The notes beneath the pieces were generated by a model that was not told the origin of the DNA, did no database searches, and saw only the letters and a program-made list of their open reading frames with translations. From assembly GCA_014859305.1 (NCBI GenBank), contig JACUUM010000025.1, positions 1-36,316 of the forward strand: a stretch of DNA of 36,316 nucleotides, given 5' to 3'. This document shows, piece after piece, positions 1-36,316 of this stretch (positions within the stretch are counted from its first letter, which is position 1; the number at the start of each line of letters is the position of its first letter). The position numbers and the translations under genes were made by a program. Source of the DNA: Coriobacteriia bacterium (lineage in GTDB: Bacteria; Actinomycetota; Coriobacteriia; Anaerosomatales; Kmv31).

Positions 1-69
1 CGCGTCGGCAGGCGCGGCGCGGGGGGTCCTCGGCGAGTCGGGGTAAGACCCGGGATTGACGCAGCGGTA

Positions 70-75
70 TATACT
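70..75 (+). promoter_or_regulatory. candidate -10 element upstream of topA
   Basis: The hexamer TATACT lies 69 bases upstream of the topA start. A TTGACG is nearby at 56-61, but it is only 8 bases upstream and so is badly spaced as its -35. The same kind of -10 hexamer recurs before other genes in the window. Transcription would start near 82. A short GC stem with a TTCG loop follows in the leader, at about 92-110. Confidence 0.4.
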
Positions 76-144
76 CGCCCAAACTGCCGACCCGCCGCTT
101 CGGGCGGCCCGTCCACCTACCATCCACGGGAGGCCTTCAGCCTC

Positions 145-2625
145 ATGCGACTCGTCGTCTCCGAGAAGAACATCGCCGCGCGCCGCATCGCCGAGATCCT
201 CGCGGTGGGCAAGCCCAAGGCCGAGAAGGTCTACTCCACGCCCGTCTACAGGTTCCGGCGCGACGGCGAGGAGTGGGCGAGCGTCGGGCTGAAGGGTCAC
301 ATCCTGAAGGTGGACTTCCCGGCGCTGCTCGAGCGCGAGGACGGGGAGTGGGTCGCGCACTGGGACGACGACCGCGAGACCCCCGCGGAGTTGCCGGACT
401 ACCTGGCCGCGCCTCCGTGGCCCTCGCCGGTGAAGAAGCCCTTCACGAAGGGCGGGGTGGACCTGAAGACCTGGAAGCTCGCGTCGCTCCCCTATCTGAC
501 GTGGGCCCCCATCGGCAAGACGCCGGCCGAGAGGGAGATCGTCCGCGCGCTCAAGACGCTGGCGAAGAAGGCCGACGAGGTCGTCATCGCAACCGACTAC
601 GACCGCGAGGGTGAGTTGATCGGCGCGGACGCCCGCGGGCTGGTCCGGGAGGTCAACCCGGACGTCCCCGTGAAACGCGCCCGCTTCTCGGCCATCACGA
701 GGGGCGAGATCGAGCGGGCCTTCTCGGAGCTCGGCGAGGTCTCGGACTGGCTGGCGCAGGCCGGCGAGGCGCGACAGGACATCGACCTCGTGTGGGGAGC
801 GGTGCTCACGCGCTACCTCACCAAGGTGCGCTTCTCGGGCGTGGGCCAGCCGCGCAGCGCCGGACGCGTCCAGACGCCCACGCTCAAGCTGATCGTGGAC
901 CGGGAGAAGGAGCGCGAGGCGTTCGTCCCGGAGACGTACTGGACGGTGAAGGGCACCTTCGCTTCCGACGGTGAGGAGTTCACCGCCGGGCACGTCACCG
1001 AGCGGTTCAAGCGCCGGCAGGACGCCGAGGCGGTCATGGAGGCCGTCGTCGGCGAGTCGGAGGCCACGGTCGCCGCGGTCGACCGGTCGCGGCGGACGGT
1101 GAGGCCGGCCGCGCCGTTCAACACCACCGGCCTGCAGGCCGCCGCGGCCGCCGAGGGGCTCTCGCCCGCGCGCACGATGCGCATCGCCGAGTCGCTGTAC
1201 ATGGACGGTCTCATCAGCTACCCGCGTGTCGACAACACCGTCTACCCGGAGAGCCTGGACCTGCGCGCGATCCTGCGCACGCTGGATGGCGTGCCGCAGT
1301 ACCACGAGCATGTCGCGCGGCTCCTCGCATCCGAGAAGCTCACAGCCACGCGCGGCGGCAAGGAGGCGACCGACCACCCGCCCGTGCACCCCACCGGCGC
1401 AGCCGACCCCGACAGGCTCAAGCCGGAGGGGTGGAAGCTGTACAACCTCGTGGCGCGGCGGTTCATGGCCACGCTGTCCGAGCCGGCGGTGATCGAGGGG
1501 ACGAAGGTCTCGCTCGAGGTCGACGGCGAGACGTTCGTGACGCGCGGGGACGTGCTCGTCGTGCCCGGCTTCCGCTCGGTCTACCCGTACGGCGCCAAGA
1601 AGGACGAGGAGCTCCCCGCGATGGCCGAGGGTGGGACGGTGGCGTTCCTCGGGGCCGCTCAGGAGGAGAAGCAGACGCAGCCGCCCGCGCGTTACAGCCA
1701 GGGCAAACTGATCCAGGAGATGGAGAAGCGCGGGCTGGGGACCAAGGCGACGCGGCACGAGATCGTCCAGCGCCTCTACGACCGGCGCTACATCGTGAAC
1801 GACCCTGCCGAGCCCACCTGCCTTGGCATCACCGTGATAGACGCGCTCTCCGCGTTCGCCGACCGCATCACGACCCCGGAGATGACGAGCGAGCTCGAGA
1901 GCGAGATGGACGCGATCGCCAACGGCCGTGCCGACCGCACGGACGTCGTCGAGCACTCTCGCAAGCTCCTCGACGAGGCCATGGCGCAGCTGCTCCCGCG
2001 CGCAGGGGAGGTCGGCGAGCTCCTCAAGAACGCGGCGGTGGAGGACGCGCGGATCGGGACCTGTCCCAGGTCCGGTCACGACCTGCTCGTGAAGTCCTCG
2101 CCCAAGACGAAGGGTCAGTTCGTGGGCTGCGCCGGGTGGCCGGAGTGCGAGGTCACCTACCCGCTGCCGCAGGGCAAGGTCGAGCCCGTGGAGGAGCCGT
2201 GCCCTGTCTGCGCCACACCGCAGGTCCGGATCGTGCAGTTCCGGCGTCCGCCGCTCGTGCGCTGCCTCGACCCGAACTGCGCGACCAACGTCGAGCCCCC
2301 TATCGACCTCGGCGAATGCCCCAAGTGCGCCGAGGAGGGGCGCGAGGGCGGGCGTCTCGTGGGACAGCGGTCCCCGAGGACGCTCAAGCGCTTCGTGCGC
2401 TGCGTGAACTACGAGGAGTGCAAGGTCTCCTACCCGCTGCCCCAGTCCGGCGAGATACAGCTGACCGGCGAGAAGTGCACGGGCTGCGGGGCGCCCGAGA
2501 TCGTGGTGCAGACGCGGCGCGGCCCGTGGAGGATCTGCATCGACCCCGCGTGCCCCACCCGTCCCCCCGCCGAGGGTGCCAAGGGCGGCAGGAAGACGAG
2601 CTCGCGCCGGCGCGCGAAGCGCTAG
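145..2625 (+). CDS. topA: DNA topoisomerase I (type IA), archaeal-like, with C-terminal zinc ribbons
   Basis: This 826-residue enzyme should relax negative supercoils by cutting and rejoining one DNA strand. The N-terminal TOPRIM domain opens with LVVSEKN (Glu7), and its acidic DYDRE motif is at residues 151-155 (Asp151, Asp153, Glu155). The active-site segment LISYPRVDNT places the catalytic Tyr at 359 and the usual Arg at 361. ISYPR followed by DNT resembles archaeal TopA rather than the common bacterial version. From about residue 655 there are four Cys-rich zinc-ribbon units, some with recognisable C-x2-C pairs, and a basic tail. The ATG at 145 gives the canonical N-terminus; a GGGAGG sits 12 bases upstream, slightly far. 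No frameshift is seen. The topoisomerase I call is firm; the clade is inferred. Confidence 0.95.
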   Translation: MRLVVSEKNIAARRIAEILAVGKPKAEKVYSTPVYRFRRDGEEWASVGLKGHILKVDFPALLEREDGEWVAHWDDDRETPAELPDYLAAPPWPSPVKKPFTKGGVDLKTWKLASLPYLTWAPIGKTPAEREIVRALKTLAKKADEVVIATDYDREGELIGADARGLVREVNPDVPVKRARFSAITRGEIERAFSELGEVSDWLAQAGEARQDIDLVWGAVLTRYLTKVRFSGVGQPRSAGRVQTPTLKLIVDREKEREAFVPETYWTVKGTFASDGEEFTAGHVTERFKRRQDAEAVMEAVVGESEATVAAVDRSRRTVRPAAPFNTTGLQAAAAAEGLSPARTMRIAESLYMDGLISYPRVDNTVYPESLDLRAILRTLDGVPQYHEHVARLLASEKLTATRGGKEATDHPPVHPTGAADPDRLKPEGWKLYNLVARRFMATLSEPAVIEGTKVSLEVDGETFVTRGDVLVVPGFRSVYPYGAKKDEELPAMAEGGTVAFLGAAQEEKQTQPPARYSQGKLIQEMEKRGLGTKATRHEIVQRLYDRRYIVNDPAEPTCLGITVIDALSAFADRITTPEMTSELESEMDAIANGRADRTDVVEHSRKLLDEAMAQLLPRAGEVGELLKNAAVEDARIGTCPRSGHDLLVKSSPKTKGQFVGCAGWPECEVTYPLPQGKVEPVEEPCPVCATPQVRIVQFRRPPLVRCLDPNCATNVEPPIDLGECPKCAEEGREGGRLVGQRSPRTLKRFVRCVNYEECKVSYPLPQSGEIQLTGEKCTGCGAPEIVVQTRRGPWRICIDPACPTRPPAEGAKGGRKTSSRRRAKR

Positions 2626-2705
2626 TGACGATGCCGCGCCGATAGGGGACACTCCTGCCGATGAGCGGGACGGTGCCCGATCGGGGCGGGAAGGGGGTCC
2701 GGGGT

Positions 2706-3386
2706 ATGCGGCTCGCGGTCGTCCAGATGCTCCCGTCGGGGGAACGCGACCCCGATCTCGCCAGGCTGCTCGCCCTCATGGCGGAATCCTGCGGCCTCGG
2801 CGCCGAGGTCGTCGTCCTGCCGCGGGTGCCGTCGCTGCTCGACGACGCCGAGGCCCGGCGGGCGTTCCTCTCCGGCGGGGGCGCGTGCCCTCCCGGCGTC
2901 AGCGTCCTCGTGCCGCTGGCCGCCGTCGAACGCGGGCAGCCGGGAGGGGAGGAGACCGCGCTGGGCCGCACGGTCCAGCTCACCGGCGACGATTGCATCG
3001 AACCCTCCCTGTACCCGCGAATCCGCGAGAGCGAGCCGGACGCCCTCGTGCTGCGGCCGGAGGCCGAGTCCGCGCTGCAGGCCGAGGCCGTCCTCGAGCT
3101 GGCGCTGGGCTACAGCACGTCCCTCGCGGGGCTCGTCGTCGTCTGCGACCCCGCCGGGCTCGACCCCTCCGGCGAGCCGTTCGCAGGGAGCGCGATCGTC
3201 CAGCACGGGGAGATCCTGGCCGTGGCGGTGGATGCGGACGAGGTCCTGACGACGGAGGTGCACCCGCCCGTGCGACTCCAGGAACCGGTGTCGCCGCCGC
3301 CCGAGCCGCAACTCATCCTGCGGCAGCGGCTCGCCCATCACCAGGGCCGCAAGGCCGAGGTCGAGTGGCTGGCCGACCTCGACTGA
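2706..3386 (+). CDS. nitrilase/carbon-nitrogen hydrolase-fold protein, probably catalytically altered
   Basis: A 226-residue protein that looks like a member of the carbon-nitrogen hydrolase superfamily. It begins MRLAVVQM, has the strand GAEVVVLP after about 32 residues, and late in the protein a segment GSAIVQHGEILAVAV that matches the family's Gly-Ser-x-Ile-Val-x-x-Gly-Glu-Val element. The family uses a Glu-Lys-Cys triad. Here the expected Glu after VVVLP is Arg40, while a Cys (Cys97, in GDDCIEPSLYP) sits where the nucleophile is expected. It may therefore be inactive or use altered chemistry. The start at 2706 is preferred because the fold starts there and purine-rich GGGAAGGGGG precedes it; an in-frame ATG at 2661 would add 15 residues. 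It follows topA by about 80 bases. Confidence 0.65.
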   Translation: MRLAVVQMLPSGERDPDLARLLALMAESCGLGAEVVVLPRVPSLLDDAEARRAFLSGGGACPPGVSVLVPLAAVERGQPGGEETALGRTVQLTGDDCIEPSLYPRIRESEPDALVLRPEAESALQAEAVLELALGYSTSLAGLVVVCDPAGLDPSGEPFAGSAIVQHGEILAVAVDADEVLTTEVHPPVRLQEPVSPPPEPQLILRQRLAHHQGRKAEVEWLADLD

Positions 3387-3451
3387 TGCCAGTCGCGGCC
3401 GGCCGCGGCGCTCGCAGGCCCGGCCGAGGAACGCCGAAGGGCGCATGGTAG

Positions 3452-3457
3452 GATACT
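3452..3457 (+). promoter_or_regulatory. candidate -10 element upstream of mdh
   Basis: GATACT within TAGGATACT lies in the 146-base gap before mdh. No good -35 is seen 16-18 bases upstream. It would start the long mdh-fum-tmk-holB-ricT transcript near 3464. Confidence 0.35.
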
Positions 3458-3532
3458 CCTGGTTCCAGCAGCCGGGGCGCCAGCGCGAGGGGTGGCCGCC
3501 TACGGCTCCGACGTGGAAGGGCCTCTAGCCGC

Positions 3533-4468
3533 ATGCCGCTTCCGAAGGTCACCGTCGTGGGCGCCGGGCAGGTCGGCGCGACGGCCGCGTTCCTGACGCT
3601 CACGAAAGGACTGGCCGACGTCGTGCTCCTGGACGTAGCCGAGGGGCTGCCGCAGGGGAAGGCGCTCGACATGATGCACAGCCGCTCCGTGGAGCGGTTC
3701 GCCCCCAGGGTGACCGGCACGAGCGACTACGCCGAGACGGCCGGCTCCGACGTGGTTGTGATCACCGCGGGGTTGTCGCGCAAGCCGGGGATGACGCGCG
3801 ACGATCTGCTCGCGGCGAACAGCGTGGTCGTACGCTCGGTCGTCGAGAGCGCGGTGGAGGCCTCGCCGGAGGCGGTGCTGCTGTGCGTCACCAACCCGCT
3901 CGACGTGATGACGCACCTCGCGCAGAGGTCTTCGGGCCTGCCCGCCTCACGCGTGCTCGGCATGGGCGGCGTACTGGACTCGGCGCGGTTCGCGTACTTC
4001 ATCGCCGAGGCGACGGCCGCGCCGATCGACAGCGTGGAGGCGCTGGTGGTGGGCGCTCACGGCGACGCGATGGTGCCGCTGCCCGCGCACTCCACGGCCG
4101 GCGGCACGCCGGTGACGCGCCTGCTGCCCCCCGAGCAGGTCGACGAGCTCGTGCGCCGCACCGTCCATGGCGGTGCGGAGGTCGTCTCGCTGCTGGGGAA
4201 CGGTTCCGCCTTCTACGCGCCGGCCGCATCCGTGGTGCGCATGCTCGGGGCGATCCTCGGTGACACGGGCGAGGTGATGACGAGCTGCGTCCGGCCCGAC
4301 GGGCCCTACGGCATCGACGACGTGTACGTGTCCGTGCCGGCCGCCCTCGGGCGAGGCGGGGTGCACGGGATCCCGGAGCTGCCGCTTACCGCCGAGGAGC
4401 TCGCGGCGCTTCGCGCCTCGGCCGAGACGGTGCGCGAGGCGGTCGCGGCCCTGCCCGCGGGGGCCTGA
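3533..4468 (+). CDS. mdh: malate dehydrogenase (LDH-like, NAD-dependent)
   Basis: A 311-residue cytoplasmic enzyme interconverting malate and oxaloacetate. The Rossmann motif GAGQVGA is at residues 10-16, followed by Asp34, which would favour NAD over NADP. The mobile-loop signature SRKPGMTRDDL carries two substrate-binding arginines (Arg83, Arg89); Arg at the first of these is typical of malate rather than lactate dehydrogenases. Asp149 and Arg152 in GVLDSARF, and His176 in VVGAHGD, form the proton relay and substrate clamp. Length and motif order are normal for the family. The next gene, six bases downstream, encodes a fumarase subunit, so the pair covers consecutive steps of the C4 branch of the citric acid cycle, possibly run reductively in an anaerobe (inference). 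Confidence 0.95.
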   Translation: MPLPKVTVVGAGQVGATAAFLTLTKGLADVVLLDVAEGLPQGKALDMMHSRSVERFAPRVTGTSDYAETAGSDVVVITAGLSRKPGMTRDDLLAANSVVVRSVVESAVEASPEAVLLCVTNPLDVMTHLAQRSSGLPASRVLGMGGVLDSARFAYFIAEATAAPIDSVEALVVGAHGDAMVPLPAHSTAGGTPVTRLLPPEQVDELVRRTVHGGAEVVSLLGNGSAFYAPAASVVRMLGAILGDTGEVMTSCVRPDGPYGIDDVYVSVPAALGRGGVHGIPELPLTAEELAALRASAETVREAVAALPAGA

Positions 4469-4474
4469 GGCCGG

Positions 4475-5323
4475 ATGGCCGACGCGGCAGCAATCGCCGA
4501 GGCGGTCGGACGCGCCTGTCGCGATGCGGCCGTGACGCTGCGCCCCGACGTGCTCGCGGCGCTGCGGGCGGCAGCGGCGAGCGAGCCCTCCGGGCGCGGC
4601 CGGCGCGTCTTGCGTCAGCTGATCGAGAACGCGGAGGTGGCGGCGGCCGACAGGGTCCCGCTCTGCCAGGACACCGGCACGGTGTGGGCGCTCATCGAGC
4701 TCGGCGCCGAGGAGCGCCTGGGCGGGGACCTCCAGGCAAGGGTCGACGCGGAGGTCGCCCGCGCCTTCCGCCAGGCCGGACTGCGCGCCAGCATCGTGCG
4801 TGACGCGGCGTTCGACCGCGCGAACACCGGCGATAACACGCCGGCGTTCCTCGACGTGGTGGCCCGGCCCGGCCGAGGAGCCACCGTGCACGTGATGCTC
4901 AAAGGCGGCGGTTCGGACAACTCCTCCGCGCTCTCGATGCTGGAGCCCGCCGAGGGATTGGCAGGCGTGCGCCGCTTCGTGGTCGAGACGGTTCGGGCAA
5001 AGGCGAGCGGCGCGTGCCCGCCGCTGGTGGTCGGGGTCGGGGTCGGCGGCACGTTCGACAGGGTGGCGGGGCTCGCCAAGAAGGCGCTGCTGCGGCCGCT
5101 GGGCACGTCTCCGACAGGGCCGCACGCGCGCGAGACGGAGGCGCTGGAGGCCGAGCTGCTCGACGCGGTCAACGCGACCGGTATCGGGCCCGGCGGCCTC
5201 GGGGGGCGCAGCACCGCGCTCGGCGTGTCGGTGCTGAGCGCGCCCTGCCACATCGCGGCGCTCCCGGTCGCGGTGAACGTGGGGTGCTCGGCGGTCAGGT
5301 CCGTCACGCTCGAGGTGGCGTGA
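4475..5323 (+). CDS. fumA: class I fumarate hydratase, alpha (Fe-S) subunit
   Basis: A 282-residue alpha subunit of the oxygen-sensitive two-subunit fumarase or tartrate-dehydratase-type enzyme, which hydrates fumarate to malate. Three cysteines placed as in the family to hold a 4Fe-4S cluster are Cys64 in LCQDTG, Cys181 in ACPPLVVGVGVGG and Cys271 in NVGCS. The glycine-rich KGGGSDNSSAL segment is also typical. Whether the substrate is fumarate or tartrate cannot be settled from the sequence, but the neighbouring mdh favours fumarate. The beta subunit is not the next gene; it lies about 1.5 kb downstream beyond a transporter. The symbol is used in the two-subunit sense, not for the single-chain E. 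coli FumA. Confidence 0.92.
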   Translation: MADAAAIAEAVGRACRDAAVTLRPDVLAALRAAAASEPSGRGRRVLRQLIENAEVAAADRVPLCQDTGTVWALIELGAEERLGGDLQARVDAEVARAFRQAGLRASIVRDAAFDRANTGDNTPAFLDVVARPGRGATVHVMLKGGGSDNSSALSMLEPAEGLAGVRRFVVETVRAKASGACPPLVVGVGVGGTFDRVAGLAKKALLRPLGTSPTGPHARETEALEAELLDAVNATGIGPGGLGGRSTALGVSVLSAPCHIAALPVAVNVGCSAVRSVTLEVA

Positions 5324-5324
5324 G

Positions 5325-6827
5325 GTGACCCGCGGCTCTGACGAGAGCGGCATGGTCGAGTCCTACGAAGGCGACCCCGCTCCTCACGGCGGGGCTACCA
5401 CGCTGCCGGCCTCGCCGCCGCCGAAGGTGGGCGGCGGAGGCTACCGCGCCGTCCTGGGCAACCCGCGGTTCCGGCGCCTGTGGGTGAGCCAGTTCGTCTC
5501 CGGCATCGGCGACTGGCTCGTCATCGGCTTCCTCATGCCGCTCGTCACCACGCTCTCCGGCGGCTCCGCCTTCGCGGTGGCAGGTATCCTGATCGCCAAG
5601 ATCATCCCCGCGCTGGTGTTCGGCTCGGTCATCGGCGTGTTCGTGGACAGGTTCGACCGCCGGCGCCTGATGATCGCCTGCGACCTCGTCCGCGCGGTGC
5701 TCACCTTCGGGCTGCTGGTCACGAACAGCCTCGCGGTCATCTACCTGGTCGTGCTCCTCATGGAGATGGCCTCGATGTTCTTCTATCCGGCCAAGAACGC
5801 GCTCATCCCGGTCCTGGTCGATCCCGAGGACCTGGCGGCCGGGAACGGCTTGTCCTACACGACCCAGCAGGCGAGCATGCTGATCGGGCTCACCGCCTCC
5901 GGCGCGATCCTGGCGCTGTTCGAGCGCGTCGTGCGGGCGCTGCTCGCCGCGGAGGTGCCGCTGCTGACCGAGGGCCTGGGGCTCTTCGCCCCCGAGCTGC
6001 TCGGCCCCCGGGCGGGCGTCTTCCTCAACAGCCTTACGTTCGTCGTCTCGGCCGTGGCCATCTACAGCATCAGCGTGAGGGCGTCCGCCGTCCCGGACGG
6101 CGCTCCGCTCCTGGACCTCTCGCTCGTGGGCAAGGACGTCCGCGAGGCGTTCACCCTCATCGGGGAGCACCGCGAGCTGCGCAGCTTCCTGGTCACGATG
6201 GGGCTCGGCATCTTCGGAGGCGGTGCCGTCGTGCCGCTCGTGCCCACGTACGTCTCGGCGCACCTCACCGGGGAGGTGCCCATCCTGGGGCAGGCGTTCG
6301 CCAGCCAGGAGGTGGGCACCGCGAACATGGTCTTCATGCTCGTGTTCATGGCGTTCGGGATGGTCGCGGGGGCCATGACGGTACCCCGGCTGGCTCGGCA
6401 CGCATCGCTCCAGCTGCTCTTCCTGGGGGGCGTGGCCGGGTTCGGCGCCTCGATGCTCGTGTTCGCCTCGGTGGGCGTCTACGCGGTCGCCGCGCTGTTC
6501 GCCGCGATCGCCGGGTTCGGCGTCGCCGCCGTCACGGTCGCGGGCAACACCTACGTCGCCGAGGAGACCGCCGACGCCGTGCGGGGCCGCGTCTTCACGG
6601 CCCTCGAGTCGGTCGTACGCGTGGCGCTGCTGCTCTCGATGATCGTGATGCCGGTCGTCGCCGATGTGGTCTCATCCCTCTCGGACCGCTTCTTCGATGC
6701 GCGCGGCCTGCCGCTCTCGGGCGCGCGCATCGCCCTGCAGGCCGCTTCGCTCATCGTGATCGGGGCGGCGGTGTACGCTTACCGCACCCTGGACTGGAAG
6801 GGGAGGAGGACCCCGGCCGATGCCTGA
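5325..6827 (+). CDS. MFS-type membrane transporter
   Basis: A 500-residue protein dominated by hydrophobic segments, about 10-12 spans, consistent with a major facilitator superfamily permease. After a polar N-terminal tail of roughly 40 residues comes NPRFRRLWVSQFVSGIGDWL, typical of the MFS_3/drug-efflux-like subgroup. A basic loop VDRFDRRRLM follows span 2, where MFS proteins carry their conserved Asp/Arg loop. A long loop near residues 195-225 separates two spans. The substrate cannot be read. GTG at 5325 follows the fumA stop by one base; ATG at 5352 is an alternative start. It sits between the two fumarase subunit genes and overlaps the second by 8 bases, so transport of a C4 acid is possible, but the resemblance is to efflux-type MFS proteins. 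Confidence 0.85.
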   Translation: MTRGSDESGMVESYEGDPAPHGGATTLPASPPPKVGGGGYRAVLGNPRFRRLWVSQFVSGIGDWLVIGFLMPLVTTLSGGSAFAVAGILIAKIIPALVFGSVIGVFVDRFDRRRLMIACDLVRAVLTFGLLVTNSLAVIYLVVLLMEMASMFFYPAKNALIPVLVDPEDLAAGNGLSYTTQQASMLIGLTASGAILALFERVVRALLAAEVPLLTEGLGLFAPELLGPRAGVFLNSLTFVVSAVAIYSISVRASAVPDGAPLLDLSLVGKDVREAFTLIGEHRELRSFLVTMGLGIFGGGAVVPLVPTYVSAHLTGEVPILGQAFASQEVGTANMVFMLVFMAFGMVAGAMTVPRLARHASLQLLFLGGVAGFGASMLVFASVGVYAVAALFAAIAGFGVAAVTVAGNTYVAEETADAVRGRVFTALESVVRVALLLSMIVMPVVADVVSSLSDRFFDARGLPLSGARIALQAASLIVIGAAVYAYRTLDWKGRRTPADA

Positions 6828-7398
6828 CCTGGTGCGTCTCACGCTCCCGCCGACGGCCGAGGCGCTTGGCGCGCTGGCGGCCGGCGACGAGGTCGAACTC
6901 GACGGTTTCGCCTACACCGCGCGCGACGCCACGCACGAGCGGCTGCTGGCCGAGCTCGACCGCGACGGCGAGTTGCCCTACGGGCTGGCCGGCCAGGCGC
7001 TGTTCTACGCGGGCCCCGCTCCGCCGGCGGCGGGCCGGCCGGCGGGGGCGATCGGCCCCACCACGGCTCGCAGGATGGACCGTTGGACGCCGCGGCTGCT
7101 CGAGGCGGGCGTCGCCGCGACCATCGGCAAGGGGGCGCGCTCGCCCTCGGTCGTCGAGGCCTGCCGCCGCCACGGCGCCGTCTACCTCGCCGCGGTCGGA
7201 GGGGCGGCGGCCCTGCTCGCCCGGCACGTGACGGCGCTGCAGGTCGTCGCGTACGCGGACCTGGGCCCCGAGGCGCTCGCGCGCGTCACGCTGGCGGGCT
7301 TCCCGGCGTTCGTGGCGATCGACACCGCCGGACGCGACCTGTACGCCGAGGCGGCCGCCGAGTGGCGCGGCGCATCGGAGGGGGCCGGCGATGCCTGA
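6820..7398 (+). CDS. fumB: class I fumarate hydratase, beta subunit
   Basis: A 192-residue partner of the Fe-S alpha subunit. Characteristic segments in order are ARDATHERLL near residue 30, GQALFYAGPAP, IGPTTARRMDRWTPRLLEAG, IGKGARSPSVVEACRRHGAV, then AAVGGAAALLA and VVAYADLGPEA, all matching the family's beta (C-terminal) domain. FumA and this protein together give the full set for one class I enzyme. Its start overlaps the transporter by 8 bases and its end overlaps tmk by 8 bases, so it should be translated from the same message. The symbol is used for the beta subunit of the two-gene enzyme. Confidence 0.9.
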   Translation: MPDLVRLTLPPTAEALGALAAGDEVELDGFAYTARDATHERLLAELDRDGELPYGLAGQALFYAGPAPPAAGRPAGAIGPTTARRMDRWTPRLLEAGVAATIGKGARSPSVVEACRRHGAVYLAAVGGAAALLARHVTALQVVAYADLGPEALARVTLAGFPAFVAIDTAGRDLYAEAAAEWRGASEGAGDA

Positions 7399-8044
7399 GC
7401 GAGGCGTGTTCGTCACGTTCGAGGGCGGCGAGGGCTCCGGCAAGAGCACGCAGGCCGCGCTGCTGGCCCAACGGCTGCGCGACGGCGGCCTGCCGGTCGT
7501 GGCGCTGCGCGAGCCGGGCGGCACCCCTCTCGGCGACGACATCCGCGATCTGCTGCTCGATCCCGCGTACGCGGGGATGGACCCCATGGCCGAGTTGCTG
7601 CTCTACGAGGCGAGCCGCGCGCAGCTCGTGGCCGAGACGATCGAGACTTCACTCGCAGCGGGCCGCCACGTCGTGTGCGACCGCTTCACCGATTCGACCA
7701 CGGCCTACCAGGGCTACGGCCGGGGCCTGGACCTCGAGCAGGTGCGGGTGCTCAACTCCGCCGCTTCCCGCGGACTGGTGCCGGACCTCACCGTGCTGGT
7801 GGACGTCGACCCCGTCCTCGGTCTGGAGCGTGCGTGCGGGCAGGGAGCCGACCGCCTGGAGGCCGAGGACGTCGCGTTCCACGAGCGCGTGCGCGAGGGG
7901 TTCCTCCGCATCGCGGCCGAGAAGGCGGAACGGGTCGTCGTCGTGGACGGAACCCCGGGCGTGGCGGAGGTCGCGGCGGCGGTACGGCGGGTGGTGGCGG
8001 CGGCACTGCCGGTGCTTCGCCCCGTGCTGGACTGGCGCGCATGA
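7391..8044 (+). CDS. tmk: thymidylate kinase
   Basis: A 217-residue dTMP kinase that phosphorylates dTMP to dTDP for DNA synthesis. The P-loop FEGGEGSGKST covers residues 10-20. The REPGGTPLGDDIR segment carries the family's DR(E/P)GGT-like substrate motif, and CDRFTDSTTAYQGYGRG is the DRY/H-type region binding the nucleotide. The LID region near residue 150 is normal in length. It overlaps fumB upstream and shares an ATGA junction with holB downstream, matching the tmk-holB pairing seen in many bacteria. Confidence 0.96.
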   Translation: MPERGVFVTFEGGEGSGKSTQAALLAQRLRDGGLPVVALREPGGTPLGDDIRDLLLDPAYAGMDPMAELLLYEASRAQLVAETIETSLAAGRHVVCDRFTDSTTAYQGYGRGLDLEQVRVLNSAASRGLVPDLTVLVDVDPVLGLERACGQGADRLEAEDVAFHERVREGFLRIAAEKAERVVVVDGTPGVAEVAAAVRRVVAAALPVLRPVLDWRA

Positions 8045-9171
8045 CGAAGCGCGGCTGCGTGTGGGACGACCTCGCCGGCCAGCGTCGGGCCTCCGAGCTT
8101 CTCTCAGCCGAGGTGCGCGCGGGCACGGTGTCTCACGCCTACCTGTTCGTCGGCCCTCCCGGCGCCGGCAAGAAGACCGCGGCCAAAGCACTGGCCTGCT
8201 CGCTGTTCTGCGGCGACGGCGGGTGCGGCGCGTGCCCGGCGTGCCGTCGGGTCCGGGCGGGCTTCCACCCCGACTTCCGGGTCATCCGCCCGGAGGGCGC
8301 GGCGACCTACGTCATCGAGCAGGTGCGCGAGGTCATCCACGACGTGGCCCTCAAGCCGGTGCAGGCGAGCTGGAAGGTCTACGTCTTCGAGGCGGCGGAC
8401 GCTTTCAACGAGGGCAGTGCGAACGCGTTCCTGAAGACGCTGGAAGAGCCGCCGGCCGACGTCGTGATCGTGCTTCTCGCCCACGACCACCGCGCGGTGT
8501 CGCCTACGATCGTCAGCCGCTGCCAGGTCGTCCGCTTCGAACGGCTGCCGCCGTCGGTGGCGGAGCGGATGGTCGCCGAGAAGGCCGGCGTGGAGCTCGA
8601 CCGCGCGCGTGAGGCGCTCGCCGCCGCAGGAGGGGTGGCGCCCCGCGCCATCGAGCTGCTGCGCTCGCCCGCCAAGCGCGAGGCGCGCGAGCGGCTGCTG
8701 GCCGTGCTCAAGGAGCTGCCGGTGATGGACGCGCACGACGTGCTGTGCTCGGCGCGCGAGCTGCTCACGGCGGTCAAGGCGCCGCTGGACGAGCTCAAGG
8801 CGTTCCAGGCCGAGGAGCTCGCGGAGCGCAGGGAGTTCGTCGGCAGGGGCGGGACGAAGCCGCTGGAGGAGCGGCACAAGCGCGAGCTCACCGCCAAGGA
8901 GCGCGAGGGCGTGCTCGAGCTGCTCAACGTCACCGAAAGCTGGCTCCGCGATTGCTTGGCCATATCGGCAGGCGCTGGCGAGCTGGCCGTGAACCGCGAC
9001 GTGCGCGACGCCGCCGACGAGGTCGCCGCCGCGCTCGCGCCCGGCACAGCGGTGCGGGCGATATCCGAGGTCGCCGAGGCCCGCCGCCGTCTCGCCTATA
9101 ATGTGAATCCTCAGCTGGCCGTCGAGGCCATGCTGTTCGGTGTACGGGAGGTACTCGCATGCCCACGGTAG
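8041..9171 (+). CDS. holB: DNA polymerase III, delta' subunit
   Basis: A 376-residue clamp-loader AAA+ subunit. The N-terminal part reads WDDLAGQ, then HAYLFVGPPGAGKKT (P-loop), a four-cysteine zinc module CGDGGCGACPAC, and ANAFLKTLEEPP in sensor-1 position, followed by SPTIVSRCQ with the SRC motif that contributes the trans arginine finger. The ATG at 8041 overlaps the tmk stop (ATGA) and gives the canonical N-terminus; the frame is open further upstream but that part is tmk read out of frame. It overlaps ricT by 13 bases. Confidence 0.93.
   Translation: MTKRGCVWDDLAGQRRASELLSAEVRAGTVSHAYLFVGPPGAGKKTAAKALACSLFCGDGGCGACPACRRVRAGFHPDFRVIRPEGAATYVIEQVREVIHDVALKPVQASWKVYVFEAADAFNEGSANAFLKTLEEPPADVVIVLLAHDHRAVSPTIVSRCQVVRFERLPPSVAERMVAEKAGVELDRAREALAAAGGVAPRAIELLRSPAKREARERLLAVLKELPVMDAHDVLCSARELLTAVKAPLDELKAFQAEELAERREFVGRGGTKPLEERHKRELTAKEREGVLELLNVTESWLRDCLAISAGAGELAVNRDVRDAADEVAAALAPGTAVRAISEVAEARRRLAYNVNPQLAVEAMLFGVREVLACPR
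9097..9102 (+). promoter_or_regulatory. possible internal promoter -10 before ricT
   Basis: A perfect TATAAT lies inside the end of holB, 56 bases before the ricT start. No matching -35 is seen. It may be chance, but A/T-only hexamers are rare in this GC-rich stretch. Confidence 0.25.
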
Positions 9172-10322
9172 TGGGAGTCCGCTTGCGCTCCGCGCCCAAG
9201 GTGCTCTGGTTCGACCCCGCCGGCTCCGAGCCGGCGGTGGGCCAGTGTGTCGTGGTGCGGACGGAGCGCGGGCAGGAGATCGGAGAGGTCGCCTCGGCTC
9301 CCGCCGAGGTCGAGGAGTCCGAGTTGCCCGCCGAGCTCAAGCCGGTGGAGCGCATCGCCACCGACGAGGATCTCGCCCGTGCCGAGGAGTTGCGCGAGCG
9401 CGAGGCCGAGGCCATGCCGGTCTTCCGGGAGCTGGTGGGCAAGCACGGGCTGGACATGAAGCCGGTCGGCGTCCAGACGCTGTTCGACTCCTCCAAGATG
9501 GTCTTCTATTTCGCAGCCGAGGAGCGGGTCGACTTCCGCGAGCTGGTCAAGGAGCTCGCTTCCAGGTTCAAGACCCGGATCGACATGCGGCAGATCGGCG
9601 TGCGCGACGAGGCGCGTATGGTCGGGGGCCTGGGCCACTGCGGGGAGCAGCTGTGCTGCGCACGGCTGGGCGGGGAGTTCCACCCCGTCTCGATCCGCAT
9701 GGCCAAGGAACAGGACCTGCCGCTGAACCCCTTGAAGATAAGCGGGGTCTGTGGAAGACTCATGTGCTGTTTGCGCTACGAGTACGACGCGTACAAGGAG
9801 TACAAGTCGCGGGCGCCCAAGCGGGGGGCCGAGGTCGAGACCCCGCTTGGAGCGGGTAAGGTCGTGGAGTTGAACACCCCGAAGGAGACGGTGACGATCC
9901 GGCTCTTCGAGGGTGGGTCCCTCACCGTCCCGCTGGGCTCGATGGAGTGCGGCAAGGACACCGGCTGCCCCTGCAAGGTACCGCCCGAGGCGATCCAGAG
10001 GCCGGGGCTCGGCGTGCTGGAGGCGGCGCAGGCGCCGGCTCCGACGGGGGAGGCGAAGGCCGAGGCGGGCGGCGGGGCGGAGAAGCCTCCGTCGAGGAGG
10101 CGCAGGCGCCGCGGAGGCGGCGGCAAGCGCGAGGGCGGTGGCGAGGCCTCCGCGGCCAAGGGCGAGCCGGGGCAGCGGCCCAAGGCCGAGACGAAGCCGA
10201 AGCCCGAGGCCAAGGCGGCGGACGGTGGCGGAGAGGCCGCCAAGCCGGCGCGGCCGGGCAGGCGCCGCAGGCGGCGGAGGCCCTCGGGTGGCGCGCAGAG
10301 CGGTTCGACCGGCGGGGAATGA
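9159..10322 (+). CDS. ricT: PSP1/RicT (YaaT)-family protein with basic C-terminal tail
   Basis: A 387-residue protein of the PSP1 family. In Bacillus RicT acts with RicA and RicF in an Fe-S-containing complex affecting mRNA processing, phosphorelay and development. The core (residues about 1-280) contains the cysteine signature GHCGEQLCC followed by KISGVCGRLMCCLRYE, with AKEQDLPLNP between them. After CPCKVP the last 100 or so residues are low-complexity Gly/Ala/Pro/Lys with two arginine runs, absent from typical RicT and suggestive of RNA binding (inference). holB followed by ricT is conserved order in Firmicutes and Actinobacteria. The ATG at 9159 overlaps holB by 13 bases. Confidence 0.92.
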   Translation: MPTVVGVRLRSAPKVLWFDPAGSEPAVGQCVVVRTERGQEIGEVASAPAEVEESELPAELKPVERIATDEDLARAEELREREAEAMPVFRELVGKHGLDMKPVGVQTLFDSSKMVFYFAAEERVDFRELVKELASRFKTRIDMRQIGVRDEARMVGGLGHCGEQLCCARLGGEFHPVSIRMAKEQDLPLNPLKISGVCGRLMCCLRYEYDAYKEYKSRAPKRGAEVETPLGAGKVVELNTPKETVTIRLFEGGSLTVPLGSMECGKDTGCPCKVPPEAIQRPGLGVLEAAQAPAPTGEAKAEAGGGAEKPPSRRRRRRGGGGKREGGGEASAAKGEPGQRPKAETKPKPEAKAADGGGEAAKPARPGRRRRRRRPSGGAQSGSTGGE

Positions 10323-10333
10323 CAAGCGGATAC

Positions 10334-10410
10334 GCCGACGTAGCTCAGCTGGCCAGAGCACCGCACTCGTAATGCGGGGGTCAGGGGTTCGAATCCCCTC
10401 GTCGGCTCCA
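10334..10410 (+). tRNA. tRNA-Thr (anticodon CGT)
   Basis: The cloverleaf can be drawn by hand. The acceptor stem is GCCGACG with CGTCGGC, the D stem GCTC with GAGC, and the anticodon stem CCGCA with TGCGG around loop CTCGTAA, giving anticodon CGT. The variable loop is five bases and the T arm is AGGGG-TTCGAAT-CCCCT. The discriminator is T and the CCA end is encoded. It lies 11 bases after ricT and probably shares its transcript. Confidence 0.97.
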
Positions 10411-10421
10411 CCGAGACTGAC

Positions 10422-10449
10422 GCGGCTCTCCCGGGATCGGGGGAGCCGC
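10422..10449 (+). terminator. likely terminator after tRNA-Thr
   Basis: GCGGCTCTCCC pairs with GGGGGAGCCGC across a short loop, giving an 11-bp stem with one G-T mismatch pair. Only two T's follow directly, so the tail is weak. Position, 11 bases after the tRNA, supports an end to the upstream transcript. Confidence 0.55.
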
Positions 10450-10512
10450 TTCGCGTCCGCGCGGCACCCCGCCTGCCGTTGTCTCGGGGTGTCGGCACCG
10501 GGGTGGCAGGAA

Positions 10513-10541
10513 TTGACACACCCCTCTGCCTATGGGATTTT
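10513..10541 (+). promoter_or_regulatory. candidate sigma70 promoter for the LuxR-type gene
   Basis: A perfect TTGACA (10513-10518), 17 bases of spacer and a weak -10 GATTTT (10536-10541). It is the only perfect -35 hexamer noticed among the promoters examined. The start would be near 10548, giving a leader of about 80 bases and excluding start codons upstream of 10548 for the regulator. Confidence 0.5.
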
Positions 10542-10628
10542 CTGCACGTTGTCGACGGACAACATGGGGGGTCAGCGGTCGCGGCACCAGCAATCGTCGT
10601 GACGACATCGGGCCGAGGGGGCGCGCTT

Positions 10629-10835
10629 ATGCACGAACGCGATTGGTCACTCCTGTCCGGACGAGAGAAGCAGATACTCGACCTGCTCTCAGCCAACATG
10701 TCCAGCAAGGAGATAGCAGCCAAGTTGGGCTTGTGCAGGCGTACGATCGACAATCACTGCGTCAACATCATTCGCAAGCTCCAGGTCTCGGATCGATTCG
10801 AGGCAGCGAGGCTATGGCAAAGGTATGCGGAGTGA
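10629..10835 (+). CDS. stand-alone LuxR/GerE-type HTH regulator
   Basis: A 68-residue protein that is little more than one LuxR-type DNA-binding domain: LSGREKQILDLL, then SSKEIAAKLGL, then RRTIDNHCVNIIRKLQV. This is the standard four-helix arrangement with the recognition helix near residues 39-52. There is no receiver or ligand-binding domain. ATG 10629 is preceded by GAGGGGG. Earlier in-frame starts exist (from about 10479) but lie upstream of the likely promoter and add no recognisable domain. It opens a small cassette with a secreted protein and an ABC transporter, and so may regulate them; the sequence alone does not prove this. Confidence 0.85.
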   Translation: MHERDWSLLSGREKQILDLLSANMSSKEIAAKLGLCRRTIDNHCVNIIRKLQVSDRFEAARLWQRYAE

Positions 10836-10989
10836 ACGACGCATCCGTGGTACACGATTTCTCACGTTTCTGCATCTGTGTGCATGCATGTTCCTGACTC
10901 GCGATTGTGCGCAGCCGGTGCTCCCTCTTAGCATCAGGCGATAGAGGACCGTGCCGGTCCGATACGTCCGATGAGGAGGGAGGTGCATA
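10836..10989 (+). promoter_or_regulatory. leader/regulatory gap before the secreted-protein gene
   Basis: A 154-base gap with more A/T than its surroundings. It contains the palindrome TGCATGCA within TGTGCATGCATG (about 10880-10890), a small hairpin GGACCG-TGC-CGGTCC (10946-10960), and two copies of GTCCGAT nine bases apart (10957-10963 and 10966-10972) just before a strong AGGAGG (10974-10979). No convincing -35/-10 pair is seen. These are plausible regulator or translational-control sites for the exported protein, but unproven. Confidence 0.35.
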
Positions 10990-11403
10990 ATGATGCGGAT
11001 GTATTCACGAGGCGCCCGGATGGCGCTGACCGTGATGGCTGTGTCCGTTGTGATGGCGATCTTCGCGCCCAGTGCGTTCGGCGCCACCAAGTCGTTCTAC
11101 ACGTACAGGGGGAGCGTTCTGCTGTGGACGAAGGCGAATACCACCTTCAGCTACGACGGGACCCGCGTCACCAACGGGTCTACGACCCAGTCCTGCGGGT
11201 ACGTCTTCCCGAACCTGGCGAGGAATCAGGGGGTCACCCTGTACAAGTACAGCTCGTCCAAGTGGCGCTATCAGGCGCGATTCGGCTGGGGGGCCGGCGT
11301 CGTCACCCCGTGGGGGGACGTGACCGTCTATTGGCAGACGAGCACGCATACGCACTACGTCTACGGAAGCGGCGCGTACAGCGGATCGTCGAGCCTCAAC
11401 TAG
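10990..11403 (+). CDS. small exported protein of unknown family, possibly bacteriocin-like
   Basis: A 137-residue precursor. Residues 1-31 form a clear Sec signal peptide: basic start, hydrophobic core LTVMAVSVVMAIF, and a cleavage-type end SAFG before Ala32. The mature part, about 106 residues, is rich in Tyr, Trp, Ser, Thr and Gly, has one Cys (in TQSCGYVF) and few acidic residues. It has short aromatic patches such as KSFYTYRGSVLLWTK, SSSKWRYQARFGWGAG and TPWGDVTVYW, which look beta-stranded. I do not recognise the family and it lacks the lactococcin 972 motifs I know. A strong AGGAGG precedes the ATG. It is followed by a strong terminator and then a BcrA/LanF-like ABC transporter, a layout resembling a secreted effector with export or immunity genes (inference). 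Confidence 0.8.
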   Translation: MMRMYSRGARMALTVMAVSVVMAIFAPSAFGATKSFYTYRGSVLLWTKANTTFSYDGTRVTNGSTTQSCGYVFPNLARNQGVTLYKYSSSKWRYQARFGWGAGVVTPWGDVTVYWQTSTHTHYVYGSGAYSGSSSLN

Positions 11404-11420
11404 GGGTCACGGCGGGGAGC

Positions 11421-11467
11421 GGACATGGAGTGCGGACCGCCGGTCCGCACTCCATGTCCTTCCTTAT
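11421..11467 (+). terminator. strong intrinsic terminator between the exported-protein gene and the ABC genes
   Basis: An 18-bp perfect stem (11421-11438 with 11442-11459) around a GCC loop, followed by TTCCTTAT. It starts 18 bases after the exported-protein stop codon and ends 24 bases before the ATPase start. It should make a short abundant message for the exported protein and limit read-through into the transporter genes. Confidence 0.9.
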
Positions 11468-11491
11468 GACTGGTGAAGGAGCGTATCGGCC

Positions 11492-12175
11492 GTGTTGTCG
11501 GTGAGGAACCTGACCAAGCGCTATGGCCACAGCCTGGTGCTCGATGACATCTCGTTCGATCTCCCGCAGACAGGGATCACGTTTCTGATGGGAGAGAACG
11601 GCGCGGGCAAGACCACGCTGATCAAGGCGATGCTCGGCCTGGAGCGCTACCAGGGCGAGGTCCTGTACGACGGTCGCGACCTGCGCCAGGTCTCCACCGA
11701 TGTCGCCGTGGTGTTCGACGATGCCCCATCGTACCGGGGGCTCAACGGATACAGGAACCTGGAGCTTCTCTGTCCGAGGAAGGTGCCGTCACAGCAGCTG
11801 CGCGATGCCGCTCGCGAGTACCTGGGAGACGATCTGCTCAGGAAGAACGTCCGCCGGTACTCCTACGGGCAGCGCAAGAAGCTCTCGATCGCGTGCGCCC
11901 TTCTCGCCCGCCCCAAGTACCTCATCATGGACGAGGTCTCGAACGGTCTCGACTACGAGACCATGGAGCACCTGAAAGGCGAGTTCAGAGAGCGCGCAAG
12001 GGAGTCGGCCGTGTTCCTGACGGGCCATCAGTTCGACTTCTACACCTCGATCGTGAGCCGCGTGCTGGTGCTCAAGGGCGGCAAGATCCGAGAGTTCGAA
12101 CTGGACGAGCAGCCGACTCCAACCCAGAGTCCCCTGGGGCAACTCTACGAGAGGACCGTGAAGGATGTTTCGTGA
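11492..12175 (+). CDS. ABC transporter ATP-binding protein, BcrA/LanF-like
   Basis: A 227-residue nucleotide-binding protein. Walker A GENGAGKTT is at residues 34-42, the signature is YSYGQ (123-127, in place of LSGGQ), Walker B LIMDE at 144-148, the D-loop NGLD follows, and the H-loop is TGHQ. At the Q-loop the sequence is VVFDDAPSYRGLNGYRNLEL. The usual Gln is Asp, and the context matches the IEAPxFYPNLTG type seen in bacitracin-resistance and lantibiotic-immunity ATPases. It probably powers the permease encoded next, which it overlaps by 11 bases. GTG 11492 follows GAAGGAG by 11 bases. Self-protection or export is the likely role, but the substrate is unknown. Confidence 0.88.
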   Translation: MLSVRNLTKRYGHSLVLDDISFDLPQTGITFLMGENGAGKTTLIKAMLGLERYQGEVLYDGRDLRQVSTDVAVVFDDAPSYRGLNGYRNLELLCPRKVPSQQLRDAAREYLGDDLLRKNVRRYSYGQRKKLSIACALLARPKYLIMDEVSNGLDYETMEHLKGEFRERARESAVFLTGHQFDFYTSIVSRVLVLKGGKIREFELDEQPTPTQSPLGQLYERTVKDVS

Positions 12176-13115
12176 CGAGGTCGCGTACGTCTTCTACTCC
12201 AAGGCCGTCTACGCGCTGACAGGCCTCGTGATACTGCTCGTCGGGGTTGGCGCGTACAGCAACGTGACCCGCGCTCGCGCGGCGTCTCTCGAGTACTCGT
12301 CCATACGGAACGAGCTGACCGCCGAGGGGATCGACGTCGATGCAGCGCTCGAGGAGGATCTGAACGTCACCGAGACCGAGGAGAACGGCACGACCGTGGT
12401 CGAAGTGGACAACCCCATCCGGTACGCGTACGAGGAGTTGACCCGAAGCGTCCGGGCGCTTGCTCCCGGGAACGTCGCCTCGAACGGGCTCGCCTCGGTC
12501 GCCTTTCTCGGCGGGCCGCTGCTGTTCGGCGCCTGGGGCGTGTTCCTGGCAACGCAGGACTTCGTCAATAAGACGGTCAAAGTCAAAGCGGTGCGCAACG
12601 ACTGGAAGGTAGTCGCCCTCACGAAGCTCTCGGTGGGCGCGCTGGCCGTCATCGGCTCAGTCGGACTCGTGCTCCTCTTGACGTTGCTCGTGGGGCGGCC
12701 GGTCCACGCCTACGGAGTATCGCTGCCTCCTGGGTCGGTCTCGCTTGCTGCCGTGGATACCGCTGCGCTGCCCGGCGTGTCGGCGCTAGCCGCGCAGAGC
12801 GGGGTTGCCGTCGTTCTGGGCGTGCTCTTCATGACTGTGGGCTACGCCCTGGGAACCGTGGTACGGAGTCCCTATGTCCCGTTGACGCTGGTGGTGGCCT
12901 ACAATGTCTTCATCCCGGTGGTCGGGAAGTACGATCCAAAGAACCTCGCTTCGGTGATCGGACACGATGTGTTCGCTTTCAGCGGCGTGTTCCAGCTGGT
13001 GGCGCCGCGTCCGATACCGGTGCCTCTCGCGTACGGGCTCATTGCTGCCGTTGCCTTGGCCGCCGTTGCGGCCAGTCTCGCCGCCGCCCACTTCCAGAGT
13101 AAGTATGTGAGCTAG
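12165..13115 (+). CDS. ABC-2-like permease
   Basis: A 316-residue membrane protein with one span near residues 15-33, then a polar external domain of about 70 residues rich in Glu, Asp and Thr, and five further spans (starting near residues 108, 146, 205, 240 and 288). This is the six-span pattern of ABC-2 permeases of the BcrB/LanE type. The acidic external loop between spans 1 and 2 may contact substrate. It overlaps the ATPase gene by 11 bases and is followed 16 bases later by a tiny membrane peptide gene. The family assignment is by topology and context, not by a sequence motif. Confidence 0.8.
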   Translation: MFRDEVAYVFYSKAVYALTGLVILLVGVGAYSNVTRARAASLEYSSIRNELTAEGIDVDAALEEDLNVTETEENGTTVVEVDNPIRYAYEELTRSVRALAPGNVASNGLASVAFLGGPLLFGAWGVFLATQDFVNKTVKVKAVRNDWKVVALTKLSVGALAVIGSVGLVLLLTLLVGRPVHAYGVSLPPGSVSLAAVDTAALPGVSALAAQSGVAVVLGVLFMTVGYALGTVVRSPYVPLTLVVAYNVFIPVVGKYDPKNLASVIGHDVFAFSGVFQLVAPRPIPVPLAYGLIAAVALAAVAASLAAAHFQSKYVS

Positions 13116-13131
13116 AGGAGAGGACGCCGCC

Positions 13132-13233
13132 GTGAGCAAGACACTCAAGGTCGTACTCGTCGTCTTGGCTGCCATAGCGGTCGTGATCATGGCGCTGTTC
13201 CTCATCGGCCAAGGAGTGTTCATCTTGGACTAG
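13132..13233 (+). CDS. 33-residue single-span membrane peptide
   Basis: GTG at 13132 opens a 33-residue frame ending at TAG 13231-13233. It has a short basic N-terminus (MSKTLK), a hydrophobic helix of about 22 residues (VVLVVLAAIAVVIMALFLIG), and a tail GVFILD. A strong AGGAGAGG ends 8 bases before the start, and the gene follows the permease by 16 bases. It may be a small subunit or immunity peptide of the transporter. It matches no family I know, and being short it could be missed by annotation. Confidence 0.6.
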   Translation: MSKTLKVVLVVLAAIAVVIMALFLIGQGVFILD

Positions 13234-13273
13234 CTGCACTTGGTGACGCCGGACGACCTCTACGCCGCTGAAG

Positions 13274-13279
13274 TATCCT
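13274..13279 (+). promoter_or_regulatory. candidate -10 element of the nuo operon
   Basis: TATCCT, 48 bases before nuoA, identical to the hexamers before argS and lysA. It is flanked by two copies of TGACGCCGGA (13244-13253 and 13279-13288). No good -35 is seen. The rest of the 93-base gap shows nothing else. Confidence 0.4.
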
Positions 13280-13326
13280 GACGCCGGAGGGGAAGAGCGC
13301 CGGAGCGGCGAGGAGCGTCTGACGGG

Positions 13327-13683
13327 ATGACTGCCGACCACCTCTCGATAGCGGTCTTCGTGCTGGCGGGTGCGGCGTTCGTGGCGACCACGCTCGCGGT
13401 GTCGCGGCTGCTGCAGCCTCGAGAGCCGAGCGCGGCGAAGCTCACGCCCTACGAGTGCGGCAGCGAGCCGGTCGGCCCGCCGTGGGTGCAGTTCCGCATC
13501 GGCTACTACGTGTACGCGCTGCTGTTCGTGATCTTCGACATCGAGGTGGTCTTCCTCTACCCGTGGGCGGTCGCCTTCGGTAGCCTCGGCATCTTCGTGC
13601 TCATCGAGATGGCCGTCTTCGTCGGCATCCTCGCGCTCGGGCTCGCGTACGCGTGGCGGGAGGGGGCGCTGGAGTGGCGCTAG
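13327..13683 (+). CDS. nuoA: NADH-quinone oxidoreductase subunit A
   Basis: A 118-residue membrane subunit with three spans. The family's diagnostic loop [13 protein letters not shown] (with the conserved Cys) comes after span 1, followed by [20 protein letters not shown] with the conserved acidic pair in DIE. It helps couple quinone reduction to the proton-pumping arm. It is the first gene of an 11-gene unit in the standard order A-B-C-D-H-I-J-K-L-M-N. GAGGAG lies about 12 bases upstream of the ATG. Confidence 0.96.
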
Positions 13684-14171
13684 ACCGCCTCACGGGCGAG
13701 CACGGCGCGCTGTTCATCCGGAGCGAGCAGCTCTTCGACTGGGCGCGGCGCAACAGCCTCTGGTACCTGATGTTCGGGATCGCCTGCTGCGCGATCGAGA
13801 TGATGCACGCCGGAGGTCCCCGGTTCGACTTCGACCGCTTCGGCATCTTCCACCGCGGCAGCCCCCGGCAGTCCGACGTCATGATCGTCGCCGGCACGGT
13901 GAACACGAAGATGGCGCATTCCCTGCGCCGCCTCTACGAGCAGATGCCCGAGCCCAAGTGGGTCGTCGCGATGGGCGCCTGCGCCTCGACGGGCGGGCCG
14001 TTCCGGGAGTACCCGAACGTGGTGCTGGGAGTGGACGCGGTCGTCCCGGTCGACGTCTATGTGCCGGGGTGCCCGCCGCGTCCGGAGGCCCTGCAGTACG
14101 GCTTCATGCGCCTGCAGGAGCTGATCCGCGATCGGACGGAGGAGCGCCTTGCCCGACGCCGCAGCTCTTAG
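13674..14171 (+). CDS. nuoB: NADH-quinone oxidoreductase subunit B (N2 cluster)
   Basis: A 165-residue peripheral subunit holding the terminal 4Fe-4S cluster N2, which reduces the quinone. The four ligands are visible: Cys38 and Cys39 in GIACCAIEM, Cys103 in GACASTGG, and Cys133 in [14 protein letters not shown] 13674 is chosen because GGAGGGGG lies just upstream and the protein then has normal length. An in-frame GTG at 13653 would add seven low-complexity residues. It overlaps nuoA by 10 bases and nuoC by 23. Confidence 0.96.
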
Positions 14172-14628
14172 CCGCCAGCTCACCTCCGCCGGTCTCGACT
14201 GCTACTCGATCGGCGACGAGGGGTGGTTGGGAACGGTACTGCGCATCGACGCCGGCGACGCGCTGCGAGCCATCCGCGCTCTCGCGGAAGCCGACTACGT
14301 CATGCTGGCCGACCTGCTCGGCGCCGACACCGGCGACGGGCTCGAGCTCACCTGGCACCTGCGCTCCTTCGCCGCCGATGAGGAGCTGTTCGTGAAGGCC
14401 GCGGTGGCCTACGACGCCGAGGTGCCGTCGGTGTGGACGGTGTACGCCGCCGCCCTGTATCCCGAGCGCGAGGCCGCGGAGCTCTTCGGGCTGACCTTCA
14501 GGGGGCACCCCAACCCCAAACGGCTCCTCACCAGCGACGAGTCCGGACCGTTCCTCCTGCGCAAGTCCACGCCGATACGCACGCGGGCGCAGGTGGCGCG
14601 GCCGGGCGTGAGGGACGGTGAGGAGTAG
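14149..14628 (+). CDS. nuoC: NADH-quinone oxidoreductase subunit C
   Basis: A 159-residue peripheral-arm subunit (30-kDa type). The family signature appears as [23 protein letters not shown] split by its conserved W-x-A-A-x-x-x-E-R-E-x-x-x-x-F-G pattern, followed by GHPNPKRLL. It starts at TTG 14149, preceded by GGACGGAGGAG and overlapping nuoB by 23 bases, so it is probably translationally coupled. NuoC and NuoD are separate, not fused as in E. coli. Confidence 0.93.
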
Positions 14629-15801
14629 GTGGACGAGCGCGAGGGGGAGCACGGCGCCGCGGTGCTGCCGCGCGGGCTGCGCCGGGTGCCGCGCGGGGTG
14701 GACGAGCTCGCCACCGAGCACCTCGTGGTGAACATGGGTCCGCAACACCCCTCGACCCACGGCGTGCTGCACGTCCTGCTCGAGCTCGATGGTGAGGAGA
14801 TCGTCGCGGCGGAGGCGAGCCTGGGCTACCTGCACCGGGGCGTCGAGAAGCTCTCCGAGTACCGCCGCTACCATCAGGTGGCGACCCTCATGGACCGGGC
14901 CGACTACCTGAGCGGCATCCACGGCGAGCTGGCCTTCGCGCAGGCGGCCGAGGAGCTCGCCGGCATCGAGGTGCCGCCCAAGGCGCACTGGCTGCGATCT
15001 CTCCTCGGGGAGATCAACCGGGTCTCGAGCCACCTGCTGTGGCTGGGGACCTTCGGGCTCGACGTCGGCGCCATGGCGCCGTTCCTGTACGCGCTGCGCG
15101 ACCGCGAGACGCTGCTCGACGTCCTCGAGGCCGTCACCGGCGCGCGCATGATGTTCAACTACGTGCGGCCTGGTGGCGTCGTCGCGGACCTGCCGCCCGA
15201 GGCCGAGCCGGCCATCCGCGCCTTCCTGCGCTCCCTCCCCACCCACCTGGGCGAGTTCGAGGACCTGCTGGGAGGCAACGAGATCTTCGTGGCGCGCACT
15301 CGCGGCGTCGGGGTGATCCCGCGCGAGACGGCGGTGTCCTTCGGGATGTCCGGCGCCTGCCTGCGAGCGACCGGGCTGGGCTGGGACGTACGCAAGGAGC
15401 GGCCGTACGCGGCGTACCCGGAGCTCGACTTCGACGTGCCCGTCGGCACGGTGGGCGACACCTGGGACCGCTACGCGGTGCGCGTCGAGGAGATGCGCCA
15501 GAGCCTCGCGATGATCTCGCAGACGATCGAGGGCATGCCCGAGGGCGCGCACATGGCCAAGGGGCCGAAGGTGCTGCGTCCGCCGGCCGGGGAGGTCTAC
15601 TCCGCCGTCGAGTCGCCGCGCGGGGAGCTCGGCGCGCACCTCTGCGCCGACGGCTCCGACAGGCCGTCGCGCCTGCGCTTGCGCTCGCCGGCCTACTTCA
15701 ACCTGGCGGTCATCGACGAGCTGCTGCCGGGCTGCAAGATCGCCGACGCCGTAGCGGTCATCGGCTCGCTCGACATCGTGCTCGGGGAGATCGACCGATG
15801 A
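14629..15801 (+). CDS. nuoD: NADH-quinone oxidoreductase subunit D
   Basis: A 390-residue 49-kDa-type subunit which, with NuoB, forms the quinone-binding site. The hallmark NMGPQHPSTHGVLH is near residue 42, followed by LGYLHRGVEKL, INRVSSHLLWLGTF, GARMMFNYVRPGGV and, at the end, DIVLGEIDR. It derives from the large subunit of [NiFe] hydrogenases but lacks the metal-site Cys pairs, as expected. The GTG start directly abuts the nuoC stop codon, and the stop overlaps nuoH (ATGA). Confidence 0.97.
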   Translation: MDEREGEHGAAVLPRGLRRVPRGVDELATEHLVVNMGPQHPSTHGVLHVLLELDGEEIVAAEASLGYLHRGVEKLSEYRRYHQVATLMDRADYLSGIHGELAFAQAAEELAGIEVPPKAHWLRSLLGEINRVSSHLLWLGTFGLDVGAMAPFLYALRDRETLLDVLEAVTGARMMFNYVRPGGVVADLPPEAEPAIRAFLRSLPTHLGEFEDLLGGNEIFVARTRGVGVIPRETAVSFGMSGACLRATGLGWDVRKERPYAAYPELDFDVPVGTVGDTWDRYAVRVEEMRQSLAMISQTIEGMPEGAHMAKGPKVLRPPAGEVYSAVESPRGELGAHLCADGSDRPSRLRLRSPAYFNLAVIDELLPGCKIADAVAVIGSLDIVLGEIDR

Positions 15802-16787
15802 GCCCGCTCGCCGTCGCGGCGCTCCGCGCGCTCGCCGCCCTCTCACTGATGCTGCTCAACGGCGTGGTGCTCATCTACATGCTGCGCAAGGTCCTCGGGC
15901 ACCTGCATCTGCGGTTGGGGCCGACGAGGGTGGGCCCGCGCGGCTTGCTGCAGACGACCGCCGACGTGCTGAAGCTGCTCACGAAGGAGGACGTCGAGCC
16001 GGCGGCGGCGGACGCGTGGCTCTTCCGGCTCGCGCCGGTGGTCGTGTTCACGCCGTCGTTCATGGCGTACCTCGCTCTCGTGTTCGGTCCCGGGCTGCGC
16101 TTCAGCGACCTCGACACCGGCGTGTTCTACGCGTTCGCCGTGCTCTCGATCGTGCCCGTCGGCGTCCTGATGGCCGGCTGGGCGTCCAACTCCAAGTGGT
16201 CGCTGATCGGCGGCGTGCGGGCGACCGCGCAGCAGATCGCCTACGAGGTGCCGCTGCTGCTGGCCGCGCTTGGCGTCGTGATGGCCGCCGGCTCGATGAA
16301 CCTGACCGAGATCGTGGCGAGCCAGCAGGGCACGTGGCTGGGGTTCCTGCCGCGGTGGTTCGTCTTCGCGCAGCTGCCCGGCTTCGTGCTCTTCCTCATC
16401 GCCTCGCTCGCCGAGCTCAACCAGACGCCGTTCGACATGTCCGAGGCGGAGAGCGAGCTGGTCGCGGGGTTCGCCAACGAGTACTCCGGGATGAGGTTCG
16501 CGCTGATGTTCCTCGCCGAGTTCTCCAACAGCTTCATCGTCTCGGCGCTGGCCGTCACGCTGTTCTTCGGCGGGTGGCTCGGCGGGTCCGGGCTGGTGCC
16601 GCCGGTCGTGGTCTTCCTGCTCAAGACGTACCTCGGCGTATTCGTGCTGATGTGGATCCGCGGGACGCTGCCGCGCATCCGCATCGACCAGCTGCTGACG
16701 TTGGGCTGGAAGGGGCTGATCCCCGCCTCGCTGGCCTGGGTGCTCGTGGTCGGCGTCGCCGTGAAGCTCTTCGAGGGGTCGGGATAG
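15798..16787 (+). CDS. nuoH: NADH-quinone oxidoreductase subunit H
   Basis: A 329-residue membrane subunit, about eight spans, joining the quinone site to the proton channels. Typical segments are LGPTRVGPRGLLQ near residue 40, KLLTKEDVEP, GGVRATAQQIAYEVPLLL, NQTPFDMSEAESELVAGF with the conserved glutamates of the E-channel, and WIRGTLPRIRIDQLL near the end. The ATG overlaps the nuoD stop. It follows nuoD directly: nuoE, nuoF and nuoG, which would normally lie between them, are absent. Confidence 0.97.
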   Translation: MSPLAVAALRALAALSLMLLNGVVLIYMLRKVLGHLHLRLGPTRVGPRGLLQTTADVLKLLTKEDVEPAAADAWLFRLAPVVVFTPSFMAYLALVFGPGLRFSDLDTGVFYAFAVLSIVPVGVLMAGWASNSKWSLIGGVRATAQQIAYEVPLLLAALGVVMAAGSMNLTEIVASQQGTWLGFLPRWFVFAQLPGFVLFLIASLAELNQTPFDMSEAESELVAGFANEYSGMRFALMFLAEFSNSFIVSALAVTLFFGGWLGGSGLVPPVVVFLLKTYLGVFVLMWIRGTLPRIRIDQLLTLGWKGLIPASLAWVLVVGVAVKLFEGSG

Positions 16788-16790
16788 GCG

Positions 16791-17360
16791 ATGTGGGGCC
16801 TCGGCATCCTCGAGAGCATGCGCGTCACGATGCGCAACCTGCTGCGCGGCCCGATCACCGTGGCCTACCCCGACGAGACCGTCGAGCTCCCGCGGCGCGC
16901 ACGATGGGCGGTGGCGCCCAAGTACGACGAGGACGGCCGGCCCAAGTGCACCGCGTGCACCAACTGCGTGCGCGCCTGTCCCGACGGCGTGCTCGCGCTG
17001 GACGTGACGACGCGCGAGGACGCCTCCAAGCGCATCGACGCGTACACGTACGAGACCGGCGCCTGCATGCTGTGCGGACTGTGCGTGGAGGCCTGCCCGT
17101 TCGACGCGCTGGCGATGAGCCACGAGTACGAGCTCGCCGTGAGCCTTCCCGAGGAGATGCTGCGCACGCTGCTGCGCGACGTGGAGGCCGCCCCCGCCCG
17201 TCGCGCCGCCGCAGTGGTGGCGCCGCGGGCCGCCGCGCCCGGAGCGCCTGCGGCGGGACTGCCGGCGCCTCAGGAGCGGCCCAAGACCGACGGCGCCGTG
17301 CCGCACGGCCAGGAGTGCGACCCTGTGCCGTGCCCGGAGGAGGGGGAGCCGGGGCGATGA
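16791..17360 (+). CDS. nuoI: NADH-quinone oxidoreductase subunit I (2x 4Fe-4S) with Pro/Ala-rich tail
   Basis: A 189-residue ferredoxin-like subunit carrying clusters N6a and N6b. The two motifs are CTACTNCVRACP (Cys53, 56, 59, 63) and CMLCGLCVEACP (Cys92, 95, 98, 102). In a complex without NuoEFG this subunit or NuoB may be the entry point for electrons, for instance from ferredoxin (inference from known NuoEFG-less complexes). The last 60 or so residues are Ala/Pro-rich and end with two extra cysteines (ECDPVPC), unlike typical NuoI. Confidence 0.95.
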   Translation: MWGLGILESMRVTMRNLLRGPITVAYPDETVELPRRARWAVAPKYDEDGRPKCTACTNCVRACPDGVLALDVTTREDASKRIDAYTYETGACMLCGLCVEACPFDALAMSHEYELAVSLPEEMLRTLLRDVEAAPARRAAAVVAPRAAAPGAPAAGLPAPQERPKTDGAVPHGQECDPVPCPEEGEPGR

Positions 17361-17857
17361 GCGACACGGTGGCGCTCGTTCCCTTCGCGCTCCTGGCGCT
17401 GGCCGCCGTCGGCGGTGCCGTGGGTATGCTCGCCTCGCGCAACGTCATGCACGCCGCGTTCTGGCTGTTGGGGGCGATGCTCGCCACGGCGGGCCTGTTC
17501 CTGCTGCTGTCCGCCGAGTTCCTCGCCATGGCGCAGGTCCTCGTGTACGCCGGCGCGGTCTCGGTGCTCCTGCTCTTCGTCATCATGCTCACCCTGCGCC
17601 GGCGCGAGGACGCGGTCAGGCCGCTGGACGCCTCCCCGGCCGCGGCGGCGCTCGCCGTCGGCTTCGGCGGGCTGCTGTACCTGTCGGTGACGAGGTTCGT
17701 GCCGCCGACCGCCGAGATGCCCCCCGTTGCGCCGGGCGTGGCGGGTCTCGGCCGCGTGCTCTTCACCGAGTGGGTCCTGCCCTTCGAGCTCGCCTCGCTC
17801 GTGCTGCTCGTGGCGCTGGTGGGCGCCGTGTGGTGGTCGGGAGGCGGTCGGCGATGA
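17357..17857 (+). CDS. nuoJ: NADH-quinone oxidoreductase subunit J
   Basis: A 166-residue membrane subunit with five spans. AMAQVLVYAGAVSVLLLFVIML is the family's pi-bulge helix, in which the conserved Tyr precedes AGAV. The ATG overlaps the nuoI stop, and the stop overlaps nuoK. Confidence 0.94.
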   Translation: MSDTVALVPFALLALAAVGGAVGMLASRNVMHAAFWLLGAMLATAGLFLLLSAEFLAMAQVLVYAGAVSVLLLFVIMLTLRRREDAVRPLDASPAAAALAVGFGGLLYLSVTRFVPPTAEMPPVAPGVAGLGRVLFTEWVLPFELASLVLLVALVGAVWWSGGGRR

Positions 17858-18165
17858 GCGCCGGCCTGCCTTCCTTCCTCGGCCTGGCCGCGGTGCTGTT
17901 CTCGCTCGGGCTCTACGGCGCGATCTCCAAGCGCTCGGCGGTCATGGTCCTGATGTCGCTCGAGCTGATGGCGGTGGCTGTGAACGTCAACCTCGTCGCC
18001 ATCTCGCGATTCGTGACGCCGGAGGCGATGACCGGCCAGGTCTTCGCGGTCTTCGCGATGGTGGTCTCGGCCGCCGAGATAGGGCTGGGGCTCGCGCTCG
18101 TGCTCGCGCTGTACCGCCGGACGCGCTCGGTGGAGCTCGATACTCTCGACCGGCTGAAGGGCTAG
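17854..18165 (+). CDS. nuoK: NADH-quinone oxidoreductase subunit K
   Basis: A 103-residue, three-span subunit homologous to MrpC. The conserved glutamates for proton transfer are in VLMSLELMAVAVNVNL and VVSAAEIGLGLALVLALYR. ATG 17854 overlaps the nuoJ stop (ATGA) and gives the standard length; the longer frame upstream is nuoJ read out of frame. Confidence 0.95.
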   Translation: MSAGLPSFLGLAAVLFSLGLYGAISKRSAVMVLMSLELMAVAVNVNLVAISRFVTPEAMTGQVFAVFAMVVSAAEIGLGLALVLALYRRTRSVELDTLDRLKG

Positions 18166-18168
18166 CGG

Positions 18169-20106
18169 ATGGCCGCGCTGCTCGCCATACCGGGGCTGCC
18201 GCTGCTGGCCTTCCTCGTCCTGCTGCCGGCGCCGAGGACCGTCCGCGACCGCTTCCTCGCGCTGCCGGTGCTCGCGACGGCCGCCTCGCTCGTGCTCTCG
18301 CTGACGGGGGCCGCGGCCGTGTGGCGAGACGCGGGAGCCGCCGGCGCGGCGACGGGAGCCCCCGCCGGCGCCGCCGAGGCGCTCTACCGCGTCTCCTGGC
18401 GGTTCGCAGTGCTGGACGGCCGCCCGCTCTCCCTCGGGCTCGCTCTGGACGCGGTCGCCGCGGTCCTGGCGGTGGTCGTGGCGTTCGTCGCCCTGGCCGT
18501 GCAGGTGTACTCGCTGGGCTACATGCGCCGCGACGAGCGGCGCGGCTGGTTCTTCGCGGTGCTGTCGCTGTTCACCGCCGCGATGCTCGCGCTGGTCCTC
18601 GCGGACTCGTTCCTGCTGCTGTTCGTCGCGTGGGAGGTGATGGGGCTGTGCTCCTACCTGCTCATCGGCTTCTGGCACGCCGAGGACGCTCCGCGCCGCG
18701 CCGCGCTCAAGGCGTTCCTGACGACCCGGGTGGGTGATGCCGCCTTCATGCTCGGTCTCGTCGTGATGTACGCGCAGGCCGGGTCGTTCGGGTTCCGCGA
18801 GGTCTTCCGGTCCGCGGGCTCGTGGTCCCCGGGAGCCGCGACGCTCGTGGCGCTGCTGCTGCTCGCGGGGGCGATAGGCAAGTCGGCGCAGGTCCCGCTG
18901 CACGTGTGGCTCCCCGACGCGATGGCCGGCCCCACTCCCGCCTCCGCGCTCATCCACGCCGCTACGATGGTCGCCGCCGGCGGCTACCTGATGGCCCGCG
19001 CGCTGCCGGTCTTCGAGGCCGGTGGCGCGGCGCTCGCCGCGGCGTCGGTCCTCGGCGCGCTCACCGCCCTGGCCGGGGGTCTGCTCGCCCTGGTGCAGCA
19101 CGACGTCAAGAAGGTACTCGCGTACTCCACCGTCAGCCAACTCGGCCACGTGTTCGTCGCGCTAGGTGCCGGCGGGCTCGCCGCGGGGCTGTTCCACCTG
19201 GTCACCCACGCGTTCTTCAAGTCCCTGCTCTTCCTCGGCGCCGGCGTGGCCATCCAAGCCGCGCGCAGCCAGGACCTGCGCGAGATGGGCGGGCTGGGCC
19301 GCCGCATGCCGTGGACCGCGACGACGTTCGCCGTCGGCGCGCTCGCCCTGGCCGGCGTGCCTCCCTTCTCGGGCTTCTGGAGCAAGGACGGGATCCTCGC
19401 GGTGCTGCTCGCCGAGCGTCACTACGTGGCCTTCGCGGTGGCGCTGCTGGCCGCGTTCGTGACCGCTCTGTACGTGGCGCGGCTGTGGTACCGCGTGTTC
19501 GCGGGCCGGTGCCGGACGCCCGAAGCGCGGGAGGGCCGTGCGGGGATGGTCGCGCCGATGGTCGCGCTCGCGTTGGTCACCACGTTCATCGGCGTCTGGA
19601 GCGCGGCGTTCGCGGCCTTCCTCGGGTACGAGGCCCGCCGGCCCGAGGTCGCGCTCGCCGCGGTCTCCACCGCGGTCGCGGTCGCCGGCCTTGCGGCGGG
19701 ACGGCGCGCGTTCGGGCCTCGGGCGAAGCTCGACACGGAGGCTCTCAAGCGGCGCGCGGGATTCGCGTACGACGCGCTCGCGATGAGGCTCTACTTCGAC
19801 CTCGCCTACGAGCGCGCCGTCGTGCGCCCCTACGCGGGGGCCGCGACGCGCCTCGCGCTGTTCGACCGCCGAGGGATCGACCGGGTCGTGGACGCCGTCG
19901 GCACCACGTGGGGGGTGATCGCCCAGGCGAGCCGACTGATCGACGCGGGGGTCGTGGACGGCGCGGTGAACGGCCTGGCGACCGGCGTGAAGGCGGCAGG
20001 CTCCGCGCTCCGGCGCGTCCAGGTCGGCCGCGTCCAGACCTACCAGCGCGCCGTCGTCGGGGGTCTGCTGGCGCTCATGGCCCTCGTGCTCCTGAGAGGA
20101 GCGTGA
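18169..20106 (+). CDS. nuoL: NADH-quinone oxidoreductase subunit L
   Basis: A 645-residue antiporter-like proton-channel subunit. Its N-terminal part has VYSLGYMRRDERR, then the conserved Glu of WEVMGLCSYLLIGFW. Further on are KSAQVPLHVWLPDAMAGPTP, SALIHAATMV, HDVKKVLAYSTVSQLGH and FFKSLLFLGAG, which carry the channel lysines and histidines. The C-terminal 150 residues include the region that forms the lateral helix in complex I. Length is normal. It starts three bases after nuoK. Confidence 0.97.
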   Translation: MAALLAIPGLPLLAFLVLLPAPRTVRDRFLALPVLATAASLVLSLTGAAAVWRDAGAAGAATGAPAGAAEALYRVSWRFAVLDGRPLSLGLALDAVAAVLAVVVAFVALAVQVYSLGYMRRDERRGWFFAVLSLFTAAMLALVLADSFLLLFVAWEVMGLCSYLLIGFWHAEDAPRRAALKAFLTTRVGDAAFMLGLVVMYAQAGSFGFREVFRSAGSWSPGAATLVALLLLAGAIGKSAQVPLHVWLPDAMAGPTPASALIHAATMVAAGGYLMARALPVFEAGGAALAAASVLGALTALAGGLLALVQHDVKKVLAYSTVSQLGHVFVALGAGGLAAGLFHLVTHAFFKSLLFLGAGVAIQAARSQDLREMGGLGRRMPWTATTFAVGALALAGVPPFSGFWSKDGILAVLLAERHYVAFAVALLAAFVTALYVARLWYRVFAGRCRTPEAREGRAGMVAPMVALALVTTFIGVWSAAFAAFLGYEARRPEVALAAVSTAVAVAGLAAGRRAFGPRAKLDTEALKRRAGFAYDALAMRLYFDLAYERAVVRPYAGAATRLALFDRRGIDRVVDAVGTTWGVIAQASRLIDAGVVDGAVNGLATGVKAAGSALRRVQVGRVQTYQRAVVGGLLALMALVLLRGA

Positions 20107-20113
20107 CACCGGG

Positions 20114-21601
20114 ATGTTCCCGTTGCTGACGGCGATCGTCTTCCTGCCGCTGGCCGCCGCGGCCGTGATCGCGCTGCTGCCCGCCGCCCGGCCGGCCGCC
20201 GCCCGCCGGATCGCGCTGGCAGCCTCGGCGACCGACCTGGCGCTGGCCGCTTGGATGCTCGCGAGCTCGAGGCCCCCGGCCGGCGCCGCGTACGCCGACT
20301 CGTTCCGGTTCGTGGAGGACGTGGCATGGGTGCCGCAGGCCGGGATCCGCTACCACCTCGGTGTGGACGGCATCTCGGCGCCGCTGATCTTCCTCTCGGC
20401 GCTGCTCACGCTGCTGGTGGTGCTGGTCTCCTGGAGGACGGAGCCGAAGCCCAAGACGTGGTTCGCGATGCTGATGCTGCTAGCGGTCGGGATGAACGGC
20501 GTGTTCGCCGCCCTGGACCTGGTGCTGTTCTACGTGTTCTGGGAGCTCGTGCTGGTCCCGATGTACTTCATCATCGCCGTGTGGGGCGGGCCGAGGAGGC
20601 AGTACGCCGCGGTCAAGTTCTTCCTGTACACCCTCGCCGGCAGCGTGCTCATGCTCGTCGGCATCCTGGCGCTGTACCTGCACCCGGTCGGCGGGACCTT
20701 CGACATGGTCGCGCTCGCCGGATCCACCCTGCCGCGGGGCTTCCAGGGATGGGTCTTCGCCGCGCTGTTCCTCGGCTTCGCCGTGAAGGTGCCGGTCTTC
20801 CCTCTGCACACCTGGCTGCCCGACGCGCACGTCGAGGCGCCGACGGCCGGCTCCGTGCTGCTCGCCGGCGTCCTGCTCAAGATGGGCGCCTACGGCTTCA
20901 TCCGCGTGTCGCTGCCGATCCTGCCCGACGCCTCCGCCGCCTGGTCGCCGGCGATCGCCGCCCTGGCCGCGGTCTCGATCGTCTACGGGGCGGCCGTGGC
21001 CTTCGCGCAGACCGACATGAAGAAGCTGGTCGCGTACTCCTCGGTGTCGCACATGGGCTTCGTGATGCTCGGGATCGCGGCCGGCACAGTGGCCGGCCTC
21101 GACGGGGCCGTGGCGATGATGTTCTCGCACGGCGTGGTGACCGGCATGCTCTTCCTGCTGGTCGGCATGGTGTACGACCGCACGAGGACCGGCGTCCTCA
21201 CCGAGGTGGGCGGGCTGTCCCGGAGCGCGCCGGTCGCCGGGGGGATGCTCGCGTTCGCCTCGTTCGCGTCGCTGGGCCTGCCCGGACTGTCCGGTTTCGT
21301 CGGCGAGTTCCTGACGCTGGTGGGCGCGTGGCAGTCGCCGTTGTGGCGCGGCTTCGTCGTCGCGGCCGCCGCGGGCGTCGTGCTCGCCGCCGCGTACATG
21401 CTCCTGCTGGTGCAGCGTGCGGTGCTGGGGCCGCCCACCGACAAGGTCTCCGGCATCGCGGACCTGAGCAGCGCCGAGGTCGGCCTTCTGGCGCCGCTGG
21501 TAGCGCTCACGGTGCTCGTCGGCGTGCACTGGTCGAGCCTGCTGCGCTTCGTCGACCCGGCCGTGCGCGCGCTGCTGGCCGCCGAGGGGGCCGGCGGATG
21601 A
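20114..21601 (+). CDS. nuoM: NADH-quinone oxidoreductase subunit M
   Basis: A 495-residue antiporter-like subunit. Recognisable segments are YHLGVDGISAPLI near residue 78, FYVFWELVLVPMYFII with the key Glu, KVPVFPLHTWLPDAHVEAP, LLKMGAYGFIR, TDMKKLVAYSSVSHMGFV and MFSHGVVTGMLF. The gene follows nuoL by seven bases and overlaps nuoN by four. Confidence 0.97.
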   Translation: MFPLLTAIVFLPLAAAAVIALLPAARPAAARRIALAASATDLALAAWMLASSRPPAGAAYADSFRFVEDVAWVPQAGIRYHLGVDGISAPLIFLSALLTLLVVLVSWRTEPKPKTWFAMLMLLAVGMNGVFAALDLVLFYVFWELVLVPMYFIIAVWGGPRRQYAAVKFFLYTLAGSVLMLVGILALYLHPVGGTFDMVALAGSTLPRGFQGWVFAALFLGFAVKVPVFPLHTWLPDAHVEAPTAGSVLLAGVLLKMGAYGFIRVSLPILPDASAAWSPAIAALAAVSIVYGAAVAFAQTDMKKLVAYSSVSHMGFVMLGIAAGTVAGLDGAVAMMFSHGVVTGMLFLLVGMVYDRTRTGVLTEVGGLSRSAPVAGGMLAFASFASLGLPGLSGFVGEFLTLVGAWQSPLWRGFVVAAAAGVVLAAAYMLLLVQRAVLGPPTDKVSGIADLSSAEVGLLAPLVALTVLVGVHWSSLLRFVDPAVRALLAAEGAGG

Positions 21602-22974
21602 CCGGGTACGCCGCCCTCATCCCCGAGGCGCTCGTCCTCGCTGCCGCGCTCGCCGCGCTCTTCGCCGGGCTGCTGCCCGGCGGCGCGCGCACCGCGGCGG
21701 GAGGCGGTGCGGCGGCGGCTGCGCTCTCCGCGGTGCTCGCGGCGAACACCGGCGGCGCCGGAAGCCTGCTCTCCGGCACGCTCGCGCTCGACGGCGCCGC
21801 CGCGTTCGTTCGCGCGGCGATCGCGGCGCTCACCGCCGCGTACCTGATGTGGCTCGCCGGGCGCGGCGTGGCGGGCGAGCGCGCGGGCGAGGCCGCCGCG
21901 CTGGCGCTGCTGTCGGCCGGCGGCGGCATGCTGCTGGCCTCCGCGACCGACCTCGTGACGTTCTTCGTCGCGGTCGAGCTGGCGACGATGCCGGCCTACG
22001 TGCTGGTGGGCTACCGGCGCGACGACGCGCGCGGCCTGGAGGGGGCGCTGAAGTACTTCCTGCTCTCGCTGCTCACGAGCCTGGTGATGCTCTACGGCCT
22101 CTCGTTCCTCTACGGCGTGTCCGGCTCGACCCGCTACGCCGGCCTCGACGGGGGCGTGAGCGGGACGCTGGGCCTGGCCGGCGCCCTTCTCGTGGCGGTC
22201 GGTCTGCTGGCCAAGATCTCGGCCGTGCCGTTCCACTTCTGGGCCCCCGACGGCTACGCCGGCGCCCCGGCCGAGACGGTCGCCTTCGTCTCTACCGTGC
22301 CGAAGGTGGCGGCGATGGCAGCCGCCGTGCGCCTCCTCGGCCTGCTCGCCCCGCAGGTACCGAACCTGCCGCTGACGCTCGCGCTGGCCGCGGCGGCCTC
22401 GATGGTGCTCGGCAACCTCGCCGCCTTCCCCCAGCGCGACATCCGGCGCCTGATGGCGTACTCGGGGATCGGGCACGCCGGTTACCTGCTCATGGGCATC
22501 GTCGCCGGCACCGAGCGGGGCGCCCCCGCTACGCTGTTCTATGCCGCGGTCTTCGCCGTGCCCTCGATGGCCGTCGTGCTCATCGCCGCCGAGGAAGGCA
22601 CCGACGTCCGCGACCTCGCCGGGCTGGCGGAGCGGCGGCCGGCGGCGGCATGGGCGATGACCGCGTTCCTGCTCTCGCTCATCGGCATCCCGCCGCTCGC
22701 CGGCTTCGTCGGCAAGCTGCAGCTCTTCGGCGCGGCGCTGGACGGCGCCTGGGTGTGGCTCGTGGTCCTCGCCGTGTCGGCGAGCGCCGTGTCGGCCGGC
22801 TACTACTTCCGCCTCATCGCGCCGATGTTCCTCGCTCCGGCCGAGGAGCGGCCGGCGGCACGGGCGCCCGCCCCCTCGGCGCCCGCCGCCCTGGCGCTCG
22901 CGGCGATGCTGGCCGTCACGCTCGCCGCCGGCGTGCTCGCCTCGCCGCTGCTGCGCCTGCTGGGCGCCGCCTGA
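21598..22974 (+). CDS. nuoN: NADH-quinone oxidoreductase subunit N
   Basis: A 458-residue antiporter-like subunit, last of the operon. Typical segments are FFVAVELATMPAYVLVGYRR with the conserved Glu, GALKYFLLSLLTS, KISAVPFHFWAPDGYAGAP, FPQRDIRRLMAYSGIGHAGYLLMG split by its key Lys-equivalent Arg pair, and IGIPPLAGFVGKLQLF. ATG 21598 overlaps the nuoM stop. The open frame extending far upstream is nuoM read out of frame. Confidence 0.96.
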   Translation: MTGYAALIPEALVLAAALAALFAGLLPGGARTAAGGGAAAAALSAVLAANTGGAGSLLSGTLALDGAAAFVRAAIAALTAAYLMWLAGRGVAGERAGEAAALALLSAGGGMLLASATDLVTFFVAVELATMPAYVLVGYRRDDARGLEGALKYFLLSLLTSLVMLYGLSFLYGVSGSTRYAGLDGGVSGTLGLAGALLVAVGLLAKISAVPFHFWAPDGYAGAPAETVAFVSTVPKVAAMAAAVRLLGLLAPQVPNLPLTLALAAAASMVLGNLAAFPQRDIRRLMAYSGIGHAGYLLMGIVAGTERGAPATLFYAAVFAVPSMAVVLIAAEEGTDVRDLAGLAERRPAAAWAMTAFLLSLIGIPPLAGFVGKLQLFGAALDGAWVWLVVLAVSASAVSAGYYFRLIAPMFLAPAEERPAARAPAPSAPAALALAAMLAVTLAAGVLASPLLRLLGAA

Positions 22975-22982
22975 CCGGCGCC
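22963..22982 (+). terminator. possible weak terminator at the end of nuoN
   Basis: GGCGCCG and CGGCGCC form a 7-bp GC stem with a 6-base loop, spanning the nuoN stop codon. There is no T-run after it, so it is a weak candidate in a region where chance GC stems are common. Confidence 0.25.
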
Positions 22983-23032
22983 GCCCGCCGCCGCCTACAC
23001 CACCTCTCCACATCCCGCCCGACCGGCTGGAA

Positions 23033-23074
23033 TATACTTTGCGGTGCGAACTCGAACGGCGCGCGCGGCGCGCC
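23033..23074 (+). promoter_or_regulatory. candidate htrA promoter -10 and leader hairpin
   Basis: TATACT (23033-23038) lies in AATATACTTT, an A/T-rich patch standing out from its GC-rich surroundings, 66 bases before the protease start. There is no clear -35. In the leader, GGCGCGC-GCG-GCGCGCC (23058-23074) can form a 7-bp stem. Confidence 0.45.
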
Positions 23075-23103
23075 GCGAATCATCGACGAGGCGGGAGAGA
23101 GAG

Positions 23104-24405
23104 ATGTACGGCGACCACCCCGATACCCCGGGCGTCCCGCGGGAGTTCCCCGCCGAGGAGCGCTCCACCCTGCCGTCCTCCACGGCAGGCTCCGGCCGCC
23201 GCGTACCCGAAGGGCCGCTGCCGGTCTGCGACTACACCGAGACCGACCAGGGACCCTGTGAGGAGCCCGCCACGGTGAGGCGCTACTCGGGCGCCGCCGT
23301 GGCGGTCGCGGCGGCGGCGGGCGGCGTGGCGGGCGGGGTCGTGGTCGCGGCCGCCCTGGTCTGGGCGCTCGGCCTCGCGCCGGGCGGCACGCCGCTCGTG
23401 CGTTTCGAGCGGCCTGCCGGGATGGCGGTGCCGGTGAGCATCGAGACCAGCGGGCCGGTCCCTTCCGTGGTGGCCGTCGCGGCCAAGGTGACCCCCTCGG
23501 TGGTCAACATCATCGTCGAGCGCGGCAGGCTCGACCCGTTCACGGGCCGCACCGAGTTCCATGAGGTCGGCAACGGCAGCGGCGTGGTGATCCGCGAGGA
23601 CGGCTACGTGCTGACCAACAACCATGTGGTGGAGGGCGCGGACCGCGTGAAGGTGAAGATCGGCGTGGACGACGTGGATGCCGAGGTCGTGGGCAGGGAT
23701 CCCTCCACGGACCTCGCGGTGCTCAAGGTCGAACGCGACGACCTCCTGCCCGCCGAGTTCGGGGAGTCGGCCAAGCTGCAGGTCGGCCAGCCGGTCGTGG
23801 CGGTCGGTAGCCCGTTCGGGCTGGAGCGCTCGGTGACCGCGGGCATCATCTCCGCGCTGGGCCGCTCGAGCTTCTCCGAGGACGCAGGCGGGATAGCGAC
23901 CTACACGAACCTCATCCAGACCGACGCCGCGATCAACCCCGGCAACTCCGGCGGGGCCCTGGCGGACGAGCAGGGCCGCGTCATCGGCATCAACACGCTC
24001 ATCCAGGCCCGCGTGGCGCAGTCCGCCGGTATCGGGTTCGCGATCCCGATCGACTTCGCGCGCAACGTCGCCGACCAGCTCATAGAGACCGGCCGGGCCA
24101 CCCATCCGTTCATGGGCGTCTCCACCGTCAGCGTGGATGCGAACCTCGCCCGGCAGTTCGGGTTGCCCGTGACCTCCGGCGCGCTCGTGCAGCTCGTGAC
24201 GCCGGGCTCGCCCGCCGAGGAGGGCGGCATCGAGCGCGGCGACATCATCGTGCGCATCGCGGACCGCGGGATCGAGGGCGTGGAGGACGTCTTCGGCGCG
24301 GTGCGCGCGCACGCCGTCGGGGAGACCGTCGAGGTCGAGGTCGTCCGCGGCGAGAGGCGGCGCACGCTGGAAGTGACGCTGGGCTCGGACGCCGGCGGGC
24401 GGTAG
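23104..24405 (+). CDS. HtrA/DegP-like membrane-anchored serine protease with PDZ domain
   Basis: A 433-residue protein. A cytoplasmic N-terminal stretch of about 58 residues (acidic, Pro-rich, with two cysteines) precedes one membrane span at about 60-90, then an external trypsin-like domain. The catalytic triad is visible: His174 in LTNNHVV, Asp203 in STDLAVLKV and Ser282 in NPGNSGG. A single C-terminal PDZ domain spans about 340-430 (VTPGSPAEEGGIERGDIIVR). It should degrade or refold damaged proteins outside the membrane. ATG 23104 has GGGAGAGAGAG just before it. The symbol is left empty because HtrA, DegQ and PepD paralogues cannot be told apart here. Confidence 0.93.
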   Translation: MYGDHPDTPGVPREFPAEERSTLPSSTAGSGRRVPEGPLPVCDYTETDQGPCEEPATVRRYSGAAVAVAAAAGGVAGGVVVAAALVWALGLAPGGTPLVRFERPAGMAVPVSIETSGPVPSVVAVAAKVTPSVVNIIVERGRLDPFTGRTEFHEVGNGSGVVIREDGYVLTNNHVVEGADRVKVKIGVDDVDAEVVGRDPSTDLAVLKVERDDLLPAEFGESAKLQVGQPVVAVGSPFGLERSVTAGIISALGRSSFSEDAGGIATYTNLIQTDAAINPGNSGGALADEQGRVIGINTLIQARVAQSAGIGFAIPIDFARNVADQLIETGRATHPFMGVSTVSVDANLARQFGLPVTSGALVQLVTPGSPAEEGGIERGDIIVRIADRGIEGVEDVFGAVRAHAVGETVEVEVVRGERRRTLEVTLGSDAGGR

Positions 24406-24409
24406 GAGG

Positions 24410-24874
24410 TTGCGCCTCACGGTAGTCGCCGTCGGGAAGCTCAAAGAGCGCTGGTGGCGCGAGGCCGCCGAGGAGTACCTGAAGCGCATGCGCCCCTACG
24501 CCGACGTCCGCGTCGTCGACGTGCCCGACGCCGACCTGTCCCGGGATGAGGCGCGAGGCGTGCGCGCCGAGGGCGATGCGGTGCTGCGGGCGCTGCCGCC
24601 GGCCTCGAGCGTGGTCGCGCTGGACATCGGCGGGCGCGCCCTGTCCTCGGAGGGGCTCGCGGCGTGGCTGGAGGAGCGGATGGGCACGGGCCGGCCCGAG
24701 GTCGCCTTCGTGCTCGGCGGGGCCGCCGGCCTCGCTCCCGAGGTGCTCGCCCGGGCGGAGGAGCGCCTGTCGCTCTCGCCGATGACCCTGCCGCACCAGA
24801 TGGCCCGCGTCGTCCTGCTCGAGCAGCTCTACCGCGCGTTCCGTATCGTCCGGGGCGAGCCGTACCACCGCTGA
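24410..24874 (+). CDS. rlmH: 23S rRNA (pseudouridine-1915 N3)-methyltransferase
   Basis: A 154-residue SPOUT-family methyltransferase that modifies helix 69 of 23S rRNA. It begins LRLTVVAVGKLKE, like the family's MKI-x-x-x-AVGK, has VVALDIGGRALSSEGLA in mid-protein, the cofactor-loop VLGGAAGLAPEVL and the usual SLSPMTLPHQMARVVLLEQ, ending in the diagnostic PYHR. The start is TTG 24410. Unusually, the best ribosome-binding sequence AGGAGG (24404-24409) directly abuts the start codon, so initiation may be weak or coupled to the protease gene four bases upstream. Confidence 0.95.
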   Translation: MRLTVVAVGKLKERWWREAAEEYLKRMRPYADVRVVDVPDADLSRDEARGVRAEGDAVLRALPPASSVVALDIGGRALSSEGLAAWLEERMGTGRPEVAFVLGGAAGLAPEVLARAEERLSLSPMTLPHQMARVVLLEQLYRAFRIVRGEPYHR

Positions 24875-25005
24875 GGCGCCCTGTCCGAGGCGTGGTCGCC
24901 CGACCACCGCCTGTCAACCCTTTCCTTGCCGTGTCCGCGCTGGCATCATGGGACCGTAGTCGGCGCGAACGACGGACGTGCCGCAGGCGGATCAGGAGGT
25001 CACGC
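24875..25005 (+). other. intergenic gap before the CWB2 gene
   Basis: 131 bases. A patch of C/T-rich sequence (CAACCCTTTCCTTGCCG, about 24915-24931) may include a poor -35 TTGCCG, but no matching -10 is convincing. The gap ends with a strong AGGAGG six bases before the ATG. Confidence 0.4.
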
Positions 25006-26772
25006 ATGAACGGACCGTCCATCGTCAGGCGCGTGTTGATCGTCGCTGTCGCTCTCGCGCTGGCCGCGCAACCGCTCGTCGCGTTCGCGGCCTGGCAGAC
25101 GCCCGGGTCGTGGGCGGGGGCGCTCACGGCTCGCGGTTCCCTCACGGCCAAGCCGGTCGCCGAGCCTCTCCCCGTGGCAGCCGGGCCGGCGGCCCAGGCC
25201 TTCTCCGCTCCGGAGGACGCCTATGAGGCCGCCGGTGACGACACCTGGAACGCCGCGGGCGTCCGCAACATCACCAGCAAGTTCATGTCGCTCGAGCTGC
25301 CCGGGGTCGCGTACGTGGAGAGCCACACCCTCGACAAGGCGGATGCCGACGGCGCCGACGAGGACTGGCTCAAGTTCGACTTCAAGGCCTCGGACAGGGA
25401 GTTCCCCTTCTCGCTGCTGATCGAGGCGGTGGGCAAGACGCCGGACGTCGATCCCGTGATAGAGGTGTTCGGCCCGGGTGACCCCGTACTCACGCCTTAC
25501 GCGGAGCTGCCGTCCTTCGACGGCGAGCTCTCCGATGTGACGGCGCCGGATCCCAACTCGATCGCGTGGGGCATGCGCGACAGCTGGTTCGCAGGCAGGG
25601 GTGCGAGCGCCGCCGTGATGTTCTCGTCCGGATCGGCTCCGGGGCGCTACTACATCCGCGTGCGTCCGTACTACCAGGGGCCCGGCGGCGGCGGCTTCGC
25701 GGGCGGCGGCGCCGGCGCCTACGAGCTGAGGCTGAAGGCCGGCACCGCGCTCAGGCTGGCCGGCCCCGACCGGTACCGGACGTCGACGGCGATCAGCCGC
25801 GAGATGTTCGCCAAGGGCGCGCTCAAAGGCGGCGCGTGCGTGGTGGCCAACGGACTCGACTTCCCGGACGCGCTGGCCGGCAGCACCCTCGCCGGCGCCG
25901 TGGGCGGGCCGCTCCTCCTCACCGGCCCGAACTCCCTGGAGGGCTCGGTGGAGGCGGAGATCAAGCGGCTGGGCGTCTCCACCGTCTACGTGCTCGGCGG
26001 GACCCCCGCGCTCAGCCGCGCGGTGTTCAACAGGATCGATGGTATCCCGAACGTGAGGGCGGTCCGCGTGGCCGGCAGGGACCGCTACGCGACCGCGCGC
26101 GAGATCGCGAAGAAGGCCTACCAGCTCGCCGGCGGCGGCCCGAGGACGGCGTTCGTCGCCAGCGGGGTCAACTTCCCCGACGCGCTGTCGGCCTCGCCGA
26201 TGGCTGCCTACAACGGCGCGCCGGTGCTGCTGACCCGTCCGGACGCGCTCTCGACTGCCGCGGAGGGGGCGATCAAGGACCTCGGCATCACCGACGTGAT
26301 CGTCGTCGGCGGGGAGCCCGCGGTCTCCAAGGCGGTGCATACGCGCCTCACGAAGCTGCTCAACGGCACGAGCCACGTCAGGCGCATCGGGGGCAAGAAC
26401 CGGTATCAGACGTCGGCCTCGTTCGCGAAGTGGGCGACGACCATCAGCGGAGCCTACAACGGGGGGCGGGTGGGAACGCCGGCGAACCCGAACGACCTGT
26501 GGGCGCTGTACCCGGCGCAATCGGGCGTGGCCTCCGGTCTCAAGTTCCCCGACGCCCTCGCCGGAGGCATCGCGGCCGGCCTCGCCGGCTGCCCCCTCGT
26601 CCTGCTCGACGAGAGCGATGCCGCGCTGACCGCCTACGTCGGCTACCTGGATGCCGTCGGACAGCCCCAGACGAAGACGTACGTCTACGGCGGCGAGGCC
26701 ACCATGTCCGAGGTGGTGATGGCGGTCGTGGACATCCTCACGTTCCCGGCCTTCTGGGAGGAGATCTTCTAG
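25006..26772 (+). CDS. secreted cell-wall-binding protein with three CWB2 repeats
   Basis: A 588-residue exported protein. A signal peptide covers about residues 1-27 (basic start, VLIVAVALALAAQPLVAFA). Residues about 65-245 form a beta-rich domain with DEDWLKFDF and, later, GRYYIRVRPYYQ and AYELRLKAG, resembling pre-peptidase C-terminal (PPC-like) folds. Then come three cell-wall-binding repeat 2 units, each opening with R-x-x-G-x-x-R-Y-x-T (LAGPDRYRTS, VAGRDRYATA, IGGKNRYQTS) and holding FPDALA/S and V-Y-V-x-G-G elements. CWB2 repeats bind anionic wall polymers noncovalently. There is no catalytic domain, so it is probably a surface-layer or structural protein. ATG 25006 follows AGGAGGT. 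Confidence 0.92.
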   Translation: MNGPSIVRRVLIVAVALALAAQPLVAFAAWQTPGSWAGALTARGSLTAKPVAEPLPVAAGPAAQAFSAPEDAYEAAGDDTWNAAGVRNITSKFMSLELPGVAYVESHTLDKADADGADEDWLKFDFKASDREFPFSLLIEAVGKTPDVDPVIEVFGPGDPVLTPYAELPSFDGELSDVTAPDPNSIAWGMRDSWFAGRGASAAVMFSSGSAPGRYYIRVRPYYQGPGGGGFAGGGAGAYELRLKAGTALRLAGPDRYRTSTAISREMFAKGALKGGACVVANGLDFPDALAGSTLAGAVGGPLLLTGPNSLEGSVEAEIKRLGVSTVYVLGGTPALSRAVFNRIDGIPNVRAVRVAGRDRYATAREIAKKAYQLAGGGPRTAFVASGVNFPDALSASPMAAYNGAPVLLTRPDALSTAAEGAIKDLGITDVIVVGGEPAVSKAVHTRLTKLLNGTSHVRRIGGKNRYQTSASFAKWATTISGAYNGGRVGTPANPNDLWALYPAQSGVASGLKFPDALAGGIAAGLAGCPLVLLDESDAALTAYVGYLDAVGQPQTKTYVYGGEATMSEVVMAVVDILTFPAFWEEIF

Positions 26773-26792
26773 GCCGTCCGCTCGCGACTCGG

Positions 26793-26826
26793 GGAACGGC
26801 GGGCCGGATGGCCCGCCGTTCCTTCT
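26793..26826 (+). terminator. intrinsic terminator after the CWB2 gene
   Basis: GGAACGGCGGGCC (26793-26805) pairs perfectly with GGCCCGCCGTTCC (26810-26822) around a GGAT loop, followed by TTCT. It lies 20 bases after the stop codon. Confidence 0.85.
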
Positions 26827-26847
26827 GCGGCGCCTTGCGGCGTCCCT

Positions 26848-26876
26848 TTCACGCGACCCGGTCCTCGCGCTATCCT
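26848..26876 (+). promoter_or_regulatory. candidate argS promoter
   Basis: TTCACG (26848-26853), 17-base spacer, TATCCT (26871-26876). The start would be near 26883, downstream of the GTG at 26879 and so favouring the argS start at 26933. Confidence 0.5.
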
Positions 26877-26932
26877 GAGTGCTCACACGCCCCGTCCCGC
26901 TGCCGCACGCGACCCCTTGGGAGCGCCTCGCC

Positions 26933-28639
26933 GTGAAGGACCTCGTCGCCTCGCTCGTCTCCGACGCCCTGGCCGCCGCCGTCGCCGACGGAGAGGTGGC
27001 GCTGCCGGAGCCGCCGCCCGTCGAGGTCGAGCGGCCCCGCGACCCGAGCCACGGCGACTGGGCGACCAACGTGGCGCTTCGGTCCGCCAAGGCGGCAGGT
27101 CTCGCGCCCCGAGCGCTGGCCGAGGCGATCGCCGCGCGGATGGCGGGTCACCCGGACGTGGCCGCGGTCGAGGTCGCCGGCCCGGGCTTCATCAACGTGC
27201 GCCTGTCCGCCGCCGCGCTGCAGCGCGTGCTCGTCGCCGCCCGCGGGGGTGATTCGGGCTTCGGGGGGCTGCGGACGGGGCGCGGCGCGCGCGTGCAGGT
27301 CGAGTTCGTCTCCGCCAACCCCGTGGGGCCGATGCACGTCGGGCATGGGCGGTGGGCCGCGTTGGGCGACAGCATGGCGCGGCTCCTCGAGTTCACGGGG
27401 CACGACGTGCAGCGCGAGTTCTACGTGAACGACGCCGGCGTGCAGATGGAGGTCTTCGGCAAGTCCGTCGCGGCGCGCTACATGCAGCTCGCCGGGCGCG
27501 AGGCCGCCTTCGAGCCGGAGTGGTACCAGGGCGCCTACATCACCGGGATCGCCGAGGAGATCCGCGCGCAGGAGGGCGACGCGTGGGTGGACGCCCCGGC
27601 CGAGGAGCGAGAGGCGCACTTCCGCGAGAAGGCCTACGCGCAGGTGCTCGAGCACCTGAAGCGCGTGCTGCACGCGATGGGCGTCGACTTCGACGTCTGG
27701 TTCTCCGAGCGCACGCTGTACGCGCCGGGAGAGGACGGCCGCACCGGGATCGAGCTCGCCATCGAGAGGCTTCGCGAGAACGGCCACGTCTACGAGCACG
27801 AGGGCGCGACCTGGTTCCGCTCGGCGGCCTTCGGCGACGACAAGGACCGCGTGCTGCGCAAGGCCGACGGCAGCTACACGTACTTCGCCGCCGACGTCGC
27901 CTACCACTGGGACAAGTTCCACGACAGGGGGTTCGACCGGGTCGTCGACCTGTGGGGCGCCGACCACCACGGGTACGTGAAGCGCATGGAGGCCGCCGTC
28001 GCCGCGCTCGGGTTCCCCGGGCGGCTCACCCTGGTCATCGGGCAGCTCGTGAACCTCTTCCGGGCGGGGGAGGCGGTGCGGATGTCCAAGCGCACCGGCG
28101 AGATGGTGACGTTCGAGGAGCTGCTCGACGAGGTGGGCGCCGACGCCGCACGCTATTGGTTCCTGCGCCGCTCCACCGACCAGCCGGTGGACTTCGACAT
28201 CGCGCTGGCCAAGGAGCAGTCGGCCGACAACCCGGTGTACTACGTGCAGTACGCGCACGCCCGCATCTGCTCGATCCTGCGCAAGGCGGCCGGTCACCCC
28301 ACAGACGCGGCGATCGACGCTTCGGAGGCCGCCGCTGAACGCATACCCGCCGAGCCGCCGCTGGAGCTGCTCGACTCCGAGCCCGAGCTCGCGCTGATGC
28401 GCAGGCTCGCCGAGTTCCCGGAGGTCGTCGAACGCGCCGCCGAGGACCTCACCCCGCACCGCCTGACGCGCTACGCCGAGGATCTCGCCGCCGTCTTCCA
28501 CCAGTTCTACACGCTCTGTCGCGTCGTCTCGGACGACGAGGCGCTCACCGGCGCCCGGCTGTACGCCGTCGATGCCACGCGCCTCGTGCTCGAGCGCGCA
28601 TTGGCGCTGCTGGGCGTGAGTGCCCCGCAACGGATGTAG
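26933..28639 (+). CDS. argS: arginyl-tRNA synthetase
   Basis: A 568-residue class I synthetase charging tRNA-Arg. It has an N-terminal additional domain (about 1-115) and the HIGH-type motif NPVGPMHVGHGR with HVGH at 135-138. The segment FYVNDAGVQM follows the Rossmann core, and the KMSKS-equivalent is MSKRTGE from residue 384, as is common in bacterial ArgS. The C-terminal anticodon-binding DALR domain starts near residue 440 and ends with LLGVSAPQRM. GTG 26933 is chosen because GGGAG lies nine bases upstream and the family begins near MKDLVASL. A frame extending to GTG 26879 would begin before the likely transcription start. Confidence 0.95.
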   Translation: MKDLVASLVSDALAAAVADGEVALPEPPPVEVERPRDPSHGDWATNVALRSAKAAGLAPRALAEAIAARMAGHPDVAAVEVAGPGFINVRLSAAALQRVLVAARGGDSGFGGLRTGRGARVQVEFVSANPVGPMHVGHGRWAALGDSMARLLEFTGHDVQREFYVNDAGVQMEVFGKSVAARYMQLAGREAAFEPEWYQGAYITGIAEEIRAQEGDAWVDAPAEEREAHFREKAYAQVLEHLKRVLHAMGVDFDVWFSERTLYAPGEDGRTGIELAIERLRENGHVYEHEGATWFRSAAFGDDKDRVLRKADGSYTYFAADVAYHWDKFHDRGFDRVVDLWGADHHGYVKRMEAAVAALGFPGRLTLVIGQLVNLFRAGEAVRMSKRTGEMVTFEELLDEVGADAARYWFLRRSTDQPVDFDIALAKEQSADNPVYYVQYAHARICSILRKAAGHPTDAAIDASEAAAERIPAEPPLELLDSEPELALMRRLAEFPEVVERAAEDLTPHRLTRYAEDLAAVFHQFYTLCRVVSDDEALTGARLYAVDATRLVLERALALLGVSAPQRM

Positions 28640-28659
28640 GGGCGCGCCGGCTGCCGCGA

Positions 28660-28688
28660 TTGCCCGCCTCCTCCTCGGCCGGTATCCT
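28660..28688 (+). promoter_or_regulatory. candidate lysA promoter
   Basis: TTGCCC (28660-28665), 17-base spacer, TATCCT (28683-28688): the best-spaced promoter pair read in this half of the window. The transcript would begin near 28695, about 30 bases before lysA. Confidence 0.55.
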
Positions 28689-28725
28689 CTTCACACCCCG
28701 ACCGCGCCTAGCACCGAGGAGCCCC

Positions 28726-30087
28726 ATGGCCGACGCGATGCCCCCGGCCCCCCTCGAGCCCACCGACGAGCAGCGCACCTCCGACCTTCGCCACGTCCTG
28801 CCGATGACGGCGCGGATCGTCGAAGGGCGGTTGCACGTCGGGGGTGTCGATATGGTGGCGCTCGCGCGCGAGGCGGGAACGGCGCTGTACGTGATGGACG
28901 AGGAGCACATCCGCCGCCAGCTGCGCGACTACGTGCGCTGGACGCGGTACCACTGGCCGCACGTGGACGTCGTCTACGCGGGCAAGGCGTTCCTGTCGCT
29001 GGCCATGGTACGGCTCGTGGATGAGGAGGAGTGCTCGCTGCTGTGCGCATCCGGCGGCGAGCTCGCCTACGCGCGCCGGGCCGGCTTCCCGATGGAGCGC
29101 GTGCAGGTCCACGGCAACAACAAGACCCCCGCCGAGATAGCCGAGTGCCTGGACGCGGGCGTGGGGCGCGTGGTGGTCGACAACTTCGACGAGCTGGGGC
29201 GGCTCTCGGCGATGGCCGCCGGGCGCGGCGTCGAGCAGAAGGTGCTCATCCGCGTCACACCGGGGATCGCCGCGGACACCCACGAGTTCGTCGTCACCGG
29301 CGCCGAGGACTCCAAGTTCGGCTTCGGGCTGAACCAGGGTCTCGCCATGGAGGCGGTGAAGCGCGCGGTGGAGGCGCCGGGGATCGTCTTCGACGGCCTG
29401 CACATGCACATCGGCAGCCAGATCTACGCCCTGCACAGCTTCGCCAAGGCCATCGAGGTGATGGTCGGCTTCATGCGCGGGATCCGCGACGAGGCGGGCG
29501 AGCCCGTGCGAATGCTGGACGTGGGCGGCGGGCTGGGCGTGGCCTACGGCGCCCCCGACGAGCCCTCCACGATCAAGGACTTCGGCAAGGTGGTCGTGGA
29601 CGGCATCAAGGAGGAGTGCGAGCGCCACGGGCTGGAGGTGCCGAGGATGGCCGTGGAGCCGGGCCGCTCCGTCGTGGCCAACGCGGGACTGACGCTGTAC
29701 ACGATCGGCACGGTCAAGGAGATCCCGGGGATCCGCACGTACGTCGCGGTCGACGGCGGCATGAACGACAACATCCGCACCGCGCTGTACGACGCGCATT
29801 ACGAGGCGCTGATCGCGAACAAGGCGGACGAGCCGCGCGAGATGGTCGCCACCATCGCCGGGAAGCACTGCGAGAGCGGCGACATCGTCGTGCGCGACGC
29901 CCCGTTGCAGCGCCCGGAGGTGGGCGACGTCGTGTGCGTGTGTTCCACCGGCGCCTACTGCCAGTCCATGGCGTCCAACTACAACAAGAACGTCCGCCCG
30001 GCAGTGGTGTTCGTGCGCGACGGGGAGTGGCGCTTCGTAGTGCGCCGCGAGACCTACGACGACCTCATGCGGACCGAGATCGGCTGA
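28726..30087 (+). CDS. lysA: diaminopimelate decarboxylase
   Basis: A 453-residue PLP enzyme converting meso-diaminopimelate to lysine, the last step of lysine synthesis. The PLP lysine is Lys87 in VVYAGKAF. HMHIGSQI holds the conserved His, MLDVGGGLG binds the phosphate, AVEPGRSVVANAG is typical, and CSTGAYCQSM (Cys406-Cys412) with the preceding HCESGD forms the active-site region from the partner subunit. The N-terminus is about 35 residues longer than in many LysA. The ATG at 28726 follows GAGGAG. An upstream in-frame TTG at 28660 lies in the promoter and is not used. Confidence 0.95.
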   Translation: MADAMPPAPLEPTDEQRTSDLRHVLPMTARIVEGRLHVGGVDMVALAREAGTALYVMDEEHIRRQLRDYVRWTRYHWPHVDVVYAGKAFLSLAMVRLVDEEECSLLCASGGELAYARRAGFPMERVQVHGNNKTPAEIAECLDAGVGRVVVDNFDELGRLSAMAAGRGVEQKVLIRVTPGIAADTHEFVVTGAEDSKFGFGLNQGLAMEAVKRAVEAPGIVFDGLHMHIGSQIYALHSFAKAIEVMVGFMRGIRDEAGEPVRMLDVGGGLGVAYGAPDEPSTIKDFGKVVVDGIKEECERHGLEVPRMAVEPGRSVVANAGLTLYTIGTVKEIPGIRTYVAVDGGMNDNIRTALYDAHYEALIANKADEPREMVATIAGKHCESGDIVVRDAPLQRPEVGDVVCVCSTGAYCQSMASNYNKNVRPAVVFVRDGEWRFVVRRETYDDLMRTEIG

Positions 30088-30130
30088 GGCGCTCGGCCCC
30101 TTGTCGCCGCCGGCGCTCCTCGGCGTGCTC

Positions 30131-30170
30131 GCGCCGGCCCGCCGGCCGGAGGCCGCCGGCCCTGGCGCCT
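30131..30170 (+). terminator. self-complementary GC-rich segment after lysA
   Basis: The stretch is built of repeated GCCGGC/GGCCGG units with outer arms GCGCC and GGCGC, so several stems are possible. No T-run follows. It may slow or end lysA transcription, but it may also be chance in GC-rich DNA. Confidence 0.25.
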
Positions 30171-30192
30171 GCGACGGCCCGCGCTCCTCGGA

Positions 30193-30198
30193 TACAAT
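30193..30198 (+). promoter_or_regulatory. candidate -10 element upstream of hom
   Basis: TACAAT in GGATACAATGG, 30 bases before the hom start. A possible weak -35 is TGCGAC at 30170-30175 with a 17-base spacer. Confidence 0.45.
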
Positions 30199-30228
30199 GG
30201 GTGCCCGGTCGTGACACGGGAGGACGTC

Positions 30229-31515
30229 ATGCGCACAGTGAGAGTCGGCCTCGTTGGCCTCGGGACCGTCGGATCCGGCGTGGTGGAGATCCTCCGCCGC
30301 CATAGCGAGGACTTCCGTCGCCGCGCCGGTGTCGACATCGAGCTGGCCCGCTTCGCGGACCGCGACGCCGGGCGCGCGGCGGCCCTGGAGCTGCCGGAGG
30401 GGTCGTTCAGCCACGAGGCGGCGGCACTCATCGAGGACCCCGCGCTCGACGTCGTGATCGAGCTCATCGGCGGCACGGGCGCGGCGCGCGAGGTGGTGCT
30501 CGCGGCTCTCGGCGCGGGCAAGAGCGTCGTCACCGCGAACAAGGCACTGATGGCGAGTCACGGCCAGGAGGTCATGGAGACCGCCGAGCGGATGGGCGTG
30601 GACATCCTGTTCGAGGCCTCGGTCGGCGGCGGCATCCCCATCATCGGCCCGCTCAAGCACTCGCTGGCCTCCAACGAGGTCACGAGCGTGATGGGCATCG
30701 TCAACGGCACCACCAACTACATGCTCACCCGCATGGCCGAGGACGGCCTGGACTACGACACGGCGCTGCTCGAGGCGCAGCAGCGCGGCTTCGCCGAGGC
30801 CGACCCGTCCGCCGACGTCGACGGGCTCGACGCCGCCGCCAAGATCGCCATCCTCGCCTCCATCGCCTTCAACAGCCGGGTCACGCTGGCGCAGGTGCCC
30901 GCGGAGGGCATCCGCGACATCACGCCGGCCGACATCAGCTACGCGACCGAGATGGGCTACGCCATCAAGCTGCTCGCCATCGCCAGGCGCTCCGACGGCG
31001 GCGTCGACATCCGCGTGCACCCAACGATGATCCCGGCGGCCCATCCGCTCGCCGCCGTCAACGGCGTGTACAACGCGATCTACGTGGTCGGCGACGCGGT
31101 GGGGGAGACGATGTTCTTCGGTGAGGGTGCCGGCTCGCTGCCGGCTGCCAGCGCCGTGGTCGGCGACGTGATCGAGGCCGCGCGCCACATCGGCGCGGAC
31201 TGCCGAGGGCTGGTGGGCTGCACGTGCAACGAGCAGCTGCCGGTGCGGGGGATCGACTCGCTGGTCACGCGGTACTACGTGCGCATGCGCGTCGCCGACC
31301 GCCCGGGCGTGATGGCGGCGTGCGCGAGCATCTTCGGCGACAACGACGTCTCGCTGGCCTCGGTCATCCAGAAGGCCGCGGACGCCAGCGGGGCGGAGAT
31401 CGTCTTCGTCACACACGCCGCCTCCGAGGCGGCCATGAGGGCGGCTCTGGCCGAGATCGAGCGGCTCGACGTGGTCGACGCGATCGGCTCGGTCATCCGC
31501 GTCGAGGAGCTGTAA
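30229..31515 (+). CDS. hom: homoserine dehydrogenase with C-terminal ACT domain
   Basis: A 428-residue NAD(P)H enzyme reducing aspartate semialdehyde to homoserine, the branch point to threonine and methionine. The N-terminal Rossmann motif GLVGLGTVGSGV spans residues 7-18. VVTANKALMA and the catalytic region EASVGGGIPII are present, and GTTNYMLTRM and DVDGLDAAAKIAIL follow. The C-terminus from about residue 350 is an ACT domain (YYVRMRVADRPGVMAACAS), which usually mediates feedback control by threonine. ATG 30229 follows GGGAGG by five bases. thrB starts eight bases after the stop codon. Confidence 0.96.
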   Translation: MRTVRVGLVGLGTVGSGVVEILRRHSEDFRRRAGVDIELARFADRDAGRAAALELPEGSFSHEAAALIEDPALDVVIELIGGTGAAREVVLAALGAGKSVVTANKALMASHGQEVMETAERMGVDILFEASVGGGIPIIGPLKHSLASNEVTSVMGIVNGTTNYMLTRMAEDGLDYDTALLEAQQRGFAEADPSADVDGLDAAAKIAILASIAFNSRVTLAQVPAEGIRDITPADISYATEMGYAIKLLAIARRSDGGVDIRVHPTMIPAAHPLAAVNGVYNAIYVVGDAVGETMFFGEGAGSLPAASAVVGDVIEAARHIGADCRGLVGCTCNEQLPVRGIDSLVTRYYVRMRVADRPGVMAACASIFGDNDVSLASVIQKAADASGAEIVFVTHAASEAAMRAALAEIERLDVVDAIGSVIRVEEL

Positions 31516-31523
31516 GGGGCGCC

Positions 31524-32447
31524 GTGCTGCCGCTGACCGTCCGCGTCCCCGCATCCTCGGCCAATCTCGGCCCGGGATACGACGCGTTCGGGGTCGCGCT
31601 GGGCCTGCACGCCCGCTTCTCCGCCGAGGTGGCGGACGAGTGGTCCGTCCGCGTCGTCGGCGAGGGCGCGGCCGAGCTGCCCGCCGGTCTCGACAACCCC
31701 GTGGTGCTCGCGATGCGGCGCGTGTTCGGCGAGTGCGGCGACGATCGGCTCCGGGCCCGCGTCTTCTGCCACAGCCGAATCCCCGTGGGACGGGGGTTCG
31801 GTTCCTCGGCGGCCGCGATCGTGGCCGGGTGCGTCCTGGCGGATGCGCTGTGCTCCGTGCCCCTGGGGCGGGACACGCTCTTCGGGATCGCGGTGGGGAT
31901 CGAGGGACACGCGGACAACGTCGCCGCCGCCCTGTACGGGGGGTTCACCGTCGCGTGGCGTGACGAGGCGGGCGCGCGCTGCACCCGTATCGACCCGCCG
32001 GGGCTTGCGGCCGTGCTCCTGCCGGCGGGCGGGACGCGCTCGACGCCGGAGGCCCGCGCCGCCCTGCCCCCGACGGTCTCCCACGGCGACGCCGCCTTCA
32101 CCGCCGGACGCGCCGGCCTGATGGCAGCCGGCCTCGCGCTGGGGCGGCCCGACCTCGTGCGCTACGGCGCGGAGGACCGGCTGCACGAGCCGTACCGCTC
32201 GGGCGGCCCTCGGACGGCTCCGGACGCCCGGCGGGCGCTGCTGGAGGCGGGTGCCGACGCGGCGGTGCTCTCGGGCTCGGGCCCGAGTCTCGTCGCTCTG
32301 GTGGTGGACGCCTCGGACGGCATCGCGATGCATCGGGCTGAACGCGTCGCCAAGCGCGTGCGCCGTGCGCTTCGGTCGATCCCGGATTGGGAAGAGCCGC
32401 TTGCGGTGGCCGTCGATCGTGAAGGGGCGGTGCTCGAGGACCGGTGA
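31524..32447 (+). CDS. thrB: homoserine kinase (GHMP family)
   Basis: A 307-residue GHMP kinase phosphorylating homoserine on the way to threonine. The N-terminal VRVPASSANLGPGYDAFG is diagnostic for ThrB. The ATP loop is PVGRGFGSSAAA (Gly93-Ser94-Ser95), and the C-terminal glycine motif is VLSGSGPSLVALV. The GTG start follows AAGGGG. Threonine synthase (thrC) is not in the window, where hom-thrC-thrB is common; instead the stop overlaps an O-antigen-ligase-like gene by four bases. Confidence 0.95.
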   Translation: MLPLTVRVPASSANLGPGYDAFGVALGLHARFSAEVADEWSVRVVGEGAAELPAGLDNPVVLAMRRVFGECGDDRLRARVFCHSRIPVGRGFGSSAAAIVAGCVLADALCSVPLGRDTLFGIAVGIEGHADNVAAALYGGFTVAWRDEAGARCTRIDPPGLAAVLLPAGGTRSTPEARAALPPTVSHGDAAFTAGRAGLMAAGLALGRPDLVRYGAEDRLHEPYRSGGPRTAPDARRALLEAGADAAVLSGSGPSLVALVVDASDGIAMHRAERVAKRVRRALRSIPDWEEPLAVAVDREGAVLEDR

Positions 32448-33835
32448 ACGGGCACGCACAACGGCTGCCGCGAGAGGCGCTCCCCTGGGCCGGCGCATGT
32501 CTTGCCGCCGGACTCGCGGCGGGGGTGCTCGCGGGCCAGGAGCATCTCGTCGCGGGCCTCGGCGCTCCGGCGCGCTGGGCGGCGCTGGCCGCGCTGGTGG
32601 CGGCGATCCTGTATCGTCCTCGGCTGGGCCTGTGGGTGATGCTCGTCGCGGCGCCTCTGAACGACTACGGCCGCATCGTGACCGGCCCGGTGCCCGTCAC
32701 CGTCTTCCAGGCCGCACTGGGGGCGTCGCTCGTCGCTTGGGGATGGCTGCTGCTTGCGGGCGAGGTCAGGCTGCACCGGCCGAACCGCCTGCAGCTCGCG
32801 CTCGTCCTGCCCTTCCTGGCGGCGCTGTGGTCGCTGCCTCTCTCGCTGGACCCGTCGCGCACGGCCTACGGCGCCGCGCGCCTGCTGTTCCTGTGGCTGT
32901 TCGCGCTGATCGTGTCCTACTCCGCCGAGGACCCCCGGCGCCGGGAGCGGATCGTGGAGGTGTTCGTCTGGACCGGCGTCGCCCTGGCGGTCGTCTCGTT
33001 CGCGCAGTACGCGTTCCCCGGGCTCCCGGTCGGCAACACCCATCTCCAGTACGACGCCGCCGGCGTCGACGTGCTGACCCGCCCCGCCGCGTTCTTCCTC
33101 GACCCCAATTTCCTCGCGGGCTACCTGGCGGTGGCCTCGCTGGTCTCGCTGGTCCGCGTGGTGCACTCCTCCTCGCGCCGCGAGGCCGCGCTCTGGGCCG
33201 TCCCCACGGTGCTGTGCGCGACGGCCATGGCGCTCACGCTCTCGCGCTCCGGCCTCGTGGGCTTCCTCGCCGGGGCCGTCGCTGTCGTGCTGACCGCGCC
33301 GCCCAGGCGGCGGCGCGCGATGCTCGTCGCCGCGCTCCTGCTGGCCGTTCTCGCCGTCCCGGTGATCCCCGAGCGCTACGTGCAGCGCGTGACGGCGCTG
33401 GGCGACGTGATGAGCGAGGGATCGCTCGCCACCCGCTTCTTCATGGTCGGTTCCACCCTCGAGATCATCCGCGACTTCTGGGGCACGGGCACCGGCCTGG
33501 CCGCGTTCGACGTCGCCTACCCGTCGTACCGCCGGATCGGCGCCCTGCCGAGGATCCTGAGGCCCCACGAGGTCCCGCTGGCTCTGCCCGCCGAGATGGG
33601 CGTGGCCGGGCTGATCGCCGAGGTCGCGCTCCTCGCGGCGGTCCTGTGGGCGTTCGCCGCCGCGCGCCGCAGGGGGTGGCGGGTCACCGACGCGGTCGTG
33701 CTGACGGGCGTGCTCACGTTGCTGGTCCAGTCCTGGTTCCAGTACTATCTCTACTTCGAGTACCTGTGGCTCTTCGCCGCCCTAGCCGCGGCGCTGCCCG
33801 CCCCCGACGCACAGCGAGGAGCCGGACGTGCCTGA
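32444..33835 (+). CDS. O-antigen ligase/Wzy-like polysaccharide membrane protein
   Basis: A 463-residue protein with about 11-12 hydrophobic spans, resembling the O-antigen ligase/polymerase superfamily. There is a large external segment between spans at about 180-230 (with DPNFLAGYLAVAS) and the typical MALTLSRSGLVGFLAG span. A second external loop containing FWGTGTGLAAFDVAYPSYRR and ILRPHEVPLAL holds the conserved Gly/Arg/His-type residues where WaaL/Wzy act. In a Gram-positive it probably polymerises or attaches a wall or exopolysaccharide. GTG 32444 overlaps the thrB stop (GTGA), and its own end overlaps the Wzz-like gene by eight bases. Confidence 0.8.
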   Translation: MNGHAQRLPREALPWAGACLAAGLAAGVLAGQEHLVAGLGAPARWAALAALVAAILYRPRLGLWVMLVAAPLNDYGRIVTGPVPVTVFQAALGASLVAWGWLLLAGEVRLHRPNRLQLALVLPFLAALWSLPLSLDPSRTAYGAARLLFLWLFALIVSYSAEDPRRRERIVEVFVWTGVALAVVSFAQYAFPGLPVGNTHLQYDAAGVDVLTRPAAFFLDPNFLAGYLAVASLVSLVRVVHSSSRREAALWAVPTVLCATAMALTLSRSGLVGFLAGAVAVVLTAPPRRRRAMLVAALLLAVLAVPVIPERYVQRVTALGDVMSEGSLATRFFMVGSTLEIIRDFWGTGTGLAAFDVAYPSYRRIGALPRILRPHEVPLALPAEMGVAGLIAEVALLAAVLWAFAAARRRGWRVTDAVVLTGVLTLLVQSWFQYYLYFEYLWLFAALAAALPAPDAQRGAGRA

Positions 33836-34601
33836 CCCCCTGGGAACGTGGCTCGCCGTCGTGAGACGCCAGTGGTGGGTGGTCGCGCTCACCATCGTCG
33901 TCGCCGTGGCCGTCGGCTATGCGAGCTCGTTGGTCGCCGACGAGCCCGAACCGGAGTACGAGGGGCGGGCGCGGATCGTCGTCGAGCCCAAGACGCTGGG
34001 CAAGTACTATCGCCTCCCGCAGGTCGACGAGCTGCTCACGGACGTGTCCTCCGAGCAGTTCGCGACACGCACGGCCGTGGAGACGGGGATCGACGAACGC
34101 CACCTGGAGGCGGGTCTTCGCGTCTTCAGCCTCAAGAACCCCCAGACCGCCCTCGTCGTCGCCTACCGCTCGAGCGAGTCCAGCGAGGCGTTGCAGGTAG
34201 CCGACGAGGTCGCCAAGCGCGTAGTGAAGCGCGCGCTGGCGCTGGGCCAGAAGGAGGTCGATCAGACCAAGAGGGAGATCCGGCTCACCGAGAAGGCCAT
34301 CCGTCAGATCGAGGCGATGTCCATCGTGGCCGACCAGTCGCTGCGCCGCCCCGAACGCGCGGCGGCCGCGCGCGACCTGTGGGAGATGAACCTCCAGCTC
34401 GAGTCGCTGCGCGACGGGCTCGAGAAGATAATGAGCGCGTACTCCTACAGCGGGGGAGCTACCGTCGCTCAGCTGCCGGTGATAGAACGCCGCGCCTCCG
34501 GCGTCGCCGGCGCGGCGCTCGCCGGTCTCGCCGCGGGCATGGCCGTGGCGGCCGTGAGGGAGGCGTACTTCCGGCGCCGCGCGCCGGACGAGGCGGCCTA
34601 G
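33828..34601 (+). CDS. Wzz/CapA-like chain-length determinant (polysaccharide co-polymerase)
   Basis: A 257-residue protein with two spans near residues 19-38 and 224-244 and an external region between. This is the Wzz/GNVR layout. Between the spans are an alpha/beta part (YEGRARIVVEP, then ALVVAYRSS) and a long charged helix about 140-175 rich in Lys, Glu, Gln and Arg that could form a coiled coil. There is no C-terminal tyrosine-kinase domain. It probably sets chain length for the polymer made by the upstream ligase/polymerase-like protein. Its TAG stop codon lies inside the 4-bp target duplication of the adjacent IS element, so the coding sequence is intact up to the insertion point. Confidence 0.75.
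   Translation: MPDPLGTWLAVVRRQWWVVALTIVVAVAVGYASSLVADEPEPEYEGRARIVVEPKTLGKYYRLPQVDELLTDVSSEQFATRTAVETGIDERHLEAGLRVFSLKNPQTALVVAYRSSESSEALQVADEVAKRVVKRALALGQKEVDQTKREIRLTEKAIRQIEAMSIVADQSLRRPERAAAARDLWEMNLQLESLRDGLEKIMSAYSYSGGATVAQLPVIERRASGVAGAALAGLAAGMAVAAVREAYFRRRAPDEAA
34598..34601 (+). repeat. target-site duplication, left copy (CTAG)
   Basis: CTAG immediately before the left IS end, matching CTAG at 36271-36274. A 4-bp duplication fits the IS1380 family. It includes the TAG stop codon of the Wzz-like gene. Confidence 0.85.
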
Positions 34602-34617
34602 CCTCGATTCTGCACGA
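34602..34617 (+). repeat. IS left inverted repeat
   Basis: Reads CCTCGATTCTGCACGA; pairs with the right end with one mismatch (T/C at position 8). Confidence 0.92.
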
Positions 34618-34646
34618 GTAGTCGCAGGTTTCTGCTAGAAACAGGC

Positions 34647-34717
34647 CACGGTGACCTTCTGAGCTGGGATAATGGGAGCGCGAAGCTTCCATATCCTAGA
34701 CGCCGGAGGTCACCGTG
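34647..34717 (+). promoter_or_regulatory. transposase promoter flanked by an RBS-sequestering inverted repeat
   Basis: CACGGTGACCT (34647-34657) is perfectly complementary to AGGTCACCGTG (34707-34717). The right arm covers part of the ribosome-binding site GGAGGT and the GTG start. A -10-like GATAAT (34668-34673) lies between the arms. A transcript entering from outside would contain both arms and could hide the start, while one begun at the internal promoter (near 34680) would lack the left arm and be translated. Other ISs, such as IS10, use this kind of protection; it is inferred here. Confidence 0.6.
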
Positions 34718-36051
34718 TGGGTGAAACGTACTACGCAGCTCGGTTCGATGGAAGTAGACGCCGACTGCGGCGGCCTCACCTCACGCGCGGGCACCGCGCT
34801 GCTGATCGGCCTGGCCGACTCCCTCGGGCTCACCGACGCGCTCACCTCCGGGCTTGCCGGGTTGTTCACCCGCCGTGTCAAGCACGCCCCCGGTCGGGTG
34901 CTCCGCGATCTGGCCGTCATGCTCGCCGATGGCGGAGATGCGCTCACCGACCTGGGCGCACTGCGCGACCAGGGCGTGCTCTTCGGGGAGGTCGCCTCCG
35001 ATGCTACCGCGTACCGGACGCTCGAGGCCGTGGGCGCCGGACGGCTTGCGCGGCTGCGCGAGGCGCGGGCGGTCGCCCGGGCACGCGCGTGGGAGGCGGG
35101 AGCGGCGCCGGACCGCATCGTGCTCGACATCGACGCGACGCTTCTCACCGCGCACTCCGAGAAGGAAGGTGCCGCCCCCACCTACAAGCGCACCTTCGGC
35201 TTCCACCCGCTGCTTTGCTTCGAGGCGCAAACCGGCGAGGGGCTCTCCGGCATGCTGCGCCCCGGCAACGCCGGGGCCAACACGGCGGCCGATCACATCA
35301 CCGTGCTCGACGCCGCGCTCGCGCAGCTGCCCGCCAGCCGCGTCGGCCCCGGGCTGCTCGTGCGGTGCGACTCGGGCGGAGGGGACGCACGCGTTTGCCG
35401 AGGCGGTCGTGCAGCGCGGACTTACCTTCTCGGTGGGGGTGGATATGTCCGTGCTCGTGCGCGAGGGGATCTGCGAGGTGTTCGATGACGCGCGGGTGCC
35501 CGCCCTGGACGCGGACGGAAGCCCGCGCGAGGGGGCCTGGGTCGCCGAGCTCGACGTGGATCTGGAGGGCGCGGGGTGGCTTGCGGGCACGCGAGCGATC
35601 TGCCGCAAGGAGCGCCCGCATCCCGGCGCACAGCTGCGCTTCACCGACGAGGAGGGCATGCGCTTCCAGGTCTTCCTCACGAACCAGCAAGGCGGGCGCA
35701 TCGCGCGTCTCGAGCAGCTGCACCGGTGCCGAGCCGTCATCGAGGACTCGATCCGTTGCGGCAAGGACACCGGCCTTCGCAACCTGCCCTTCCGCAGCTT
35801 CGCGCTGAACGAGGTGTGGCTCGAACTCGTGCTGATGGCGACCGACCTGCTCGCCTGGACGAAGCGGCTGTTGCTTGCCGGAGAGCTGGCGATCTGCGAG
35901 CCCAAGCGGTTGCGCTATCGGTTGCTGCACGTCGCGGCCAGGCTCGTGCGCCACGCGCGCTAACCTGCGCATGCGCCTGCCGCGCTCCTGGCCGTGGGCC
36001 GGCGCGCTCGTGGATGCCTTCGCGCGCCTGCGGATGCTGCCTTCCGGATAG
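34715..36051 (+). pseudogene. IS1380-family transposase, frameshifted
   Basis: Read in two frames, this is a DDE transposase of about 415 residues. Frame one, from GTG 34715, carries LIGLADSLGLTDAL, RVLRDLAVMLADGGDALTDL, the catalytic Asp in VLDIDATLLTAHSEKEGAAP, GFHPLLCFEA and the second Asp in VRCDSGG. The run GGGG at 35381-35384 then has one base too many, and the protein resumes in the next frame as GTHAFAEAVVQRGLTFSVG, on through PHPGAQLRFTDEEG and RCGKDTGLRNLPFRSFALN to RYRLLHVAARLVRHAR and TAA 35961-35963. Beyond that stop, another frame (35965-36051) reads LRMRLPRSWPWAGAL then FARLRMLPSG, which looks like the usual family C-terminus and implies a second frameshift. Sequencing error cannot be excluded for either. 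Confidence 0.88.
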
Positions 36052-36254
36052 CACCCGACACGACACCGACAACCGAGGCGAACCGCAGGGCTTGCTTCAG
36101 GACGCCCCCGAATCGGAGGAACCAGCGCGAGAACCCTCCCCGGCATGCAGAAGCTCCTCCGACGATGCCTCAGGAGTGCGCCGGGGGCGAGAAAGGCGTG
36201 CCATGGAGGCCTCCGGACACCCGAGCAGCCCTCGGATGGCGGTCAGCGGGCGCT
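36052..36254 (+). other. noncoding right end of the IS
   Basis: About 200 bases without a convincing gene. TCGGAGGA (36113-36120) and TCCTCCGA (36155-36162) can pair with a 34-base loop. Nothing else is recognised. Between the transposase-frame TAA at 35961-35963 and the next gene at 36276 there are 312 bases, all but the last few of them IS tail. Confidence 0.6.
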
Positions 36255-36270
36255 TCGTGCAGGATCGAGG
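36255..36270 (-). repeat. IS right inverted repeat
   Basis: Reads CCTCGATCCTGCACGA on the minus strand, the partner of 34602-34617 with one mismatch. Confidence 0.92.
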
Positions 36271-36274
36271 CTAG
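36271..36274 (+). repeat. target-site duplication, right copy (CTAG)
   Basis: CTAG directly after the right IS end, identical to 34598-34601. Confidence 0.85.
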
Positions 36275-36275
36275 G

Positions 36276-36316
36276 ATGGCGAGTAGTCGAGTCGGGCGGG
36301 ACCTGCGTGCGTGGTG
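36276..36316 (+). CDS. start of a gene cut by the window end
   Basis: ATG 36276 opens a frame reading MASSRVGRDLRAW to the end of the window. Removing the IS and one CTAG copy puts this ATG one base after the TAG stop of the Wzz-like gene, with GAGG about nine bases upstream, so it was probably the next gene of that polysaccharide operon. With the IS present its native ribosome-binding region is displaced. Too short to name. Confidence 0.5.
   Translation, partial: MASSRVGRDLRAW

Follow-up and report, generated by a model that had tools for sequence, protein, structure and literature searches.

An insertion sequence that stands exactly between a stop codon and an ATG raises two questions: how it came to occupy that position, and whether a pair of coupled genes was separated in the process. 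The window analysed here (36,316 nt) is a whole contig, and it ends at position 36316, 42 bases past the right target duplication of the element. The initial annotation saw the insertion correctly but over-interpreted it. The locus is very probably an ordinary, now defective IS1380 insertion, whose placement reflects the choice of YTAR/CTAG targets in a genome where genes contain few CTAG copies.

The following features define the element:

34602..36270, + strand, IS1380-family insertion sequence of 1,669 bp, present as a single full copy in the assembly
34602..34617, + strand, left terminal inverted repeat CCTCGATTCTGCACGA, part of the IS1380 element
36255..36270, − strand, right terminal inverted repeat CCTCGATCCTGCACGA; its outward reading terminates with the weakly SD-like CGAGG
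34598..34601, no strand, left target duplication CTAG, a perfect match to the right copy
36271..36274, no strand, right target duplication CTAG, a perfect match to the left copy
34715..36051, + strand, transposase pseudogene in three collinear segments and three frames, identified by tblastn and by Pfam DDE_Tnp_1_4 in two frames

The two terminal repeats are 16 bp long and share 15 of the 16 positions (one mismatch). The transposase matches the IS1380-type family DDE_Tnp_1_4 (PF13701) in two frames, at 2.5e-34 and 7.1e-21, and DNA relatives of the element are annotated as IS1380 family transposases. Members of the IS1380 family generate a short target duplication of 4–5 bp, and both the CTAG copies flanking the element and its length, within the expected range of approximately 1.6–1.7 kb, conform to the family, as do short terminal inverted repeats starting with CC. 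The assignment to IS1380 and the flanking CTAG copies, both proposed in the initial annotation, were thus confirmed, with exact borders at 34602 and 36270. A search of the assembly for a second intact copy found none; the only other matches were a 50-bp fragment that closes contig C12 and one of 25 bp. In the last 50 bp of C12 (L002/L108), the piece of IS1380 transposase abuts a frame with SpoIIE/PP2C phosphatase-like residues, which suggests either a remnant or chimerism at the contig end. Scanning the element for consensus promoters and terminators returned nothing, and phage records searched with the element gave no match.

When an intact 475-aa relative was used as the tblastn query, breaks in the transposase frame were located near 35376–35396 and 35949–35965. 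The loss of an intact transposase lowers activity and leaves family membership untouched. Because of these two breaks, the copy is predicted to be unable to move on its own, unless the breaks are assembly errors. The element has probably decayed where it stood.

Related elements were found in the same order and in more distant hosts. Those in genomes G009, G041, and G056 of the order share approximately 70–72% DNA identity with the window element, the same tips, YTAR flanks, and several exact stop-codon insertions. The G041 element is present in several copies with an intact 475-aa transposase, whereas the window contains the sole, broken copy of its genome. IS1380 elements on Streptomyces and Kitasatospora plasmids (NZ_CP108269, NZ_CP108523, and NZ_CP108290) likewise encode a DDE_Tnp_1_4 transposase, are approximately 1.67 kb long, and have CCTC-type tips, YTAR duplications, and a leader hairpin over the transposase start. 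They differ in that DNA identity is only approximately 64–72% over about half of the element, with different internal letters, and in that most carry an intact annotated transposase.

Two genes precede the insertion:

32444..33835, + strand, wzy-like gene of the O-antigen ligase/polymerase family (Pfam Wzy_C, 2.5e-16), which follows thrB in syntenic relatives
33828..34601, + strand, intact wzz-like gene for a chain-length determinant (its Pfam Wzz score of 20.2 bits falls short of the curated cut-off of 25.5)

In many genomes of the order, homologues of wzz have a wzy-like neighbour; two further genomes share the arrangement argS-lysA-hom-thrB-wzy-wzz, and a third shares hom-thrB-wzy-wzz. The wzz-like ORF ends with a TAG at 34599–34601 that lies within the left CTAG copy, as had been noted initially. 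Insertion at C-TAG would keep the upstream stop in the left duplication, and the insertion would be tolerated because this stop codon is intact. Little or no effect on wzz is thus expected, and the element may have been retained since its insertion was near-neutral. The proposal that both neighbouring frames were left intact holds for wzz, the stop of which is kept; the downstream frame lacks support as a gene. When 69 genomes of the order and GTDB contigs were searched for the empty site, none was found and only distant wzy/wzz homologues were returned; elsewhere in the order, the closest homologues of wzz reach only 25–37% identity.

On the other side of the element, the sequence available is short:

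36276..36316, + strand, putative downstream ORF start (MASSRVGRDLRAW), 41 nt to the contig end, unsupported as a gene

The ATG (36276–36278) begins one base past the right CTAG copy, exactly as first described. From this position it was proposed that the element splits a translationally coupled pair, removes the ribosome-binding site of the downstream gene, and alters surface-polymer expression. The spacing itself is suggestive, as tight co-directional spacing is common here, with gaps of −60 to +5 between 113 of the 273 pairs of neighbours. The downstream frame, however, extends for only 41 nt because the contig ends at 36316, and its thirteen codons score −3.82 (log-odds, with a codon model trained on the window genes), which places it in the lowest 1% or so. 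Scores as low as this occur at approximately 1.2% of gene starts, a figure biased by the gene caller's choice of starts by score, and in 0.8% of in-gene windows. The other frames of the contig tail also score negative, i.e. non-coding-like. Among the relatives examined, moreover, none has a gene with such a start after wzz. In the syntenic relatives, the gene after wzz encodes a metallophosphoesterase behind a promoter-like leader, and in others it encodes a glycosyltransferase or another protein. A promoter-like CTTGAC...GGGAACAATAG is conserved between wzz and the metallophosphoesterase gene in relatives (L006–L014). A downstream gene is neither shown nor favoured, and 41 bases are too few to exclude one; the description of the two genes as clearly coupled was not borne out.

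Nor does the insertion clearly remove a ribosome-binding site. In the joined flanks (GACGAGGCGGCCTAGGATG), a GAGG lies 9 nt before the ATG, with a best anti-SD pairing of approximately −6.6 kcal/mol; in the occupied site (GGATCGAGGCTAGGATG), a GAGG supplied by the tip of the element itself lies 5 nt before the ATG and pairs at approximately −5.9 kcal/mol. Both versions are weak for this genome: most window genes pair more strongly (the mid-list value is approximately −7.9), and the occupied site is matched or exceeded by 25% of all window ATGs. The reported removal of the ribosome-binding region therefore did not hold up: whether or not the element is present, a weak GAGG of similar strength stands before the ATG. 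Taken with the short, poorly scoring frame and the relatives, this similarity renders improbable the proposed disruption of a coupled pair with altered surface-polymer expression.

The contig end invites a further explanation, namely that the right junction or the tail is an assembly artefact and that the stop–start geometry is absent from the real genome. The contig stops 42 bases past the right duplication, no other contig of the assembly contains its last 27 nt, and the tail has a non-coding score in every frame. In addition, the metallophosphoesterase gene, which comes after wzz in syntenic relatives, is here located in the interior of another contig (C19:9124-9876). No contig continuing past 36316 was found in the assembly. 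Such an artefact nevertheless has little probability, as a true junction is favoured by the perfectly duplicated CTAG on either side and by the presence of just one full copy of the element.

An ordinary IS1380 insertion into a preferred target accounts for the position. In other genomes of the order, YTAR sequences (CTAG, CTAA, or TTAG) flank the ends of related elements at approximately 25 of 28 sites, and the elements of G056 and G009, for which both ends lie on one contig, have perfect CTAA duplications. Of the Streptomyces and Kitasatospora elements with resolvable ends, five of six have YTAR duplications, and the sixth has GTAG. Judged from these flanking sequences, this element type targets the 4-bp palindromic YTAR, mostly CTAG, and duplicates it. 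CTAG is rare in the window genome (71% GC): 99 copies were observed in a 379-kb sample (the window, L107, L108, and L167–L182) against approximately 1,005 expected from base composition only, corresponding to an approximately tenfold depletion. These copies comprise 37 stop codons, 34 intergenic or edge positions, and 28 positions within genes, shares that depend on this sample and on gene calls made with a simple codon model. A CTAG-targeting element is therefore expected to hit a stop codon in approximately one-third of its insertions, and the exact placement at a stop codon follows from YTAR target choice in a genome whose CTAG copies cluster at stops.

Exact stop-codon insertions account for 5 of approximately 16 events in the order, i.e. 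wzz in the window, dnaX/IS/ybaB and ffh/IS/rpsP in G041, a LysE-type gene in G015, and a PQ-loop protein gene in G009 (with CTAA). Synteny was used to pair those element ends that coincide with the end of a contig. For G041, where the two flanks are on different contigs, the pairing relied on gene order and a common duplication. The G041 insertions at dnaX (before ybaB-recR; L162 with L158) and ffh (before rpsP; L160 with L157) are both located in housekeeping gene clusters. This series of stop-codon hits might suggest that the element actively recognises gene ends, through stop codons, terminators, or translation, rather than a tetranucleotide. Their share, however, is close to the 37% expected from the CTAG distribution, so that the element need not recognise stop codons themselves, and other insertions lie between or inside genes, e.g. 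in a glycosyltransferase gene of G058. Gene-end recognition is accordingly most unlikely.

The leader of the transposase gene contains a further conserved feature:

34647..34717, + strand, fold-back hairpin of the transposase leader (z −8.45; pair counts)

The hairpin has a folding energy of −48.2 kcal/mol. Its 3′ arm carries the SD sequence GGAGG (approximately 34705–34709) and the GTG start codon (34715–34717), and a −10-like GATAAT lies between the arms. An inverted repeat thus pairs the SD sequence and start of the transposase gene with the outer end of the element. The fold is kept in related elements, including Streptomyces elements with different letters (z −3.5 to −8.1). When the hairpin was compared across IS1380 elements of two actinobacterial classes (window 34647–34717 with loci L146, L155, L160, L163, L184, L188, and L189), pairing was intact in 94.9% of cells for the six alignable outer pairs, and 13 two-sided changes were counted, a result exceeding all 500 shuffles and all slid controls; these changes fall mostly between two related groups and therefore represent few independent events.

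In IS10 and IS50, fold-back inhibits translation of the transposase: an inverted repeat close to the end of the element masks the start codon, but only in transcripts initiated outside it. The sequences and transposases of those elements are unrelated to those described here, for which the mechanism is deduced from structure only. By analogy with them, the modelled hairpin probably silences read-through transcripts: transcripts from an upstream operon would fold and hide the transposase start, whereas those from an internal promoter would lack the left arm and allow translation of the transposase. The actinobacterial sRNA family Ms_IGR-7 (Rfam RF02469) scored weakly on IS1380 leaders (window 34646–34757 and L191), with inconsistent strands. 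It was rejected as the identity of the leader: the score was 26.7 bits against a gathering threshold of 45, a second match, in the G019 element, was on the opposite strand, and none reached the threshold in Streptomyces elements. The weak scores are probably an effect of the palindrome.

Insertion into CTAG that spares a stop codon has, as such, already been published for an IS481-family transposon: TnRErm46 of Rhodococcus equi targets CTAG, and the duplicated TAG restores the stop in some target genes (PMC6794481). TnRErm46/ISRe46 differs from the present element in its transposase family, its 6-bp NCTAGN duplication, and its cargo genes. In ISPsp10, the stop codon of the transposase gene itself is supplied by a target TAA (PMC4133298). 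A literature search for a CTAG target of IS1380 found no relevant paper among those searched. Two testable additions are the preference for YTAR shown by IS1380 elements of two actinobacterial classes and the covarying leader hairpin. A broader proposal, which we regard as speculative and rather doubtful, is that IS1380 elements of Actinomycetota are adapted to a silent life in operons, in which YTAR would rebuild the upstream stop, the CGAGG tip could serve as the ribosome-binding site of the next gene, and the covarying leader hairpin would block transposase synthesis from host read-through.

What appeared to be a coincidence becomes a countable rule: in a genome purged of coding CTAG, a CTAG-targeting transposon tends to hit gene ends and spares the upstream gene. 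This rule should extend to other transposon families with CTAG-like targets.
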